Part shown: positions 1-64,000 of the stretch, one piece after another
Numbering within the stretch: position 1 is the stretch's first letter
Layout of the letters: the number at the start of each line of letters is the position of its first letter
Source of the DNA: Paenibacillus sp. FSL H8-0332
GTDB lineage: Bacteria; Bacillota; Bacilli; Paenibacillales; Paenibacillaceae
NCBI RefSeq assembly: GCF_037963835.1
Contig: NZ_CP150145.1
Span: 4,526,001 to 4,590,000, forward strand
DNA length: 64,000 bases
Direction: 5' to 3'
Translations under genes and position numbers: made by a program
Notes under the pieces: model-generated
Seen by the model: the letters and a program-made list of their open reading frames with translations, nothing else
The model's database searches: none
Told to the model about the DNA's origin: nothing

Positions 1-526
1 AATACCAGAAATTCGTCTCCAGGAAGCTCGGGTCAAAAAACTGCTCAATCGTCACCGCGCCCAGTCTCTCTTCGGTAGCCAGCGTCAGCTTGCCTAATTG
101 CAGCGCATGTGCGGTTGAGAGTCCAAGCGAGGAGAAGTCGGCGGGGGTGCCTTGCTTTTCCACCAGACGGCAATGCGATTCAATCGGTTCAGCCAGATTC
201 AGCTCCCGGAATTCATCCAGCACTGTCCGGTCCGGATTGGTCAGGGAAGGGATGAAGCCGAACAGCTCCATGAAGCACTCGAAGTGCTCTTCAATCTCGC
301 GTCCGCCCCGGGCGCTGTAACCGTCCTTGGCATTGCCCGCCCCATCCATGGAACCGCCGTATACAGCCGATTGCTCCAGAATATGAATATTCCGGCCGGG
401 CATATGCCCGTCGCGGATCAGGAATGCCGCCGCCGACAGGGAGCCGATTCCTCCTCCAACGAGATAAGCCTTGCGTGAAGCGATGCCTTCCTGTACCTGC
501 GGATGAATTCTTTGATATATACCCAT
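1..526 (-). CDS. ohyA: Oleate hydratase, N-terminal part (cut by window edge)
   Basis: FAD-dependent enzyme of the myosin-cross-reactive-antigen family, which hydrates the cis-9 double bond of oleate or palmitoleate to hydroxy fatty acids and is linked to fatty-acid detoxification. The visible 175 residues begin MGIYQRIHPQ, followed by the nucleotide-binding motif VGGGIGSLSAAAF near residue 23, the family segment GGSMDGAGNAKDGYSARGGR and a REIEEHFECFMELF stretch. The start at 526 is an ATG preceded by a purine-rich GGAAGAGGA. The reading frame is still open at base 1, so roughly two thirds of the protein lies outside. The TetR gene immediately upstream on the same strand is a natural candidate regulator. 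Family assignment is firm; substrate preference is not visible. Confidence 0.9.
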   Translation of the reverse strand, partial: MGIYQRIHPQVQEGIASRKAYLVGGGIGSLSAAAFLIRDGHMPGRNIHILEQSAVYGGSMDGAGNAKDGYSARGGREIEEHFECFMELFGFIPSLTNPDRTVLDEFRELNLAEPIESHCRLVEKQGTPADFSSLGLSTAHALQLGKLTLATEERLGAVTIEQFFDPSFLETNFWY

Positions 527-656
527 GTGTCCTCTTCCTTCCATGATCAGGGGATAAGTGCCTGCTAACTGCCTTCACTATACCCGCCGTGAATCAGGGA
601 TTCTATGGACAGCCGGGCGCTACTGTCTAGGGATTACACATCCGCCGGACATTGTG

Positions 657-1265
657 TCATGAATTCACCGGATGAACCGCAGTCTGATAATGCTCAAGCC
701 CACGGGCAATGCATCCGTCCATAATCCGCGATACTTTGTCCACTACCCCGGCCGGATCTGTATTCGCCCCTGCTTTGAGCCAGTGGATCACCTGTTCAAG
801 GATGCCCAGCGTGTAGAAATCGGCTATATCCAGTCTGGCCTGCATTCTCACAGGCTCTGGAATCTGCTCCTGTCCGGGCCACGCCTGCCCGTCCAGCTCC
901 TCCACTACGCTGATCATGACGCGGTAAATCACCCCGTACAGGAACTCTTCCAGATGCTCGCGTCCCAGCGAATGGAAGGTATTCAGACAGATGGTTTTGT
1001 TATTTACGGTGTAGCGCAGGACGCTTAGGAACCCTTGCTTCCAGCCCGCCCAACAGCAGTATTGGTCCAGTCCTTCAATCACTTCTGACTTGTAGATCCA
1101 GCCGAGCAGCTCATAGATATCCTGAAAATGATTATAAAACGTATGGCGGGTCACCCCGCAATCCGCCGTGAGCTGTTGGATCGTTATTTTATTCAGCGGC
1201 CTTGTGAGCATAAGCTTCTTCAGGGACCGGGCTAACGCGTTCTTCGTTAAAAGGGAATTGGACAT
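657..1265 (-). CDS. TetR/AcrR-family transcriptional regulator
   Basis: About 202 residues. The N-terminal helix-turn-helix is clear: KNALARSLKKLMLTRPLNKI followed by TADCGVTRHTFYNHFQDIYEL, the classic TetR recognition helix. The C-terminal ligand/dimer domain resembles the TetR_C type found in DhaS-like regulators. The start is the ATG at 1265, placed behind a good AGGAGG; an open frame continues further upstream without a ribosome site. It lies 130 bp upstream of the oleate hydratase gene on the same strand, so autoregulation and control of ohyA by a fatty-acid-like ligand is a reasonable inference, but no operator was identified. Confidence 0.85.
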   Translation of the reverse strand: MSNSLLTKNALARSLKKLMLTRPLNKITIQQLTADCGVTRHTFYNHFQDIYELLGWIYKSEVIEGLDQYCCWAGWKQGFLSVLRYTVNNKTICLNTFHSLGREHLEEFLYGVIYRVMISVVEELDGQAWPGQEQIPEPVRMQARLDIADFYTLGILEQVIHWLKAGANTDPAGVVDKVSRIMDGCIARGLEHYQTAVHPVNS

Positions 1266-1350
1266 CTCTTCCTCCTGAACATTCGGATTTAATATTCCAA
1301 TTATAACCAATTGCGAGTTTGTTTTCACCCTGCCTGCTCCGCAGCTCTCG

Positions 1351-2091
1351 TTACTCCCGCTCGCCGAGCCGGACCGCATAGGTCTTATATCCTGCTTCGC
1401 TAATCTCCAGGCAGTTCAGCTGCTCCCCGTACACGCAGCCGCCGTCGATGCCTATTTTATCGCCCAGCGGACTGAACCAGACTCCTGCGCCGTCCTGCAT
1501 ATCTACCGTAGAGGTATGGCCGAAGACGACCGTCTTCTCCGTAGAAGTAACAGGATGATTGTAGAAAGGCTCCCGAATCCAGATAAAATCATACTCCCGC
1601 TGGGTCCGCCAGTCGGCAAGGGAAGGATCAATGCCCGCATGAACGAACAGATGGGTCTCCGTCTCATAGTAGTAGGGCAGCGAACCCAGAAAATCCAGAT
1701 GCTCCTTATACTCCGTACGCATGAACCGCTTCATCTCCGTATAATCCCTCCAGCCTGAATCCGGGTGCAGCAGCACCGAATCCCGGCCTCCGCAATAGCT
1801 CAGCAGGGTATGGAATCCCCCATTCGTAATCCAGTGGGTATCCCGCTTATCATCCTCTCCCGCCAGCGCATCGCAGGCCATCTGATCATGGTTCCCCCGC
1901 AGCACAATAACGCCATCTGATTCAGCAAGCCGCTTCACCTGTTCCACGACCGCCCTACTGTCCGGCCCTCTGTCCACATAATCGCCCAGCAGGATCAATT
2001 GATCCCCGGAGGGGTCATACTCCGCCCGGCGGAGCAGCAGGTTGAATTCCTCTATACAGCCGTGAATGTCACTGATCACTAATGTTCTGAT
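1351..2091 (-). CDS. Serine/threonine-phosphatase-like metallophosphoesterase
   Basis: Calcineurin-like phosphoesterase of the bacterial PrpA/ApaH-like class. Metal-binding motifs are all visible: SDIHG near the start, GDYVDRGPDS, RGNHDQM, and later HAGIDPS and FGHTST. Target may be a phosphoprotein or a nucleotide; the sequence does not decide. The start is odd. The first recognised initiation codon in frame is GTG at 2079, but it lies 20 nt from the ribosome site. An AAGGAGG (2100-2106) sits 8 nt from an in-frame ATC at 2089-2091, which gives I/M-RTLVISDIHG, the N-terminus usual for this family. I therefore extend to 2091. The downstream TetR gene begins 85 bp after the stop. Confidence 0.88.
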   Translation of the reverse strand: MRTLVISDIHGCIEEFNLLLRRAEYDPSGDQLILLGDYVDRGPDSRAVVEQVKRLAESDGVIVLRGNHDQMACDALAGEDDKRDTHWITNGGFHTLLSYCGGRDSVLLHPDSGWRDYTEMKRFMRTEYKEHLDFLGSLPYYYETETHLFVHAGIDPSLADWRTQREYDFIWIREPFYNHPVTSTEKTVVFGHTSTVDMQDGAGVWFSPLGDKIGIDGGCVYGEQLNCLEISEAGYKTYAVRLGERE

Positions 2092-2183
2092 GCCGCTCCC
2101 CTCCTTCTTCAGATGAAACTATTATACTATATAAGCATAAGGCGCACTTCATAAGGCATAAGACACACGATTTCCTAAAAACC

Positions 2184-2228
2184 AAAAAAGAGGTTCACCC
2201 GCTAAGCGTTCAGCTTAGCAGGGAACCT
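2184..2228 (-). terminator. Rho-independent terminator of the sigma/DUF1835 gene
   Basis: Long inverted repeat: arms AGGTTC and CCCGCTAAGC pair with GCTTAGCAGGG and GAACCT. On the minus strand it is followed by TTTTTT. It lies 17 bp downstream of the minus-strand stop at 2245. Confidence 0.85.
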
Positions 2229-2244
2229 CCCTCCCGGTTACTTT

Positions 2245-3840
2245 CTATTCCTTCCGCGCGGATGACGGATGCTGTACTGGCTGTTCCGCAGCGCGGTCCC
2301 AGCGCCAGAGGGCATCATGCCCCACCAGATGCAGGCCGCCGTACCATTCATCGATACTTTGCAGCTGTAACCGGTCGGCTGCTCCGGCCAACACCTGCTC
2401 TCCCCATGCAGTCAGCGTAACGCTGCGGTGCAGGAATTCCGGTACTTCCCTGTAATCTGTTAGTTCTGACGCACCCTCAATCTCAAGCAGAGGCTGCTTC
2501 CCGGCCGTAATTGTGCGCAGGACCTTCCAGTATTCCGTATCGCCCATGCCAAGCCGGTGCAGCTCATCCGTAACCTGGCGGAACAGCTTAAGCGGCGTAT
2601 CCATACCATTAGCCACAGCTTGGAGGGTGGTTTGTTCGACAATACCGAGTCCATTCTCTACGGAAGGCAGGCGGGAGAGATGGGCCTTGAAGGCATCATA
2701 GGCATAACTAAGCGCGCCCCCCGCAAGCTCCTCCCTCTTCGCCACAAGCAGATCCGCCAGCTCGCGGGGATCGGCAGCGGCGTAGGCCTCCCACAGCAGG
2801 CTCCCAAGCTGCAGCTCCTTGCGGCCAATATTCCGCCAGGTTCCCGCTAGGGTGCTAAGCTGAGCTTCCGTCAGCTGTCCCAGACCATGGAACAGCTCAA
2901 TCCCGGGGAATTCTCCGATGCAGAGCAGGCTCAGCTTGGTGTTGCCCGGCTTTTGCCCATTGAACCAGTGTAATAGATAGGCCAGCATACTCTGGTCGAA
3001 CAGATCATGCTCGAACCACAGCACCACCTCATCATACTGGCGGAATCCGCTAATCCTCCGCTCCTGCTCCGCACAGCCCGCCAGATATTCAGCTGCCGGA
3101 ATGCCCATCGTGGCCTGTAGCACCTCAGCCCGCAGCAGCCGATTCTGCTGTGCCGCCGGATCTATGAATATCGGCCCCGCCGAATAGATTTCTCTCCACA
3201 CCAGCACCTCCCCCTGGACAATTCCCTGCTTCAACTTATCTCCCACCGTGTCACCATTCACAATATGCAGCATACGTGCTCCCCCTTCATGTAATAGATG
3301 AAATGCAGCAGCCAGATCGGCAACAGGTAAAGCGCCCTTCAGCTTTCGTCTGCCGTCATACAGCCTTTTCTTCAGCGTAGCGACGGGAAGACCCAGATAC
3401 ACGGAAATCTCCTGAAGCGAATACCCGTAAAAGTAGAACAATTGCAGCGGTACCCGCAGCTTGGCGGACAATTCCGCCACTGACCTGTGCAGCACCTGTG
3501 TCCATTCCCGGTATTCAACAATCTCCGCTGCGCCGGGGGATGATCCGGCAACCTGCTCCGCTGCCTCCAGAGGCAGAATTGTCTCTGTCTTACGCCGCAG
3601 CAGCCGGTGGCATTGTCTGACCACGATCGTTTTGAACCATCCCGGGAACGCGGCCGGCTCCTGAAGGCTGCCAAGATTCATATACGCCTCCAGCAAGGCT
3701 TCCTGCACCGCGTCTTCCGCAAGCTGCACATCGCTGAGCATATCGTAGGCCACTACGTAAGCCATCCCCCGCACATGCCCGCTAAGCTCCCGGAAGGCTT
3801 CGGCGTCACCCTTCTGCGCTTGTTCAATCCACTGTTGCAT
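2245..3840 (-). CDS. ECF-type sigma factor fused to DUF1835-like domain
   Basis: About 531 residues, far longer than a normal ECF sigma factor (roughly 170-200). The N-terminal part has sigma region 2 (AEDAVQEALLEAYMNLGSL, then FPGWFKTIVVRQCHRLLRRK) and region 4 (LSAKLRVPLQLFYFYGYSLQ, then TLKKRLYDGRRKLKG). From about residue 190 a second module begins at MLHIVNGDTVGDKLK and continues VWREIYSAGP, with WFEHDLFDQ and FNG, which matches the DUF1835 family; a helical C-terminal part follows. The start chosen is the ATG at 3840, 10 nt behind GAGGT; an ATG six codons upstream has no ribosome site. A terminator follows the gene. No anti-sigma gene is adjacent, so the fused domain may control the sigma module. 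Function of DUF1835 is unknown. Confidence 0.85.
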   Translation of the reverse strand: MQQWIEQAQKGDAEAFRELSGHVRGMAYVVAYDMLSDVQLAEDAVQEALLEAYMNLGSLQEPAAFPGWFKTIVVRQCHRLLRRKTETILPLEAAEQVAGSSPGAAEIVEYREWTQVLHRSVAELSAKLRVPLQLFYFYGYSLQEISVYLGLPVATLKKRLYDGRRKLKGALPVADLAAAFHLLHEGGARMLHIVNGDTVGDKLKQGIVQGEVLVWREIYSAGPIFIDPAAQQNRLLRAEVLQATMGIPAAEYLAGCAEQERRISGFRQYDEVVLWFEHDLFDQSMLAYLLHWFNGQKPGNTKLSLLCIGEFPGIELFHGLGQLTEAQLSTLAGTWRNIGRKELQLGSLLWEAYAAADPRELADLLVAKREELAGGALSYAYDAFKAHLSRLPSVENGLGIVEQTTLQAVANGMDTPLKLFRQVTDELHRLGMGDTEYWKVLRTITAGKQPLLEIEGASELTDYREVPEFLHRSVTLTAWGEQVLAGAADRLQLQSIDEWYGGLHLVGHDALWRWDRAAEQPVQHPSSARKE

Positions 3841-3990
3841 CCGTCTACCGAACCTCATTTCTGTAAGTGTTTATCACGTTACATTACTAAGTGCCATGCA
3901 GGGCGAAAAAGGTTACAAATAAGGCTCCAGATCAGAACGAATCCACCCGTTTCACAGCCTAAATTAATTGACCAGTGTTAGGTTTATATT

Positions 3991-4010
3991 TTGAAAAATT
4001 AAATTTTCAA
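3991..4010. promoter_or_regulatory. Near-palindrome in AT-rich leader of the SLH gene
   Basis: Arms TTGAAAA and TTTTCAA around a 6-nt centre, inside a very AT-rich stretch (about 3980-4070) just upstream of the TTG start of the SLH protein. It is likely part of the promoter or an operator; no clear -35/-10 pair was fixed. Confidence 0.35.
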
Positions 4011-4095
4011 AAACTAAATTTATTTAAATTAATTTTTAATAATATGTGTTAATATTATTTCATTTAGCCAATACAAACTATCAGGAGGCGTTACA

Positions 4096-6267
4096 TTGAA
4101 CCATAGACCCGGCAAGCTTCTTCTTTCCACACTCATGATAGCAACCACACTATTCACTCCGCTGGGAACTGCTCTCGGTGCTTCGGCACCTTCGTTAACA
4201 GGCATCACAGGCCACTGGGCACAGGGCGAGGTTACAGATTGGGTTGAAAAAGGCTTCATTCAGGGATACGCCGACGGCAGCTTCAAACCGGACAACAGTC
4301 TGAAAAGATCAGAATTCATGGCGCTCATCAACCGTGCCTTCGGATTCACCGAGACGGCACCTGTGGCCTATAAGGATCTCTCTGCAAGCAACTGGGCGTA
4401 CACCGAGGTTGCCAAAGCGGTAAAAGCCGGATATATCAGCGGATATTCAGATGGTACCATCGGTACCGGCAAGACGATCAGCAGACAGGAAGCCGCAGTA
4501 ATCATCAACCGGTTGTTGAAGCTGGATGCCGCTAAGACCGGTGCTCTTTTCAGCGATTCCAAGGATATTGCCGCCTGGGCACTGGATTCTGTCAACGCCG
4601 TGGCTGCGGCAGGAGTCATGAAGGGTTACTCCGAAGATAACAGCTTCAGACCTGGCAGGGATATTACCCGCGCGGAAGCCGTAGTGTCCTTAACACGCAC
4701 CAAAGTTATTGAGGAGGCTCCGGCTATTACTCCTGGGAATGGTGGAGGCACACCTTCAGCAACCACTTCACCGACAGTTAGACCAACCGTCACACCAACT
4801 GCTACACCTACCCCTGTTCGAAGCACCTTTGTCCCTGCCGATCCAACGTCTACGCCTACAGCTACACCAGTAACGACACCAACACCTGAAGTTACACCTA
4901 CACCAGAACCTTCACCAGTTCCTACACCAGCACCTACTCCTGATCCGGGTGATACGTCAGCCCCTCTACTTACCAGTGTGACCCTTGGAGCGGTTACTGT
5001 AGGAGATAATGTATACGGAACAAGCAACGAAGCGGGTTATTTGTATCTGGTCCCTTCCACAGTTGTCGGAACTACAACGGATCTGGAAGCTTCCATTCAT
5101 GCTGCTCTGGGTAAAAAGCTGGCGGTAACCGCCTCCGTCTATTCCCCGCTGAATACGCAGGGTCTGCCCGCCGGTCATTATGTTGTGTATGCTGTAGATG
5201 GCTCCGGCAATATCTCGGCCCCTTCCAGCACGATTGAGGTTAAAGCGATTGAGCTGACTATAGGGCTTCCCGCCTCCTTGACGGAGTCCAAAACCTATGA
5301 CGGCACTGCCTCAGCAGCAGTAACCGCAAATTCGCTGACCGGTGTGCTTAGCGGTGACGATGTTGAAGTGCAGGCCTCTGCTTCCTACAGCAGCGCGGCG
5401 CTTGGGGTTAACAAGACGATAACCGTTACCTATTCAATAAGCGGAGCACAAGCAGCCAGCTATCTTGCACCCGCTCCCTATATCGTGAATACGGGCAGCA
5501 TCGCACTCCATCCATTAACCATCGAAGCTCCGAATTTGACCTTGGCGAAGTTCAAGGACGGAACCACGGCAGCAGCGGTGACTCCAGGACAGCTTATTGG
5601 GGTAGTTCCCGGGGAAAATGTCACTGTGAGCGCCGTTGCCAACTATGACACATCATCCATTGGGACGAACAAGACCATAACTGTAGTCTATACACTTAGC
5701 GGAGCAGATGCAGGCAATTATATAGCACCTGCGAGCTACATTGTCACTAACGGGGAAATTGACCGGGATCAGATCACACGCTCCAGAGTCTATGACGGAA
5801 CTACCGCAGCGGCAGTGATTGTCGGTGCTGTAACCGGTGATATCGACGGGGATGATGTAACCGTGCATGCCGCCGGGACCTACGACACTCCTAACGCGGG
5901 AGTGAACAAAATCATCACCATCTCCTACACCTTAACAGGAGCAGATGCAGGTAACTATTCTCCACCTGTCAGCTATACCATTAACACAGGTATTATTACT
6001 GCCTTGCAGCTCGACATTACAGCACCAGTAATCACAGAATCCAAGACCTACGATGGAAATACATCGGCCCAGATCACTCCAGGTACCCTGATCGGAGTCA
6101 TTCCTGGCGATGATGTCACAGTCAGTGCAACAGCAGCTTACAACGATGCTGCTGTCGGCAGCGGCAAACTCATCACTGTGGTCTACACCTTATCCGGCGA
6201 AGATGCCGGCAACTACTTGGCACCCGGTAATTACATGATCTCAACAGGTGCGATTGTAGCGCCTTAG
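4096..6267 (+). CDS. Secreted SLH-domain protein with four MBG/YDG-type repeats
   Basis: A 723-residue cell-surface protein. Signal peptide at about 1-29, ending LGTALGAS. Three S-layer homology motifs follow at about 36-80, 93-138 and 152-198, each with the GY.DG.F.P or similar core and an (T/S)R.E pattern; these bind pyruvylated secondary wall polymer. A Pro/Thr linker covers about 210-290. The C-terminal half (about 386-723) consists of four tandem repeats of about 84 residues, each with YDGTT/DGTT, GDDV.V.A, NK.ITV.Y, and GADAGNY.(A/P)P; these look like MBG/YDG immunoglobulin-like modules. The start is TTG at 4096, 7 nt behind AGGAGG. A terminator follows. The partner or ligand is unknown; an adhesin or stalk role is likely. 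Confidence 0.88.
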   Translation: MNHRPGKLLLSTLMIATTLFTPLGTALGASAPSLTGITGHWAQGEVTDWVEKGFIQGYADGSFKPDNSLKRSEFMALINRAFGFTETAPVAYKDLSASNWAYTEVAKAVKAGYISGYSDGTIGTGKTISRQEAAVIINRLLKLDAAKTGALFSDSKDIAAWALDSVNAVAAAGVMKGYSEDNSFRPGRDITRAEAVVSLTRTKVIEEAPAITPGNGGGTPSATTSPTVRPTVTPTATPTPVRSTFVPADPTSTPTATPVTTPTPEVTPTPEPSPVPTPAPTPDPGDTSAPLLTSVTLGAVTVGDNVYGTSNEAGYLYLVPSTVVGTTTDLEASIHAALGKKLAVTASVYSPLNTQGLPAGHYVVYAVDGSGNISAPSSTIEVKAIELTIGLPASLTESKTYDGTASAAVTANSLTGVLSGDDVEVQASASYSSAALGVNKTITVTYSISGAQAASYLAPAPYIVNTGSIALHPLTIEAPNLTLAKFKDGTTAAAVTPGQLIGVVPGENVTVSAVANYDTSSIGTNKTITVVYTLSGADAGNYIAPASYIVTNGEIDRDQITRSRVYDGTTAAAVIVGAVTGDIDGDDVTVHAAGTYDTPNAGVNKIITISYTLTGADAGNYSPPVSYTINTGIITALQLDITAPVITESKTYDGNTSAQITPGTLIGVIPGDDVTVSATAAYNDAAVGSGKLITVVYTLSGEDAGNYLAPGNYMISTGAIVAP

Positions 6268-6297
6268 GCAGAGATCTGTGAACACATGGTAAAAGAT

Positions 6298-6346
6298 AAA
6301 AGCGTCCCGCAAGCCGCGAACTGGCTGGTTGGGGCGCTTTTTGTTA
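6298..6346 (+). terminator. Terminator after SLH gene
   Basis: Arms AAAAGCG and CGCTTTT enclose a second small hairpin (AGCC...GGCT) and are followed by TTTTTGTT on the plus strand, 30 bp after the SLH stop. Confidence 0.75.
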
Positions 6347-6373
6347 TGGTTGGCTGTCGCTGGTTAGCGTAGG

Positions 6374-6913
6374 CTACAAGTCAGTAATGAATTCGGGCGG
6401 AATATAGTCCGCGAGCCAAATATTATGATTTCCGTGGTAGAACATGATTCCTTCCTGTGCGGCCCGCCCGGCATCGATGGTTAAAATCACAGGGCTTGAG
6501 TCCTTGCGTCCTCCCACCAGCTTGGCTGTATCCGTATCCACCGAGAAATGAACATACTGCCTCTTCATCGGTTTCAGGCCTTCATGCAGAATCGTCTCCA
6601 CCCATTGCCTGGCTGTACCGTGGTACAGAATGGGGGGCGGAGTTTCATTTTGCTTGATTATTTTTTGCGGGACAGAGTGACCATACAACGCCCTTATTCT
6701 GCCCTCCGCAAGCTCATGCCGCTCCTTATCCGATGCTGCGATCATCTTGTCCAGATCCTCTGCACCAACCGATTCCCACTTCTTGTCCTGATGCAGCGAG
6801 TGGAGCAGTTGTTCAATATCCACCCATCCTTGTTCATCCAACTCCAGTTCATATTCCCACGGTGCGTGACGCAGGGCGTAGGAGACCTCTTTGCTGAGCT
6901 TTGCATAATCCAT
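6374..6913 (-). CDS. kptA: RNA 2'-phosphotransferase (Tpt1/KptA family)
   Basis: NAD-dependent enzyme that removes an internal 2'-phosphate from RNA, giving ADP-ribose 1'',2''-cyclic phosphate. About 179 residues. Family landmarks are LSKEVSYALRHAP at the N-terminus (conserved Arg-His), GWVDIEQLL, ILYHGTARQWVETIL, VHFSVDTDTAKLVGGRK, and LTIDAGRAAQEGIMFYHG. The start is the ATG at 6913, 9 nt behind GGAGGG; a longer frame reaching 6961 lacks a ribosome site. Bacteria lack the tRNA-splicing pathway of yeast Tpt1, so its natural RNA substrate here is unclear. It appears to be a single-gene unit. Confidence 0.9.
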   Translation of the reverse strand: MDYAKLSKEVSYALRHAPWEYELELDEQGWVDIEQLLHSLHQDKKWESVGAEDLDKMIAASDKERHELAEGRIRALYGHSVPQKIIKQNETPPPILYHGTARQWVETILHEGLKPMKRQYVHFSVDTDTAKLVGGRKDSSPVILTIDAGRAAQEGIMFYHGNHNIWLADYIPPEFITDL

Positions 6914-7115
6914 TGGCTTTAGCCCTCCATATTCACTTGGCATTGTTGTTAGTTGTCCCAATCATCGATTGTTACGAGTTTAGCCTAGTTTAGCATATGG
7001 GGAGCTTCCGGCATAACCATGAGCAAGGGCAGCTTATAAGGCGGATATGGCGAAGCACGCTTACTCAGAAGCCGCTATGTAACCGGATTCCGCTTGATTA
7101 GGAGCCGAAAAGACG

Positions 7116-7141
7116 CAAAAAGCCGCCCCTCTAGGGGGCGG
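7116..7141 (-). terminator. Terminator of the dacF-spoIIA-sigF operon
   Basis: GC-rich hairpin GCCGCCCC / GGGGCGGC with loop TCTAG, followed on the minus strand by TTTTTG. It lies about 125 bp beyond the sigF stop. Confidence 0.8.
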
Positions 7142-7267
7142 CCCGCCTTGCACCCGTCACTGTACATCACATACTTAACCTCGCTAAGCACTACAGTTAA
7201 CCCGACTGCTGTATCGAACTTACTGAGCTGCGGCAGTATCAGCCGAGACGCGCTGTAACTTCCACCC

Positions 7268-8023
7268 TTACTGCGCAATCTGCTCGCGGATGTTCGCGAG
7301 GATCTTCTTCTCCAGCCGCGACACCTGCACCTGCGAGATGCCGAGGCGGCTGGCGACTTCGGACTGGGTCTGATCGCGGTAATAACGCAGATACACGATC
7401 AGACGCTCGCGCTCGGTTAGAGCACCGATGGCCTCGTTCAAGGCCAGCTTGTCGAACCAGCGCTCCTGCGACTCGTCGGCGATCTGGTCGATCAGCGTGA
7501 TCGGATCGCCATCGTTCTCGAAGACGGTCTCGTGGATCGAAGTCGGCGGCTTGTTGGCCTCCTGGGCGAAGACGATTTCTTCGGGTGTGACGCCCAGCGC
7601 TTCGGCCACTTCACCGATGGTCGGGAGGCGGTCGAGCGTTTTGGACATCTCATCCTTCATCTTACGCACCTTGTTGGCCATTTCCTTCAGCGAGCGGCTG
7701 ACCTTGAGCGTACCGTCATCGCGGAGGAACCGCTGAATCTCGCCGATAATCATCGGCACCGCATAGGTGGAGAACTTGACCTCATAGCTGAGGTCGAATT
7801 TATCAACGGACTTCAGCAGCCCGATACAGCCGATCTGGAACAAATCATCCGGTTCATACCCGCGGTTCATAAACCGCTGCACCACCGACCAGACGAGACG
7901 GATATTGCAGTTGACCAGCGTGTCGCGGGCCGTATGGTCCCCGGCTTGACTGAGCGCGATTAGACGTTTGACCTCCGCATCGTCCAAATAGGTCGGCGGA
8001 GCTTTTTTCGACTCTGCTTCCAT
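7268..8023 (-). CDS. sigF: Sporulation sigma factor SigF (SpoIIAC)
   Basis: Forespore-specific sigma-F, first compartment-specific sigma factor of sporulation, held inactive by SpoIIAB until septation. At 251 residues it is of normal length. Visible are region 2 (VNCNIRLVWSVVQRFMNRGYEPDDLFQIG then KSVDKFDLSYEVKFSTYAVP, IIGEIQRFLRDDGT), region 3 (VSRSLKEMANKVRKM, PTIGEVAEALGV) and region 4 (LTERERLIVYLRYYRDQTQS then EVASRLGISQVQVSRLEKKIL). It is the last gene of the spoIIA operon, 11 bp after spoIIAB. A strong hairpin terminator follows. Confidence 0.97.
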   Translation of the reverse strand: MEAESKKAPPTYLDDAEVKRLIALSQAGDHTARDTLVNCNIRLVWSVVQRFMNRGYEPDDLFQIGCIGLLKSVDKFDLSYEVKFSTYAVPMIIGEIQRFLRDDGTLKVSRSLKEMANKVRKMKDEMSKTLDRLPTIGEVAEALGVTPEEIVFAQEANKPPTSIHETVFENDGDPITLIDQIADESQERWFDKLALNEAIGALTERERLIVYLRYYRDQTQSEVASRLGISQVQVSRLEKKILANIREQIAQ

Positions 8024-8034
8024 GGCTCCAACCC

Positions 8035-8490
8035 CTAATTGTATAAAGCTTTTTTCGAGACGATGGTTTTCTTCATGGAGATTGAGGTTCCGCGTCCCGG
8101 TTCACTGGTTACCTCGAAATGATCCATGAAATTCTCCATAATGGTGAAGCCCATACCCGACCGCTCCAGCTCCGGCTTCGAGGTATATAGCGGCTGCTGG
8201 GCCAGCTCCAGATCCTCAATGCCCCGGCCCTTATCCTCAATCGTCAGATGCACGGTCTCATTGTCGAGCGAAGCGGATATGCTGACAATGCCTGTGGAAT
8301 CGCTGTCGTACCCGTGGATAATACAGTTGGTGACGGCCTCCGAGACTACCGTCTTCAGGTCATTCAGCTCCTCCATCGTCGGGTCGAGCCGGGAGACAAA
8401 GGCGGCTACCACGACACGCGCAAACGATTCATTTTCCGACAGCGCGGCAAACTGGACACTCATGAAGTTACGAGCTTCGCTACTAGTCAT
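8035..8490 (-). CDS. spoIIAB: Anti-sigma F factor / serine kinase SpoIIAB
   Basis: GHKL-ATPase fold protein that binds and inhibits sigma-F and phosphorylates SpoIIAA. Motifs: N-box [18 protein letters not shown]1 box [10 protein letters not shown], and G2 [16 protein letters not shown], plus [10 protein letters not shown]. 151 residues, slightly longer at the N-terminus than B. subtilis. Its ATG overlaps the spoIIAA stop by 4 nt (ATGA), indicating translational coupling and equal dosage with the anti-anti-sigma factor. Confidence 0.97.
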
Positions 8491-8840
8491 AACGCAACCT
8501 CCAAATCCGAGAGTGCGGCGCTCTCGTCGTCATATAGGGGCATGATTTTGAACAGGCCTGACATTTCCAGCAGGCGCTTCACGGGCGCTGTGGCATCGCA
8601 GACTGCCATCTTGCCGCCTTTGCTGCGGATCAGCTTGTACCTTCCCAGAATGACTCCGAGGCCCGAGCTGTCCATGAACTGCAGCTCCTTCAGGCTGAGG
8701 ATCAGATGCTCCACCTGACCCCGCATAATCGCTTCATCCATATCCATACGTACATAATCGGCTGCGTGATGATCCAGTTCCCCGGACAACCGGACAATCA
8801 GCACACCCCGGTGATGCTCCATCTCCACATGAGAATTCAT
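8487..8840 (-). CDS. spoIIAA: Anti-sigma F factor antagonist SpoIIAA
   Basis: STAS-domain protein that, when dephosphorylated by SpoIIE, captures SpoIIAB and frees sigma-F. About 117 residues. The phosphorylatable serine sits in the canonical [19 protein letters not shown] motif; N-terminal [15 protein letters not shown] and C-terminal [15 protein letters not shown] are typical. The start is the ATG at 8840 behind GAGGAGAG; an in-frame extension to 8924 has no ribosome site. Confidence 0.96.
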
Positions 8841-8907
8841 ACTTGCCACTCTCCTCTTCGTTGCTTGGACAACCGCCCTGTAACAATTTCTTTCCCCTAC
8901 AAGGACA

Positions 8908-8938
8908 AGGTTTCTACACCGCAATTGAGGATTCCTGC
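8908..8938 (-). promoter_or_regulatory. Possible sigma-H promoter of spoIIA
   Basis: On the minus strand GCAGGAATCC followed about 12 nt later by GTAGAAAC resembles the sigma-H pattern (RnAGGawWW and RnnGAATww), with the -10 imperfect. It lies 70-100 bp upstream of spoIIAA, where B. subtilis has its sigma-H promoter. Tentative. Confidence 0.3.
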
Positions 8939-9011
8939 CTCACGACAAAACTAGAAGAAAACCCCTAAGAACTTACACGAAGCACGCGATCAATCTACAA
9001 AATACAAGAAA

Positions 9012-10220
9012 TTAATCATTCGTAAACATAGCACCCGTTGCCCGCTTGAACAGCTTCCACCAGCCTGCCTTGGCGATACTCTCTCCTGCCTTCAGCTCAT
9101 ATTCCTTCAGAATACCGGTTCCCTGGTAGACTACCAGCTTGCCGACCGTCTGGCCTTCGGCCACCGGAGCCTTCACCTGCTCATTCAGCACCACCTCATG
9201 GCGGATACCCTCCTGGGTCACGCCTTTGCGGAGCAGCACACTATAGTCTTCCTTCGCCACCAGCGGCAGCTGCGACTTCACGCCCTTCTCAATCCTTACC
9301 GTGCCGATGGTGTCGCCTTCCTTGTGAATCGTATGCAATTTATATTGGGAAAAGAGGTAATCGAACATCGCCGAGACCTCGCTGTTGCGGGTCTTGGTGT
9401 TCGGCTCGCCCAGCACCACCGCTACAGCGCGCAGGCCGTCTCTGGCCGCTGTCGCGGACAAGCAGAACTTCGCTTCGGACGTATATCCCGTCTTCAGCCC
9501 GTCAGCCCCCGTGTAGAACCGCACAAGCTTGTTGGTGTTGACCAGCCAGAACGGCTTGGTGGAATCCTTGCGCAGGTAATCCTGATAAGAGCCGGTGTAT
9601 TTGATAATCTGCTCATGCTTCAGCAGCTCCCGGCTAATGACGGCAATGTCATGCGCAGAGGAATAATGATTCGCAGCCGGCAAGCCGTTACAGTTGGCGA
9701 AATGAGTATCCTTCAGGCCCAGGTCCTGCGCCTTCTGGTTCATCAGATCGACGAAGGCGCTCTCCGAGCCGGCGATTTTCTCCGCCATGGCTACGGAAGC
9801 ATCATTGCCGGAGGCCATCGCGATGCCCTTCAGCATATCGTCCACCGTCATTTCCTCACCCGGCTCCAGAAAAATCTGCGAACCGCCCATCGATGCCGCA
9901 TACTCGCTGGTCCGCACCTTGTCGGTCAGCTGCAGTTTGCCCTCGTCCAGCGCCTCCACCGTCAGCAGCATGGTCATAATCTTGGTAATACTGGCCGGCG
10001 GAAGTTTATCATGGCTGTTCTTCTCGTAGATGACCGTGCCCGTGCTGGCATCCATGAGAATGGCAGAACGCGCCCCCGGCGCCAGCTCCGCAGCCGCCCC
10101 TCCGGCATTGCCGGAATTTGCGGTACCTTTGGCTTTTTCCTCGGCCCAGGCTCCTGTAGCGCCTCCCAGAACCGATACAGCAATACACAGCATAAGCGTA
10201 ACATAACGAATTTTCCTCAC
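9012..10220 (-). CDS. dacF: D-alanyl-D-alanine carboxypeptidase DacF
   Basis: Penicillin-binding low-molecular-weight carboxypeptidase that trims peptidoglycan stem peptides, in Bacillus made in the forespore and affecting spore cortex. Signal peptide at the N-terminus ending GAWAEE. S11 catalytic motifs are SITK (about residue 77), SGND and KTGYT; the C-terminal beta domain and a basic amphipathic tail (WWKLFKRATGAMF) for membrane binding are present. The start is GTG at 10220 because AGGAGGGG lies directly upstream; the in-frame ATG ten codons earlier has no ribosome site. It directly precedes spoIIAA, the same order as in B. subtilis. Confidence 0.95.
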   Translation of the reverse strand: MRKIRYVTLMLCIAVSVLGGATGAWAEEKAKGTANSGNAGGAAAELAPGARSAILMDASTGTVIYEKNSHDKLPPASITKIMTMLLTVEALDEGKLQLTDKVRTSEYAASMGGSQIFLEPGEEMTVDDMLKGIAMASGNDASVAMAEKIAGSESAFVDLMNQKAQDLGLKDTHFANCNGLPAANHYSSAHDIAVISRELLKHEQIIKYTGSYQDYLRKDSTKPFWLVNTNKLVRFYTGADGLKTGYTSEAKFCLSATAARDGLRAVAVVLGEPNTKTRNSEVSAMFDYLFSQYKLHTIHKEGDTIGTVRIEKGVKSQLPLVAKEDYSVLLRKGVTQEGIRHEVVLNEQVKAPVAEGQTVGKLVVYQGTGILKEYELKAGESIAKAGWWKLFKRATGAMFTND

Positions 10221-10310
10221 AATGGTTCCCCTCCTGAACTTAACCTTCATTTCACAGGTACTGTGTTCCAGTTTCGTCAGAATGGCAGGAAATTATTCCA
10301 TTTCATGCAC

Positions 10311-10364
10311 AAAAAAAAGGGCCTCCCCCGGTATCTTCACAGATACTTGAGAAAGCCCCTTTCC
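10311..10364 (-). terminator. Terminator of the exosporium-like gene
   Basis: On the minus strand AAAGGGG...CTCAAGTATCT pairs with AGATACCGGGGGAGGCCCTTT, ending in a run of eight T. It lies about 20 bp after the stop at 10383. Confidence 0.85.
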
Positions 10365-10382
10365 GGTACTGCTATGAAAAGC

Positions 10383-10808
10383 TTAGCCGCCGATAGCCAA
10401 AGCGCTGAAAATAACAGGTCCCACCACTGTGGCAACGGAGCCGACATCCTGGTTCTCTACAATCAGCTGATAGTTCTGGACACCGGACGGGACGTTGATA
10501 TCTACCATATGCAGCGAAATAATACCATCGTCATTGAAATTCTCCTCCAGCTCTACCCGTGCATAGAAGATTTCGGTGCCTGCCCGCCAGATGCGGACCA
10601 GCACATTGGGCGTATCCAGAGTAACATCCACGCCGATCGTGGCTTTCAGTTCCACCTTATTGGGGAAATGTCCTGGAACTGCGGGATCAATATAAACCGA
10701 TGTCCCTGCAATCTGTATACCTGCCGGAGAAATAGGGACGGGGATGGAGACCCCGTTAGTAATAGGTGTAACTACGGATGCGTTATAATCCAAAAGTGTT
10801 TTGGCCAT
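10383..10808 (-). CDS. Exosporium-like structural protein (putative)
   Basis: 141 residues, no signal peptide and no membrane segment. It is rich in Val, Ile and Pro, beginning MAKTLLDYNASVVTPI and ending VVGPVIFSALAIGG. The predicted all-beta pattern (VELKATIGVDVTLDTPNVLV, ISLHMVDINVPSG) resembles small exosporium/spore-surface proteins such as the ExsC type, and its position next to the dacF-spoIIA operon would fit a sporulation gene. That assignment is by pattern memory only. It is a monocistronic unit with a good ribosome site and its own terminator. Confidence 0.75.
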   Translation of the reverse strand: MAKTLLDYNASVVTPITNGVSIPVPISPAGIQIAGTSVYIDPAVPGHFPNKVELKATIGVDVTLDTPNVLVRIWRAGTEIFYARVELEENFNDDGIISLHMVDINVPSGVQNYQLIVENQDVGSVATVVGPVIFSALAIGG

Positions 10809-10897
10809 GCGTTATCACTCCTTTTCATATTCTACTAAAGTATATGAAAGATATGAAAAAGAGCTTGTGCATTTCTATTACTAGTTTCACCTATTTA

Positions 10898-11908
10898 TTA
10901 ACGTGCGTTACTATAATTCACTGCGGGACGGCTCCCGCCCTTATGCCCGAGATAGAGTCTGGAGAGTACCGGAGAGCGTACAGCCCAAATGGCCACGAGC
11001 AGCGGCACGCCCACCCCGAGCAGCGTAAAAGGAATCAGCCCGTAATCCGCACCAAGCAGATATTTCAGGCTGTAATTCAGCGGCAGATGGAGGTACATGA
11101 TCGCAATAGAGTTGCGCCCCAGGCTGCCCATCCAGTCCAGCGGAACAAGCTTCGAGAGACGGTAGACAGCGGCGCAGATAGTCAATGAGATGAGCAGCGG
11201 CACGGCCAGATCGAGCAGCAGCGAAGTATACTCCTTGTATTTCATATTCAGGCTGTATTGAATGATTCCCCTCCGCTCCAACAGCAGCACCAGTCCGCTT
11301 AACGGGAGCAGCACCGGGAGCGCCGAATAGCGGCGGATCAGCGCAGGGATCACCTGTTTGCCGTAGAATCCGATCGCATAATAAGTAATGGCGAGCAGGG
11401 ACACATCTGCATTCCAGGGAAGATTGAAGTTCCTGAGCGCGGTCAGGGAGATGAGATGTGACAGGAGATAAGCAGAAGCGATCAGGAGAAATTGCGTGCG
11501 GCGGGAATAACGGACAATGTATCCGAAGAGCAGCTGGGTGAACAGCAGGCAGGTGATGAACCAGAACACCCCGTAAGGGCCCGTGAGCGACAATCCCCCG
11601 TAGAGCAATCTCGCTATATTCTCGGCGAACCCTCGCACACTGAAGTTGAACAGCAGCAGCACTGCCGCAATCAGGAGTCCGTAGGCAAAATAGGGAGTCA
11701 TCAGCCCCTTGGTCCGTTTGGCCGCCCAGCCCAAATACCGCCCGGGTTCAACCGGCTTAAATACAAGTCCGCTAAGCATGAAGAACAAAGGCATCCGGAA
11801 CCAGGACAGATAATGATTCGCTGCCGCATCGCCGGAGTGGCCCATTACTACAAATATAATACTGAATCCCTTGGCGGCATCAATCCATAATTGTCGTGGT
11901 TTGTTCAC
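10898..11908 (-). CDS. Acyltransferase family 3 membrane protein
   Basis: 336-residue integral membrane protein with about 10 hydrophobic segments. The N-terminus RQLWIDAAKGFSIIFVVMGH carries the conserved His of acyltransferase-3 enzymes (OatA, NodX, WbbJ-like), followed by RMPLFFMLSGLVF. Such proteins transfer acyl groups, usually acetyl, to cell-surface carbohydrates. The target cannot be read from the sequence, and there is no adjacent glycosyltransferase. It is the first gene of the accessory segment that interrupts the dacF-pdp synteny. Confidence 0.85.
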   Translation of the reverse strand: MNKPRQLWIDAAKGFSIIFVVMGHSGDAAANHYLSWFRMPLFFMLSGLVFKPVEPGRYLGWAAKRTKGLMTPYFAYGLLIAAVLLLFNFSVRGFAENIARLLYGGLSLTGPYGVFWFITCLLFTQLLFGYIVRYSRRTQFLLIASAYLLSHLISLTALRNFNLPWNADVSLLAITYYAIGFYGKQVIPALIRRYSALPVLLPLSGLVLLLERRGIIQYSLNMKYKEYTSLLLDLAVPLLISLTICAAVYRLSKLVPLDWMGSLGRNSIAIMYLHLPLNYSLKYLLGADYGLIPFTLLGVGVPLLVAIWAVRSPVLSRLYLGHKGGSRPAVNYSNAR

Positions 11909-12184
11909 GTTCTCCTCCCATCTCCTCCCAAATCAGTTTTAATTTAAAGTAATTATAAAAGGAATTGCTTTTATTTTCAAATTTCGATGAAATATTTCAG
12001 CGTTATTTCTGAAAGGATATTCCCTTAACAACGGAGAAAACCCTGTAAAAATAAGTCATTCTGCCTAGACGGGGGACGCCGTCCCATCCGGGTAAAAAAT
12101 AGGGCTAAAGTCCGGCGGTGTTGCCGGTGACGTAGCGGGCAGGAAAAGCATCTGGTATGGTGCGGGGAAGTAGGAGGCGGGATG

Positions 12185-12370
12185 CCGAATGTGGTCTGTT
12201 TTCCGATTACATTTGGACCACACGCCTCCGCAGCGCCGAATGTGATCGGTTTTTCGATTACATTGGACCCACGCTACCCCGCAGCTCCGAATGTGGTCGG
12301 TTTTCCGATTACATTTGGACCACGCGCTTTCACGCCGCCAATTGTTATCGGTTTTTCAATTTGGGCAGAT
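12185..12370. repeat. Tandem 51-bp repeats, about 3.7 units
   Basis: Units start with CCGAAT(G) at 12185, 12236, 12287 and 12338, exactly 51 bp apart. Each has TTTTCGATTACAT.TGGACC-like cores with some divergence; the last unit is partial. They lie in a 672-bp region without a recognisable gene (11909-12580); the rest of that region shows no clear feature. Confidence 0.9.
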
Positions 12371-12580
12371 TTAGTTGTACTGGAGGCGCTGATTAATGAG
12401 TACCAGGAGTGTTGATTGGAAGATGGGGAGCACTGAGTACTTAGTGCCGGAAGCGTTAGACTGGTGGAGTGTTGTTAGCACGGAATTGCGTGGTTAGTGC
12501 GTTAGAATGGCGTGGCATCAGTAGCCTGGCAGACAGCGCAAGGGCCACCCGCTGCCGGATGGCCCCTCCTCACTTATTAC

Positions 12581-13543
12581 TTAATATAAATGACAGGCCG
12601 CCTGATGGCCTGAATCCAGCTCCCGCAGCACCGGCGCTTCCGACTTGCAGCGGTCCATCGCATGCGGACAACGGGGGTGAAAGGCACAACCCGTGGGCGG
12701 TGTCTCCGGGTTCGGAACATCCCCGGTCAGGACGATACGCTGCTTCTTCGCTCCCGGATTCGGCACTGGAACGGCAGACATCAGCGCCTGGGTATACGGA
12801 TGCAGCGGCTTCGCGAAGAGCGCCTTCGTTGGCGCAAGCTCGACAATCCGCCCCAGGTACATGACGGCCACCCGGTCGCTGATGAACTTCACGACCGACA
12901 GGTCATGCGAAATGAACATATAAGTAAGGCCGTATTGCTCCTGCAGATCCTGCATCAGATTCAGCACCTGGGCCTGGATGGAGACATCCAGGGCTGATAC
13001 CGGCTCATCGCAGACTATGAACTTCGGATTCAGCGCAAGCGCACGGGCAATCCCGATCCGCTGCCGCTGGCCGCCGGAGAATTCATGGGGAAAACGGTGG
13101 GCCTGATAGGGGGACAGACCCACCACCTCCATTAGCTGTTCGACCCTGCTTCGCAGCTCACCGGCGGGAGCCGATCCGTGGGTACGGAGCGGTTCCTCCA
13201 GGATGCGCTGGACGGTCCAGCGGGGGTCGAGCGAAGCGTAAGGGTCCTGGAACACCATTTGCATATCGGTACGGAACCTGCGGAGCTGCTCGGTATTCAG
13301 GCTGCGCACATCGGTGCCGCCGAATATAATCTCGCCTTCTGTCGGCTCAATCAGCCGCAGAATGGCCCGTCCGGTGGTCGATTTCCCGCAGCCGGATTCT
13401 CCGACCACAGCCAGCGTCTCTCCCTGCTCAACGGATAAGGTAATGCCGTCAACGGCTTTGACTGCGCCGACCTGCTTAGAGAAGAAACCTTTGCGGATCG
13501 GATAATGTTTCTTCAGATTACGGACTTCCAGTAATGTGGTCAT
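12581..13543 (-). CDS. Dipeptide/oligopeptide ABC transporter ATPase (DppF/OppF type)
   Basis: Second ATPase of a peptide importer. Walker [10 protein letters not shown], signature [15 protein letters not shown], Walker [13 protein letters not shown] and switch His HDLSVV are intact. The C-terminal oligopeptide-type domain [14 protein letters not shown] carries the Cys cluster common in this subfamily. The start is the ATG at 13543, behind AGGAGGGGG and overlapping the stop of the preceding ATPase gene by 4 nt (ATGA). Last gene of the six-gene transport operon. Confidence 0.93.
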
Positions 13544-14517
13544 AGAACCCCCTCCTGCTGCAGGATACAGCGGCATGTGTGGCCCGGCTGCACCTCAAGC
13601 AGCTCCGGGAGCTGCTCCCGGCAGCGGTCCACCGCTACCGGACAACGCGGCGCGAACCGGCAGCCGGGCGGCAGGTTCGCCGGATTCGGCACCTGGCCCG
13701 GGATCGAGCTGAGGCGGTCCTCATCCCCCGCCAGCTGGGGCAGCGAAGCCAGCAGCCCTTGAGTATACGGGTGCAGCGGCTGGTTATACAGGGTAGCCAC
13801 ATCCGTCTCCTCGACAATCTGACCCGCATACATGATGACGACCCGGTCGCACATCTCGGCAACGACGCCCAGATCATGCGTGATCATCAGAATCGACATG
13901 CCTTCATTCTTTTGCAGATCCCGCATCAGATCGAGGATCTGCGCCTGAATCGTCACATCCAGCGCTGTCGTCGGCTCATCGGCAATGAGCAATTGGGGAC
14001 TACAGACCATCGCCATCGCAATCATCACCCGCTGCCGCATCCCGCCGGAGAGCTGATGGGCATACTGCTGGGCAATCTTTTCCGGGCGGGGAATCCCCAC
14101 CTTGCGCAGCATTTCCACCGCCCGCTCAGCCGCTTCCTTCTTGCTCAGTTTCAGATGGTAACGGGCGGATTCAGAGATCTGGCGCCCGATCTTAAACACC
14201 GGATTTAGCGAGGTCATCGGCTCCTGAAAAATCATCGCAATCCGGTTCCCCCGGATGCTCCGTACCTCTTTTACCGACATCTCCAGCATATCCTTGCCCT
14301 CAAAGCGGATGTGGCCGGAAGCAATCCGGCTGATCCGTTTGGGCAGCAGCTGCATGATGGAGAGTGAGGTAATGCTTTTGCCGCAGCCGGATTCACCTAC
14401 AATGCCCAGCGTCTCTCCCTTGCGCACTGACAGACTGATGCCGTCCACCGCACGGATCGTACCCGCCGCTGTCTGAAATTCGGTGCATAGCCCTGATACT
14501 TCCAGCAGTTCTGTCAT
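13540..14517 (-). CDS. Dipeptide/oligopeptide ABC transporter ATPase (DppD/OppD type)
   Basis: First ATPase of the peptide importer. Walker [10 protein letters not shown], signature [15 protein letters not shown], Walker [13 protein letters not shown] and HDLGVV are present; the C-terminus has [14 protein letters not shown]. The start is the ATG at 14517, behind GGAGGGG. It pairs with the downstream ATPase as a heterodimer and is translationally coupled to it. The gap of about 90 bp from the M20 peptidase gene contains no evident terminator. Confidence 0.93.
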
Positions 14518-14605
14518 GATTGCCCCTCCCCCAAAAAAACTCCCCACAAAGTGATGCTTAGCTCCGATGATTACTCAGATACTTTGCGGGGGCCCCAAAC
14601 TAAAA

Positions 14606-15889
14606 TCAACTCTCTCTATCTTCCACGCCCAGATATTTAAGTGCCGTCAAAGCATACACCTTCGCACATTGGATGATCTGCCAGACGGGCGCTTTCTCAT
14701 TGAAATTATGAATGGTTGACAGCTCGGCCGGGCCGTATTGCAGCACCGGAATGTTATGCGTCCGGAAATGGCGCGCGTCGCTGGAGGCCCATTGCAGCAC
14801 ACCGTAGGCTTCTTCCCCGCTCACCTCACAGATACTCTCAACCAGGTCCTTGACCACCGGTTCCTCATTGGAGGTCCAGTTGGCATTCCCCTGGAAGCCG
14901 AAGCCCTTCACTTCCGATTCAATGCCTGCCTCAAGCAGCAGGGAGCGGGCACGGTCCAGCACATCGCGGTAATCTACCCCGAATGGTACGCGGGAATCGA
15001 CCTGAATCGTGCAGCGATCAGCCACCACGTTCACCTTGGTTCCGCCCTGGATCGTTCCAATGTTGACCGTCACATGGTCGAATACCTGATAAGCGAGTGA
15101 ATCTTCTTCTTCGCTTCCCTTCACATAATCCTGCGAGATGCGGATAATGTCCTGGACTTCCTCGGGAATATCCACTTTAATATCCCATAACCGCTGCAAG
15201 GCTTCAATGCCTTTGGCCGCCTTGACTATGGCGCTGTCTCCAACCACTGGAGACAGGCTGCCGTGCCCCGGCGTACCTTCCACGGTGAATTCAAACCAGC
15301 AGCTCCCCTTCTGCCCAATGGTCGGGTTCAGCGGGCCGGAAGGCTCGGCAATCACAGCGGCGGTTCCAGTGATGAGGCCGCGCTCCAGCACCCAGGGAAC
15401 CCCGAGATGACCGCCGGTCTCTTCATCGGGCACGATCAGCAGGGAGAGATCCCCTTTTAGCGGAACGCCCAGCTTGGACAGCAGCGCAGTGACGTAGATT
15501 AATCCGGCCAGACCCGCTTTCATATCCGAAGCCCCTCTGCCCAGCAGATAGCCGTCCACGATATCGCCGCAGAACGGATCGAAATCCCAGCGCGAGCGGT
15601 CTCCCGCCGGAACGACATCGGTATGTCCGCAGTAAATCAGCTTTTTGCCGGTGCGCTCCTCCGCTCCTGCGCCCAGTGTGGACACCAGATTGAACATCGT
15701 TTCGGTGGCCGGATAGATCGCGGTATCGATACCGGCTTCCTTCAGATAACCAATAATATAAGCGCTGATCTCCCGTGAATCGCCCGGCGGATTCTCCGAA
15801 GGGTAACGGATCAGCTGAGAGCAGAGCGCAAGCAGTTCCTCCTGCCCGGCATCAATGGCCTCCAGCACCTTGCTTTTCCAGTCCGTCAT
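14606..15889 (-). CDS. M20-family peptidase/deacylase inside the transport operon
   Basis: 427-residue dinuclear zinc amidohydrolase of the ArgE/DapE/succinyl-diaminopimelate desuccinylase class. Metal-site motifs are CGHTDVVPAG, GRGASDMKAGL, VPDEETGGHLG (catalytic Glu) and a late TIHNFNEKAP. The dimerisation domain starts near TIGQKGSCWFEF. It sits between the binding-protein gene and the two ATPase genes, so it probably hydrolyses the imported peptide or N-acyl amino acid. The exact substrate is not predictable. Confidence 0.9.
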   Translation of the reverse strand: MTDWKSKVLEAIDAGQEELLALCSQLIRYPSENPPGDSREISAYIIGYLKEAGIDTAIYPATETMFNLVSTLGAGAEERTGKKLIYCGHTDVVPAGDRSRWDFDPFCGDIVDGYLLGRGASDMKAGLAGLIYVTALLSKLGVPLKGDLSLLIVPDEETGGHLGVPWVLERGLITGTAAVIAEPSGPLNPTIGQKGSCWFEFTVEGTPGHGSLSPVVGDSAIVKAAKGIEALQRLWDIKVDIPEEVQDIIRISQDYVKGSEEEDSLAYQVFDHVTVNIGTIQGGTKVNVVADRCTIQVDSRVPFGVDYRDVLDRARSLLLEAGIESEVKGFGFQGNANWTSNEEPVVKDLVESICEVSGEEAYGVLQWASSDARHFRTHNIPVLQYGPAELSTIHNFNEKAPVWQIIQCAKVYALTALKYLGVEDRES

Positions 15890-15995
15890 GGTTACGAATT
15901 CTCCTTTGTGTTCCCCTCTCCGGGGACTGCTTGAATTTGTGACAAGAAGAGGGACAAAGCCTATGGCTTGTCCGCTCTCTTACCGCCAACCCTGC

Positions 15996-17597
15996 TTATT
16001 CTGTAATCGACAGCGGATAGAAACGGATCACTTCATCCGGGTAGAAGGCATAGCCGCTAATCTTGTTGCTCATCCCTACAATGCGGTTATATTCGTAGAG
16101 ATACGCCCAAGGTGCTTCCGTCGTGATGATCTCCTGAGCCTGCTTGTAGAGCTCTGTGCGCTTCGCTGTATCTGTCTCCAGGTTCGCCTGCTCCCACAGC
16201 TTGTCTACTTCAGCATTCTGGTAGTTGATGTAGTTGGAAGATCCCTTGCCGTACAACAGGAAGCCGAGGTGGTAGCCGGGATCATTGACGAATGAAGTCC
16301 ATTTGGAGATATAAGAGGTCAGATTATTGGTCTTCTGCTGCTCCAGGAACTGGGCGCGGGCCAGCTTGTTGATCTTCATGTTGACTCCGATTTTGGCCAG
16401 TTCGGCCTGGATCAGGACCGCATCATCCTCCCAGTCATCGAAGCCGGAGCCCAGTGTGAAGTCGAAGTTAAAGCCCTTCTCATAGCCTGCTTCCTTCAGC
16501 AGTGCCTTGGCCTTGTCCAGATTGTACTCATACACATAGCCTGCATCGGTGAAGCCCGGCGTGTTGCTGGCTACCGCACTCTTCATCTGCTTGGCCTGGC
16601 CGTACATCACCCCGCTCAGCAGCTGATCGTAAGGAATGGCATAGTTGATCGCCTGCCGGACTTTTACATTATCGAATGGCTTAACTTTGTTGTTCATGGC
16701 GAAGAACAGAATCCGGTTGCTCGCATTGGAAGCGACGGTCAGCGCAGAATTGCTCTCCAGCGTGGATACATCCTTCGGAGGAATCTCAATCGCCATGTCT
16801 ACATCGCCCTTACCCAGCAGCAGCACGCGGTTCGAGGCTTCCTTCGTGAACTTCAGGGTTACCTTGCCGAGGCTTGGCGCACCCTGCCAGTAGCTGTCAT
16901 TAGCTGTAAAAACAGCTTCGGTAGCCGGGTCCCACTTCTCTAGCTTGAACGGTCCGGAGCCGGCGGCATTCGTCTTGAGGTAGTCAGCACCCTGTGCTTC
17001 TACAGCCTTCTTGTCCACGATGGAGAAGGTGTACATTGCCAGAATCTGCAGGAAATTATGATTGGCACCCGTCAGAGTAACTTCAACCGTCGAGGCGTCT
17101 TTTACCGTAACAGTCTTGATCGAGGCCATTCCGTACAGGAAGCTGCCGGAGCTTGATTTCGCCACGCGGTCAAAAGAGTACGCCACCGCCTCGGCATCCA
17201 CCGGATTGCCGCTCTGGAAGCTCACGCCGGATTTCAGCTTGAACGTATACACCGTGTTGTCAGCATTCACTTCCCAGCTCTCTGCAAGCATGGGCTTGAT
17301 GTCTTCGGTATTGGCGATGCTGGCGCCATTCTCGGTCTTGATGCCGTAGGTGACCAGCTGATCATAGGCGGCCAGCACAAGCGTATCGGAGGTCAGATCA
17401 TTAGCTTCCGCCGGGTCGAGCGTGGTGCCGCCCTCGGAATAGGCCACCGTCAGGTTCTTCTTGATTGGAGCAGCCGTTGCTGCGGTATCTGTTCCTGCCG
17501 AAGTGGCAGCAGGGGTCTGCGGATTGGCGCTGCTGGCGCATCCGGCAAGCATGATTGAAAAAGCGACGAGTGTGGACAACAGTTTAACTTTTTTCAT
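15996..17597 (-). CDS. Peptide ABC transporter substrate-binding lipoprotein
   Basis: 533-residue SBP family 5 extracellular receptor. Lipoprotein signal with lipobox LAGC at about residue 17-20, a Thr/Ala-rich spacer, then the family start LTVAYSEGGTTLDPAEANDLT. Later family features are YTFKLKSGVSFQSGNPVDAE and FDNVKVRQAINYAIPYDQLL. It is anchored outside the membrane and delivers ligand to the two permeases encoded upstream. The ligand may be a dipeptide, glutathione-like compound or modified amino acid; the neighbouring M20 enzyme suggests an amide-linked substrate. Confidence 0.93.
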   Translation of the reverse strand: MKKVKLLSTLVAFSIMLAGCASSANPQTPAATSAGTDTAATAAPIKKNLTVAYSEGGTTLDPAEANDLTSDTLVLAAYDQLVTYGIKTENGASIANTEDIKPMLAESWEVNADNTVYTFKLKSGVSFQSGNPVDAEAVAYSFDRVAKSSSGSFLYGMASIKTVTVKDASTVEVTLTGANHNFLQILAMYTFSIVDKKAVEAQGADYLKTNAAGSGPFKLEKWDPATEAVFTANDSYWQGAPSLGKVTLKFTKEASNRVLLLGKGDVDMAIEIPPKDVSTLESNSALTVASNASNRILFFAMNNKVKPFDNVKVRQAINYAIPYDQLLSGVMYGQAKQMKSAVASNTPGFTDAGYVYEYNLDKAKALLKEAGYEKGFNFDFTLGSGFDDWEDDAVLIQAELAKIGVNMKINKLARAQFLEQQKTNNLTSYISKWTSFVNDPGYHLGFLLYGKGSSNYINYQNAEVDKLWEQANLETDTAKRTELYKQAQEIITTEAPWAYLYEYNRIVGMSNKISGYAFYPDEVIRFYPLSITE

Positions 17598-17742
17598 CGA
17601 TAATTCCTCCCTTTTCTATATCCTGCCTGCATAACAACTACTTGTGCTGCTGATGATTGTCTGCCGCATGCGTTCCAGCTGACGGTGATCTATCTATCTC
17701 TATCGGGGATGGGGCGGCCATGGGGGATTCCCCTGCTCCGCC

Positions 17743-18639
17743 TCATTTCCCCGAGCGTAACCGCGGGTCAAGCACATCCCGGAAGCCGTCTCCGAGTAAG
17801 TTGAAGCCTAAGATGGAGGTGGCAATGCCGAGGCCTGGAAAAGTAACCAGCCACCATTGCCCGGAAATGATATATTCCCGGCCTTCAGAGATCATCGCGC
17901 CCCATTCGGCAATCGGGGGTCTGACCCCCAGCCCCAGGAAGCTGAGACTGGATGCGGTCAGGATGGCGAAGCCCATCCCGAGCGTAGCCTGCACCATTAG
18001 CGGAGCCAGGGCATTCGGCAGAATGTGACGGTAGAGAATAACTCTATCCTTCACACCAATGGCCCGGCTGGCTTCGATATACTCCTTCTCCCGCAGCGAG
18101 ACCGTCTGGCCGAACATCAGCCGGGCGAATTCGGGAATGCCGACAATGCCGACGGCGATCATCGCGCTGCTGAGTCCGGCGCCGATCGATGCGGCAATCG
18201 CCATCGACAGTACCAGCGACGGGAAGGACAACAATACATCCATGACCCGCATGATGATGGTTCCGGTCCGGCCGCCGTAGTAAGCGGCAATCCCGCCCAG
18301 CGGCATCCCGATCAGGAAGGAGATCGAGACCGCGATCAGGCCGGTCCAGATGCTGATCCGTGCGCCGTACAGCACCCGGCTAAGAATATCCCGGCCGAAG
18401 TTGTCGGTTCCGAACCAGTGGCTGCCGGAGGGCGGCTGCAGCTTGCTCGCCATATCCGTGACGAACGGATCATGTGGAGCCAGCCAGGGGGCGAAGATGG
18501 CTATCACGGTCCAGATCAGGATGAAGGTCAGCCCGATGGCCGCCAGGCGGTTGTGCAGCAGCAGGGATAATAGGGTCCGGGGCTTGACCGGTGCGGGCTT
18601 CGCCGGGCTGCCCTGTGCTGAATGTGCTGCAGTGCTCAC
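17743..18639 (-). CDS. Peptide ABC transporter permease (DppC type)
   Basis: Inner-membrane permease with an N-terminal OppC-type segment and five to six hydrophobic helices. Signature FGTDNFGRDILSRVLYGAR and the EAA loop EYIEASRAIGVKDRVILYRH are clear. The start is GTG at 18639, behind GAGGAGGAGA; an in-frame extension upstream lacks a ribosome site. It begins 30 bp after the stop of the DppB-type gene. Confidence 0.92.
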   Translation of the reverse strand: MSTAAHSAQGSPAKPAPVKPRTLLSLLLHNRLAAIGLTFILIWTVIAIFAPWLAPHDPFVTDMASKLQPPSGSHWFGTDNFGRDILSRVLYGARISIWTGLIAVSISFLIGMPLGGIAAYYGGRTGTIIMRVMDVLLSFPSLVLSMAIAASIGAGLSSAMIAVGIVGIPEFARLMFGQTVSLREKEYIEASRAIGVKDRVILYRHILPNALAPLMVQATLGMGFAILTASSLSFLGLGVRPPIAEWGAMISEGREYIISGQWWLVTFPGLGIATSILGFNLLGDGFRDVLDPRLRSGK

Positions 18640-18669
18640 AAGCAATCTCCTCCTCTCACACAAGCTGTT

Positions 18670-19680
18670 CTATTCATAACGGATTCTCGGGTCAATGAAC
18701 CCGTAGATCAGGTCGACCGCCAGGTTAATTCCGCAGTAGAGCACGGCACTGACCAGTGTGAACGCCTGGATCGGCGCGTAATCCGCCGCCAGTATGGAGT
18801 CGGTGACATAGCCGCCGATTCCCGGCCAGGAGAAGATGGTCTCTGTGATGACCGCGCCGCCCATCAGGAAGCCGAACTGGAGTCCGAGCACCGTTAGCGT
18901 AGGAATCAGCGCATTGACCAGTGCGTGCTTGTAGATGACGGCCGATTCCCGCAGCCCCTTGGCCCGGGCGGTGCGGACGAAGTCCTGATCGACCACCTCC
19001 AGCATGCTGGAGCGGGTCATCCGGGCGATGATCGCCATCGTGCCGGTACTGAGGCAGATCGCCGGAAGCACGAGATGCGCGAGACTGCTTTTAAGTGCAG
19101 CGGTGTCGCCGGAGAGTATACTGTCCAGCACGTACAGCCCGGTGATATGCACCGGCGGGTTAAGATCCCCGCTGATCCGGCCCATCGGTGCCGGCGCCCA
19201 GCCCAGAATGGAGTAGAAAATATAGATGAACATCAGTCCGAGCCAGAAGATCGGCACACAAGCACCTATCAGGGAGAACACACGCGAGATGTGATCCAGC
19301 AGGGATTCCTTACGGGTAGCGGCCACAATGCCTACCGGAATGGCGATCAGAATTGCAATCAGGATGCTGGCCAGGGTCAGCTCAATCGTAGCCGGGAAGC
19401 GTGAGGCCAGATCGCTGGCGACCGAATGTCCGGTGTGATAGGCATAGCCGATATCGCCTTGCAGCAGCTGCCCGATGTAAGCGAAGAACTGGATATACAG
19501 CGGCTTGTCCAGCCCCATATCCTCGCGGATCTTGTTCACAATCTCCTCTGGAGCCTGCTCTCCGGCCAGCATAATCGCAGGATCGCCCGGCAGCACTCTC
19601 GACAGAATGAAGGTGATGACGATAATACCGAGCAAGGCAGGAATCATCTGCACGAGTCTTTTTAATGTATAAGCAAACAA
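18670..19680 (-). CDS. Peptide ABC transporter permease (DppB type)
   Basis: 336 residues. Typical DppB N-terminus MFAYTLKRLVQMIPALLGII, the motif RVLPGDPAIMLAG, and the EAA loop DFVRTARAKGLRESAVIYKH. It is the first gene of the importer operon (permeases, binding protein, M20 peptidase, two ATPases). It lies about 240 bp downstream of pucR, with pucR's terminator in between, so it likely has its own promoter, possibly controlled by the PucR protein. Confidence 0.93.
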   Translation of the reverse strand: MFAYTLKRLVQMIPALLGIIVITFILSRVLPGDPAIMLAGEQAPEEIVNKIREDMGLDKPLYIQFFAYIGQLLQGDIGYAYHTGHSVASDLASRFPATIELTLASILIAILIAIPVGIVAATRKESLLDHISRVFSLIGACVPIFWLGLMFIYIFYSILGWAPAPMGRISGDLNPPVHITGLYVLDSILSGDTAALKSSLAHLVLPAICLSTGTMAIIARMTRSSMLEVVDQDFVRTARAKGLRESAVIYKHALVNALIPTLTVLGLQFGFLMGGAVITETIFSWPGIGGYVTDSILAADYAPIQAFTLVSAVLYCGINLAVDLIYGFIDPRIRYE

Positions 19681-19827
19681 TGAATCAACCCCCTTACGAC
19701 TTCGACTTCTGTGCCTCTGTGACGGAATTCCGCTCTCATGTCAGGTAATACGTGTATGCTTTGTCTTATTAAAGTGTTGAGCTAATTCTACATAGAATTT
19801 CACAGTCACTCTACGTCCCGTTCAGCT

Positions 19828-19860
19828 AAAAAAATGCACAACCGTTTGTCGGTTGTGCAC
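19828..19860 (-). terminator. Terminator of the pucR-type gene
   Basis: Perfect hairpin TGCACAACC / GGTTGTGCA with loop GTTTGTC, followed by seven T on the minus strand. It isolates the PucR gene from the transporter operon downstream. Confidence 0.9.
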
Positions 19861-19921
19861 TATCAACCCATATTAATGTTAGATTTACTCACATGGCATT
19901 CCTGAAATCTTCCAAAGCGCC

Positions 19922-21448
19922 CTATTTTTCCTGGAGGTAGTAGTAAATCAGGCACAAATGGCAGACAAACTGCTCACGCGGATCATTCAGATCGAAGCCG
20001 GTGATATCCCGAATCCGCTCCAGCCGGTATTTGACGGAGTTGCGGTGGATATAGAGGCTGTTCGCCGTCTCAATCAGACTGCCCCGGCACTCCAGATAAT
20101 GATAGAAGGTCAGCAGCATATTGCTGTCATGCTCCTGGTCATATTGCAGCAGCTTGCCCAACTTGCGCTCGAACAGCTGCTCGAACCCCGGACCGCCAAG
20201 CCCCTCCAGCAGATGATAGACCTCCATCTCTTCATAGCGGGTAATCCCGCCGGGACCTTGTCCCAGCCTTCTGGAGATGGACAGCGCTTTACGCGCCTCG
20301 TTATAGCTGGTGTGGATGTCCCACAGGTATTCCGAGGTACCGATACCGCAGCGGTAGCTGCTTAAGCCTTCTCCCTTGTCCTGCAGCCAGCCGCTCAGCG
20401 TCTTCTCCCACGGCTCCTCTGTATCTCCTCCCGGCGTGAACCTGCGCCCCTCCTGCGTAGGCAGGAACAGCACCGCCCGGCTCGAACGGTATTCTACGTG
20501 CGGCGTGACTCCGCGCTTCTTCGCCTCCCGTTCCAGCAGCCGGTTCACCGTCTCCTCACTCGGCGCCGTCTCCCCTTCGATGACGGCCACCTCCCACTTG
20601 TGCTCCGGGTTCATCCCAAGCTGGCGGGCCCGCCGCTGCACCTCATGCCTCGACGGCAGCGGCGGGGTCAGCAGCTCATCGATGAAGTTGCCGCGCAGCC
20701 GGAATTCCGTATCCTCGGCTACTTTACGCCGCATCAGTTCAAGGGCAAAGACGAGCCTTGCCTGCTCGATGCCCACTTCCTCCATGTCATCGAGCTGCTC
20801 CTTGTCAACGAGCAGCCGGGCAACCGTCCGGCGGTCCACATGGATGTTCCAGTTCAGCGGCGCAGCGCTCTGCGCCCAGTCATAGTCTGCCGGGGAGGAT
20901 ACAATTATCTTCCGCTCCGTATCCACGAGTGCCACCGGGGCCTTAAGGAATTCGGCCACACTGTCACTGACCGCCTGAATACCGCTGTTCTCCAGCACCA
21001 TGGTGGTTAGCGTGCGGTAGACCTCCTCCGCCCGGCGCAGCAGCATCGCCTGCCGCCCCAGCAGCAACTCCATCACCGGCTGGGTGATATCCGTGTACGG
21101 AATCTCGGGCGGGATCTCCACAATCGGCAGACCGCAGGCATTGCTGGCCTCAATAGCCCCTTGAGGGATCTCCTTCAGGAAGCGGGCCGGCTTGATCGCC
21201 AGCGCCGCCGCGCCCAGATTGTCGAGCGTATAGATCAGCTCGGTCAGCAGTGAAGGATCATGACGGATTGAATAGGCCGTAGTCAGTAGCATCACCCCTT
21301 CGCTGATCCAGCCCTTCAGATCCGGGACCTCCATAATATCCACGAACCGGACCACCCGGTCCAGCCCCTGCTCCCCGCTGATGACCTTCGCTTTCCCAAG
21401 AACCGAGAGCTCCATTAGCTCCCGCAGCGTAATTCCTCGTGTATTCAC
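19922..21448 (-). CDS. PucR-family transcriptional activator
   Basis: About 508 residues. The N-terminal PucR domain begins TRGITLRELMELSVLGKAK and continues SGEQGLDRVVRFVDIMEVPD. A central GGDEF-like/GAF-type region follows, and the C-terminal PucR helix-turn-helix is visible: NMLLTFYHYLECRGSLIETA then LYIHRNSVKYRLERIRDITG. Members control purine, amino-acid or peptide catabolic genes in response to metabolites. The start is GTG at 21448, 6 nt behind GGGAGG; the open frame extends upstream to 21562 without a ribosome site. It sits between the transporter operon and the DUF1177 operon and is the likely regulator of both. Confidence 0.9.
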   Translation of the reverse strand: MNTRGITLRELMELSVLGKAKVISGEQGLDRVVRFVDIMEVPDLKGWISEGVMLLTTAYSIRHDPSLLTELIYTLDNLGAAALAIKPARFLKEIPQGAIEASNACGLPIVEIPPEIPYTDITQPVMELLLGRQAMLLRRAEEVYRTLTTMVLENSGIQAVSDSVAEFLKAPVALVDTERKIIVSSPADYDWAQSAAPLNWNIHVDRRTVARLLVDKEQLDDMEEVGIEQARLVFALELMRRKVAEDTEFRLRGNFIDELLTPPLPSRHEVQRRARQLGMNPEHKWEVAVIEGETAPSEETVNRLLEREAKKRGVTPHVEYRSSRAVLFLPTQEGRRFTPGGDTEEPWEKTLSGWLQDKGEGLSSYRCGIGTSEYLWDIHTSYNEARKALSISRRLGQGPGGITRYEEMEVYHLLEGLGGPGFEQLFERKLGKLLQYDQEHDSNMLLTFYHYLECRGSLIETANSLYIHRNSVKYRLERIRDITGFDLNDPREQFVCHLCLIYYYLQEK

Positions 21449-21605
21449 CCTTCCGCCTCCCTCTGCTGTCTTCAGTATTTCATGATTTTTCCTGAAATAT
21501 GCCACATCTCTGCCACCAGCCACTTTTTGCGTTCCCGCTAGTTTATCAGAGATTCCCGCCAAGCCACAGGAAATAGATATCCAATTACGGCATATTTTCG
21601 GTTGT

Positions 21606-21618
21606 AAAAGCGCTTTAG
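21606..21618. promoter_or_regulatory. Palindrome resembling a catabolite (cre) operator
   Basis: AAAGCGCTTT is a perfect 10-bp palindrome about 155 bp upstream of the pucR-type start. It matches only part of the cre consensus (the flanking TG and CA are missing), so carbon-catabolite control is only a possibility. Confidence 0.3.
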
Positions 21619-21871
21619 GAATAATATGGAAGGTTATAGATGAACGAAACCGGTACTATAAATTTACTAGGTCCCTCCCTTATCTAACTTTTCAAATCCA
21701 CAGGCTCACCACAGCTATTCAACTGACCTTTAACTAACTATATCTCTGATTTGTCTTCTACCCCATTCACTGAAAACAATAAAAATGCAATTTCACTCCT
21801 CCACCCCCACTTTCCTGCTCCACCAAAGCTATGCTCCTGCCACTACTCCCCTCCTGGTCCATCCGCTGAAT

Positions 21872-21897
21872 TCAGGTGCACTAATGCTCTTCATTCG
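21872..21897. repeat. Copy of a dispersed repeat also present at 33201 and 33252
   Basis: CAGGTGCACTAATGCTCTTC followed by ATT at 21873 recurs almost unchanged at 33201 and, with small changes, at 33252. The rest of the 690-bp gene-free stretch (21449-22141) holds a weak palindrome and the terminator at about 21970; nothing else was recognised. Confidence 0.8.
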
Positions 21898-21969
21898 CCC
21901 AATGGTCTCCCGAGCAACAGATCAGCACCGGTATTCCAATGGTTGTTCCCTCGCCAATTGCTTATCATC

Positions 21970-22008
21970 AAAAAAAGCGTTCCCCGGCCTTAGCCAGGAA
22001 GAACGCTT
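21970..22008 (-). terminator. Terminator of the DUF1177-AroM-M29-racemase operon
   Basis: Arms AAGCGTTC and GAACGCTT with a short inner stem, followed on the minus strand by seven T. It is about 135 bp after the racemase stop. Confidence 0.8.
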
Positions 22009-22141
22009 AACAAAATACAACCTCAATGATTAGCCGCTGAACTGTGCGACAGCCTCTTAGCCCACCTACAGGCCAACGCCTACGACCGTCGCTCTGCTCT
22101 CGCAGCCAAGCCAGCCAGCACCTACACCCGAGCCAGTGTAT

Positions 22142-22792
22142 CTACACCCGCCTCGCTGCTCCCGCAGCCGTGGCGGATGCTGCCGCTCCAAGGCAGAGTA
22201 TAGGATCGAACGCTCGAATGCCGAGCCGTTCTTCCAGTTCAGCCGCCAGCCCGATCGTGGCGAAGCCGGTGCAGGCCAGCACAAGGACTTCGGCGCCGCG
22301 CTCCACCAGCCGGGCGGCTCCCGCCAGTGCGCCCGCCCGTCCGGCAGGTGTGCCCAGATCCAGAGTGGTCGTCACGCCATCGGGGCGGTCCATGCCGATG
22401 TACGCCTCACCGAGTATGCCGCGGATGAGCGGCGGCACCTCTTCCAGAATCGTCAGCACACCGATCCTGCTGCTATAGGCAAGGGCCATCAGGGCTGCGC
22501 AGGAGCCCGCCCCCAGAACAGGAACCCCCACCGCCGCCCTCGCCTCCGCCAGCGCCGGGTCAGCAGCACAGCTGATGCCGATTGCCGTACACCCCTGCTG
22601 CTCCAGTTCCCGGGCAAGCGTGATAATCTTTGGAATAGATTCCGCCTCTGTCTGCGCATCATACACACCCCGGGGCTGATCCGGGATGCAGCGGCTTATC
22701 ACCTGCAGACCGTACCGCCGCTCAATTAAATCTCCATGTAACTGAATTGCAGAGCTCTCCTGCAATGTAATGACACGTATGATTCCAAGCAT
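22142..22792 (-). CDS. Asp/Glu/hydantoin racemase-family protein
   Basis: 216 residues. It has the two-cysteine catalytic arrangement of the aspartate/glutamate/hydantoin racemase superfamily: GISCAADPALAEAR in the first half and LVLACTGFATIG in the second, plus VPVLGAGSCAALMAL. It opens LGIIRVITLQESSAIQLHGD, as in the family. Such enzymes invert the alpha carbon of an amino acid or hydantoin without a cofactor. It is the last gene of the four-gene operon, after the M29-like gene. Confidence 0.87.
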   Translation of the reverse strand: MLGIIRVITLQESSAIQLHGDLIERRYGLQVISRCIPDQPRGVYDAQTEAESIPKIITLARELEQQGCTAIGISCAADPALAEARAAVGVPVLGAGSCAALMALAYSSRIGVLTILEEVPPLIRGILGEAYIGMDRPDGVTTTLDLGTPAGRAGALAGAARLVERGAEVLVLACTGFATIGLAAELEERLGIRAFDPILCLGAAASATAAGAARRV

Positions 22793-22849
22793 CCTGTCTC
22801 CCCCTGCTCCATTAAAGTGTGTGAATGTCTCTTGCAGCAGTAACAGCAG

Positions 22850-23794
22850 TTACAGCAATTCCCCAGCCTGCATAATCAGCTTGTCGTCGATGTACACATC
22901 CGGCTTCATGACCACAGCATCAATATGTACGCCAGCCGCAACGACCCCGCCGAAGGTATTATTGCTGCCAAAAGCCACATGGATCGTCCCGTATACCTTC
23001 TCATCCTCCAGCACCACACCTGTAATCCGGGCCTTGTTGTTGGTCCCGATGCCGAATTCGCCCAGCAGCCTGCCATCGCCATCGCCAAGCATGTCAAGCA
23101 GCTTGCCGCCATGCTCCCCGCCGGCATGGATCAGCCGCCCTTGCTCTACAGTCAGCACCATCGGACTATCCAGTGCGCCAATCCCCGCAACCGAGCCATC
23201 CACCTTAATCTGGCCGGTAGCAGTACCTTCCAGCGGCGCAATATAAGCTTCACCGGAGGGCAGGTTGCCCGATTCGCCCGGATTCAGATACAAGCCGGTA
23301 CTAAGCACACCGTCCCGGCCGTCAATGGAGAAGCTTAAGGATAGACCATCCTTCTCCACACGCACCCGGTTGCCCGCAGACAACAGCGCAGCTACCTGCT
23401 CGGTCAGCGCCTTCACCTGCCCATAGTCCGCAGTGATCGCCCCGTGGCTGAACATATCATCGGTGATCCCCGGCATGGTCGCTACCCGGGTTCCCGCTGC
23501 GGCTGCCTGCTTGCGCGCCGCCGTATGTGTCATCGAATGGGTCGTGATACATACGGCCACATCTGCCTTAGCCATAGCTGCGGCAACCGGAGCCGGAGGC
23601 TCCTCCCCCGATCTGCTCCGCGGCTGCATAACCAGCAGCATCGATTCGGCTCCCAGCCGCTTACCCGCCTCATAGACCGACTCGGCCAGATCACGCTTAT
23701 CATCGTCGGCTACTACAGCCAGCAGTTCTCCGCTGGCAAGCCCGAGACAATCCTTAAGAACATTCATGCTAATTCCGATTCTTGCTTCACTCAT
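22850..23794 (-). CDS. M29-like aminopeptidase family protein
   Basis: About 314 residues, shorter than classical AmpS/AmpT (about 410). The C-terminal half has the M29 metal-site pattern: GRLLGEFGIGTNNKARI (Glu), YGTIHVAFGSNNTFGG (His) and GVHIDAVVMKPDVYIDD (His-x-Asp). The N-terminal half contains VAVCITTHSMTHTAARKQA, also seen in M29 proteins. The start is the ATG at 23794, 8 nt behind GGGAGG; an ATG two codons earlier is too close to it. It overlaps neither neighbour and starts 18 bp after the AroM stop. Probably cleaves or modifies the compound this operon handles. Confidence 0.82.
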   Translation of the reverse strand: MSEARIGISMNVLKDCLGLASGELLAVVADDDKRDLAESVYEAGKRLGAESMLLVMQPRSRSGEEPPAPVAAAMAKADVAVCITTHSMTHTAARKQAAAAGTRVATMPGITDDMFSHGAITADYGQVKALTEQVAALLSAGNRVRVEKDGLSLSFSIDGRDGVLSTGLYLNPGESGNLPSGEAYIAPLEGTATGQIKVDGSVAGIGALDSPMVLTVEQGRLIHAGGEHGGKLLDMLGDGDGRLLGEFGIGTNNKARITGVVLEDEKVYGTIHVAFGSNNTFGGVVAAGVHIDAVVMKPDVYIDDKLIMQAGELL

Positions 23795-23811
23795 CTTCAT
23801 TTCCTCCCGAA

Positions 23812-24480
23812 TCACACCATTTCTGCTACTAGCTTGCCCATCAGGGCATTGGACAGGACGGCAGGCACTCCTGCGGAGGCCGCCCACTGTCTATGCTGCT
23901 CCACATATCCCATACAGTCAAGCACGATCACATCCGCGCGATCCTTCAGACGCTCTGCTGCGGCGCGAAAATCCGCTTCCGTACCCGTATAAGGTGAAGC
24001 TGCTGCGAACGGCAGCCGGGCTCCGGCACCTGCGAATTTCTCAATCATTGCGTCCTCCTGCTCAGGCAAAGGGCCAATCAGTCCCAGACGGCGCCCGTCC
24101 AGCATCGCCTGCACAACCGGAGGAATGATCCGGTCCGGCTCAATCAGATGGGCAACAGACGTATGCAGCCCCGGAAAAACTCCCGTGCAAGCCAGCAGGA
24201 TCGTCCGAATCCCAGCGGCTTCCATAGCATCAATCTTCCCTTGCAGAACGGACTGTATCCGCTCCCGGGAGATCACCGCAGCAGACCCGTCTGTCATACG
24301 GGTGGTTAATACGTACTCCCCCGGGGCTGGACTGTAATACTCCTTAACCTGTTCAGCCGTGAATCCGTCCAGCACCCCGGACTGTACCAGTCCCGCCTTG
24401 CCCTCCAGATATTTCTCAAGGATAGGCGCAACATCCTGCCTGGGCGCTTGTCCAATCGTAATCAGCCCGATATTTTTCAT
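23812..24480 (-). CDS. AroM family protein
   Basis: 222 residues, related to E. coli AroM and distantly to Asp/Glu racemases. Family start NIGLITIGQAPRQDVAPIL, then SGVLDGFT, a Cys in TILLACTGVFPGL and another in VIVLDCMGYVEQHR. Despite its name the E. coli protein has no proven role in aromatic synthesis. Two conserved cysteines in racemase-like context suggest an isomerase or racemase. Third-last gene of the operon, between DUF1177 and the M29-like gene. Confidence 0.87.
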   Translation of the reverse strand: MKNIGLITIGQAPRQDVAPILEKYLEGKAGLVQSGVLDGFTAEQVKEYYSPAPGEYVLTTRMTDGSAAVISRERIQSVLQGKIDAMEAAGIRTILLACTGVFPGLHTSVAHLIEPDRIIPPVVQAMLDGRRLGLIGPLPEQEDAMIEKFAGAGARLPFAAASPYTGTEADFRAAAERLKDRADVIVLDCMGYVEQHRQWAASAGVPAVLSNALMGKLVAEMV

Positions 24481-24586
24481 CTTTGTTCCTCCAGACGCTA
24501 TGGGTTACAGCCAAGCTGTGCTAACCTGTGCTAACAGAGCAGGCGCTGAAGGAAATTCAGCGCCTACCTGCAATACCAATATCCTG

Positions 24587-25537
24587 TTATTGAGATGTGA
24601 CTGTCGGTTGGCCCAGCGTTTGCAGCACTCTCATTGAACCGTACAGCTCGGTAATCTTCGCAAACTCTGCTTCGTTGTAGAAAGAGCATGTTCCCTGCGT
24701 TACTTCCTTGGCCGTCTCGATAGCAAAACGCACCGCCTGGGCGATATCCACCTCATGGCTGGCGCCGGTGCCGCAGCCCGGAACCATAGACTGGGCAGTA
24801 ATCGCCAGACCCACCACCGGCGCAGAGGTAGCTACCGCAGGCTGAAGAATGGAATTGATATGATAGAGCCCGTTGCCGTAAGGGGTAATATCCTGAGTCG
24901 TCACCGGAAAAGTAACCGGATACTGCCCTGTCGTCATCTCCTTGATCCGCAGCAAATCTTCACTCACCCGCAGAATGTATCCTTCTTTGACCGTCGGCGA
25001 GATGGCGATCCCTTTGTGATTAACCACGCGGTTGCCTTTGGTCGTATCAATCGATAGAACCGCTTCCATCTCCGGCAGCACTTCATGCTCATTCATCTGC
25101 AGAATATCCACAGGGGAATCCATGAAATCCACCGGCTCGTGCGGCAGGGTCGGAGCATCCGGGCAAATATGGGTGGTCACCAGAACATCCCCCAGCAGCA
25201 CATCCCCTTTGGTCTGCATGTCTGCCAGCTTCAGCGCAGAAGCAATCGCCGCTACCGCACCGTCTGCATCAGAGACCAGGCCAATCCGGCTCGGGCGCGC
25301 CCCGATACCACCCAGTCTGCCGACAATGCCGAACGTTGGGGCAGAACCGCCGCCAAGCTTGCCTTCGCTGCCCGGGATCGTGATTTTGACGAATTCTGTG
25401 CTGCCCTTCTCCCCTTCCACCTTCTGAATCTCAACCTTAACCGCAGGATATTCTGCGAATAACTGCTTGACCTGCTTACCGTTAACATAAGCGCTGTCCA
25501 GTGCGTTCAAGACTGTAATTGTTTGATGAAGTGCCAT
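24587..25537 (-). CDS. DUF1177 family protein
   Basis: 316 residues without signal peptide or membrane helix. Landmarks are ALDSAYVNGKQVKQLFAEYP, GSAPTFGIVGRLGGIGARPS, VTTHICPDAPTLPHEPVDFM, and a C-terminal QSMVPGCGTGASHEVDIAQA. Function of DUF1177 is unknown; it recurs beside AroM and amino-acid/peptide genes. First gene of the operon, 107 bp ahead of aroM. A conserved Cys/His set (THICPDAP, PGCGTGASHE) could be catalytic or metal-binding. Confidence 0.87.
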   Translation of the reverse strand: MALHQTITVLNALDSAYVNGKQVKQLFAEYPAVKVEIQKVEGEKGSTEFVKITIPGSEGKLGGGSAPTFGIVGRLGGIGARPSRIGLVSDADGAVAAIASALKLADMQTKGDVLLGDVLVTTHICPDAPTLPHEPVDFMDSPVDILQMNEHEVLPEMEAVLSIDTTKGNRVVNHKGIAISPTVKEGYILRVSEDLLRIKEMTTGQYPVTFPVTTQDITPYGNGLYHINSILQPAVATSAPVVGLAITAQSMVPGCGTGASHEVDIAQAVRFAIETAKEVTQGTCSFYNEAEFAKITELYGSMRVLQTLGQPTVTSQ

Positions 25538-25801
25538 TCTAATTCCTCCCCGGATGCATGCTCATGTTTGTCATGTTTGCATTTATACTATCTCATCCGG
25601 CAAAATGTCCACAATGTACCGCCCTGCCAAACTGGAACAGCATTTCTTGTCCTTTGCAGATAAACCTTACGTCCGAGGACACTCTTCTTCCAAATGCCTG
25701 AACTCTGCCTTAGTACAAAGCAACAAATAAAGGGAATGCTATCCAAATCCGCGAATATAAGAAAGGTTATACCATCAAAATCTAAGAAAAGAGGTCAGTA
25801 C

Positions 25802-26845
25802 ATGAAGCGGGAACAGATAGTAGAGCCAGAACGGCTCGATACATTCATCGGCGAAGAAGCCCGGCGCTCCGGGTTCTCGGGGGTGGTGCAGGTCTCGCAC
25901 AAGGAACAGACTCTCGCAGAAGCGGCTTACGGCCAGGCCAATATCACGGAGGAACGGAGCAACCGGGTGGATACCCGCTTCGGGATTGCTTCCGGGAGCA
26001 AACTATTCACAGCGATAGCCGTCTGCCAGCTGGCGGAGCAGGGCAAGCTTTCTTTTGACAGCAAAGTACTGGAGATCTTGCACGAACTGGAGTTTCCTTT
26101 GTTTGACCCGGAGATCACGGTACATGAGCTGCTGACGCATAGCTCGGGAATTCCGGATTATTTTGATGAGGAGACGATGGAGGATTTCGCTACACTCTGG
26201 AACGATACCCCGATGTACACACTAAGGCGGCCCGTTGATTTCCTGCCCATGTTCGCGGCACTGCCGATGAAATTCAGTCCTGGCGAGCGGTTCCACTACA
26301 ACAACGCGGGTTACATTATGCTTAGCCTGCTCATAGAAACGGTCAGCGGGATGAAGTTCACGGATTATGTGGAACAACATATTTTCCGGCCTTGCGAGAT
26401 GCAGGATTCCGGTTACTTCGCCTTTGATGCCCTCCCGGCCAACACAGCTCTAGGTTATATAGACAACGGTAACGGTCAAAGTATCAGTAACATTTACTCT
26501 CTTCCGGTTGTGGGCGGCGGCGATGGAGGTGCTTTTGTCACAGCAGCGGATATGCAGAAGTTATGGACAGGCTTGCTCACGCACAAGCTGCTGCAGCCCG
26601 AGACGACAGCCCTGCTGCTCACACCGCATATTCATGTGGATGAGGACACCCGTTATGGCTATGGAGTATGGATCTCGATCCGTAACGGTGAGATATTGAA
26701 ATATCATATCATGGGCTACGATCCCGGCATCTCCTTCCGCTCCGCAGTCTATCCGGCAAGTGGTGCCGCCTTCACTGCTCTCAGCAACCAAAGTGGAGAT
26801 GTCTATCGGATGATGCTGGCCATTGAGGGAATTCTGCCGCTGTAA
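25802..26845 (+). CDS. Serine beta-lactamase-like hydrolase (class C/S12 family)
   Basis: 347 residues. S12 motifs: SGSK (catalytic Ser and Lys) in FGIASGSKLFTAIAVCQLAE, the YNN motif in FHYNNAGYIMLSLLIE, and an HxG-like MGYDPG near the C-terminus. No signal peptide, so a cytoplasmic esterase, peptidase or D-amino-acid-peptide hydrolase is more likely than a penicillinase. The start is the ATG at 25802, behind AGAGGT; the frame extends upstream without a ribosome site. It is divergent from the DUF1177 operon. Confidence 0.87.
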   Translation: MKREQIVEPERLDTFIGEEARRSGFSGVVQVSHKEQTLAEAAYGQANITEERSNRVDTRFGIASGSKLFTAIAVCQLAEQGKLSFDSKVLEILHELEFPLFDPEITVHELLTHSSGIPDYFDEETMEDFATLWNDTPMYTLRRPVDFLPMFAALPMKFSPGERFHYNNAGYIMLSLLIETVSGMKFTDYVEQHIFRPCEMQDSGYFAFDALPANTALGYIDNGNGQSISNIYSLPVVGGGDGGAFVTAADMQKLWTGLLTHKLLQPETTALLLTPHIHVDEDTRYGYGVWISIRNGEILKYHIMGYDPGISFRSAVYPASGAAFTALSNQSGDVYRMMLAIEGILPL

Positions 26846-26894
26846 AAAGGTGTGTCCGCACGGAGCAGCACAGAGGATTATGAAATAAGTGGGA

Positions 26895-27103
26895 TTTGTA
26901 CACTTCCTTCCAGCATATGGACCGCAACCCCTACAATAAATGGATAAACGTCACTTAATTTTACTGATTCCTCCTCTTAGGCGGGTATATTGAATAATCA
27001 AATGTACTTTTTCCAACTAAAAACCAATTATCGTTCATTCAAGGAAAATTAAATGCCTTTTTTCCACTTGCGTCCTACGGGGTCTCCTGAATAACCCAAC
27101 CAG
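26895..27103. repeat. Degenerate repeats spaced about 51 bp
   Basis: AATGTACTTTTTCCAACT at 27001 and AATGCCTTTTTTCCACTT at 27052 are 51 bp apart. Weaker relatives (TTTGTACACTTCC near 26896, AACGTCACTTAAT near 26948) precede them at about the same spacing. Located in the 400-bp gene-free stretch after the serine hydrolase. Confidence 0.6.
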
Positions 27104-27118
27104 CCCCCCCCCCCCCCC
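27104..27118. repeat. Poly-C tract of 15 bases
   Basis: Uninterrupted run of 15 C between AACCAG and AATCC, followed by an A-rich segment of CAAA-type repeats. Homopolymers of this length slip easily. Confidence 0.95.
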
Positions 27119-27152
27119 AATCCAGATCAAAACAAACCAACCAAACAAACCA

Positions 27153-27196
27153 AAACAAGCCGCACAACAGCAATTTGCTGATTGTACGGCTTGTTT
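27153..27196 (-). terminator. Terminator after the nucleoside phosphorylase operon
   Basis: AAACAAGCCG pairs with CGGCTTGTTT, with inner stem CAGCAA/TTGCTG. On the minus strand it is followed by the T-rich TTGGTTTGTTTGG. It lies about 50 bp after the pdp stop. Confidence 0.65.
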
Positions 27197-27247
27197 GGTC
27201 ATTTCTATGAAATTCAGCTATCCGGAACGACTAAACCGGAGTCCGCT

Positions 27248-28579
27248 CTAATACCGCGTTACCCCATCCTTGGTCACCAGCGCAAAAACCAGCGGCTGCG
27301 CCGGAACCGGCTGAGCGGAGATGCGGTAAGCCTCCAGCACTTTGGCTTCGGCCTCCTTCACCTTGCCTTCGCTGGCATCGTTCACATGCAGCACTGCCAG
27401 AATATCGCCTGCGGCCACGGCGTCGCCGACCTTCAGCGAGAGCTGAATGCCGACAGCCAGATCAATGACAGATTCCTTCGTCTCGCGTCCGGCACCGAGC
27501 AGCATCGCGGCTACACCGATCTCTTCGGCCTGGATGCTCTCCACATAACCTGCGGAAGCTGCCTTCACCTCGATCAACCGGCGGGCTGAAGGCAGGGTGT
27601 CCGGCGACTCGATCTGGGAGACATCGCCGCCCTGTGCGGATACCATCTGCTTGAATTTATCCAGCGCACTGCCATCTTCGATATGAGACAGCAGCATGGA
27701 GCGTGCTTCTTCTTCGTCCTTCGCCTTGCCGCCAAGTACGAGCATCTGGCTGCCCAGGATCAGGCAGACCTCCTGCAGATCCTTAGGCCCGTGGCCGTTC
27801 AAGGTCTCGATGCCCTCCTTGATCTCCAGAGCATTGCCGATGCCGAAGCCCAGCGGCTGGTCCATGTCGCTGATGACCGCAACTGTGTTGCGGCCAAGGT
27901 GAGTGCCAATATCCACCATCGCCTGGGCCAGCGCAATGGAATCCTCCAGCGTCTTCATGAACGCCCCGCTGCCGGTCTTCACATCCAGCACGATAGCGTC
28001 CGCGCCTGCGGCAATCTTCTTGCTCATGACGGAGCTGGCAATCAGAGGAATGGATTCCACGGTTGCCGTCACATCACGCAGCGCATACAGCTTCTTATCC
28101 GCAGGCGTGATGTTACCGGACTGGCCGATTACAGCCGCGCCGATCTCACCTACCTGGGCAAAAAAGCGTTCCCGGTCCATCTCCACAGAGAAGCCCGTGA
28201 TCGACTCCAGCTTATCCAGCGTGCCTCCGGTGTGGCCGAGGCCGCGCCCGGACATCTTGGCTACCGGAACTCCGGCAGCCGCAACCAGCGGCGCCAGCAC
28301 CACCGTAGTCTTGTCGCCCACTCCGCCGGTAGAATGCTTGTCCACCTTGATGCCCGCAATCGGGCTAAGGTCCACCTGGTCGCCGGACATCGCCATCTCC
28401 AGGGTCAGATCGCCGGTCTCCCGCGCGTTCATTCCGCGGAAATACACGGCCATCGCCCAGGCGGAAATCTGGTAATCCGGGATCTCCCCCTTGCTGTAGC
28501 CTTGAATCAGAAAAGCGATTTCTTCACGGCTGAGCTCCCCGCCGTCTCTTTTCTTTTGAATGAGATCAACGGCACGCAT
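27248..28579 (-). CDS. pdp: Pyrimidine-nucleoside phosphorylase
   Basis: 443 residues. Cleaves uridine, thymidine and deoxyuridine with phosphate. The family signature [17 protein letters not shown] and the phosphate-site [11 protein letters not shown] are present, as is [19 protein letters not shown]; the C-terminal domain has the biotin-like fold [16 protein letters not shown]. Its ATG abuts the preceding PNP stop (1-nt overlap), so the two are coupled. Last gene of the nucleoside salvage operon headed by deoB. Confidence 0.95.
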
Positions 28580-29442
28580 CAGATCTGTACCTCACGGACG
28601 AAGGCACGCACCAGTCCGATGAATTTAGGCTTGGTCAGGTTCGCCACTTTTACCACCTGCTCATGGGTCAACGGCTCCAGCTCATCGCCAATCGCCATGT
28701 CGGTGATACAGGTAATGCCTAGCACACGGAGCTTGCTGTGGCTGGCTACGATAACCTCCGGCACGGTGGACATTCCTACGGCATCGCCGCCGAGATAAGC
28801 CAGCATTTTTAGCTCAGCCGGAGTCTCATAAGTAGGGCCGCTGATGCCGGCATATACGCCTTCCTGCAGAACAAGTGCTTCGCCGTCCACACCTGTAACT
28901 CCGCCTGCAAGGTTTTTCGCAAGTTCGATATATTCAGGGTCATAGGCACTGGACATATCAGGGAATCTTACGCCGAGCTCCGGATCATTCGGTCCGATCA
29001 GCGGGTTGTCGCCGGTCATATTGAGGTGGTCGGTAATCAGCATCAGGTCGCCCGCCTTGAACGCTCTGTTCATCCCGCCGCCAGCGTTGGTAATGACAAG
29101 GGTGCCGATGCCCAGCTTAGCCATTACATAGACCGGAAGAACTACCTTGCGCATCTCATAACCTTCATAATAGTGAAAACGGCCCTGCATGATCATAACA
29201 TCCTTGCCTTCCAGCTTACCGATCACGAACCGTCCGGCATGGCCTTCTACCGTTGAACGCGGGAAATGCGGAATTTCTTCATAAGGCAGATATACCGCAT
29301 CTTCGATCTGATCGCCCAGGTCTCCAAGACCTGAACCCAGAATAAGGCCGATAGCCGGTGTATAACCGCCGAATTTGGATTGAATATAAGCAGCGGCTTC
29401 CTGAACCTGAGTGCCGTATGGGACTGTTGTTGGTGTTGTCAT
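28579..29442 (-). CDS. Purine-nucleoside phosphorylase paralogue 1 (Asp at base-binding site)
   Basis: 287 residues, trimeric PNP family. Phosphate loop [52 protein letters not shown] and GPTYETPAE (the conserved purine-binding Glu) are present. At the position of human Asn243 it has Asp (CITDMAIG), whereas the adjacent paralogue and B. subtilis PupG have Asn. In human PNP this change shifts preference to 6-aminopurines, so this copy may accept adenosine. It lies between the second PNP gene and pdp. Confidence 0.93.
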
Positions 29443-29499
29443 AGGTTGATCCTCCCGGATATGAATTGTGTATAGAATAACGCGTATATGAAGCAGTAC

Positions 29500-30324
29500 C
29501 TACATTTTTGGAATAAAAGCGAGCACCAGCTTCAGGAACTGCTCGCGCACACGCTCAGCGGTCTCCATCACCTCTGCGTGATTCAGCGGCTGCGGAAGAA
29601 TACCGGCTGCCATGTTGGTGATGCAGGAAATACCCAGCACTTCAATCCCGGCGTGACGGGCAACGATGGTCTCGGATACGGTGGACATACCTACGGCATC
29701 TGCTCCCTGGCGGCGCAGCATGACGATCTCAGCCGGTGTCTCATAGTTGGGCCCGAGCAGCCCGGCGTATACGCCTTCTTTGAACTCAAAGCCCATACCT
29801 GCGGCCGCTTCCTTGGCGGCTGCAATCAGACGCGGGCTATACGCCGAAGACATATCCGGAAACCGTACACCCAGCGCATTGTCATTCGGTCCGCTCAGCG
29901 GATTGCGTCCGGTCAGGTTCAGATGGTCCGTGATCAGCATGAGATCGCCCGGTGTGTATTCGGTGTTGACGCCACCGGCAGCGTTGGTGACCAGCAGGCT
30001 GGTTACGCCCAGCTCCTTCATCACCCGTACCGGGAAGGCTGTAACCTCAGGGCCGTAGCCTTCATACATGTGGAATCGGCCCTTCATCATGACCACGCGG
30101 CGGCCTTCGATCATGCCGATCAGCAGCTCGCCTTCATGTCCTTCTACCGTGGACACCGGGAAATGAGGAATCTCATGATACGGAATAACAACTTCATCTG
30201 TAATCAGATCCGCCAGAACGCCGAGGCCGGAGCCCAGGATCAGCCCGATTTCGGGGGCGACGGTGCATTTATCTTTGATATATACGGCTGCTTCTTGAAT
30301 ATTATTTGAGGTTATGGTGGTCAT
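29500..30324 (-). CDS. punA: Purine-nucleoside phosphorylase paralogue 2 (canonical)
   Basis: 274 residues. Same family as the downstream neighbour: [53 protein letters not shown] and the canonical CITNMAAGI with Asn at the purine-binding position, expected for 6-oxopurines (inosine, guanosine). It lies 20 bp after deoB. The two PNPs are tandem duplicates, each with its own ribosome site. Confidence 0.94.
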   Translation of the reverse strand: MTTITSNNIQEAAVYIKDKCTVAPEIGLILGSGLGVLADLITDEVVIPYHEIPHFPVSTVEGHEGELLIGMIEGRRVVMMKGRFHMYEGYGPEVTAFPVRVMKELGVTSLLVTNAAGGVNTEYTPGDLMLITDHLNLTGRNPLSGPNDNALGVRFPDMSSAYSPRLIAAAKEAAAGMGFEFKEGVYAGLLGPNYETPAEIVMLRRQGADAVGMSTVSETIVARHAGIEVLGISCITNMAAGILPQPLNHAEVMETAERVREQFLKLVLAFIPKM

Positions 30325-30343
30325 GGTTTGGTTTCCTCCAGAA

Positions 30344-31522
30344 TTAGATTAGTTGAGCCAAAAAGCTTGTCCCGTACTGCGGAGCCTTCGCCCCGAAGTT
30401 ATCGGAAATTGTGGCGGCCACATCCGAGAAGGTATGGCGGATGCCCAGGCTGCCGGGAGTCTTAAATCTCGGGCTGTAGACCAGAAGCGGCACATATTCC
30501 CGCGTGTGGTCCGTTCCGGCATGGATCGGGTCATTGCCATGGTCTGCGGAGATGATCAGCAGATCATCCTCACCAAGCGTAGCGAGCAGCTCAGGCAGCG
30601 CCTGATCGAATACCTCCAGCGCACGGCCGTAGCCTTCCGGATCACGGCGGTGGCCGTAGAGGGAATCGAAGTCCACCAGATTAGTGAACAGGAATCCGTT
30701 AAACGGCTTGCGCAGCTCGTCGATGGTAATCTGGATGCCGTGTTCATTGCTTTTGGTCGGATAGGTTGCGGTTACCCCTTCACCGGTAAAAATATCATTG
30801 ATCTTGCCGACAGCAATCACATCCTTGCCGATATCCTCCAGTGCATTCATCACCGTTGGCTCCGGCGGCTTCACTGCATAATCATGGCGGTTCGGTGTAC
30901 GCACGAAATTCCCCGGCTCTCCGACATAAGGGCGGGCAATTACGCGGCCTACGGAGAACTCGGGAGCCATCGTCAGCTCACGGGCGATCCGGCAGGCGCT
31001 GTACAGCTCCTCCAGAGGGATGATATCTTCATGCGCTGCAAGCTGGAACACGCTGTCCGCCGAAGTATAGACAATCCATGCGCCCGTCTTCATCTGCTCC
31101 TCGCCGTATTCCACGAGAATCTCGGTGCCGGAAGCCGGCTTGTTGCCGATGACCTTGCGTCCGGTAGCCGCTTCGAACTTCTCAATCAGCTCCGCCGGGA
31201 AGCCGTCGAAGTAGGTGTTAAAAGGAACCTCGATCTTCAGCCCCATCAGCTCCCAGTGGCCGGTCATCGTGTCCTTGCCTACGGATACCTCCTGCATTTT
31301 ACCGTAGTAGCCTGTAGGGGCCGTTACTGGTTCAAGCGGCGGCAGCGGGGCAATATTCGCCAGCCCGAGCTGCTGCAGATTCGGAAGCTTAAGACCCGGA
31401 ACCCGCTCCAGAATATGTCCCAGCGTATGGGAGCCTGTATCTCCGAAATCAGCGGCATCCGGCGCTTCACCGATACCTACACTATCCAGAACAATAAATC
31501 CGATGCGTTTAAATGAGGACAT
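30344..31522 (-). CDS. deoB: Phosphopentomutase
   Basis: Interconverts ribose 1-phosphate (or deoxyribose 1-phosphate) and the 5-phosphate, linking nucleoside cleavage to central metabolism. 392 residues from the ATG at 31522; alkaline-phosphatase superfamily metal motifs [22 protein letters not shown] and SADHGNDP with a late [13 protein letters not shown] are visible. An AAGGAG lies 11 nt upstream; the open frame continues further but without a better start. It heads the deoB-PNP-PNP-pdp operon, as in Bacillus (drm). Confidence 0.95.
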
Positions 31523-31576
31523 AGCCGTCTTCACTCCTTTTATAGTTTGCATAATTCTGTCGTCTGTTCTAAGCAT

Positions 31577-31617
31577 GAAGAAACTCCGGGAGAACCTCTC
31601 CCGGGAGCGATTTCTTC
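31577..31617. terminator. Hairpin between xerD and deoB
   Basis: GAAGAAA...CTCCGGGA pairs with TCCCGGGAG...TTTCTTC. It could end xerD transcription or be a leader structure of deoB; the T-run on the minus strand is short (TTTCTTC). Confidence 0.45.
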
Positions 31618-31720
31618 AGTATGATTCCATCATAACTTTCTTACTCACAAAAAGCATCTTTTCGGCTTAATCCAATCCGCCCGCCCGTCTTACTAAGGTC
31701 CCTCACCCCTGTACAGCCGG

Positions 31721-32614
31721 CTATTTCGCCCGGGGATGATGATTCTCGTAGACCTCCTTCATATTCTTGCGGGCAATTCCGCTGTAAATCTGAGTGGTCG
31801 AACTATCGGAATGGCCCAGCATCTGCTGCACAGAGCGCAGGTCGGCTCCGCCTTCCAGCAAATGCGCAGCGAAGGAGTGACGCAGGGTATGCGGTGTGAT
31901 GTCCTGCTCGATCTGAGCTTCACGCGCGTATTTTTTGATGATTTTCCAAAAGCCCTGACGGGTCAGCCGTCCGCCCAGACTGTTCAGGAACAGCGCAGGC
32001 TCCTCCCGGCTCGCACGCAGCAGCTTGTCCCGCATCTCCGAGATATAACGGGCTACGCAATCCGCAGCAATCACGCCAATCGGGACCACACGCTCCTTGC
32101 CGGAGGCGCCGCTGCAGCGCGCGAACCGCAAGGATGTATTCACATCCTCCACATTCAGCGAGATCAGCTCCGTCACACGGATACCTGTCGCATACAGCAG
32201 CTCCAGCATAGCCTTATCGCGCATCCCCTGGGGAGCAGCTTCATCCGGAGCCGCCAGCAGACGCTCAATCTCCTCAATACTAAGAATGATCGGCGGCTTG
32301 TGACTCGGCTTGATGGCTTCCATATCCAGCGTAGGATCTTGGACAATCAGCCGTTCCTTCAGCAAAAAATGAAAATAGGCGCGCAGCGATACCGTATTCC
32401 GGTTCACCGTGGCTGCTGCCTTCCCTGCTCCGCGCAGGGCACCCAGATAGAGCATAATATGTGTTCTTCTAATCTCTTCGGCCGCGTCCAGGCCTCGCTC
32501 TTCCGTAAACTCCAGAAACTGCGAAATATCCCGTCCATAGGATTCTAACGTACTGGGAGACAATCCTTTGTCCCCGGACAAATACTGCATAAACGGCTGT
32601 AAGTATGACTTCAT
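31721..32614 (-). CDS. xerD: Site-specific tyrosine recombinase XerD
   Basis: 297 residues. Chromosome dimer resolution recombinase acting with XerC (CodV) at dif. The catalytic set R-K-H-R-H-Y is complete: ATGIRVTEL, SGKERVVPIG, HTLRHSFAAHLLEGGADL, LGHSDSSTTQIYSG. The N-terminal SAM-like core-binding domain starts LQPFMQYLSGDKGLSPSTLE. The ATG at 32614 is 9 nt behind AGGAG. Position between the yqzK-type gene and deoB matches B. subtilis ripX. Confidence 0.96.
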   Translation of the reverse strand: MKSYLQPFMQYLSGDKGLSPSTLESYGRDISQFLEFTEERGLDAAEEIRRTHIMLYLGALRGAGKAAATVNRNTVSLRAYFHFLLKERLIVQDPTLDMEAIKPSHKPPIILSIEEIERLLAAPDEAAPQGMRDKAMLELLYATGIRVTELISLNVEDVNTSLRFARCSGASGKERVVPIGVIAADCVARYISEMRDKLLRASREEPALFLNSLGGRLTRQGFWKIIKKYAREAQIEQDITPHTLRHSFAAHLLEGGADLRSVQQMLGHSDSSTTQIYSGIARKNMKEVYENHHPRAK

Positions 32615-32753
32615 CAATTCACGCTCCTGTCAGACTCAGGCTGCTTCATGCGGCTTCGCAGCGGGTTTAGGTCCAGCAGCCGGAACAGCGTTGTTCCATG
32701 ACATGCTATAGATTGATTCGACATACTTCTCCCTTAATCCTGCATCCGTCCCG

Positions 32754-32987
32754 TTACTCCCCGTACCAGTAAAAAAGGCGCAGGCGCTCCGCCGCGCTTT
32801 GCCCCTGTTCACCGTACTGGACATCCTGAAACGCCCGGACGGCGGTGCCTTCCGGAATCTCAACATTGCGGGTCGGACTGATCCATGCACTGACCCAGCT
32901 CAAAACATAATACAGCACACAGCTTACCGCCACAAGCATCGTCATGAAATACAGCCGGCGCACCGTGCGGGGCAGAGAAATAATCAT
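32754..32987 (-). CDS. DUF4227 (YqzK-type) membrane protein
   Basis: 77 residues with one transmembrane helix (YFMTMLVAVSCVLYYVLSWV). The start is the ATG at 32987 behind AGGAGG; a longer frame reaching 33056 has no ribosome site. Small proteins of this family sit between fur and xerD in Bacillus (yqzK). Function unknown; the synteny is the main support. Confidence 0.8.
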   Translation of the reverse strand: MIISLPRTVRRLYFMTMLVAVSCVLYYVLSWVSAWISPTRNVEIPEGTAVRAFQDVQYGEQGQSAAERLRLFYWYGE

Positions 32988-33200
32988 CCAGGCAGCCTCC
33001 TCAAAATGATATAAGCGTTTGCGTCTGCATCCTGAAGTAACGTATACAGTGCACATGCCCCCTTCTGCTGCGCCTGGGTAAGCGCATGGCAGGGCGGCGA
33101 GTAGAACTCGTCCTTCACTTTATGCGCCGGAGGGCCATGTTATGTATGTTAAGTAATATTTGGCTCCTGGCCGCTCTCACTGAGACGGCTCTGTCGAAAT

Positions 33201-33304
33201 CAGGTGCACTAATGCTCTTCATTTGCCCGTTTAGCCGACTTTGGCTGGATTCAGGTGCACTTGTGCTCTTCATTTACTCTACTTCAACTACCCGTCCAGC
33301 TCAA
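33201..33304. repeat. Two units of a dispersed repeat, 51 bp apart
   Basis: CAGGTGCACTAATGCTCTTC at 33201 and CAGGTGCACTTGTGCTCTTC at 33252. The same element occurs once near 21873. It directly precedes the second repeat family at 33305. Confidence 0.85.
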
Positions 33305-33559
33305 TTTTCAGCGAATTTAATGGGATTTATCCCTCTCATTTCCCCGTCCAACCCATTTTCAGCGAATTTAATGGGATTTATCCCTTTCATTCCCTCATTC
33401 AGCCCATTTTCAGCGAATTTAATGGGATTTATCCCTTTCATTCCCTCATTCAGCCCATTTTCAGCGGATTTAATGGGATTTATCCCTTTCATTCCCTCAT
33501 CCAGCCCATTTTCAGCGAATTTAATGGGATTTATCCCTTTCGTCCCCCCGCCGCAGCCC
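33305..33559. repeat. Five tandem 51-bp repeats
   Basis: Units begin TTTTCAGCGAATTTAATGGG at 33305, 33356, 33407, 33458 and 33509, exactly 51 bp apart, nearly identical over the first 40 bp. On both strands the unit is free of stops in one frame because 51 is a multiple of three, which creates spurious ORFs. It fills the intergenic space between fur and the yqzK-type gene. Confidence 0.95.
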
Positions 33560-33581
33560 GCTAACCACTCTCCGGGCAATC

Positions 33582-33620
33582 AAAAAGCTCCCCTCCAGCC
33601 ATTCAGCCGGGGGAGAGCTT
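33582..33620 (-). terminator. Terminator of fur
   Basis: AAGCTCCCC...GGCTG and its partner GGGGGAGAGCTT form a strong hairpin; the minus strand continues TTTTTGATTG. It lies about 80 bp after the fur stop. Confidence 0.85.
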
Positions 33621-33697
33621 GCGCGGTCATTCCTCATCTGAAGATGAGCTTAGGAATCTCGCAATGAAGCATTCTTAAGTCCAAGTTCTATATACGC

Positions 33698-34165
33698 TTA
33701 TTCGGGAGTATTGTCCTCTGCCGGGTTCTTATCCTTGCAGCGGTGGCATATTCCGTGAAAATCAAGTCTATGATCAACCACCGTGAAGTTGTATTCCTGC
33801 TCCAGCCGCTCTTCCAGCGGTCCCAGCCAATCCTCACGAATCTCATCCATACTTCCGCACTGCACACAAATCAAATGATGGTGATGATGCTTCGCCGTAT
33901 CCGTACGCAGGTCATAGCGGGCCACACCGTCTCCGAAATTGATCTTCTCCACGACATGAAGCTCGCTAAGCAGTTCCAGGGTACGATACACGGTGGCAAG
34001 ACCGATCTCGGGCGCCTTCTCTTTCACAAGCATGAATACATCTTCCGCACTTAAATGATCATCCTCGTTCTCCAGGAGAACTCTTAAGGTCGCTTCCCGT
34101 TGAGGTGTAAGCTTGTATCCTTGGGATTGTAGTTGTTGCTTAATCTTGTCTATTCGGGCTTCCAT
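33698..34165 (-). CDS. fur: Ferric uptake regulator Fur
   Basis: 155 residues. Winged-helix domain LTPQREATLRVLLEN...IGLATVYRTLELL; metal-binding His-rich stretch AKHHHHHLICVQCGS and the structural zinc pairs CVQC and CHRC. Represses iron-uptake genes when loaded with Fe(II). Could be another FUR-family member such as PerR or Zur, but its place between spoIIM and the yqzK/xerD genes is that of fur in B. subtilis. The own-terminator suggests a single-gene unit. Confidence 0.94.
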   Translation of the reverse strand: MEARIDKIKQQLQSQGYKLTPQREATLRVLLENEDDHLSAEDVFMLVKEKAPEIGLATVYRTLELLSELHVVEKINFGDGVARYDLRTDTAKHHHHHLICVQCGSMDEIREDWLGPLEERLEQEYNFTVVDHRLDFHGICHRCKDKNPAEDNTPE

Positions 34166-34315
34166 TGTCTGCCTCCCCCTTGGAAAATTACCACACCGGG
34201 CTTCAAGCCACTTCTTCCATTATAGGGGGATTTCCTTTGAGAAGTCAAACGGTTTTAGCATCTCAATAGGACTAGCCCGCGCGTTCACAGATCCTCCATA
34301 TTTGAAAATTCTTCC

Positions 34316-34951
34316 TCATGCGGCCGACACCAGCATCGGCGTAACCCAGCGCATCATTACCGGTGTCACCCAGGCCTCGAAGCCGGAGATTCCCATCACC
34401 AGCAGCGCCATCCCCAGCGAGAGCAGCGTATACATCATGAACGGATGAGTCACCTGCGTGCGGCGCTGCTGTCCCAGCACACGGCTGCGGATCATCAGCA
34501 GGGAGAACCCTAGGGCAGCCGCGCTGCATACCAGCAACACCGGAATCAGCACCAGATTATGCGGAGCGACGGAGACCAGGGCGAACAGCATGCCGTGCCA
34601 GGAATATTGGCTGACCAGAGTGCCGACGGTGAAGCCGATCAGCACACCTTTGAGGAAATCCAGAATCAGTATTCCCGGGAGTCCGATCACGGACAAGCCG
34701 AGCACCCAGATCAGGCCGACCCACTTCAGATGAAAAGCGGCGATGCTCCAGTATGAATCCTGCGCGGCAGGCAGCCCCTGCTGATCGACCGTCACGAAGA
34801 AATTGCTTAAGTAATCGCCCAGCTCCTGCTGCTGATCCAGCGTAAGCGCAGTGACGATAAGCGCTCCGAAGACCACCCCGACCAGAAATAATACCGCGAC
34901 AAAAATATAAAGAGGCGTCTGTTCCTTCACCATCAGCTTTAAACTGCGCAC
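34316..34951 (-). CDS. spoIIM: Stage II sporulation protein M
   Basis: Membrane component of the SpoIIDMP peptidoglycan-degrading complex that drives engulfment. About 211 residues with five hydrophobic segments (FVAVLFLVGVVFGALIVTAL, WVGLIWVLGLSVIGLPGILI, and others) and the family motif FLKGVLIGFTVGTL. The start is taken as GTG at 34951, behind GGAAAGGGG; a GTG eight codons upstream has no ribosome site. Located beside fur as in Bacillus. Confidence 0.93.
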   Translation of the reverse strand: MRSLKLMVKEQTPLYIFVAVLFLVGVVFGALIVTALTLDQQQELGDYLSNFFVTVDQQGLPAAQDSYWSIAAFHLKWVGLIWVLGLSVIGLPGILILDFLKGVLIGFTVGTLVSQYSWHGMLFALVSVAPHNLVLIPVLLVCSAAALGFSLLMIRSRVLGQQRRTQVTHPFMMYTLLSLGMALLVMGISGFEAWVTPVMMRWVTPMLVSAA

Positions 34952-35018
34952 CCTGACATTCCCCTTTCCGGTCACATGTTACACCATATGAGGGAATGTC
35001 CTGATCTATGACTTGTCC

Positions 35019-36212
35019 TTAGCTTTTGAGTACCTTGCCGTAGGTGCCTCCGCCTCCTGAAGAGAGAACGAGCCGCCCGCTGCGGGCCAGCACGATCAGC
35101 CCCGCCAGCTCTGCCCCCGCTACAGCGGCAAGCTCGGCTTCCGCAGCCCGGTGCAGAATGTTCATCTCTGTGCCAAAAGCCTCCAGCAGCAGGTTCAGCT
35201 TACGCTTGCCAAGGCCTGGAATGAACTCCAGCGGCACCTGGTATTGGTACGGAGGCCGGTAATCCGGTACCTGCGGCAGCGAACGGTCGGCAATCTGCAG
35301 AATACGGTCCAGCACACCCTGGACCAGCTTCGGACTGCCGCAATACGGGCAGCGCTCCGAGGTGCTGTAGGCTTCATCGATGATGCTGCCGCAGCCGCCG
35401 CAGTAGGTCCGGTGATATTTGCCCAGCCGGGGATTCAGCCCGAAGTTGGCGCTGACCCTGCGTCCTTCCGAGCGCTGGAGCGCCAGCTTCAGCTCCTCGA
35501 AGGAGGGCTCTCGCATCTCGATGACATTGTACTCGCGGCCGATTTTGCCGAGGGAATGGGCATCGGAATTGGTCAGGAAGCTGTAACGGTCAAGCTCCGA
35601 GATATACCCTGCCATCTCTGAATCCGCACTGAGGCCCAGTTCCACAGCAGCGATACGTTCCAGATCGAATAACTCAGCCATCCGCTCGGCCGCACAGCCA
35701 TAGAGCCCCTTATGAGGCGTGAAAATATGTGCCGGGATCAGCAGCCCGCCCCGCCCGGTAATCTCGTCCTGAAGCACCCTGGAAGGGGCGTACAGGCGCT
35801 GGGAGCTGAGGTTCACATTGCGCATATGGGCGCTCATCCAGGTGCTGAAATCCTCCATCGTCCCGACGTCCGGCATGAAGGCCAGGACATGGCACTCCCG
35901 CCGCCCAGGCTCACGGATCTCGATCTCGGTCCCCAGGAGGATCGTTGTCCCCCTGTAGGCAATTCCGCCGCCTTCTGCTATCGTCATCTCCCCGGAATCA
36001 AGCGCAGCATGAATATCCCGCAGCACCCCCGGGGAATGGCTGTCGATGATGCCGATCAGGCCAATCCCCTTGCGCTCCGCCGCTTCCTTGGCAATGCCGG
36101 CGAAGGTGAGGTCACGGCTGCCGCTGATTTTGACCGCCTGGCCCTCCGAAGTCCGTCCGATATGCACATGCAGATCGCAGTAGACGCTGCTGAGTTCCGC
36201 CGCTAGTGCCAT
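35019..36212 (-). CDS. Endonuclease Q-like PHP-domain protein (YqxK type)
   Basis: 397 residues. The N-terminal PHP metal-binding motif CDLHVHIGR, then DSHSPGVLRDIHAAL, HVLAFMPDVG, IPAHIFTPHKGLYG and TNSDAHSLGKIGREYN. A C4 zinc finger CGGCGSII...CPYCGSPK follows, and a helix-hairpin-helix-like LEFIPGLGKRKLNLLLEAFG at the C-terminus. EndoQ enzymes nick DNA 5' to deaminated bases such as uracil and hypoxanthine. The ATG overlaps the nudF stop by 10 nt, so the two repair/sanitation genes are co-translated. Confidence 0.9.
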   Translation of the reverse strand: MALAAELSSVYCDLHVHIGRTSEGQAVKISGSRDLTFAGIAKEAAERKGIGLIGIIDSHSPGVLRDIHAALDSGEMTIAEGGGIAYRGTTILLGTEIEIREPGRRECHVLAFMPDVGTMEDFSTWMSAHMRNVNLSSQRLYAPSRVLQDEITGRGGLLIPAHIFTPHKGLYGCAAERMAELFDLERIAAVELGLSADSEMAGYISELDRYSFLTNSDAHSLGKIGREYNVIEMREPSFEELKLALQRSEGRRVSANFGLNPRLGKYHRTYCGGCGSIIDEAYSTSERCPYCGSPKLVQGVLDRILQIADRSLPQVPDYRPPYQYQVPLEFIPGLGKRKLNLLLEAFGTEMNILHRAAEAELAAVAGAELAGLIVLARSGRLVLSSGGGGTYGKVLKS

Positions 36213-36775
36213 TGGCCTGTCAGCGTGTACAGATGCCAGGCATAGACCGCCATCATCGTCTTGGCATCGGCGATACGTCCGTCCGCAATGTACTGGTAGG
36301 CTTCCTCAAGCGTAAGCTCGGAGACCTCCAGGAATTCATCCTCATCCAGCGCCATCTCTCCCGGCTGGGCATCCTCGGTCACATAGAGGTGAATGATCTC
36401 GTCGGCGAAGCCGGGAGAGGTGTAGAACGACTTCAGAAGCTTCAGCCTCCCGCTGTGAAATCCGGTCTCCTCCTGAAGCTCACGGCCCGCAGCCGCCAGC
36501 GGATCTTCGCCCGGGTCCAGCTTGCCTGCGGGAATCTCCACCTCGGTACGGTGCATCGGCTGACGGTACTGCTCCACGACCAGCATTTTACCCTGATTCA
36601 AGGCCAGCACGGCTACAGCTCCAGGGTGCTTCACGACTTCCCGGGTTGCGGTGTTGCCGTCCGGCAGTCTCACAGTATCCACCTGAAGCGAAATAATGTG
36701 GCCTGCAAAAATCGGCTTTGTTGACAATGTTTCTTCATCCAATGCGGGGTTGCGGTTTATTTCATCTTTTTTCAT
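36203..36775 (-). CDS. nudF: ADP-ribose pyrophosphatase (Nudix)
   Basis: 190 residues. The Nudix box is complete: GRELQEETGFHSG with preceding PAGKLDPGEDPLAAA. N-terminal EETLSTKPIFAGHIISLQVD and QYRQPMHRTEVEIPAG match bacterial ADP-ribose pyrophosphatases. The start is the ATG at 36775, behind AAAGGAG; an open frame continues upstream to 36883 but lacks a ribosome site and would overlap the divergent small gene. Followed directly by the EndoQ-like gene. Confidence 0.93.
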   Translation of the reverse strand: MKKDEINRNPALDEETLSTKPIFAGHIISLQVDTVRLPDGNTATREVVKHPGAVAVLALNQGKMLVVEQYRQPMHRTEVEIPAGKLDPGEDPLAAAGRELQEETGFHSGRLKLLKSFYTSPGFADEIIHLYVTEDAQPGEMALDEDEFLEVSELTLEEAYQYIADGRIADAKTMMAVYAWHLYTLTGQWH

Positions 36776-36852
36776 AGATTTGTGGTCTCCTTTGGCATCG
36801 TTATGCATAGGGTGTATTATAGCAAACTTAAGAAGAAAGAAGGAATGCAGGC

Positions 36853-37026
36853 ATGAATGACATCCTTGTCCAAGCAAGCTCATCCGCAGTTACAATGGTA
36901 GGTAAACCGGAACAGATTATGGCCGTAATGGCCGGGTGGATGAAGCAATACGGGCGCGATATGCCCCTGGCTTACATCCTGCTGCTCCAGGCAGATTCGC
37001 GGATCAAAGCTTCCAAGGCTGGATAA
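36853..37026 (+). CDS. mciZ: MciZ-like Z-ring inhibitor (57 aa)
   Basis: A 57-residue ORF divergent from nudF, with an AAGGAA 7-8 nt before its ATG. In the middle it reads TMVGKPEQIMAVMAGWMKQY followed by GRDMP, which resembles the VGKAWEIRAKL...YGR core of MciZ, the sporulation-stage peptide that blocks FtsZ polymerisation. In B. subtilis mciZ lies beside nudF, so position supports the call. The C-terminal part (LAYILLLQADSRIKASKAG) is not recognisable in MciZ. The identity is an inference from a short motif plus synteny. Confidence 0.68.
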   Translation: MNDILVQASSSAVTMVGKPEQIMAVMAGWMKQYGRDMPLAYILLLQADSRIKASKAG

Positions 37027-37071
37027 TGCCGCTTCATTCTTCCGGTGGGCGTCCATTATATTCGAGGGTAT

Positions 37072-37116
37072 AAGAAGGAGCTGTCTCCCGGTTCATCCCG
37101 GAAGCAGCTCCTTTAA
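37072..37116. terminator. Hairpin between the mciZ-like gene and the M20 peptidase
   Basis: AAGGAGCTG pairs with CAGCTCCTT around an inner CCCGG/CCGG stem. It sits between converging genes and may serve both; T-runs are short on either side. Confidence 0.6.
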
Positions 37117-37193
37117 TGTTATTCATAAGCGGCAGCAGACCGCCTTAGCAAAAGCCTTGGCCTGGCCGGATTCCTGCAAAGCCTCTTATCGGC

Positions 37194-38321
37194 TTAGCCC
37201 TTCTGGCTCTCGGCCACAATGGCAACGACCAGGCTGGCCACCTTGACGATGTCTGCGGCCTTGATCCGCTCCTGCGTGGTGTGGATATCCTCGTAGCCAA
37301 CCGCCAGATTCACAACCGGAACGTTCAGGCCGTTGAACACATTGGCATCACTGCCGCCGCCGGAGGCGAACAGCCGGGTAGTCAGACCCAGCGAAGTGAT
37401 CGCCCGGTCAGCCAATTGAACAACCGGATCATTCCCATTAAAGCTGAACGCCGGATAGATAATCTCGCTGCGGAATTCACTCTGCGCGCCGTGGTCGCGC
37501 GCGGTAGTCTCCAGCGCCTCCCGCATGGAGGCAATCTGCTTCTCTACCTTCTCCTGCACAATACTGCGGGCCTCCGCATCCAGCTGCACATGATCGCAGA
37601 CCACATTCGTCGGTCCGCCGCCGGCAAACTTGCCGATATTCGCTGTGGTCTCCTTGTCGATCCGTCCAAGCTTCATGGCCGAAATCGCTTTGCTCGCTAC
37701 CTGAATGGCGCTGATGCCATCCTCCGGGTTCACGCCTGCATGGGCGGATTTGCCGAAGATCTGCATCGTTACCTTTGCCTGTGCGGGTGCTGCAATAGCG
37801 ATGGCTCCCACTTCACCGTTGGAATCCAGCGCGAAGCCCATGTCTGCATCCAGATGTGCCGGGTCCATCGCGCGTGCGCCCATCAGCCCGGACTCTTCGC
37901 CTGCCGTAATCACGAACTGAATCTGCCCGTGCGGCAGCTTCTGCTCCTGAATAACCCGGATTGCTTCGAATAAGGCAGCCAGTCCCGCTTTATCATCCGC
38001 TCCAAGAATCGTGCTGCCATCGCTTCGAATCCAGCCGTCTTCCCCCAGGGTAGGCTTGATCTTCTGGCCGGGCACTACGGTATCCATATGGCAGGTGAAC
38101 AGCAGCTTCGGCGCGCTCACTCCGCTGTCCGCAGGCCAGGTCACGAACAGGTTGCCAGCTCCGTGTCCCGTTCTCTCCTGAGAGTCATCTTCTGTCGCGG
38201 TAAGGCCCAGGCTGCCGAACTTCTCCTTAAGCACATCGGCAATCTGCCGTTCATTCCGGGTCTCACTGTCAATCTGGACAAGTTCCATGAACTCATGGAT
38301 CAATCGGTCTTGTGATATCAT
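37194..38321 (-). CDS. M20/M25 tripeptidase-like metallopeptidase (PepT/YqjE type)
   Basis: 375 residues. Dinuclear zinc motifs: LFTCHMDTVVPG, STILGADDKAGLAAL, ITAGEESGLMGA, with the Gly-rich SGGGSDANVFNG near the C-terminus. Likely a tripeptidase or cytosolic aminopeptidase; substrate unproved. Transcribed alone, with a promoter region of about 100 bp shared with the divergent Prli42-like gene. Confidence 0.92.
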   Translation of the reverse strand: MISQDRLIHEFMELVQIDSETRNERQIADVLKEKFGSLGLTATEDDSQERTGHGAGNLFVTWPADSGVSAPKLLFTCHMDTVVPGQKIKPTLGEDGWIRSDGSTILGADDKAGLAALFEAIRVIQEQKLPHGQIQFVITAGEESGLMGARAMDPAHLDADMGFALDSNGEVGAIAIAAPAQAKVTMQIFGKSAHAGVNPEDGISAIQVASKAISAMKLGRIDKETTANIGKFAGGGPTNVVCDHVQLDAEARSIVQEKVEKQIASMREALETTARDHGAQSEFRSEIIYPAFSFNGNDPVVQLADRAITSLGLTTRLFASGGGSDANVFNGLNVPVVNLAVGYEDIHTTQERIKAADIVKVASLVVAIVAESQKG

Positions 38322-38420
38322 ATGGACTTCCCTCTCTTTCTCAGATACGTTACAATGGTTGTACTGCGTTCAATTGTGGGCTTATGCTCATAACTTAAAC
38401 TAATCTCAAAGGAGTCACTC

Positions 38421-38522
38421 ATGCAACGACAAAAATGGTTTCGCATTATCATCTACATCATGCTGTTCGCTATGATCGCCTCTACGGTGCTGTTCGTCAT
38501 CGAACCTTTTTTGGCCGGTTAA
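38421..38522 (+). CDS. Prli42-like stressosome-associated miniprotein (33 aa)
   Basis: 33 residues: MQRQKWFRIIIYIMLFAMIA then STVLFVIEPFLAG. An AAAGGAG lies 6 nt upstream of the ATG. A short basic N-terminus with Lys/Trp/Phe/Arg is followed by a single membrane helix, as in Listeria Prli42, which anchors the stressosome at the membrane and is conserved in Firmicutes. Its stop overlaps the lipB 3' end by 4 nt on the opposite strand. Identification is by size, topology and start motif. Confidence 0.75.
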   Translation: MQRQKWFRIIIYIMLFAMIASTVLFVIEPFLAG

Positions 38523-39250
38523 TCACGCTTAGCACTTAAGTAACAGCGTCCGGATTCCCCGGGCGCTGTTTGGCTATACGGAAACTGCTCCAGGAAATGC
38601 GGCACCAGCTCTTCAGCAACCGTCCCGATGTCAAAAGCGCGTCCCGTGCATTCCTCAAGCGAGGTCACTCCGTATTCCGCAATACCGCAGGGGATAATCC
38701 CTGTGAAGCCGCTTTGCCCGATTCCGGCCGATACGTTGAAGGCGAAACCATGGCTGGTGACAAACCCCCTGCGGAATTTACACTTGTTGAATTTTACACC
38801 GATTGCACAGATTTTCTCATCACCGACCCACACCCCGGTATACCCCTGCTTGCGGGTTCCCGTAATTCCATAGGCCTCCAGGTACGCAATAATAACCGAC
38901 TCCAGCCTGCGCAGATAGCCGTGCAGATCAACCTTGCCGTTCTCGCCCAGCTTCAAAAGCGGGTACCCGACCAGCTGGCCGGGCCCATGATATGTAATAT
39001 CTCCCCCGCGGTCAATCTCAAACAGCGCAATTCCCTGCTGCCTGAGTTGTTCCCCGCTGAGGAGCAGATGCTCCGGATGATTCTGCGAACCGATGGTGTA
39101 CGTGGGCGGATGCTGCAAAAGAATCAGCTGCTCGGAAGCAGTGCCCGCGTCAATCGCATGCACCGCTTCCTTTTGCAGCTCCCAGGCCGCCCCGTACTCC
39201 ATCAGCGGAAGAATGGTAACTGTAAGTTTGCTTAGGTTCAAATTCTCCAT
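38519..39250 (-). CDS. lipB: Octanoyltransferase LipB
   Basis: 243 residues. Transfers octanoyl from acyl-carrier protein to lipoyl domains. Signature LLQHPPTYTIGSQNHPEHLL, RGGDITYHGPGQLVGYPLL, TGVWVGDEKICAIGVKF and the acyl-accepting Cys in GIIPCGIAEYGVTSL are visible, as well as conserved RGFVTSHGFAFNV. The start is the ATG at 39250 behind AAAGGGGA. It directly follows the E2 gene of the 2-oxoacid dehydrogenase, whose lipoyl domain is its substrate. Confidence 0.94.
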   Translation of the reverse strand: MENLNLSKLTVTILPLMEYGAAWELQKEAVHAIDAGTASEQLILLQHPPTYTIGSQNHPEHLLLSGEQLRQQGIALFEIDRGGDITYHGPGQLVGYPLLKLGENGKVDLHGYLRRLESVIIAYLEAYGITGTRKQGYTGVWVGDEKICAIGVKFNKCKFRRGFVTSHGFAFNVSAGIGQSGFTGIIPCGIAEYGVTSLEECTGRAFDIGTVAEELVPHFLEQFPYSQTAPGESGRCYLSAKRD

Positions 39251-39310
39251 GATCGTAAGTTCCCCTTTGCTTCTCATTCTCCCTGTCCTAGGGGTCCGCA
39301 GCCGCCTTAC

Positions 39311-40774
39311 TTAGTAGAGCTTCGTCTCCGGGGTGTAGCCTTCCACATTATCCTTCACGCGCTGCAGGAACCGTCCGCTGATGACTCCGTCCAGAATCCG
39401 GTGATCCAGCGACAGGCAGATATTCGCCATCGAACGTACGGCAATCATATCATTGATGACGACAGGCTTTTTGACAATGGATTCAAAAGTCAGAATCGCC
39501 GCCTGCGGATAGTTGATGATCGGATAAGACAGAATCGAGCCGAACGAGCCGGTGTTGTTCACCGTGAACGTGCCGCCCTGCATATCGTCCAGGCGCAGCT
39601 TGCCCTCACGTGTCTTGAGTGCCAGTTCGTCGATCTCGCGGGCCAGCCCGGCGACATTCTTCTGATCGGCTTTTTTGATGACTGGCGTCATGACCGAATC
39701 CTCTGTGCCTACGGCCAGCGAGATGTTGATGTCGCGTTTGACAATGATTTTGTCAACGGCCCAGACGGAGTTCATGATCGGGTAATCCTTGATCGCACTG
39801 ACCACAGCCTTCATCAGAAAAGCGAGATAGGTCAGGTTAATCCCTTCCTTGCGCTTGAACTCATCCTTCAGCTTGTTGCGCAGCACCACCAGATTGGTCA
39901 CATCGACCTCGATCATCGTCCAGGCATGCGGAATCTCCGAGACGCTCTGGCGCATCCGGGTTGCAATCGTGTTGCGAATCGGCGTCACATCGATCAGATA
40001 TTCCGAGCTGCTGCCCCGTCCGCCTTCGATCTCAATCGTCGGAATCTTCGGCGATTCGCTTAAGTGCAGGCCGGAGTTGCGGACCGGCTGAAATTCATCC
40101 TGAACCGGCTGGAATACAGGCGTCTGCACGGCGGGGGCCTGCGCAGCAGCAGGGACAGCGGCGGAGACCGGAGGCTGAACGGCTGGGGCCTGCGCAGCAG
40201 CAGTGGCTGCGGCGGAGGCCGGAGGCTGAACGGCTGCGGCGCCGCTCTCCAGGAACGTGAGCACATCCTTGCGTGTGATACGTCCGCCCAGGCCGGTGCC
40301 CGGCACGGCCGCCAGGTTGATGCCGTGCTCGGCGGCCAGCGACTGCACAGCCGGAGAGTAACGGGCCCGCATTGGAGCTGCGGCGTCATAAGCCGCAGCG
40401 GGCACTGGCGGCCGCGCGGCGGCGTGAGCCGCCTGCGGGGCGGTGCCGGATGACGCAGGCGGGGCAGCGGCAGGTGTAGGGGCGTCACCGGAAGCTGCCG
40501 GTGACGGGGCCGCAGCGGAGCCGGCCACAGCGATGCGGGCGATGATTTCGCCGACGCTGACCGTCTGGCCCTCTTCCGCCAGTAACTCGACCAGTGTACC
40601 GTCTACCGTTGCAGGCAGCTCTGCGTTCACCTTATCCGTGATCAGCTCGCAGATCGGCTCGTATTGCTCTATCGAATCTCCCGGCTGCTTCAGCCATTTC
40701 CCGATGGTCGCCGATACCAGCGATTCGGCCAGCTGCGGCATGATTACATCCGTCAGCGTTGTATTGTCAGACAT
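39311..40774 (-). CDS. bkdB: 2-oxoacid dehydrogenase E2 (dihydrolipoyl acyltransferase)
   Basis: About 487 residues. One lipoyl domain with the lipoylation lysine in ELITDKVNAELPATVDG, an Ala/Pro-rich linker, a peripheral subunit-binding domain (YSPAVQSLAAEHGINLAAVP then GLGGRITRKDVLTFLE), a long Ala/Pro/Val linker with internal near-repeats (AAVQPPASAAATAAAQAPAV), and the catalytic domain ending LDHRILDGVISGRFLQRVKD with its active-site His and Asp. The start is the ATG at 40774 behind AAGGAGTG. Most likely branched-chain type because of the neighbouring genes. Confidence 0.93.
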   Translation of the reverse strand: MSDNTTLTDVIMPQLAESLVSATIGKWLKQPGDSIEQYEPICELITDKVNAELPATVDGTLVELLAEEGQTVSVGEIIARIAVAGSAAAPSPAASGDAPTPAAAPPASSGTAPQAAHAAARPPVPAAAYDAAAPMRARYSPAVQSLAAEHGINLAAVPGTGLGGRITRKDVLTFLESGAAAVQPPASAAATAAAQAPAVQPPVSAAVPAAAQAPAVQTPVFQPVQDEFQPVRNSGLHLSESPKIPTIEIEGGRGSSSEYLIDVTPIRNTIATRMRQSVSEIPHAWTMIEVDVTNLVVLRNKLKDEFKRKEGINLTYLAFLMKAVVSAIKDYPIMNSVWAVDKIIVKRDINISLAVGTEDSVMTPVIKKADQKNVAGLAREIDELALKTREGKLRLDDMQGGTFTVNNTGSFGSILSYPIINYPQAAILTFESIVKKPVVINDMIAVRSMANICLSLDHRILDGVISGRFLQRVKDNVEGYTPETKLY

Positions 40775-40914
40775 AATGTCACTCCTTAATGTTTTGTAAG
40801 CACAAGCACCCTGAAGAACTTTGTACACAACTGTCTTCGGAAGCATACACCTAAAGTTTGTAAGCGGATTTTACCGATTTTATGGCCCAATTGGAGATCC
40901 AGCCATGAAATCCT

Positions 40915-41092
40915 GCACTTAATGCAACATTCGCTCATAAAAATCTGCCCAAAATTAAAAATGTTGCACGAAATGCAGCATTCCTCTTCATACAGGCGGC
41001 AAAGCGGATATTTTGTTGTATTTCCTGCAGCATTCTGCCTAGCCCACTATTTATTTCGTATCTTAAGTTGCACATTATGCAACATTCCTGCC
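40915..41092. repeat. Degenerate ~51-bp repeats, about four units
   Basis: TGCAACATTC-type cores at 40922, 40973, 41026 and 41078 (spacing 51, 53, 52 bp), several preceded by GTTGCAC. This fills the 352-bp gap between bkdB and bkdAB together with AT-rich sequence. No terminator or promoter was fixed, so the bkd genes may be one or two transcription units. Confidence 0.75.
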
Positions 41093-41126
41093 GGGTCGCG
41101 GTGTCCAGGGAGGATGAACTAATGAC

Positions 41127-42113
41127 TTAATACTGCGCCAGACGCAGCATCTCAGCCTTGACCTTATCCTTGCTGAGCAGGAAGAATTTCTCCATCGGCG
41201 GTGAGATTGGCATCGCCGGGACATCGGGTCCGCAAAGGCGGAAGATTGGGGCATCGAGGTCGAACAGACAGTGCTCGGCGATGATCGCCGCCACTTCAGC
41301 GCCGATGCCTCCGGTCTTGTTGTCCTCATGGACAATCAGCACCTTGCCGGTCTGCCGGACAGCGGCAATAATCGCCTCGCGGTCCAGCGGCTGGAGTGTG
41401 CGCAGATCCAGGATATGCGCGGTAACGCCATGCTCCTTCTCCAGCTCCTCCGCTGCCTGCATCGCAAAATGCAGCGGCAAACTATACCCGATCACCGTAA
41501 TATCGCTGCCCTCACGCAGTAGATTCGCTTCACCAATCGGCACGGTGTAGTCGCCTTCCGGCACATCGCCTTTGATCAGCTTGTAGCATTTCTTGTTCTC
41601 GAAGAACAGCACCGGGTCTGGATCACGGACAGCGGCTTTGAGCAGTCCCTTCGCATCAGCCGCCGAATAAGGGGCCACAATCTTAAGTCCCGGTGTACCG
41701 AAGAAGATGGATTCAGGACACTGGGAATGATACAGTCCGCCGAAGATTCCGCCGCCGATCGGCGCGCGGATGACAATCGGACAGCTCCAGTCATTATTGG
41801 AACGGTAGCGGATTTTGGCTGCTTCGCTGATAATTTGGTTGGTTGCGGGCAGCATGAAATCCGAGTACTGCATCTCGGCAATCGGCTTCATGCCGTACAT
41901 CGCAGCGCCGATGGCCACCCCTGCAATGGCAGATTCCGCAAGCGGCGTATCCAGCACCCGCTCTGCTCCGAACTGCTCCTGCAAGCCTTTGGTGGTTGTG
42001 AACACACCGCCCTTCACGCCGACATCCTCACCCAGCACGAATACCGACTCATCGCGCTCCATCTCTTCCTTCATTGCCAGCCGGATTGCATCAATATATT
42101 CCATCATCGCCAT
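41127..42113 (-). CDS. bkdAB: 2-oxoacid dehydrogenase E1 beta subunit
   Basis: 328 residues. Thiamine-diphosphate E1 beta family: MEYIDAIRLAMKEEMERDES then VFVLGEDVGVKGGVFTTTKG, RVLDTPLAESAIAGVAIGAA, PIGGGIFGGLYHSQCPE and VIGYSLPLHFAM. Starts 3 bp after the E1 alpha stop, so it is coupled. Works with E1 alpha, E2 and E3 to convert branched 2-oxoacids to acyl-CoA for branched-chain fatty acids. Confidence 0.94.
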   Translation of the reverse strand: MAMMEYIDAIRLAMKEEMERDESVFVLGEDVGVKGGVFTTTKGLQEQFGAERVLDTPLAESAIAGVAIGAAMYGMKPIAEMQYSDFMLPATNQIISEAAKIRYRSNNDWSCPIVIRAPIGGGIFGGLYHSQCPESIFFGTPGLKIVAPYSAADAKGLLKAAVRDPDPVLFFENKKCYKLIKGDVPEGDYTVPIGEANLLREGSDITVIGYSLPLHFAMQAAEELEKEHGVTAHILDLRTLQPLDREAIIAAVRQTGKVLIVHEDNKTGGIGAEVAAIIAEHCLFDLDAPIFRLCGPDVPAMPISPPMEKFFLLSKDKVKAEMLRLAQY

Positions 42114-42116
42114 GGC

Positions 42117-43148
42117 TTAAGCTCCTCCCTTAAGGCCGGATTCATCGTACACATGCAGCAGCGTATCTTCCGGTTTCGGGAACGGTGCATTCTCCGCGTA
42201 GGTTATGGCCTCTTTCAATTCAAGATTATATTCGGCAGCCAGATCACGCTCCTGCTCGTCACTCCACAGACCGAGTCCGGTGAGATACGTGCGGAACGCG
42301 GCGATGCCGTCTTTTTTCCAGTTCGCATCGACTTCTTCCTGGGTCCGGTAAGCCAGATCATTATCCGAAGTGGAATGCGGCGAGAGACGGTACATCATCG
42401 CTTCAATCAAGGTCGGCCCCTCTCCGGCAACCGCACGCTCCCGGGCTTCCTTCACTACACGGTAGACCTCAAGCGGATCATTGCCGTCCACCCGGATACC
42501 GGGGAAGCCATACCCCAGCGCACGGTCGCTGACCTTGCCGCCAAGCTGTTTATGAGCCGGGATGGAGATCGCATACTGGTTATTCTGGCAAAATATAATG
42601 ACAGGCAGCTTATTCACACCCGCAAAGTTACAGGCTTCATGGAAATCTCCCTGGTTACTGGAGCCTTCCCCAAAGGTGACAAAGGAGACGAACTTCTTCT
42701 TCTGCATCTTCGCCGCAAGCGCGAAGCCTGCTGCATGAGGGACCTGGGTCGTGACCGGGCTTGAGCCCGTTACAATCCGCAGGCGCTTGCTGCCGAAGTG
42801 GCCTGGCATTTGCCGGCCGCCGCTGTTGGGGTCCTCCGCCTTGGCGAATACGGACAGCATCAGCTCTCGCGTGGTCATTCCTACCGAGAGAACAAACGCA
42901 TAGTCCCGGTAATACGGAAGGAAAAAGTCGTTCTCCCGGTCCAGCGCAAATGCAGCCGCGACCTGCGCCGCTTCCTGCCCGATGCCGGATACATGGAAAT
43001 TGATCTTCCCCGCACGCTGCAACAGCAGACTGCGCTCATCATATTTCCGTCCGAGCTGCATGAATCTGTACATATCAATAACCTGGCCGTCTGTGAGTCC
43101 AAGCTGCTTATGTCTGTTAACGGTGTCTACAGTACCTTGGGATTCCAT
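42117..43148 (-). CDS. bkdAA: 2-oxoacid dehydrogenase E1 alpha subunit
   Basis: 343 residues. Thiamine-diphosphate motif GEGSSNQGDFHEACNFAGV ending in QNN; the first motif residue after G is Glu (GEG) rather than the more common Asp (GDG). Phosphorylation-loop-like YRLSPHSTSDNDLAYR is typical of branched-chain E1 alpha. It lies downstream of the E3 gene after a 321-bp gap, and 3 bp before E1 beta. The gap contains a TATAAT-like -10 on the minus strand (near 43283) without a good -35, and a small GGCGC/GCGCC hairpin; nothing else. Confidence 0.94.
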   Translation of the reverse strand: MESQGTVDTVNRHKQLGLTDGQVIDMYRFMQLGRKYDERSLLLQRAGKINFHVSGIGQEAAQVAAAFALDRENDFFLPYYRDYAFVLSVGMTTRELMLSVFAKAEDPNSGGRQMPGHFGSKRLRIVTGSSPVTTQVPHAAGFALAAKMQKKKFVSFVTFGEGSSNQGDFHEACNFAGVNKLPVIIFCQNNQYAISIPAHKQLGGKVSDRALGYGFPGIRVDGNDPLEVYRVVKEARERAVAGEGPTLIEAMMYRLSPHSTSDNDLAYRTQEEVDANWKKDGIAAFRTYLTGLGLWSDEQERDLAAEYNLELKEAITYAENAPFPKPEDTLLHVYDESGLKGGA

Positions 43149-43469
43149 ATAAGAGGTACCTCCTAAAAGTTTGGTTGGCGTTCATGCGTTCCGGGTCCGC
43201 AACTGTCTGCCGGCTCGGAAGTGTTCACCTGGTGTGTTAAGCTATGACTCAGCCTTGCTTTGCCCTGATCCTATAACCAGGTACTAAATTCATTATAATC
43301 CCTTTCCCTCCAAAAAGAAAAGCCAAAATCACCCCACCACGCGGAGTCTTTAGGGTGAAGGCCGGCTCAACTGCTTGGCAGGGACCTAATATAGCCGGTA
43401 TAGAGTCATTTAGGCGCTTCACGCGCCTTCAGCTCCTTCCGGCTAACTGTATAACCTCTTTATCACATC

Positions 43470-44891
43470 CTAGTATCCGATAGCTCTTCCATCCACCGCC
43501 AGCATCGCTTCCCCGATAATTTCAGACAAGGTAGGATGGGCATGAACAGCCTCTCCGACTTCCCAAGGTGTAGCATCCAGGATCTGCGCCAGTGCCGCTT
43601 CGCCGATCAGATCGGTCACATGCGGACCGATCATCTGCACACCGAGGATATCCCCGTTCTTCGCATCAGCTACCACCTTCACGAAGCCGTCCTTCATGCC
43701 GTAGACAATGGCTTTGCCGATGGCGGAGAACGGGAACTTGCCGGTTACCGTCTCGCGGCCGAGCTCCTTCGCTTCCTTCTCCGTGTAACCGACACTGGCG
43801 ACTTCCGGCCGTGTATAGACACAGCGGGGAATCAAATGGGCTTCATATGGATGGAGTGCTTCACCGGCCAGATGGTTAACGGCACGGATGCCTTCATGGC
43901 TGGCAGCATGAGCCAGCTGCAGTCCGCCGATACAATCGCCAATCGCGTAGATATGCGGTTCACCCGTCTGCATATTAGCATTTACCGCAATGACACCTGT
44001 GTCGAAGCGGATATCTGTATTTTCAAGTCCGAGATTCTCAATATTCGCTACGCGCCCCACGGATACGAGCAGTTTGTCAGCCGACAGACTCTGGCTCTGT
44101 TCCCCCTTGCGGGCTTCAATCGTAATCCCAGTCTCTGACACCGTGCAGGTCTCTGCATCTACCGTTGTTCCGGTGAGCACCCGGACTCCACGTTTCTTCA
44201 GCAGGAGCAGCAGCTCGCGGGCCACCTCTTCATCCTCCTGCGGCAAAAGCTGTCCGGCAGCCTCAACGACAGTCACCTGTACTCCGAAATCAGCCAGCAT
44301 AGACGCCCACTCCACTCCGATTACCCCGCCGCCCACAATAATTATTGAGGCCGGCAGCTCCTCAAGCGTCAGCGCTTCTTCACTGCTCAGAATCACCTTG
44401 CCGTCCGGCGTAAGACCCGGCAGAACGCGGGGACGCGAACCGGTAGCGATGATGAGATTCGTAGAGACCACGGTCTCCATCTCACCATTTTCCAGTTCCA
44501 CCGCCACTGCGCCGCTTCGCGGGGAGAAAATCGAAGGCCCGATGATCCGGCCTTTGCCCTTCAGCACCTGAATCTTGTGCTTGCGCATCAGATACTGCAC
44601 CCCCTGATGAAGCTGCTCCACTACCGCTTCCTTGCGCTGCTGCACTTTGGGGAACACTAGCTTGGTGCCCGTAGTCTCTATACCGTAGCTTTCGCTCTCG
44701 TTGATTTCAGCCAATACCTCTGCACTGCGCAGCAGTGATTTGCTGGGAATACAGCCGCGGTGCAGACAGGTTCCGCCCAGCTTGTCCATTTCAATAACGA
44801 TAACAGATTTGCCCAGCTGCGCAGCGCGGATCGCTGCCACATAACCGCCGGTGCCACCGCCAAGTATCGCTACATCACAGGTCATTGTCAT
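43470..44891 (-). CDS. lpdV: Dihydrolipoyl dehydrogenase E3
   Basis: 473 residues. Flavoprotein disulfide reductase that reoxidises lipoyl groups. FAD motif DVAILGGGTGGYVAAIRAAQ, redox disulfide GGTCLHRGCIPSKSLL, NAD motif IIIVGGGVIGVEWASMLADF, second FAD site YAIGDCIGG and the catalytic His-Glu pair HAHPTLSEIIGE. It heads the bkd cluster here; ptb, bcd and buk, which precede lpdV in B. subtilis, are absent, and a divergent DUF2627 gene lies upstream. Confidence 0.95.
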   Translation of the reverse strand: MTMTCDVAILGGGTGGYVAAIRAAQLGKSVIVIEMDKLGGTCLHRGCIPSKSLLRSAEVLAEINESESYGIETTGTKLVFPKVQQRKEAVVEQLHQGVQYLMRKHKIQVLKGKGRIIGPSIFSPRSGAVAVELENGEMETVVSTNLIIATGSRPRVLPGLTPDGKVILSSEEALTLEELPASIIIVGGGVIGVEWASMLADFGVQVTVVEAAGQLLPQEDEEVARELLLLLKKRGVRVLTGTTVDAETCTVSETGITIEARKGEQSQSLSADKLLVSVGRVANIENLGLENTDIRFDTGVIAVNANMQTGEPHIYAIGDCIGGLQLAHAASHEGIRAVNHLAGEALHPYEAHLIPRCVYTRPEVASVGYTEKEAKELGRETVTGKFPFSAIGKAIVYGMKDGFVKVVADAKNGDILGVQMIGPHVTDLIGEAALAQILDATPWEVGEAVHAHPTLSEIIGEAMLAVDGRAIGY

Positions 44892-45058
44892 GATATGTAT
44901 CCTCCAGTCATTCCTCTTGAATTCAGTCCAATCTCTTATATTGTACTCTCTTTCGGGAGTAATTCAAAACATACAAACGTCATGTATTCATGGACTTTTG
45001 CAGGCTAAAGCGTTATCATATGGGTGAATTCAAACGGCTGCGAAGAGGAGCGACTGTG

Positions 45059-45349
45059 ATGAAACTGCTGATTTCACGCTTCATTGCCATCCTTATTCTG
45101 GTGATCCCCGGCCTCCTGGCGATGACGGGCTTCCTGATGATGAAAGATGATCTGTTCAACTATATCTCCATGCATGGCGACGATACTGCCGTGCCGGATT
45201 TCGCCTGGCTGCATTTCGGCGGCGGACTGCTCTTATTCCTGGCAGGAATGTCCTTCCTCGGCGGCTGGATTCTGACCCGTGACCGCAAAAAGAACTATGT
45301 GGGCCCCCGCTTCAGAGAGAAACAGAAAGCCGAGCAGCCCCCGTCCTAA
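45059..45349 (+). CDS. DUF2627 membrane protein (YqzF type)
   Basis: 96 residues. Two transmembrane helices (FIAILILVIPGLLAMTGFLM and GGGLLLFLAGMSFLGGWIL) with a short loop ending DFAWLHF. The start is the ATG at 45059, 8 nt behind GAGGAG; an in-frame extension upstream lacks a ribosome site. The family has no known function; in B. subtilis yqzF lies next to the bkd operon, as here. Confidence 0.85.
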   Translation: MKLLISRFIAILILVIPGLLAMTGFLMMKDDLFNYISMHGDDTAVPDFAWLHFGGGLLLFLAGMSFLGGWILTRDRKKNYVGPRFREKQKAEQPPS

Positions 45350-45378
45350 GCCTATTTTTGTTCATAACATATAGAAGC

Positions 45379-45432
45379 AGGGGATGCCTCCAGCCATCAT
45401 TGAAACGGCTGCGAGGCATCCCCTTGTTGTTA
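45379..45432 (+). terminator. Terminator of the DUF2627 gene
   Basis: Strong hairpin GGGGATGCCT...CAGCC / GGCTG...GAGGCATCCCC followed by TTGTTGTT. Confidence 0.9.
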
Positions 45433-45509
45433 GCTATCGAACATTTAACTGGAGGACTCCCGATTCACACCAGACGCCGCGTGAACTAAACGATGTACTC
45501 TGTGAGAGT

Positions 45510-45640
45510 GCGCTATGAGTCTGCCGCTCAAAGGCTAAGAGTCTAGGGTTACGAGTCCATCACTCAGGCACTACGAATCTATCGCTCATGCGCTGTGAGT
45601 CTAACACTCATTGCGTTACGAGCCTGTGACCCAAGCGCTA
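45510..45640. repeat. Degenerate ~22-bp tandem repeats, about six units
   Basis: Units such as GCGCTATGAGTCTGCCGCTC, CACTACGAATCTATCGCTC and GCGCTGTGAGTCTAACACTC repeat with 22-23 bp spacing (one spacing of 14) from 45510. First part of an 830-bp gene-free region. Confidence 0.7.
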
Positions 45641-45642
45641 AG

Positions 45643-46020
45643 TGTAGTTTGTACAACTATAATGCTCGATTTCGGCCCATGGAGAGGTATAGCTGCACTT
45701 CGTACACTTATAAATCACTACTTTGCGTATAAAGACTAATGTGCCCGATCTTAGTTGTACGGAATACATCTATCCGTGAGATTACGAGATACGATTCACA
45801 GTATGCGGTACTATATTAGAGCTTACCAACAGCACAATTGCACAATGTACAACAGAAATGAGTAATATCAGGCAAAATTCAGAGGCTATTGCACTTCGTA
45901 CAGCAGAATTCAGGCAAAACCCACTTTTCACCCTAAATCATCAAAATCTAATGTACCAAATACAATAGAATGCAATTTCCCGCTGAAAAATCAGATGTCT
46001 ATTGCACAAAATACAGTTAC
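45643..46020. repeat. ~51-bp spaced repeats with TGCAC-N2-3-GTAC cores
   Basis: Core elements like TGCACTTCGTACA occur at 45643, 45694, 45756, 45839, 45890, 45952 and 46003. Successive spacings include 51, 62, 51, 62 and 51 bp. Divergent, but the core and the spacing persist. Confidence 0.7.
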
Positions 46021-46084
46021 CTTATAAATCATGCGCCGCAGCTTCTGCATCCCATTCACCGTATGCACCAGTGTGAGCACTACC

Positions 46085-46266
46085 CCGCTTCTTCTCACTT
46101 ACAACAACACTTACCGTACTTGCCACACTTGCCACACTTACCTCACTTGCCGCCTTACGCACTTACCCTTACCCTCACTTATGCCTCAGCTATGACTCAC
46201 CCATGTCTCACCCATGCCTCAGCCATGACTCACTTATGTCTCACTTATTTCTCACTTATTTCTCAC
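46085..46266. repeat. Short CTCAC/CTTAC-rich repeats
   Basis: Pyrimidine-rich degenerate repeats: CACACTTGC-type units (46110-46155) and then CTCACTTATGTCTCA- and CTCAGCCATGA-type units up to the stop codon of the ABC exporter gene at 46267. On the minus strand this is purine-rich sequence right after the exporter's stop; no terminator hairpin was found. Confidence 0.6.
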
Positions 46267-48114
46267 TCATGCCTCAGCCGCTTCTTTACTCCCCCGCACC
46301 AGATCGCTGTAGAGGCCGCCCTGCCGGAGCAGCTCCTCATGCGAGCCCTGCTGAAGCAGGCGTCCGCCCTCAAGCACCAGAATGCGGTCGGCTGCGCGGA
46401 TCGTGCCCAGCCGGTGGGCGATCACGAAGCTGGTCCGGCCGCGCATCAGCGCCTGGAGCCCTTCCTGAATCTTGATCTCGGTCACCGTATCGATGCTGCT
46501 CGTCGCCTCATCCAACACAAGCATGGACGGATTCGCGAGAATTGCCCGGGCAATAGCCAGCAATTGCTTCTGTCCCTGACTGATACCGCTGCCGTCCACA
46601 GACAGCATCCGGTCGTAGCCGTCCTGGAGTCTCATGATGAAGGCATGGGCATTGGCCAGCTTCGCGGCGGCCTCCACCTCTTCATCGGTTGCATCCAGCC
46701 GGCCGTAGCGGATATTATCGCGGATCGTACCTTTGAACAGGAAGGAGTCCTGCAGGACAAAGGCCATATGGCTGCGCAGACTCTCGCGTGTGACCGTTGA
46801 CAGCTCCCGCCCGTCCAGCGTAATGCTGCCCCGGCTTGGATCGTAGAAGCGGGACAGCAGGCCGATTAGCGTCGTTTTTCCAGCACCAGTAGGTCCGACC
46901 AGCGCAATCATCTCCCCAGGCTTCGCTTCAAACGAAATATCCTGCAGCGTATCCGCACCCCCGTCATAGGAGAAGGAAACCTCCGAGAACTTCACAGCGC
47001 CCTCAACATGCGCAAGCTTCACCGCCGCGCCTTCATCCCGGGCCTCCGTCTCCTCATCCAGCACCTCGAAGACACGCTCTGCACCAGCGATGGCCGACAG
47101 CAGGGTGTTCCACTGGTTCGCCAGATCATTCAGCGGGCGGGTGAACTGGCGGGCATATTCGGCAAAAGCGATAATAATCCCCACCGTCACCAGTCCGCGG
47201 ATCGCAAGCAGCCCCCCGACTCCGGCCACGATGGCAAAGCTCAGGTTGTTCAGACCATTCATCAGCTTGGGAATGAAGCCCGAAATCGCTTGAGCCCAAT
47301 ACCCCGACAGCATAATCCGTGTATTGCGCTCTCTGAAGCCGGTAATCACCCGTTCCTCCTGCGAGAAGGCTTTGATAATCCGCTGCCCGGACAAGGTCTC
47401 TTCGATGAACCCGTTCAGCTCCCCCATGTTGCGCTGCCGCTCCTTGAACAGCGGGCCGGTCCGGCGGGTAATCCAGCGCATGCCCAGCATCATCAGCGGC
47501 ACCACAATGAAGGTCAGCAGCGTCAGCAGCGGACTGAGCCACAGCATCACACCAACCGTTCCCACCAGCGTCAGGATACTGGAAAAGATCTGAATCGCCG
47601 AGCTGTTCAGCGTAGAGCTGATATTCTCGATATCATTGGTCAGACGGCTCATAATCTCTCCCTGCTGCCTGCGGTTGAAGAAAGAGATCGGCAGGCGGTG
47701 CAGGTGCGAGAACAGATCTGTCCGCATCCGGTAGACCGTCTCCTGGGCCACTTCGATCATCCAGATATTTTGCAGCCAGGAGACCAGTGAGTTGAGCAGA
47801 TAGACCAGAGCCAGTATCAGCAGGAAAATGCCCCAGGTTCTGCCGCCCTCCCCGCCCAGATAATCGTCCACCGCCCGGCTGATCAGGTAGGGTCCAAGGA
47901 GCGACAAGGCTGAGCTTAGCAGAACCATGAACAGTACTAAGATCAGCTTTGTCCGGCGCTCTGCGAGATAAGTCCATATGCGTCCTAATGTGCCCGACCA
48001 GTTCTTGGCCTTCGTCTTCGGCTTCCGGCTGCCCATCGCCCCGAAGATCTTGGCTTCGCCGTGCCCAACATCCAGCTTAGGATAGCGGAACGGCTCAATA
48101 AGTGCTTTGAACAT
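46267..48114 (-). CDS. Heterodimeric ABC exporter subunit (catalytic Glu half)
   Basis: 615 residues, six-helix membrane domain plus nucleotide-binding domain. Walker A GPTGAGKTT, Walker B MLVLDEATSSID with the catalytic Glu, but an altered signature GISQGQKQLLAIARAI (SQGQ instead of SGGQ). The start is the ATG at 48114, behind GGGGAGGGG, overlapping the preceding gene by 20 nt. Together with the upstream gene it makes the type seen in YheI/YheH or BmrC/BmrD pairs; substrate (drug or lipid-like) unknown. Confidence 0.93.
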   Translation of the reverse strand: MFKALIEPFRYPKLDVGHGEAKIFGAMGSRKPKTKAKNWSGTLGRIWTYLAERRTKLILVLFMVLLSSALSLLGPYLISRAVDDYLGGEGGRTWGIFLLILALVYLLNSLVSWLQNIWMIEVAQETVYRMRTDLFSHLHRLPISFFNRRQQGEIMSRLTNDIENISSTLNSSAIQIFSSILTLVGTVGVMLWLSPLLTLLTFIVVPLMMLGMRWITRRTGPLFKERQRNMGELNGFIEETLSGQRIIKAFSQEERVITGFRERNTRIMLSGYWAQAISGFIPKLMNGLNNLSFAIVAGVGGLLAIRGLVTVGIIIAFAEYARQFTRPLNDLANQWNTLLSAIAGAERVFEVLDEETEARDEGAAVKLAHVEGAVKFSEVSFSYDGGADTLQDISFEAKPGEMIALVGPTGAGKTTLIGLLSRFYDPSRGSITLDGRELSTVTRESLRSHMAFVLQDSFLFKGTIRDNIRYGRLDATDEEVEAAAKLANAHAFIMRLQDGYDRMLSVDGSGISQGQKQLLAIARAILANPSMLVLDEATSSIDTVTEIKIQEGLQALMRGRTSFVIAHRLGTIRAADRILVLEGGRLLQQGSHEELLRQGGLYSDLVRGSKEAAEA

Positions 48115-49837
48115 GCTGCCCCTCCCCTGTCTGCGACTCATAGATTTTGCGGTACAGCGCGGATTGGTCCATTAATTCAGAATGGGTCCCCTGCGCAATC
48201 AGCCGGCCTTCGTCCAGCAGCAGAATCAGATCCGCCGAGGCGGTTGAGCTGATTTTCTGTGTGATCAGGAAGGTCGTGCAGGATAACTTCTTCAGCTCCG
48301 CCAGTAAAAGCCCCTCCGTCACCGCATCAAGCGCACTGGTGCTGTCATCCAGAATCAGAATCGCCGGTCTGCGCACCAGCGCCCGTGCAATGCTCAGACG
48401 CTGCTTCTGCCCGCCCGACAGATTGACTCCGCGTTGCCCGAGGGCAGTATCGTAGCCCTTCGGCAGCGCTGCAACCGTCTCATGAATCTGTGCTGCCGCC
48501 GCTGCCTGCTCAATCTCTGCCTGACTCGCCGCTGCATTTCCCCAGGCTATATTCTCCCGGATCGAGCCGGTGAATAGCAGTACCTCCTGAGGTACATAGC
48601 CAATCGAGCCCCGTAAGGTCTGCATATCCATCTCCGTATGCTTCTGTCCGTCCACCAGGATACTCCCGCTGCCGCATTCATAGAGCCGGGGAATCAGCGT
48701 CACCAGAGAAGATTTACCTGAGCCGGTCGCGCCCATAATCGCCACACGTTCCCCCGGCTGCACCGTGAAGGAGACGTCCTCCAGCACCTTAATATCACTG
48801 CCCGGATAATTGAAGCTGACCTGCTGGAATTCAACCTTGCCTTGAACAGCCGGCGCAAGACCTTTTCCAGAAGCCATGCCCAGCTCGCCCGTGCCCTCAC
48901 TTGCCGCCATCACTTCAGCAATCCGTCCGGATGAAGCCCGTGCGCGGGAGAAGCTTACCATGATCCAGGACAGAGCTGATAGCGCTCCCATCGTGCGCAA
49001 CGAGTAATTAATGACGGCAACCGTCTGCCCCAGCGTTGCATCGCCTGTGGAAATCTCAATCCGTCCGAACCATAGCACGGCCAGAATCCCCGCATTGACA
49101 ATGATCATAATGAACGGTGTCGAGGTCTCGGTGAGCCGCAGCGCCGCAATAGTCGATCTCATCAGCTCTCCGCTGAACGTTGCGAACCGGCCGATCTCAT
49201 GGCCCATCCGCACAAATACACGGATCAGCCGGATTCCGGTCAGATTCTCTTGAATAACACCATTCACACCGTCAAGCCTCGTCTGCACATTACGGAACAG
49301 ATCGGACGCTCTGCGCATCAGCCAGATCATGAAAATCACCAAAAACGGCAGGGTCACCGTCAACAACAGCCCCAGCTTGATATGTACAACAAGCGCCATA
49401 ATCACGCTCCCTACCACAACCAGCGGAATACGGGTCATGAACCGCAGCCCCATGAATATCGTATCCTGAATTTGTGTTACATCGCCCGTAAGGCGGGTGA
49501 TCAGGGATGAGGTAGGGAAGCGGCTGAATATATCGTAAGAGAACGACTGTACCTTTTCATACAGCTTGTCACGCAGGTCGAACGCGAACCCCTGACTTGC
49601 ATGCGACGCAAAAAAGGAGCTGAGTATTCCCGCCAGAAACGCCACAGCGGCACTCCCCACCAGCACACCGCCCCACAGCCAGACGACCGCCGTGTCCTGT
49701 TGCCGGATACCGTCATCAATGATTTTGGAGATCAGCAGCGGTTGCGACAGCTCTACGGCCAGCTCAATCAGCATCATGACCAGCGCGGCAATGGCGGCGA
49801 CACGGTATTTTTTAAGAAAAGTCAACATTAGCTTCAT
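48095..49837 (-). CDS. Heterodimeric ABC exporter subunit (degenerate Walker B half)
   Basis: 580 residues. Walker A GATGSGKSS, signature NLSGGQKQRLSIARAL canonical, but Walker B ILILDDSTSALD has Asp instead of the catalytic Glu. This complements the downstream subunit, so the dimer has one active and one degenerate ATP site, which is usual for this class. The start is the ATG at 49837. Confidence 0.93.
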   Translation of the reverse strand: MKLMLTFLKKYRVAAIAALVMMLIELAVELSQPLLISKIIDDGIRQQDTAVVWLWGGVLVGSAAVAFLAGILSSFFASHASQGFAFDLRDKLYEKVQSFSYDIFSRFPTSSLITRLTGDVTQIQDTIFMGLRFMTRIPLVVVGSVIMALVVHIKLGLLLTVTLPFLVIFMIWLMRRASDLFRNVQTRLDGVNGVIQENLTGIRLIRVFVRMGHEIGRFATFSGELMRSTIAALRLTETSTPFIMIIVNAGILAVLWFGRIEISTGDATLGQTVAVINYSLRTMGALSALSWIMVSFSRARASSGRIAEVMAASEGTGELGMASGKGLAPAVQGKVEFQQVSFNYPGSDIKVLEDVSFTVQPGERVAIMGATGSGKSSLVTLIPRLYECGSGSILVDGQKHTEMDMQTLRGSIGYVPQEVLLFTGSIRENIAWGNAAASQAEIEQAAAAAQIHETVAALPKGYDTALGQRGVNLSGGQKQRLSIARALVRRPAILILDDSTSALDAVTEGLLLAELKKLSCTTFLITQKISSTASADLILLLDEGRLIAQGTHSELMDQSALYRKIYESQTGEGQHVQSTY

Positions 49838-49855
49838 CGAAGATACCCCATTTGC

Positions 49856-50065
49856 TTATTCGTAGAGCGCATCCCGCAGGCGGGTAGACATTGCAGAGCC
49901 TTGTCCCGACTTCAAAATGACCCGGCGCAGTGCCTTGTTGCTGCGGTTCAGCTCGGTGAGCTCGGCCAGCATTTCTTCCAGTAAAATCTCCGCATCAGGG
50001 GTAAGCTCCCCCTTCTCCTTCAGCACATTGACCCGTTCCTTGTATTGCTCCAATTTCTCTGTCAC
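49856..50065 (-). CDS. Small coiled-coil protein of unknown function
   Basis: 69 residues from a GTG at 50065, about 9 nt after AAGGGAAG; the frame continues to a TTG at 50113. Highly charged, with helical heptads (TEKLEQYKERVNVLKEKGEL, LLEEMLAELTELNRSNKALR). It precedes the exporter genes by 18 bp and is likely in their operon. Not recognised. Confidence 0.6.
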   Translation of the reverse strand: MTEKLEQYKERVNVLKEKGELTPDAEILLEEMLAELTELNRSNKALRRVILKSGQGSAMSTRLRDALYE

Positions 50066-50250
50066 CTGACTTACTTCCCTTCTGTTCCCTATATTCTCCT
50101 GCTGAAGACACAATTGCGTTTATTATAGCACATCCCGGGTGGAAGCAATGTTTGCACTGGCTACCCCGGCCCCGAGTATGATACTCTAGTAAGGTCGCAT
50201 TTTTCGGATGAATACTCAGCTAAACTGAACAGCGAAAGGATAGATGGACG

Positions 50251-50820
50251 ATGGCACAGTTATTTTTCAGGTATGGAGCTATGAATAGCGGCAAATCCAT
50301 TGAGATTCTCAAGGTTGCACATAATTATGAAGAGCAAGGCAAGTCGGTGCTCCTGTTCACTCCATCCCTTGACGACCGGGACGAAATCGGGTACATCTCC
50401 TCCCGGATCGGACTGCGCAAGCAGGCCATTCCTATCGATGAGCAGACCGATATCTACAGCATTGTCAGCAGCAGTCTGCCGAAGCCGCATTGTGTACTGA
50501 TCGACGAGTGCCAGTTCCTGAGCAAGGAGTGCATCCTGCAACTGGTGCGCATTGTGGATGAGCTTGACATTCCCGTGATGGCCTTCGGCCTCAAAAATGA
50601 TTTCCAGAACAACCTGTTCGAAGGCAGCAAATATATGCTAATCTACGCCGACAAGATTGAAGAAATGAAGACCATCTGCTGGTTCTGCGCACGGAAAGCC
50701 ACCATGGCACTGCGGGTCGAGAACGGCAAGCCGGTATACAGCGGCAAACAGATCCAGATCGGCGGCAACGAAGCCTATTACCCGGTCTGCCGTAAATGCC
50801 ACAAGAATCCCCCATTGTAA
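50251..50820 (+). CDS. tdk: Thymidine kinase
   Basis: 189 residues. Type II TK: P-loop [14 protein letters not shown], Walker B-like [12 protein letters not shown], Tyr-rich lid region and two zinc-binding pairs CWFCARKA and CRKCHKN. Phosphorylates thymidine and deoxyuridine in salvage. The lid sequence [16 protein letters not shown] is typical. Preceded by GAAAGGA; followed by a terminator. Confidence 0.95.
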
Positions 50821-50840
50821 AATACCCTAAAATAGAACAT

Positions 50841-50886
50841 TAAAACGCACTCCAGCCCTGATCAGGCCAGAATGCGTTTTTTGTTT
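50841..50886 (+). terminator. Terminator of tdk
   Basis: AAAACGCA / TGCGTTTT around an inner CCTGATCAGG stem, followed by TTTTTTGTTT. The 170 bp after it up to the DinB-like gene contain a 35-codon minus-strand ORF that I do not accept as a gene. Confidence 0.85.
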
Positions 50887-51056
50887 GCCAGTCTATTGAA
50901 CCGCTTGAAGCGCCCGATGCTCATCCTCCATGCGGACGAACAAATCATGCTGCATCGCAGTCTTCCCGCCAAAGTTAGCACGCTGAGTGACCGCCCTCAT
51001 CCCGCCGTTAATCCGGGAGCGGTGCGGGATGCCTGCTGCCGCTAGGCGGCTTTTGA

Positions 51057-51575
51057 CTAGTTCAGATAACGTTCATGAAGAACCCGCAGATGATGCAACT
51101 CATGTCCAATGATCAGAGCAATCTGCGCTCTAACCGACATCGCATTGCCATTGGCGCTGCCCGTGCGGATATAATCATCATCCGCCAGACTGTCTACCAG
51201 CGCCAAGGTGGACTCGCGGACGATCCGGTAGTGCGCAATCATCGCCTGCAGCGTGAAGCGGTCGAACGCCCCTGCAGCCGCATAATCATTCTCCTCATAG
51301 CCCGGCAGCGGCGCCTGCTCCCCCCTCGCAAAACACAGCAAGCGGTAAGACATAATGCGGTCATTATCTATCAGATGCCCCAGCATTTCCTTGATACTCC
51401 ACTTCCCGGGGGCATAGCGGTAGGCCCCTTGCTCCTCCGTCAGCCCGCCGAGCAGAGCCAGCACCTGCTGAGTCTGCTCTCTTAGAATGACACTCAGTTC
51501 TCCTTCAGGCGGCACCAGTGTAATATATCTGGACTGAAAATCGGTATACTCTCCTTGCGCAGGACGCTGATTCAT
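51057..51575 (-). CDS. DinB-like metal-dependent hydrolase/transferase (YfiT type)
   Basis: 172 residues. Four-helix DinB fold with three metal-binding His: LGHLIDNDRI (His), a mid-protein helix IAHYRIVRE, and IIGHELHHLRVLHERY. Some relatives are thiol transferases or bacillithiol S-transferases; specificity unknown. The start is the ATG at 51575, behind GGAGAGGGG. It lies opposite the agr-like promoter region. Confidence 0.88.
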   Translation of the reverse strand: MNQRPAQGEYTDFQSRYITLVPPEGELSVILREQTQQVLALLGGLTEEQGAYRYAPGKWSIKEMLGHLIDNDRIMSYRLLCFARGEQAPLPGYEENDYAAAGAFDRFTLQAMIAHYRIVRESTLALVDSLADDDYIRTGSANGNAMSVRAQIALIIGHELHHLRVLHERYLN

Positions 51576-51636
51576 GGTAAAAACCCCTCTCCAATCCAAT
51601 TTTTAAGAAATATTTGCCGGATTGTGTCAAAACCTG

Positions 51637-51665
51637 TTGTTGTATCTTAGCCTATTATGTATAAT
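51637..51665 (+). promoter_or_regulatory. Sigma-A type promoter of the agr-like operon
   Basis: TTGTTG (51637-51642) and TATAAT (51660-51665) with 17-bp spacing, about 48 bp upstream of the first membrane-protein start. Consensus quality of the -10 is perfect. Confidence 0.75.
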
Positions 51666-51712
51666 ATCACCAGGATTACAGATTAGTTAACCTATTTCCC
51701 GGGAGTGTACGC

Positions 51713-52378
51713 ATGCTGGATTTTGTGCTTTATATGGTATTTTCTATCTTAGAAACATCTGCAATGTTTTATTTGGCTTTCAAGGTTTTTAAGATCGATA
51801 TTTATCTAATTGAAATAGTATTTGCTGGTTCCCTTATGGCATTTGTATCTTTCGTTCTCCGTCATGATTATGAAATGGTATTGACTGATGTATTCTTCCA
51901 ATATCTGTTGACCTTCTGCTTTTTATGGCTTTTGTTTAAAATTCATGTCTTTTACGCTGCCATAATGACAGGATTGGCTTATTTAGCATATATGCTTGTT
52001 CAATCCACAAGTTATTTCATATTAAAATTATCAGGTGTATACTTTATAGTTATCCCTTTTATACCCGATAATGTATATCTCCTTCAACTGATTTCTGCAG
52101 GACTTACAATAATAATAGCTTATAGTGTCGGCAAACGGCGAAAAGGCTTTGACTTCGTTCCAGACAAGCAAAACTATAAGGTAAACATAGATTTCCGTGA
52201 AATCAAGCTTTTTATCCTTAGTGCACCTGCATTATTAATAGTCATAGTTATGTTAATCTTAGCCCAAAGATACTCCCAGTACTTCTTCCTGATCCCTATG
52301 ATATATGCCGTTCTGCTCTATGCTTATCTATATCTTTCATACAAAAAGGATCGAACGCACAATGAATTCAATAGCTAA
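51713..52378 (+). CDS. AgrC-sensor-like membrane protein without kinase domain
   Basis: 221 residues, six or seven hydrophobic helices (FVLYMVFSILETSAMFYLAF, IVFAGSLMAFVSFVL, FFQYLLTFCFLWLLF, ISAGLTIIIAYSV, LFILSAPALLIVIVMLILA, FLIPMIYAVLLYAYLYL) and a charged tail KKDRTHNEFNS. In layout it resembles the membrane sensor part of AgrC-type receptors, but no DHp or ATPase domain follows and none is encoded nearby. A ribosome site GGGAG precedes the ATG. The 3' end overlaps agrB by 17 nt. Whether it binds the peptide or restrains the LytTR protein is unknown. Confidence 0.8.
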   Translation: MLDFVLYMVFSILETSAMFYLAFKVFKIDIYLIEIVFAGSLMAFVSFVLRHDYEMVLTDVFFQYLLTFCFLWLLFKIHVFYAAIMTGLAYLAYMLVQSTSYFILKLSGVYFIVIPFIPDNVYLLQLISAGLTIIIAYSVGKRRKGFDFVPDKQNYKVNIDFREIKLFILSAPALLIVIVMLILAQRYSQYFFLIPMIYAVLLYAYLYLSYKKDRTHNEFNS

Positions 52379-52886
52379 TAGAATTGCCGTCAGCATTAAA
52401 AATGCAAATCCTGAGGAGACCCATTCCGTTGAGGTTATGGAATACTCATTGGGCATTATATTGAATACATTATTAATTGTAGTAAGTTCAGCCATCATTG
52501 GTCTTTTTCTAGGTCGTTTTGCAGAATGTATGACCTTTCTATTATGCTTCTGCATCCTACGCCTCAGTTCTGGCGGTTTTCATCTAAAAACAGCCTTGGC
52601 ATGTAATATTGTCACAACTTTATTGAGTACTACTTTGCCGTCATTCGTTACCCTGTCGAATTCAGCACTGTGGATTGCTAATGTATTTAGTTTAATCATA
52701 ATCATTACTTTCGCTCCGAACCCGGACAAGAATGCGAGAATCTCCACTTCGATATACCCTTTATTGAAGTTGGTTTCTATAGTCATAGTGTTAACTAATT
52801 TTTTTCTGCAATCAACTGTCGTCGGGTTGGGGTTCCTGGTTCAATCCCTAACAGTCATCCCTTGGACAAGGAGGAGAACACAGTGA
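52362..52886 (+). CDS. agrB: AgrB-like peptide-processing cysteine protease
   Basis: 174 residues. Integral membrane endopeptidase that trims and cyclises AgrD. Catalytic His and Cys are conserved: RLSSGGFHLKTALAC with His74 and Cys81, seven residues apart as in S. aureus. The start is the ATG at 52362, behind AAAGGAT, inside the upstream gene. Its stop TGA overlaps the agrD GTG by 4 nt. Five to six membrane helices. Confidence 0.93.
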   Translation: MNSIANRIAVSIKNANPEETHSVEVMEYSLGIILNTLLIVVSSAIIGLFLGRFAECMTFLLCFCILRLSSGGFHLKTALACNIVTTLLSTTLPSFVTLSNSALWIANVFSLIIIITFAPNPDKNARISTSIYPLLKLVSIVIVLTNFFLQSTVVGLGFLVQSLTVIPWTRRRTQ

Positions 52887-53002
52887 AAAAAGCAATCGCA
52901 AAGCAAGCTTCAGCCGTTCTTGCCGGTTCTGCACGTTTCTTTATATCTATAATGAAGCCAGCTTTCCACAGCCCGGAAGTACCAAAAGAATTACGTAAGT
53001 AA
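52883..53002 (+). CDS. agrD: AgrD-like autoinducer precursor (39 aa, no cysteine)
   Basis: GTG start within the agrB stop (GTGA), behind AAGGAGGAGA. Sequence: MKKAIAKQASAVLAGSARFF then ISIMKPAFHSPEVPKELRK. An amphipathic N-terminal leader is followed by the C-terminal recognition tail EVPKEL, identical to that of S. aureus AgrD. No Cys is present, so a thiolactone is impossible; Ser22 is the only plausible ring nucleophile (lactone) if the cut falls near Phe28-His29. Mature peptide boundaries are inferred only. Confidence 0.9.
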   Translation: MKKAIAKQASAVLAGSARFFISIMKPAFHSPEVPKELRK

Positions 53003-53023
53003 TTACACAAGGATGGGGAGTAC

Positions 53024-53359
53024 ATGCGTGTCTTACTAAACGACGGCTCTTCCCGCAGTATCCGGGAGGAGGAGATATTGTATTTCTCTAACCATAAGAA
53101 TACGATATTCGTCCATACGAAAGAAGGCGAATTTGTTCTCCCTACCACTCTTTCCGATTTGTATGCAGCTTACGGAGGCCTGGGCTTTGAACGTCTTGAC
53201 CGCAGCAATGTAGTCAACATTGGCAATATTGACGGTTATGATCCGGAACGGAAGATTGTTCTGTTCAATCAAGGGGAACAATTTGCTACTGTATCAGAAT
53301 CCAATGAAACACGTATCCGCAGATTTCTGGCTTCGCAGAAGAAAGAATCACAGTCATAG
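53024..53359 (+). CDS. Stand-alone LytTR DNA-binding protein
   Basis: 111 residues, a complete LytTR domain without receiver domain. Family landmarks: EEEILYFSNHKNTIFVHTKE near the start, GFERLDRSNVVNIGNIDGYD and the C-terminal DNA-binding strand ETRIRRFL. It is 21 bp after agrD and the last gene of the operon. LytTR regulators of Agr systems normally have an N-terminal receiver; its absence, like the lack of a kinase, implies another input. A terminator follows. Confidence 0.9.
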   Translation: MRVLLNDGSSRSIREEEILYFSNHKNTIFVHTKEGEFVLPTTLSDLYAAYGGLGFERLDRSNVVNIGNIDGYDPERKIVLFNQGEQFATVSESNETRIRRFLASQKKESQS

Positions 53360-53370
53360 AATGTAAAGAG

Positions 53371-53408
53371 AGCAGCGATCCTTTTATAAGAGGATCGCTG
53401 CTTTTTTA
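53371..53408 (+). terminator. Terminator of the agr-like operon
   Basis: Perfect 11-bp hairpin AGCAGCGATCC / GGATCGCTGCT followed by TTTTTTAG. Confidence 0.93.
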
Positions 53409-53588
53409 GTTGTTATACAGCTTCAAATTCAATCATTATCACATAATATCCATCTTATGTAAAGAGGAATTCAGAGGGCGAATGACAGCAGACGGATTTT
53501 CTTCCATATGGTACCATTTACATAGAGATATTTTATTTCAATCTTAATTATCTGTCCCACCTACTCTCAACTATGATGGAGGAATACA

Positions 53589-53762
53589 ATGGAAACTTAC
53601 TTTCATCCTTCTCCGCGCCCCTCATCACTTGAGCTATTGTCTGACGAACAATTAATGAACATCTACGAATTGGCGCTGGAAGCCAAGGCTTCACCGGATT
53701 TTATCCAGATTATCAGGAATGTTCTCACCACGCGGAATCTTTCAGGTACCCAACATCATTAG
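53589..53762 (+). CDS. sda: Sporulation histidine kinase inhibitor Sda (57 aa)
   Basis: 57 residues from an ATG 6 nt behind GGAGGA. The Sda motif is clear: LELLSDEQLMNIYELALEAK then ASPDFIQIIRNVLTTRNL. Sda blocks KinA/KinB and couples sporulation to replication status. The N-terminal 12 residues (ETYFHPSPRPSS) are longer than in B. subtilis Sda. Monocistronic, with a convergent terminator downstream. Confidence 0.88.
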   Translation: METYFHPSPRPSSLELLSDEQLMNIYELALEAKASPDFIQIIRNVLTTRNLSGTQHH

Positions 53763-53804
53763 AATGCGAAGCTCTGATCCATAAGATATACCTGCACAGA
53801 TGCC

Positions 53805-53844
53805 AAAAAACCATCCTCCACATTGTGCGGGGATGGTTTTTTGG
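53805..53844. terminator. Bidirectional terminator after sda
   Basis: AAAAAACCATCC / GGATGGTTTTTT with A-run and T-run on both sides, between convergent sda and the 53863 gene. Confidence 0.9.
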
Positions 53845-53862
53845 TGAGCAACGGACTTCTAT

Positions 53863-54171
53863 CTACTCGATAATTTCGGTCTTGAATACGTTCTCCAGCT
53901 TACCACCAAGCCGCTTCTTCAGAGGAACCTTGATATCGCGTCCCAGCTCTTTGAAGAAGGTCTCCGCATCACATTTGACGTTCTGAGCCATGGCAATGAC
54001 TGTTCCATCAGCAACGATATTCTGATTCACTTCAAGCGGCACATCTACTTCGATATCGTATTTTTTGGTAAGTGTCTTGATGTATCTTGCAAAAATCTCC
54101 AGCAGCTCTTCGTTATTGAAATTCTCGATGGCCGCTTTCCCTTTGCTGGTGAACTTCATATTGATTCTCAT
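53863..54171 (-). CDS. Conserved hypothetical cytoplasmic protein
   Basis: 102 residues, alternating beta/alpha pattern with KFTSKGKAAIENFNNEELLE and a Lys/Arg-rich LKKRLGGKLE tail. No motif recognised. A GGGGATA lies upstream of its ATG. It follows the XRE gene at 54291 by about 120 bp and may be cotranscribed. Confidence 0.7.
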   Translation of the reverse strand: MRINMKFTSKGKAAIENFNNEELLEIFARYIKTLTKKYDIEVDVPLEVNQNIVADGTVIAMAQNVKCDAETFFKELGRDIKVPLKKRLGGKLENVFKTEIIE

Positions 54172-54290
54172 GTTTCTTATCCCCTTTTCTGTCTAACCAT
54201 TTGTAGTTTGTTTATGGATCAAGATGAATAGATGGCTGCAAGAAAGGGCAACATTATTCATTTTGGAAGCACGCTATGCCGGGCCCTTCT

Positions 54291-54950
54291 TTACTTGTAC
54301 ACGCCCTTGATCTGTTGTACTTTGAACTGGGTGAATTCCTTCAAGGCCTGAATAACCTGGTCCTGTTCCTCTTCCTTCAGCTCATAGATGCCTTCACGCA
54401 GCCATTCTCCGAACAAGTACGCCTGGCGCCCCTGGCGCGGCTGCCTGCGGAGGCTATCCAGACTCCCCTCGAATATATCGTTCAGCACATCGGTCAGGTT
54501 GTACTTCTCGATCTTCTCTATAACCATTCCTGCCCCATATTCCGTCTCATAAACGATTACCTCTTCAGAATCAAAGGAAACATATGACGTTTCTTTGTCT
54601 TCCTTCGCCCGGAATTCCTTCAGCTTGTTGAACGCCGTCTCGTAAATGTAGTCTTGGGACTGATTATGCTTAGGCAGCTTGTAGCCCTGCTTCAGCGTCT
54701 TGATGTACTCAATATCAGGCATATAGTCGGCCAAATGATACATTCGGTTCTTGAGATCCCCTCCGAGTGCTTCAATGATCTTGTCCAGGTTATCCTTCAG
54801 CGGGATACTCTCTCCCCGTTCAATCTTGCTGAGCTGTGAATAGCTGATGCCGCTCTTCTCTTCCAGCCCCCTGAGGGTTAACCCGCGGGCCTTCCTGAAG
54901 TGCCGGATGAAATTCCCCAGCTCATCGGGGTAATTATCGAAATCGTTCAT
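54291..54950 (-). CDS. XRE-family transcriptional regulator
   Basis: About 219 residues. N-terminal helix-turn-helix: GNFIRHFRKARGLTLRGLEE then KSGISYSQLSKIERGESIPL. The C-terminal 140 residues are charged and not assignable. The start is the ATG at 54950, behind GAGGTGG; GTG at 54959 is an alternative. Chromosomal type, not phage-like by context. Confidence 0.85.
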   Translation of the reverse strand: MNDFDNYPDELGNFIRHFRKARGLTLRGLEEKSGISYSQLSKIERGESIPLKDNLDKIIEALGGDLKNRMYHLADYMPDIEYIKTLKQGYKLPKHNQSQDYIYETAFNKLKEFRAKEDKETSYVSFDSEEVIVYETEYGAGMVIEKIEKYNLTDVLNDIFEGSLDSLRRQPRQGRQAYLFGEWLREGIYELKEEEQDQVIQALKEFTQFKVQQIKGVYK

Positions 54951-55220
54951 AAGAGCCACCTCTACCTATATCATAACACAAGACAACAATTTGTGTTTCA
55001 TAATAACAATTGTTTATGTAAATTCTTTAGATGAGAAGCGTAAAACTCTTCAGATAGCCGCCCCCTGACAGGATGAATTTTCCATTTAATTCTTGAAACA
55101 TGGTTTTAATTCCCATAAATGAGAGCCATAATGTTTCGATTTCCTTATTCTCTCAAATACACTCCGATTTTATCCGATATAACCTAATGTAAACTTAATA
55201 CCACAACTGGAGGAATGTTC

Positions 55221-55592
55221 ATGTCTTACACAATGGAAGTCAATATTGCAAAAAACCAGGTGATTGTCAGAGCCTACGGCCTGACTGAGAGTGACGTACC
55301 CGCCTACATAGCAGATTTCGAGAATGCCCTGAAGCAGCTGAAGCCGGGCTTTACCGGAGTAACCGATGTGACAGGTTCCCCAACCGTGCTATCCCCTGAA
55401 GTAGCCGGAATGCTCGCCCCAACCGGTGACCGCGCGATAGAAGCAGGGGTAGGCGGCTGGGTATACGTTGCAGATTCCCCGGTCTGGAAAATGCAAATGA
55501 AAAGACTGTTCGGCAAATTCGCCGTGCATTACCCTACATATCAAGAAGCCGATGCTTACCTGAGCAGTCTGGGCAACCAGTCCGTTAACTAA
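55221..55592 (+). CDS. Hypothetical STAS-like or SpoIIAA-like small protein
   Basis: 123 residues from the second ATG (55221), 6 nt behind GGAGGA. Begins SYTMEVNIAKNQVIVRAYG and contains LKQLKPGFTGVTDVTGSPTV then LSPEVAGMLA, reminiscent of the beta-alpha layout of STAS or SpoIIAA-like lipid-binding proteins, but without a recognised signature. Ends QEADAYLSSLGNQSVN. Its function is unknown. A palindromic terminator follows. Confidence 0.7.
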   Translation: MSYTMEVNIAKNQVIVRAYGLTESDVPAYIADFENALKQLKPGFTGVTDVTGSPTVLSPEVAGMLAPTGDRAIEAGVGGWVYVADSPVWKMQMKRLFGKFAVHYPTYQEADAYLSSLGNQSVN

Positions 55593-55624
55593 GATATATG
55601 AAATACAAGCATATATTTATAACA

Positions 55625-55660
55625 AAACCGACCAAGCAATTGCTTGGTCGGTTTCCTTTA
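55625..55660 (+). terminator. Perfectly palindromic terminator
   Basis: AAACCGACCAAGCAATTGCTTGGTCGGTTT is nearly fully self-complementary; shown here only as arms AAACCGACCAAGCA and TGCTTGGTCGGTTT, then TCCTTT. Confidence 0.85.
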
Positions 55661-55671
55661 CAGAATTATTT

Positions 55672-56112
55672 TTAGCGTAATACCTTAACCAAAGCTGCGA
55701 CTTCCTCGCTCCCATAGCCAGCATGAAGGGTCTTTTAGAACAGATTTTCAGCGAACCGGGGGAATTCGTTATTGATGCCAGATTCACGTGCTTGCAGCGT
55801 CAGCAGCTCAATGCTTGTCATGGACATTTGAAGCGAGCCCACGCCTCAAGGTCACGGGCTTGCTGCGGACTCCCCGTAACTGAGCTAAATGAGCACACGG
55901 GCGGCCAGAGCGGACTTCACGGACTCCTGGTCCAAGATGCTTGTGGACACGTTGTAATCAGCTACACAGATGATCGTGATCGGACTGGCAGCTATGGCTG
56001 AAGCTGCACTGGATGCGTGAAGGGCCCCTCGACGGATAAGTGCATCTGCTCTTGCAGGGGTGCGGTTCCATACCGTAACCTGGTAACTCTGCTCTACCAG
56101 ATTGAAGTGCAT
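55672..56112 (-). pseudogene. Decayed NAD(P)-dependent imine-reductase/hydroxyisobutyrate dehydrogenase-like gene
   Basis: The N-terminal part (about 56112 to 55885) reads NLVEQSYQVTVWNRTPARAD and later SPITIICVADYNVS, the Rossmann segment of 6-phosphogluconate/3-hydroxyisobutyrate dehydrogenase-like enzymes, without the first GLGAMG motif. The C-terminal part in another frame reads SIELLTLQARESGINNEFPR then FAENLF-stop-KTLHAGYGSEE and VAALVKVLR. The middle third is deleted and the frame is interrupted by at least one internal stop and a shift, so this is a remnant. Confidence 0.75.
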
Positions 56113-56238
56113 GAGGATGGTTCAGGCGTTATACATACGCACATTAGTGAGTCTTACCTGAATTGGGCCGCCCATTTTTTTCTGGGATTAGGCTTGGAAG
56201 CCATGTACGCCAGCCCGTGGCTCTACGAGGACAAATAG
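56106..56238 (+). pseudogene. Possible 3' remnant of a regulator gene (WYL type)
   Basis: An open frame on the plus strand reads DGSGVIHTHISESYLNWAAH then FFLGLGLEAMYASPWLYEDK. It resembles the C-terminal end of YafY/WYL-domain regulators but is only about 40 codons and has no start or ribosome site. It abuts the decayed oxidoreductase. Tentative. Confidence 0.35.
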
Positions 56239-56250
56239 GAAGACTGCTGT

Positions 56251-56568
56251 TCACCACATGTAATGACCCAAGTGTTTTTTGTTATTCCTCAATATCCCGG
56301 CCAAGGACGCCGCACACAATATAATATAGAGTCCCAGGAAAAGCGGCATGGACAGGAAACCCTTATACTCAACAATCCCCATTCCAATAAAAGTCATCCC
56401 TAATATGAGATAGGGCAGGACCATCCCTCTTTGGAAAGAGGCCCGCTCATTCTTACTCAAGCTATCCCTAACGGATTGCCGAAGAAACACATGAAGTCTA
56501 AAAAAATGACATGCCGCTTGTGTGAGCATCCAGATCCCTAGAAAAATCTGCGCTATGATTTCTCCCAC
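56251..56568 (-). CDS. Small integral membrane protein, unknown
   Basis: 105 residues, three helices (IIAQIFLGIWMLTQAACHFF, MVLPYLILGMTFIGMGIVEY, LFLGLYIILCAASLAGIL). The only normal initiation codon upstream is GTG at 56568, which directly abuts the ribosome site AAAGGAG. An in-frame ATC at 56557-56559 is 8 nt from AAAGGAGG; see findings. No family recognised. Confidence 0.7.
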   Translation of the reverse strand: MGEIIAQIFLGIWMLTQAACHFFRLHVFLRQSVRDSLSKNERASFQRGMVLPYLILGMTFIGMGIVEYKGFLSMPLFLGLYIILCAASLAGILRNNKKHLGHYMW

Positions 56569-56816
56569 CTCCTTTGCTTATCCCTTCATTATAAACTAAA
56601 AAAAGCCACTCCATGAAGGAGTGACTTGAAGACATGGAATCGACACAACACCGGCCCTCTTTTCCCCTTAAAGTTTACATCATTAACGTTGCATATTTCA
56701 GCATCGGTCGCTTCTATCGGGCAGTTATTGCTGAACTTCTTCTTGCAGGATTCCTCTACAATAGTTACGGGCTGTGAAGGCATTAGGCCCATTCATCATC
56801 GCAGTAGTACACATTA

Positions 56817-56995
56817 TATTCGCTTTTTCGCATACATCAGCCCGCCCACCTCCAAACCTGCCCATTGTATTCGGTTTTTCGCATACATCCTGCTTGCTCA
56901 CCTCTATACCTGCACAATGTATTCGCTTTTTCGCATACATCTGGCTCGCACACCCCATTCCTGCCCATTGTATTCGTTTTTTCGCATACAAACGG
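56817..56995. repeat. Tandem ~51-bp repeats, about 3.5 units
   Basis: TATTCG-TTTTTCGCATACAT units at 56817, 56868, 56920 and 56971 (51, 52 and 51 bp apart). In the same 566-bp gene-free region (56569-57134), which also holds the hairpin at 57013. Confidence 0.92.
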
Positions 56996-57012
56996 CATGG
57001 GTTCAGTGAAAC

Positions 57013-57066
57013 AAAATACCGCTTGCTATTGGAGAATACGATTTCCCATTAGCAAGCGGTATTTAT
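57013..57066. terminator. Orphan terminator-like hairpin
   Basis: AAATACCGCTTGCT pairs with AGCAAGCGGTATTT, loop of about 23 nt, with A-rich and T-rich flanks. No gene ends within 70 bp; the 3' end of the spo0A fragment (minus strand, stop at 57135) lies 70 bp away, so it may be the native spo0A terminator. Confidence 0.65.
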
Positions 57067-57134
57067 TGTTATGGAATTCCGGTATTTACAGACTCTAGAC
57101 TACTTAACCCTCACGTATCCAGCCCCTAACCCTT

Positions 57135-57275
57135 TCAAGACACCTTATGCTCAATGCGCAGCTTGTCGGCTACTATGGCAATAAATTCTGAGTTAGTTGG
57201 CTTGGATTTGGAGATATTAATGGTATAGCCGAACAGGTGGGAGATGCTGTCGATATTGCCACGGGTCCAGGCGAC
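57135..57275 (-). pseudogene. spo0A: Isolated 3' end of spo0A (46 codons)
   Basis: Reading on the minus strand gives [20 protein letters not shown] then [20 protein letters not shown] and IEHKVS followed by TGA. This is the very C-terminus of the sporulation master regulator Spo0A (B. subtilis ends [17 protein letters not shown] and [20 protein letters not shown]), 46 residues without gaps. Upstream of GTC (57275) the match stops abruptly, an in-frame TAA is met four codons earlier, and the base composition falls to AT-rich. The rest of spo0A is not in the window. Either the element to the right interrupts spo0A, or it integrated here and supplied a replacement 3' end. Confidence 0.88.
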
Positions 57276-57499
57276 TTTACAACCGATTTAATTTATGAGC
57301 TATTATCACTATTTATCGGGTTTCATTTGTAACATTTATTGCCTTTTGTACTTCACAACCAGGTTATCATATCTCATATTTTTAATCCAGTATTCCACTA
57401 AATATTTTAAATTGAAAAGCAGACAACCATAAAGGCTCCAGCGTTCACATTCATTCAGACTGGGGCATCATATCCATATAATATGACCAACTCACCTCA

Positions 57500-57540
57500 A
57501 AATAAAAGAGCCATAGGATGTAATCCTTGGCTCTTTTAGA
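57500..57540 (-). terminator. Terminator of the SHOCT-domain gene
   Basis: TAAAAGAGCCA / TGGCTCTTTTA, followed on the minus strand by TTTTATTTTG; directly behind the stop at 57543. Confidence 0.85.
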
Positions 57541-57542
57541 TA

Positions 57543-58517
57543 CTAATTAATCATAATTTTTTTCTTTTGAATTTCGAACTCTTCCTTAGTAATCACCCCT
57601 TCTTTTTGTAATACGAATAACTTTTCCAATTCACCTGCCATTAATATGGGAATACTAACTTGGGGGGGAGTTTTATGCGTATCAGCTTGATCCGCATTTT
57701 TAATTAACACACTAATTAATCCGTGAAATTCATTAACTTGTTTATTCACTTTTTTGTACAACTCAGAACTCTTTAAAATCCCTTCCTTATTCTTTAATGA
57801 ATTAAAAAAATTAATATTAACTACAGGATGTTTTAAATCGTTAACGATAATTTTTAAATCAATTAAAGTAACCGTATCTTTTTGTATGTTTTTCCCTGAC
57901 AATCCACCTATCACAGCTCCAACGCCGCCAGCCAAAAGTCCCCCTATTAAAACTCCTCCAGCTTGACTACTTCTAGATGTTTTTGATATGGAATTCCCAT
58001 TCTCAATAATTTCAACTTCTATAATGTCATTTGCGTTATATGTACGCCCAGATGTCAGATCCGAATTCATTAAACATATCGATTGGTTCTCAATGTCAAT
58101 AATTACTCCACTATCATTATTGCTTGAAATAAAATATTTATCAGGTGATTCTAATTTTGATTTATGCATATAAAATTTTTCGAAAAGCTTTTCTTTCTTT
58201 TCTTTTAACACAATATTTTCAGTCGGCAACGAGACAAAGAATAACACTATGGCTATAATTAATATGGTCCATCCCCAAAAAGTAGTTTGAAAAAATAAAA
58301 AAGCAGATAAAATAAATCCCACCAACAAAATCACAGTACTTTTGGTCTTACTTTGTGGTTCTTTCCCTTCTAACATCTTCCCTATATTTCCACAGGAACA
58401 GTAGACGTAAGTGTTCAGGTTTTTTTTATTGCAATATTTAGATGGGATAATGTGCATTTTTCCACACGAATTACAATATGTATCAAGATCTTTACCCGTT
58501 TCCCTTACGAAATTCAT
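57543..58517 (-). CDS. Zinc-ribbon membrane protein with SHOCT-type C-terminus
   Basis: About 324 residues. Near the N-terminus two Cys pairs CNSCGKMH and YVYCSCGNIG form a zinc-ribbon-like element. Two membrane helices follow (STVILLVGFILSAFLFF, WGWTILIIAIVLFFVSL), and a glycine-rich helical stretch GGVLIGGLLAGGVGAVIGGL occurs mid-protein. The C-terminal 28 residues, GELEKLFVLQKEGVITKEEF then EIQKKKI, match the SHOCT pattern. The start is uncertain: ATG at 58517 was chosen, but a GTG six codons upstream lies close to AGAAGGG. No function is known. Element cargo. Confidence 0.78.
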   Translation of the reverse strand: MNFVRETGKDLDTYCNSCGKMHIIPSKYCNKKNLNTYVYCSCGNIGKMLEGKEPQSKTKSTVILLVGFILSAFLFFQTTFWGWTILIIAIVLFFVSLPTENIVLKEKKEKLFEKFYMHKSKLESPDKYFISSNNDSGVIIDIENQSICLMNSDLTSGRTYNANDIIEVEIIENGNSISKTSRSSQAGGVLIGGLLAGGVGAVIGGLSGKNIQKDTVTLIDLKIIVNDLKHPVVNINFFNSLKNKEGILKSSELYKKVNKQVNEFHGLISVLIKNADQADTHKTPPQVSIPILMAGELEKLFVLQKEGVITKEEFEIQKKKIMIN

Positions 58518-58635
58518 GACATTAATAACATTCACAACCCTTCTAAAACTAGAATAAAGCAATTATATTCCATTATAACCCTTTTTGTCGAGTACACCAG
58601 ACTATGGATCAATTAATCTTTTCGGATAATAAAGG

Positions 58636-58707
58636 TAAAAGGAGACTATTCCTTTGCCACTAGAAATTATATTCGGAAAAGTCGTAAAAAGTATTCGTAT
58701 TAAAAAA
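58636..58707 (+). pseudogene. Duplicated 5' end of the XRE gene
   Basis: The segment from TAAAAGGAG to ATTCGTATTAAAAAA reproduces the start of the XRE gene at 63724-63790 (TTG start, FGKVVKSIRI) with about 80% identity, then joins recombinase sequence. Read on, it stops at TGA after about 24 codons. Confidence 0.8.
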
Positions 58708-59830
58708 TGCAGTATATACAGGTGAATTACGCTTACATAGAACTAAAAAGATTGATATTAATCGTAATATTGTTGAAAAAGTTCCGTTGGAAGAGCAAAT
58801 AGTATTACAAGATGAATCCATAAGAATTGTTAGTGATGAGATATTTCAACTTACTCAGGTTGAAAAAGCAAAGCGTATAAAACAGTTTGGTGACTTTAAG
58901 TATAAAAATGTAATCGTAGAAGATGATGATGGAAATACTATACAATCTTCTCAAAAGACTTTAATTAGGGGAAACAGCAGGCATTCCAACAAACATCTAT
59001 TTTCCAACTTACTGAAATGTGGAAATTGCGGTGGCAGCCTTAGAAGAAGAGTAATAAATAACAAACTGAAGAACAATAGAATAAACACATATACTTATTG
59101 GTTTTGTAGAAATAGCGAGCTTCATGGAAAAACAAAATGCTATTTTAGAAATGTCCAACACGAAAAAAATCTTATCGAGTTTGTAAAGAATGAGATAATA
59201 AATTATCGTAATTCACCTAGGAAGAGAAAATATTATCTCGATACTATTTTAAGAACAAAGTATAATACTAAGGATATTAAAAAGAAGAAGTTAAAACTCC
59301 AAGAAGAAATAGAAGAAATAAATATAGATAAACATGGACTAATAAAATCAGTTGGGAGAGAATTAATAACTGAACATGAATTTTTAATTGAAAAAAAGAA
59401 ATTAGATGCTCAATTATTCAAAGCAGAATCTAAGCTTAAACAACTTATATATATTGATAATGAAATTAAGGCTTTACAAGCAAACTTTAATAGGTTTACT
59501 AAATTCTTAGAACAAGTTGATGTTGAGAATCTTACAAATAGTATTCTAAGAAAAATCGTTCATAGTATCACTGTCGAAACCCATGGAGAACCTATTTTTC
59601 CTGGAGCAATTCATGACAAACACACTCTTAATATTGAATGGAATTTCCTTGATACAACTGAAAAGGAGATACTAAGTGAGAGTTTAAAAAAGTTAGGAAA
59701 ATCTAGTGGAAGTGGTAAAAGCCTTGAATTAACTGAAAATATAATTGAAGAACTTGCAAACATTGCAAGCAGAAAACCGACAGATGATGAACTTCTATGG
59801 AACTTAGAGAAATTCCACAAAACACTTTAG
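58688..59830 (+). pseudogene. Large serine recombinase, 5'-truncated
   Basis: The first visible frame is VLKNAVYTGELRLHRTKKID then INRNIVEKVPL, the start of the recombinase (PF07508-type) domain that follows the catalytic domain. A zinc ribbon follows: LLKCGNCGGSLRRR...YWFCRN...GKTKCYF, then a coiled coil and Lys/Glu-rich C-terminus (348 residues from a TTG at 58787 without a ribosome site). The N-terminal resolvase domain with the catalytic Ser is absent; upstream in frame there is a stop. It is therefore probably inactive. Such recombinases integrate and excise skin-like and phage elements. Confidence 0.85.
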
Positions 59831-59842
59831 ACTTAGTACAGT

Positions 59843-59881
59843 TAAAAACCAAACTGATGGTGATCAGTTTGGTTTTTTTAT
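59843..59881. terminator. Bidirectional terminator between recombinase and DUF3221 gene
   Basis: AAAACCAAACTGAT / ATCAGTTTGGTTTT, with A-run and T-run on both sides. Confidence 0.9.
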
Positions 59882-60261
59882 TATTGATCAATTTCGATCC
59901 TTGTCGCTTTACCACTTGATGGAAAAGATGAATCCACTTGATCTACCCAAACAAAGACCTTATCTCCTATTTTTAATGAAGTAGAATTAGAAAGATCTTT
60001 TGTAGAAACCCACATTGCGTTTGGATCAGCTTTTTTTATAATCTCCTCTACATTTGATTTTTCTATTTCCTCCTTTTCAACTCCCCACACAATAAGTTTT
60101 TTTGAATTTTCTTTTGTATCTACAATGTAACCATTAATATCCCATCCAGAATTATTCATTGAATCTGCATCCCCAGCACTGTTTGATACATCATTAATTT
60201 TTACATCGTTACAACCAACAAGTATAATCAATATTAATAACAAAAAATATTTAAGTTTCAT
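59881..60261 (-). CDS. DUF3221-like lipoprotein
   Basis: About 126 residues from the ATG at 60261 (behind GAGGG). Lipoprotein signal KLKYFLLLILIILVGC with lipobox LVGC. The mature part contains GYIVDTKENSKKLIVWGVEK and KIGDKVFVWVDQVD, as in small DUF3221 exported proteins (OB-like beta fold). Unknown function. Part of a run of minus-strand exported proteins in the element. Confidence 0.78.
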   Translation of the reverse strand: MKLKYFLLLILIILVGCNDVKINDVSNSAGDADSMNNSGWDINGYIVDTKENSKKLIVWGVEKEEIEKSNVEEIIKKADPNAMWVSTKDLSNSTSLKIGDKVFVWVDQVDSSFPSSGKATRIEIDQ

Positions 60262-60343
60262 AAAATCCCTCATTTCTATATATTTGTGATACAAATATAT
60301 AGACATTCATTTACAAAAAGATGTTGCATTAAATTTAAATTTC

Positions 60344-61693
60344 TCACCAAGTAACTGGAGTTAATCCAAGTCGATTAGTAATATGAGTCACATGAGAATA
60401 AGCAGAATAACCATTTGAGGTTCCTTTATGAAGTCCCATAAGTTTTCCTCCACTAAAAACTGTTCCTCCACTATCACCTCCTGATTCTGCGAAAGTTGCT
60501 AATCTCAATGAATCAAACCAAACGTCCACACCATTAGGATCATTCCAATAACCGTAGTGCGCTTTACTTTGTAAGGTCCCACATGAGCTTGATTCTCCTC
60601 TGTTTCTACCAGACATACAAACTACTTGACCTAATACATCATTGCCTGCTACTTCCACACTCGTTAAATTAGAGTCCTTATATACCTTATTACTTAGCAT
60701 AGAATTTGAAGTTACTCTAATACCATTCGCATCCACTTCGTTACCATAGTGGCTTAGGCTACTTGTATAACCTATATAATTACCTCCTTGATATATTCCC
60801 ACACCAGAATTTTTATACCAACAATGCGCGGCTGTAATAACATATGGATTAGAATTCGCATCAATCGCTGAATAGCCCATTGAACATACGCCTGATGTTG
60901 AGGGTGAAGAATCAATTGCTAAACCACCTTGTAACGGACTTGTAGTGGTTGTTCTGCTAGAATCTACTGTTGAATAATTATCGTCTAACTCTTCAATTTC
61001 AAACAAAGATTGATCTTGTTGTGTTAAAGAACTTATCATACTTAATGCGTACTCTTTATCTATATTACTTTTAATTATACCAAGTTTAACCTTCTGACCA
61101 ATAAAATCTGCTGTAACATAACGTAAATCTATATCCTGAGAAATCAATTCTATGTTTTCAGAAACTAACATTGTTACATCCTCTATTTGTTTTTCTGAGT
61201 AAACCCCCTCTTCAAATGATATTGGTAATTCAATATTGAACTTATCTTCTAATTGTTCTCCTAAGTATGTCACATCACTTACAGTACCTTTTTGCAAACT
61301 ATCTTCTTGAGATTTTATAATTATTCGAACTTCCCCACCATCAGCTTGATCAATATATAATCCTAAATACTTTTCATTAAGTTCTGGCATTGAATTAAAA
61401 TATTCTTTAATTTGGGGTATTAATTTATCTTGCTGTTCGAACCTTTTTGTCAGAGCCTCTTCTTCTGATGATGATAAATAAATTCCATATTTCTTTGATA
61501 TATATTTATTATCATTAAAAGTTTTAGCGTTTTCATTATTAGCAAGTCCAAATTCAACTCTCTTTTCAAGAGCGTTTTCTAATTTATTAGAGTCTTCTAA
61601 TGAGTTCACACCTTCCTCAGCGTTTAAACTACTTACTGAAAACGTCCCGAAAAATAAGAAAAAAATAAAAATCATTGAAGCTACTTTCTTCAT
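60344..61693 (-). CDS. Secreted trypsin-like serine protease with propeptide
   Basis: 449 residues. Signal peptide MKKVASMIFIFFLFFGTFSV; propeptide of about 240 residues; the mature protease begins near PLQGGLAIDS. Catalytic triad: His in VITAAHCWY, Asp in GNEVDANGI, Ser in SGGDSGGTVF. Cys in CSMGYSA/AHCW and CMSGRNRGESSSCGT give disulfide pairs as in streptogrisin/alpha-lytic-type S1 proteases. The propeptide is expected to assist folding. Upstream sequence contains a large inverted repeat. Not previously neighboured by an inhibitor here. Confidence 0.92.
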   Translation of the reverse strand: MKKVASMIFIFFLFFGTFSVSSLNAEEGVNSLEDSNKLENALEKRVEFGLANNENAKTFNDNKYISKKYGIYLSSSEEEALTKRFEQQDKLIPQIKEYFNSMPELNEKYLGLYIDQADGGEVRIIIKSQEDSLQKGTVSDVTYLGEQLEDKFNIELPISFEEGVYSEKQIEDVTMLVSENIELISQDIDLRYVTADFIGQKVKLGIIKSNIDKEYALSMISSLTQQDQSLFEIEELDDNYSTVDSSRTTTTSPLQGGLAIDSSPSTSGVCSMGYSAIDANSNPYVITAAHCWYKNSGVGIYQGGNYIGYTSSLSHYGNEVDANGIRVTSNSMLSNKVYKDSNLTSVEVAGNDVLGQVVCMSGRNRGESSSCGTLQSKAHYGYWNDPNGVDVWFDSLRLATFAESGGDSGGTVFSGGKLMGLHKGTSNGYSAYSHVTHITNRLGLTPVTW

Positions 61694-61788
61694 TTAATCT
61701 CCTCCAATATTTATTTGATATTCTTTTGGAATAAAAAGAATATCTACCATCATATTTAAACACGATCCACATTTTCCAAACATTGTAT

Positions 61789-61836
61789 TTACCTATTTTA
61801 TAAACATCGCCTGTAGCACGTCTATAAAATAGGTAA
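61789..61836. repeat. 14-bp perfect inverted repeat
   Basis: TTACCTATTTTATA (61789-61802) and TATAAAATAGGTAA (61823-61836) around a 20-bp centre. No T-run, so not a terminator; upstream of the protease start by about 95 bp, thus possibly an operator. Confidence 0.85.
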
Positions 61837-61845
61837 TTAAAATTC

Positions 61846-61886
61846 CAAAATAAAAAGAACCGTGGATATGTTCCACAGCTCTAAAA
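61846..61886 (-). terminator. Terminator of the stalk-domain gene
   Basis: On the minus strand AGAGCTGTGGA / TCCACGGTTCT followed by TTTTTATTTT, just after the stop at 61895. Confidence 0.8.
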
Positions 61887-61894
61887 AGTAAATA

Positions 61895-62692
61895 TTATTT
61901 TTGAAATGAAAATATGAATAGTTTGTTTGTCACATCCTTCTCCATCTTCAAATCGACACCTAATGTCAAAAACACTGAAGCTAATGGAACTAATTTTTTA
62001 CCCTCAATTGTTACTATCCCTTGAAGATCATTAGGATTATCCGATATTACATATTGCTTAGTCTTGTCTGAGTTATACAACGTGTAAATCCTATAGTTGG
62101 TGTTAATACTCACATAATTTGATTCCATTTTGAAATAATTATCTACACTTCGCATGTCAGCTTCTATCTCACCTTTAACGAACGGATTATCACTGGTTTT
62201 TAAAGCATAATTATCATACGTTATAGCTAATAGCCTTACTATAGTACCAACAGCACTCACAGAATCAACATATAATAAACCGTTATTATCTTCATATATT
62301 ATAAAAGCATTCGAGCCAAGCTTGTATACCTCATTGTCAATTTTGAATACCTGCGTCAATTCTTTCAATGATTTCACCGTCACTTTTATTTCATCTTTGG
62401 GTGGTGAAACAGTAACTTGTGCAGTTTTTTTATCCAAAATTTCTACTGATTGATTGGTTGGTCGCCACAATACATCTTTATTCATAATATTCGAAACGTC
62501 TCTCACAGATAAATAAATACTTCCGTTATAAGATAATACAGGTTTATTCAAGGCAACTTTCGCTCCATTAGAGTAAACCTTCACATCATTTCTGAGCAAA
62601 CTTTGAACCTTTTGATACGCTTCTGCTCCATATGCAGAAGTTACCCCAAAGAGTACAGCACCACATAAAAATCCGCTAATAAACTTCTTCAT
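61895..62692 (-). CDS. Exported protein with copper-amine-oxidase-type stalk domain
   Basis: 265 residues. Signal peptide KKFISGFLCGAVLFGVTSAYG. Then a stalk domain (VKVYSNGAKVALNKPVLSYN then GSIYLSVRDVSNIMN, VLWRPTNQSVEI), common in exported Paenibacillus proteins. A second, less clear domain follows, and the end KKLVPLASVFLTLGVDLKME resembles a second stalk half. The start is the ATG at 62692, behind GAGGTGA; an ATG nine codons upstream is less well placed. Confidence 0.82.
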   Translation of the reverse strand: MKKFISGFLCGAVLFGVTSAYGAEAYQKVQSLLRNDVKVYSNGAKVALNKPVLSYNGSIYLSVRDVSNIMNKDVLWRPTNQSVEILDKKTAQVTVSPPKDEIKVTVKSLKELTQVFKIDNEVYKLGSNAFIIYEDNNGLLYVDSVSAVGTIVRLLAITYDNYALKTSDNPFVKGEIEADMRSVDNYFKMESNYVSINTNYRIYTLYNSDKTKQYVISDNPNDLQGIVTIEGKKLVPLASVFLTLGVDLKMEKDVTNKLFIFSFQK

Positions 62693-62752
62693 GCTTTCAC
62701 CTCTAATAATTATTTTCAATGTATTAGTGCATTTACTTGTTGATGCATTAAA

Positions 62753-63586
62753 TTATTTAAATTCAACCTCTCGAACTTGAGCCATGTTACCTTGACCTTT
62801 TACATACTTATAACTTGGAATTTCCGATGTTGCAGACACGTAGACACTTCCAGACTTTAAAACTTCGAATAAGTCCTTGAAGCTCCTTCTCTCAAAATAT
62901 AAGTACCAGCTATCTGATCCATCATCTGGGGTCACCCTTGCACAAAAGTAGTTATCTTCAATTTCATTACCAAAACCATAATTATAATAGTCATCAAGAG
63001 TCGCTGTTCCCTCAACAACAAAGTTTTTGTCCAAATTGTTCTCCATGTCAAATTGTACGTCTCTTGCCTTGAGCCTATTCTCTTTCATGTAATCATCTAT
63101 GTATGAAATCTTCTTAGGGTCCTTTAATTCTTTTCCTAAATCATTAATAAAGTCTTTCCTAATGTTGCCTGGATTCAAAGCATCTTCTCCAATAATACTG
63201 ACAACAATTTCTCTGCCAACTTCAAAATCCTTCACACCATTATTTTGAATCTCTTTGCCACTGCCCATAATTGACTGATACTTACCATTGACCATTTGAT
63301 CTACAGCGTTGATAAGTTTTTGCTCTGCATCAGTTTGTTTAACAAATCCCTTAAGAGATGCCGCAGTAGTTTTCAACCCAATTATGTTTATTTCGCTTAT
63401 TCCCCCCTTGTATTCGTTAGCACTTATAGCCAATTGTATAGATGCGTCCCATGTTACCTGCTCTATCTCCATTGGTCTTTCTACACTCTTGCTTTTTATA
63501 ACAATTTCATCAACATTATTGTTGCTGCAAGCGAGTAGTAATAATTGCATGGTTAACAAAATTAAAGGTACAAATATTTTCTTCAT
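62753..63586 (-). CDS. Lipoprotein of unknown function
   Basis: 277 residues. Lipobox LLAC at residues 17-20 (KIFVPLILLTMQLLLLACSN). The mature part has no recognised family; features are KGGISEINIIGLKTTAASLK, and an acidic C-terminal half with DNYFCARVTPDDGSDSWYLY. The second Cys (YFCARV) may be structural. Encoded upstream of the stalk protein on the same strand. Confidence 0.78.
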   Translation of the reverse strand: MKKIFVPLILLTMQLLLLACSNNNVDEIVIKSKSVERPMEIEQVTWDASIQLAISANEYKGGISEINIIGLKTTAASLKGFVKQTDAEQKLINAVDQMVNGKYQSIMGSGKEIQNNGVKDFEVGREIVVSIIGEDALNPGNIRKDFINDLGKELKDPKKISYIDDYMKENRLKARDVQFDMENNLDKNFVVEGTATLDDYYNYGFGNEIEDNYFCARVTPDDGSDSWYLYFERRSFKDLFEVLKSGSVYVSATSEIPSYKYVKGQGNMAQVREVEFK

Positions 63587-63739
63587 AGTTATCCCCCATT
63601 AATATTTATATTGGAGCCTTTTAAAGTTCTCATATTCAATCATATCATTTATATATGTAATTTTAAACCATTATGTGGAGTATAGCCGACCATTCGATAT
63701 TCTACATTACAGATAATAAGTGTAAAAGGAGTCTTTCCT

Positions 63740-63982
63740 TTGACACTTGAATCCATTTTCGGAAAAGTAGTTAAAAGTATTCGTATTAATAAAAATATTA
63801 CCCAAGCACAATTAGGTGCTGAAAGCACATTAGAACGCACTTACATATCTGAGCTAGAGAATGGGAAGTATCAACCTACTTTGACCAGCTTATTTGATAT
63901 TTCTAGAGGGTTAGGCATAAAGCCCTCTGATTTAATACGACTTGTTGAAATTGAATTCGAACTACAAAATCATCGCCAATAA
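63740..63982 (+). CDS. XRE-type HTH repressor-like protein
   Basis: 80 residues from TTG at 63740, 9 nt behind AAAGGAG. Helix-turn-helix: KVVKSIRINKNITQAQLGAE then TYISELENGKYQPTLTSLFD, a compact single-domain repressor typical of mobile elements. Its 5' end is duplicated at 58636. Little can be said of operators. Confidence 0.88.
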   Translation: MTLESIFGKVVKSIRINKNITQAQLGAESTLERTYISELENGKYQPTLTSLFDISRGLGIKPSDLIRLVEIEFELQNHRQ

Positions 63983-64000
63983 AAAAGTGGCGCTCAAAAT

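Follow-up and report, generated by a model that had tools for sequence, protein, structure and literature searches.

Can an Agr-type peptide signal be produced and answered without phosphotransfer? The question is raised by a four-gene operon in the 64,000-nt stretch of Paenibacillus DNA analysed here (the window), where a sequence-only reading had seen a membrane protein, AgrB, AgrD and a LytTR regulator accompanied by neither a histidine kinase nor a receiver domain. The source organism is a soil bacterium. We consider it probable that the operon represents Agr-descended quorum sensing without phosphotransfer, comprising a sensor domain and a LytTR protein, with Lys at position 1 of AgrD. 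If true, Agr signalling needs no histidine kinase, and an AgrB/AgrD signal couples straight to a transcription factor via a sensor domain.

Operon layout and upstream region

All four genes were found, on the forward strand: (i) a membrane protein gene (51713-52378; 221 aa, 6-7 helices), whose product is the proposed peptide receptor, (ii) an AgrB peptidase gene (52362-52886; 174 aa; PF04647, E 1.3e-23), (iii) a gene for an AgrD-like signal precursor of 39 aa, which starts with GTG (52883-53002), and (iv) a gene for a LytTR DNA-binding protein (53024-53359; 111 aa; PF04397, E 1.4e-12). The tight overlaps of the sequence-only reading are likewise present: read from the sequence, the membrane protein and AgrB genes share 17 nt and the AgrB and AgrD genes 4 nt, and a gap of 21 nt separates AgrD from LytTR. 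An intrinsic terminator is predicted computationally on the same strand at 53366-53407, followed by a forward-strand sda-like gene (sporulation inhibitor A, 53589-53762; PF08970, E 5.4e-09). A search of positions 51500-53900 at gathering scores returned no Rfam family.

Of 163 non-redundant loci, 108 have these four genes in this order, and the arrangement is therefore more than chance. These 163 loci were derived from 195 membrane protein ORFs by a 90% identity filter, with a piece of the split gene in L106 and tandem second genes still counted; duplicates (L001-L005, L007, L051, L163-L193) and context loci (L159-L162) were left out. A second copy of the operon is present in the same Paenibacillus genome.

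The sigma-A type promoter that had been claimed is found on the forward strand at 51637-51665, with TTGTTG (51637-51642) and TATAAT (51660-51665) separated by 17 nt. Its -35 element is poor, matching the consensus at 3 of 6 positions, and a simple promoter scan does not list it. A -35/-10 pattern nevertheless precedes 51 of 61 system-1 membrane protein genes, and among the 50 distinct upstream regions 48 carry exactly TTGTTG. Just 5' of the -35 element, on the same strand, lies a conserved block (51600-51636, consensus ATTTTTAAGAAAAATTTGcCGAAAAGTGTAAAATgCTG) that is kept across 48 distinct system-1 promoters. We consider this block a candidate LytTR site for autoregulation: the LytTR protein would bind it above the weak -35 element and control its own operon. 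The consensus of the block contains no clear direct repeat of 21-22 nt.

The operon is syntenic with the sporulation inhibitor gene sda, which follows 61 of 66 system-1 operons in the same orientation. A LytTR site common to the operon and sda is unsupported, only 0-1 of 59 intervals between LytTR and sda containing words of the promoter block.

A probable sensor domain lacking its kinase

The membrane protein has no match in Pfam or NCBIfam up to E 10, and annotation with these libraries overlooks the family; it does match PHROG 15604 (E 1e-14). Six helices had been counted from the sequence, in line with the 6-7 given above, and an AlphaFold model built from nine sequences (mean pLDDT 68) contains seven, of 20-29 residues each. 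Profile searches relate the protein to the N-terminal half of AgrC-like proteins of 406-421 aa (six matches, in open frames of 412-433 aa), with an hhalign probability of 99.1 (E 3.7e-19) to their sensor half. The kinase halves of these six relatives are degenerate, so that an evolutionary path is visible, and three of the six adjoin AgrB, AgrD and an AgrA with receiver and LytTR domains. Judged by these profiles, which compare it with AgrC-like relatives and not with staphylococcal AgrC, the membrane protein is homologous to an AgrC-type sensor domain whose kinase half is absent.

The LytTR protein is, as claimed, a single-domain protein: 111 aa leave no room for a receiver. Its best sequence matches in the PDB are AgrA LytTR domains (E 0.006), and its structural model (pLDDT 86) matches the AgrA LytTR domain 4g4k with E 2.7e-06, so that sequence and modelled fold both point to an AgrA-like protein.

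We searched for the missing phosphotransfer partners in the operon, beside its relatives and elsewhere in the genome. The operon encodes neither kinase nor receiver, and no HATPase is found at the locus. Beside the short-form membrane proteins, a coarse HATPase profile had no match in the stretches read, which extend 1461 nt or more downstream (median 2090 nt); at least three rows of the profile itself came from the wrong strand, but it still recovered three control kinases as well as three kinase genes upstream of L213-L215. The canonical reading, in which a nearby kinase was overlooked, is thus ruled out at the locus by profile search, and in the stretches read for the relatives, with one exception. 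In genome G096 (L132/L159), genes for a receiver-LytTR protein and a GHKL kinase follow AgrB in the same orientation at a distance of 1.4 kb, at a locus that has no short LytTR gene of its own. The claim that no phosphotransfer partner exists therefore holds for the operon and for the surroundings of the short forms as far as read, but not for G096, nor for the genome as a whole, which contains two pairs of a GHKL kinase and a receiver-LytTR protein (C1:879-880 kb and 5001-5003 kb).

These pairs open the alternative that an unlinked histidine kinase, for example one of the two, reads the peptide, with the small LytTR protein and the membrane protein as side components. VirS of C. perfringens is unlinked to the Agr-like locus. 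It has been reported as the receptor of the Agr-like peptide (PMC7492741), and within the genus, AgrBs outside this family have a GHKL kinase nearby, examples being G047, G052, G030, G076, G058, G093, G029 and G015; the G096 pair behind a membrane protein-AgrB-AgrD locus points the same way. The sensor halves of the two GHKL kinases, however, bear no resemblance to the membrane protein (hhalign probability 0.1-0.3). Relatives of the two kinases at E 1e-30 occur in 31 and 29 of 62 operon-bearing genomes, and 21 of the 62 have neither; the four phages examined carry the cassette with no kinase beside it. We regard a kinase elsewhere in the genome as an unlikely reader of the peptide. This addresses in part the refuting condition of the sequence-only reading, a dedicated kinase elsewhere in the genome.

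In the preferred reading without phosphotransfer, AgrB in the membrane would cut off the AgrD tail via its active-site Cys, as expected from AgrB homology, and a short peptide would be released outside the cell. The membrane protein, an AgrC-type sensor by homology, would sense this peptide and directly sequester or release the receiver-less LytTR protein. This phosphorelay-free reading agrees with the four kinase-less phage cassettes and with eight loci that keep membrane protein and LytTR genes while AgrB is absent or broken (L115, L121, L122, L128, L142, L148, L150 and L240), but not with G096.

Alternatively, the membrane protein could serve the export or maturation of the peptide, or immunity to it, and exert no control over LytTR, with the LytTR protein answering to another input. 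Such a role would suit the 28 of 163 loci in which AgrB, together with AgrD (25 loci) or by itself (3 loci), accompanies the membrane protein gene with no LytTR protein encoded in the adjoining sequence covered (up to 1.6 kb), and also the tandem pairs of membrane protein genes in some phages and one chromosome. It accords poorly with the homology to an AgrC-like sensor half, and the eight loci just named, in which the membrane protein gene stays near LytTR when no intact AgrB is left, argue for a link to LytTR instead; we give this role little credence. In nine genomes with LytTR-less loci, G096 among them, the LytTR proteins encoded elsewhere are mostly receiver-sized.

Several observations count against the reading that we prefer, namely direct control of LytTR by a kinase-less sensor: the 28 LytTR-less loci, the G096 kinase pair and the two genomic GHKL pairs, together with one kinase-less operon (L201/L262) in which the sensor is paired with a receiver-bearing LytTR protein. 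The flanks read are also short (median 2.1 kb downstream), and the membrane protein has no solved-structure match by sequence and none of worth by fold, for which the query was a model with a pLDDT of only 68.

AgrB, the AgrD-like peptide and its Lys

AgrB carries the catalytic-type His and Cys (GGFHLKTALAC), and both are conserved without exception in an alignment of 118 AgrBs that contains near-duplicates. The AgrD identification of the sequence-only reading stands in part. The tail of the peptide (HSPEVPKELRK) contains the P-x-E-L recognition residues, on which the TIGR04223 match falls, but the match scores 15.9 bits and remains below the NCBIfam cut-off of 19, and the peptide has no Cys. 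Position 0 of the ring is occupied by Met, hence by neither Cys nor Ser, and position 1 by Lys25 (52955-52957). By analogy with canonical AgrD, cleavage is expected after Phe28 (52964-52966).

Could the operon then be a decayed, non-signalling Agr remnant? Kinase, receiver and Cys are all absent, the AgrD profile score falls short, and some loci are plainly decaying (L121, L122, L115 and L240, with a split membrane protein gene in L106). Against decay stand the conserved promoter and the constant His and Cys of AgrB, and the breadth of retention: of 100 genomes from the genus, 62 encode the system-1 membrane protein, and 16 of 19 genera in the family sample have the membrane protein. We therefore consider a remnant highly improbable.

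Among 144 distinct AgrDs, 65 have Cys or Ser at position 0 and 78 have Lys at position 1; one has both and none has neither, so that the two features are mutually exclusive in 143 of the 144. Extraction by tail pattern failed to yield an AgrD at 14 of 179 loci, which stand outside this count. In a set of 69 AgrDs, Lys occupies position 1 in 68, the exception being the AgrD remnant of L121, and positions 0, 2, 3 and 4 are variable; Ser at position 6, outside any ring, is found in 66. After removal of rows more than 85% identical (124 kept), the Lys-type AgrDs form one clade, and the constancy of Lys therefore reflects a single origin retained rather than repeated events. One AgrB residue next to the active-site Cys is not the same in Lys-type and Cys/Ser-type systems, a difference for which a single origin could account as well.

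The peptide of the Lys-type clade, which would have lost the ring Cys or Ser at position 0, may either be cyclized through Lys as a 16-membered side-chain lactam or remain linear. The thiolactone ring of autoinducing peptides (AIPs) is 16-membered (PMC4979651), and a Lys side-chain lactam would keep this size of 16 atoms. Ring closure through a Ser at position -2 is ruled out, this position being held by S, T, A, K, R or V.

In a linear peptide, Lys at position 1 would be conserved for its part in recognition by the receptor or in docking to AgrB, rather than in ring closure. No Lys-closed AIP was found in the literature searched, a linear product would result if the AgrB thioester were hydrolysed, and a binding residue would be just as constant, as Ser at position 6 nearly is. 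The constancy of Lys amid variable neighbours, the mutual exclusion with Cys or Ser, the unchanged ring size and the type-dependent AgrB residue, although the last could follow from one origin, favour closure. We put the linear form at slightly under even chances. If true, Lys closure would be a further ring chemistry among autoinducing peptides, and the signal is predicted to be stable to hydrolysis.

Comparison with known systems and occurrence in phages

The operon shares with canonical Agr (agrBDCA of Staphylococcus and Listeria) an AgrB with conserved His and Cys, an AgrD-like precursor with a P-x-E-L tail, an AgrC-type sensor domain and an AgrA-type LytTR domain, all in a single operon. 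It differs in that the sensor (221 aa) has no kinase half and the LytTR protein no receiver, that AgrD has Lys at position 1 instead of a ring Cys or Ser, and that the sensor gene comes first. Homodetic cyclopeptides of Listeria and clostridia resemble the lactam proposed here in that an AgrB/AgrD-derived ring is closed by an amide rather than a thioester; the Listeria amide arises when AIPs that lack an exotail undergo an S-to-N acyl shift (PMC11297923), whereas here no Cys is present and closure would involve the Lys side chain.

The likeness to LytTR regulatory systems (LRS) noted from the sequence is fair for function. HdrRM and BrsRM (PMC6193735) likewise combine a receiver-less LytTR regulator and a kinase-less membrane protein in one operon, with a site directly 5' of the -35 element, where the candidate block lies here. 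Membership does not follow. The regulator gene is upstream of the membrane protein gene in all LRS identified by Zou et al. (2018, PMC6193735), whereas here the membrane protein gene is first and agrB and agrD stand between it and the LytTR gene. DUF3021 or DUF2154, the membrane-protein filter of that study for all but one LRS type, is absent here, the direct repeats before the -35 element are not clear, and the operon includes an AgrB/AgrD signal pair of its own. The operon is thus not an LRS member as published; 'Paenibacillus' does not occur in the main text of PMC6193735.

The agr cassettes of phages Abouo, Davies and Emery (Hargreaves et al., 2014, PMC3901668) have the gene order described here. 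The phage agr section of that paper mentions an associated kinase for phiCDHM1, and leaves unreported the LytTR protein after each cassette as well as the missing Cys and the Lys. A fifth phage, Paisley, has matches to AgrB and the membrane protein. Because tblastn with the membrane protein of the window returned nothing from phages at E 1, phage relatives were reached via AgrB, PHROGs and the membrane protein of phage Harrison. A phosphorelay-free operon would, if true, account for phages that need only about 1.7 kb for an entire communication system, and it may be a simpler means of mutual sensing by bacteria and some of their viruses.

Only tentatively, and with less confidence than in the operon itself, do we extend this to a phosphorelay-free Agr class spanning Paenibacillaceae, a second Bacilli family and their phages. 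In such a class, an AgrC sensor domain on its own would switch a bare LytTR protein, AgrB of the largest clade would make a Lys macrolactam pheromone with the 16-atom ring unchanged, and the system would be tied to Sda in Paenibacillus and might inform lysis-lysogeny on phages.

The absent ring Cys or Ser and the Lys, the second copy, the phages, the relatives with kinase halves and the sda neighbour all go beyond the sequence-only reading. The phage LytTR proteins are annotated as hypothetical or as peptidase (Harrison, PHROGs).

The four-gene operon and its relatives

The operon lies where the sequence-only reading had placed it in the window (C1:4526001–4590000; host genome of 7.54 Mb, a single contig, C1), and the arrangement is broader than first noted. 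Between a promoter at 51637–51665 and a terminator at 53366–53407, four forward-strand genes encode a membrane protein of 221 aa (51713–52378), AgrB (52362–52886), an AgrD-like peptide of 39 aa with a GTG start at 52883 (to 53002), and a LytTR protein of 111 aa (53024–53359). Pfam and NCBIfam, searched up to E 10, returned nothing for the membrane protein, which matched PHROG 15604 ('membrane protein') at E 1e-14. The LytTR protein carries no receiver. By sequence, the only noteworthy matches in the PDB are AgrA LytTR domains (E 0.006–0.007), and its predicted structure (model pLDDT 86) matched AgrA LytTR 4g4k at E 2.7e-06.

Relatives of the operon occur in Paenibacillus species. Of 100 genomes sampled from the genus, 78 contain a match to the membrane-protein profile, and 62 carry the window operon's own type (system 1). 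In the family sample, to which the genus also contributes, matches cover 186 of 295 genomes and 16 of 19 genera; in the class sample, which counts family members too, they cover 38 of 398 genomes and 10 of 145 genera. Both AgrB loci of the window's genome belong to operons of this kind. The second copy, at C1:2680096–2681789 (L040 3096–4789), has all four genes arranged as in the window operon, and the two membrane proteins share 22% identity. A further LytTR gene of this genome (L044, C1:2014296–2014579) is split across two frames.

The 163 non-redundant membrane genes were sorted by what follows them: AgrB, AgrD and a short LytTR gene in 108, AgrB and AgrD with no LytTR in the flank examined (up to 1.6 kb) in 25, AgrB alone in 3, AgrB and LytTR with no AgrD by tail pattern in 6, and an AgrD-like gene and LytTR without AgrB in 5, one of these five being a fragment of L106, a split gene. 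LytTR alone follows 6; three of these are the leading member of a tandem pair of membrane genes, in phages or on a chromosome, and one (L131) has AgrB upstream. Another 6 are long forms, AgrC-like proteins with a sensor half and a cytoplasmic half, and 4 precede a longer LytTR protein: a true receiver is present in L201, and L109, L111 and L112 look tandem LytTR-like by eye (Pfam on L111: one LytTR, no receiver). Such proteins of about 240 aa, resembling two LytTR halves, occur in L109, L111, L112, L118 and L228, followed in the last four by a further short LytTR protein.

Kinases, long forms and the sensor domain

The claim that the operon encodes neither kinase nor receiver stands. As to kinases, it extends to the short forms (membrane proteins without a kinase half) in the stretches examined: a HATPase profile built for this analysis, which picks up three control kinases, had no match beside 189 short-form genes (downstream sequence at least 1461 nt, median 2090). 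Three matches of this profile were separate kinase genes upstream of the long forms L213–L215. The receiver profile matched among short-form operons in L201, besides an opposite-strand ORF in L090. In L201/L262, a kinase-less sensor, AgrB and AgrD precede a receiver-bearing LytTR protein, and no kinase was recognised by eye in the 10-kb stretch examined. Genome G096 is the counterexample: no short LytTR gene accompanies the membrane protein, AgrB and AgrD at its locus L132, and in the wider stretch around it, L159 (C1:4238500–4243500), which served as a control outside the short-form counts, AgrB is followed at 1.4 kb, in the same orientation, by genes for a receiver–LytTR regulator and a GHKL kinase.

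A dedicated kinase elsewhere in the genome, the alternative named in the sequence-only reading, finds candidates in two GHKL-kinase/receiver–LytTR pairs away from the operon. Against their serving it, the sensor halves of both kinases (and of that in L159) compared with the membrane protein by profile gave a probability of 0.1. At E 1e-30, one kinase has relatives in 37 of 100 genomes of the genus and the other in 32; for the 62 genomes with system 1 the counts are 31 and 29, and 21 of these genomes have neither. Several genomes of the genus have AgrBs outside this family close to a GHKL kinase; the window's genome is not among them.

The class-wide search returned six membrane-protein matches in frames of 412–433 aa, the long forms, in which the membrane domain is N-terminal and a cytoplasmic half follows. 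In L212, L216 and L217 the long form precedes AgrB, an AgrD whose position 0 is Cys or Ser, and a receiver+LytTR response regulator, the agrCBDA order. When the sensor halves of five long forms were aligned by profile with the short form, the probability was 99.1 (E 3.7e-19, 181 columns); for the cytoplasmic halves against GHKL kinases it was 80 (E 1.4e-5, 133 columns). The kinase halves of L212–L217 look like pseudokinases in sequence, because Pfam HATPase is absent from the five long forms scanned and the L212 alignment row lacks both the His and the N-box of a true kinase, the other rows having been judged by eye. Three of L212–L217 adjoin an intact receiver–LytTR regulator and are possible pseudokinase Agr systems. 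Homology to the sensor halves of these long forms, rather than to staphylococcal AgrC, shows the window's membrane protein to be an AgrC-type sensor domain without a kinase half.

Several loci have kept sensor and regulator and lost the sender. The membrane gene adjoins LytTR with no AgrB and no AgrD in L142, L148 and L150, an AgrD tail alone is left in L121, AgrD is present and AgrB absent in L128, and AgrB is broken or truncated in L115, L122 and L240; such retention would be the behaviour expected of a response module. Counting against a sensor–LytTR pair are 28 loci without LytTR close by; nine genomes with LytTR-less loci encode LytTR proteins elsewhere, mostly in receiver-sized frames. 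On balance, direct action of the sensor domain on the LytTR protein is the best reading of the mechanism, and one that we moderately favour.

The AgrD peptide and ring closure

In canonical AgrD, on which the numbering here is based, the ring Cys/Ser is at position 0, the Pro of the P-x-E-L tail comes ten residues later, and cleavage falls after position 4. AgrDs were extracted as small frames with a P-x-E-L-type tail at each AgrB locus, without regard to what stands at positions 0 and 1; this yielded exactly one at 165 of 179 loci and none at 14 (144 distinct). Cys/Ser at 0 without Lys at 1 was found in 65 of the 144 and Lys at 1 without Cys/Ser at 0 (Lys type) in 78; none had neither, and one had both. 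The latter, in L090 (1010–2746), has Cys at 0 and Lys at 1, and its genome holds two tandem system-1 operons. The window operon and phages Abouo, Harrison, Emery and Davies are of Lys type, and the second operon of the window's genome is of Ser type (TASVFYI|NQPEVPEELLK).

Lys-1 is kept in 68 of 69 Lys-type AgrDs, the exception being the remnant L121, and positions 0, 2, 3 and 4 vary, just as the Cys of ordinary AIPs is constant amid variable positions. Ser stands at position 6, past the expected cleavage, in 66 of the 69. Because the Lys type forms one side of a branch on the AgrB tree (1 change; support 70/43; 66% of bootstraps), its distribution argues for one origin that has persisted through long divergence and against repeated gain. 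The types also differ in AgrB residues, including one adjacent to the active-site Cys, a difference for which a single origin could also account. At seven AgrB loci outside the family no Lys type was seen: Cys is at 0 in L276 (tail pattern) and L267–L269 (by eye), and three gave no readable AgrD. L284 is a family member of Ser type.

By atom count, a Lys lactam to residue 4 (Nz, Ce, Cd, Cg, Cb, Ca, C' + 3x3 = 16 atoms) would equal in size the thiolactone ring (S, Cb, Ca, C' + 4x3 = 16 atoms), which is described in PMC4979651 as a 16-membered thiolactone formed by an acyl-enzyme mechanism. Closure through the Lys side chain is a reasoned guess, about evenly balanced with its main rival, a linear Lys-type peptide.

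We file the operon as a variant of Agr signalling, outside both canonical Agr and LytTR regulatory systems (LRS), since defining features of each were tested for and are lacking; the comparison with LRS draws on PMC6193735. Neither a kinase-free AgrBD–LytTR operon nor a Lys-type AgrD is described among the matches listed in our literature search, and the novelty of both is provisional because subscription papers and preprints lie mostly outside that search.

The sda neighbour and phage cassettes

Of 66 system-1 operons, 61 have an sda-like gene (PF08970) downstream in the same orientation, usually 80–350 nt behind LytTR, though in two cases at 752 and 840 nt; among the five operons without a match, one has too little flank. 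Between operon terminator and sda, window 53408–53588 holds a block with a AAATGGTACCATTT-like near-palindrome, conserved in 59 relatives, and the operon's promoter words occur in the LytTR–sda interval in 0–1 of 59. Sda inhibits sporulation kinases in B. subtilis, and synteny offers a lead towards a possible link between operon and sporulation.

Eleven phage records were reached through AgrB. Abouo, Harrison, Emery and Davies share the order membrane protein(s), AgrB, a peptide of 38–42 aa and a protein of 118–122 aa, which is LytTR by Pfam (29.4, 29.1, 19.1 and 16.9 bits; two above and two below the cut-off of 22.6) and also by the family profile. Existing labels call it hypothetical in three phages and a dipeptidyl aminopeptidase in Harrison, and PHROG 15081 labels it 'peptidase'. 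AgrB, AgrD and kinase-less membrane proteins were reported in three of the four phages by Hargreaves et al. 2014 (PMC3901668), whose section on phage agr genes leaves the LytTR protein unmentioned; in PMC4909266, phage AgrB appears as a gene name. A role of the cassette in lysogeny is thinkable, given the regulator genes and the integrase or recombinase genes in its neighbourhood.

Two tandem membrane (sensor) genes precede AgrB in Emery, Davies and genome G420 (L157 1604–2269 and 2337–3005; L158; L194; L220). In L120, L139, L198, L219 and L284, possible mobile elements, a recombinase-looking gene of about 335 aa precedes the cassette by eye; no AgrD was found in L139, and those of the other four are of Ser type. 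Also by eye, a frame at window 58787–59830 resembles the C-terminal part (zinc-ribbon region) of a recombinase.
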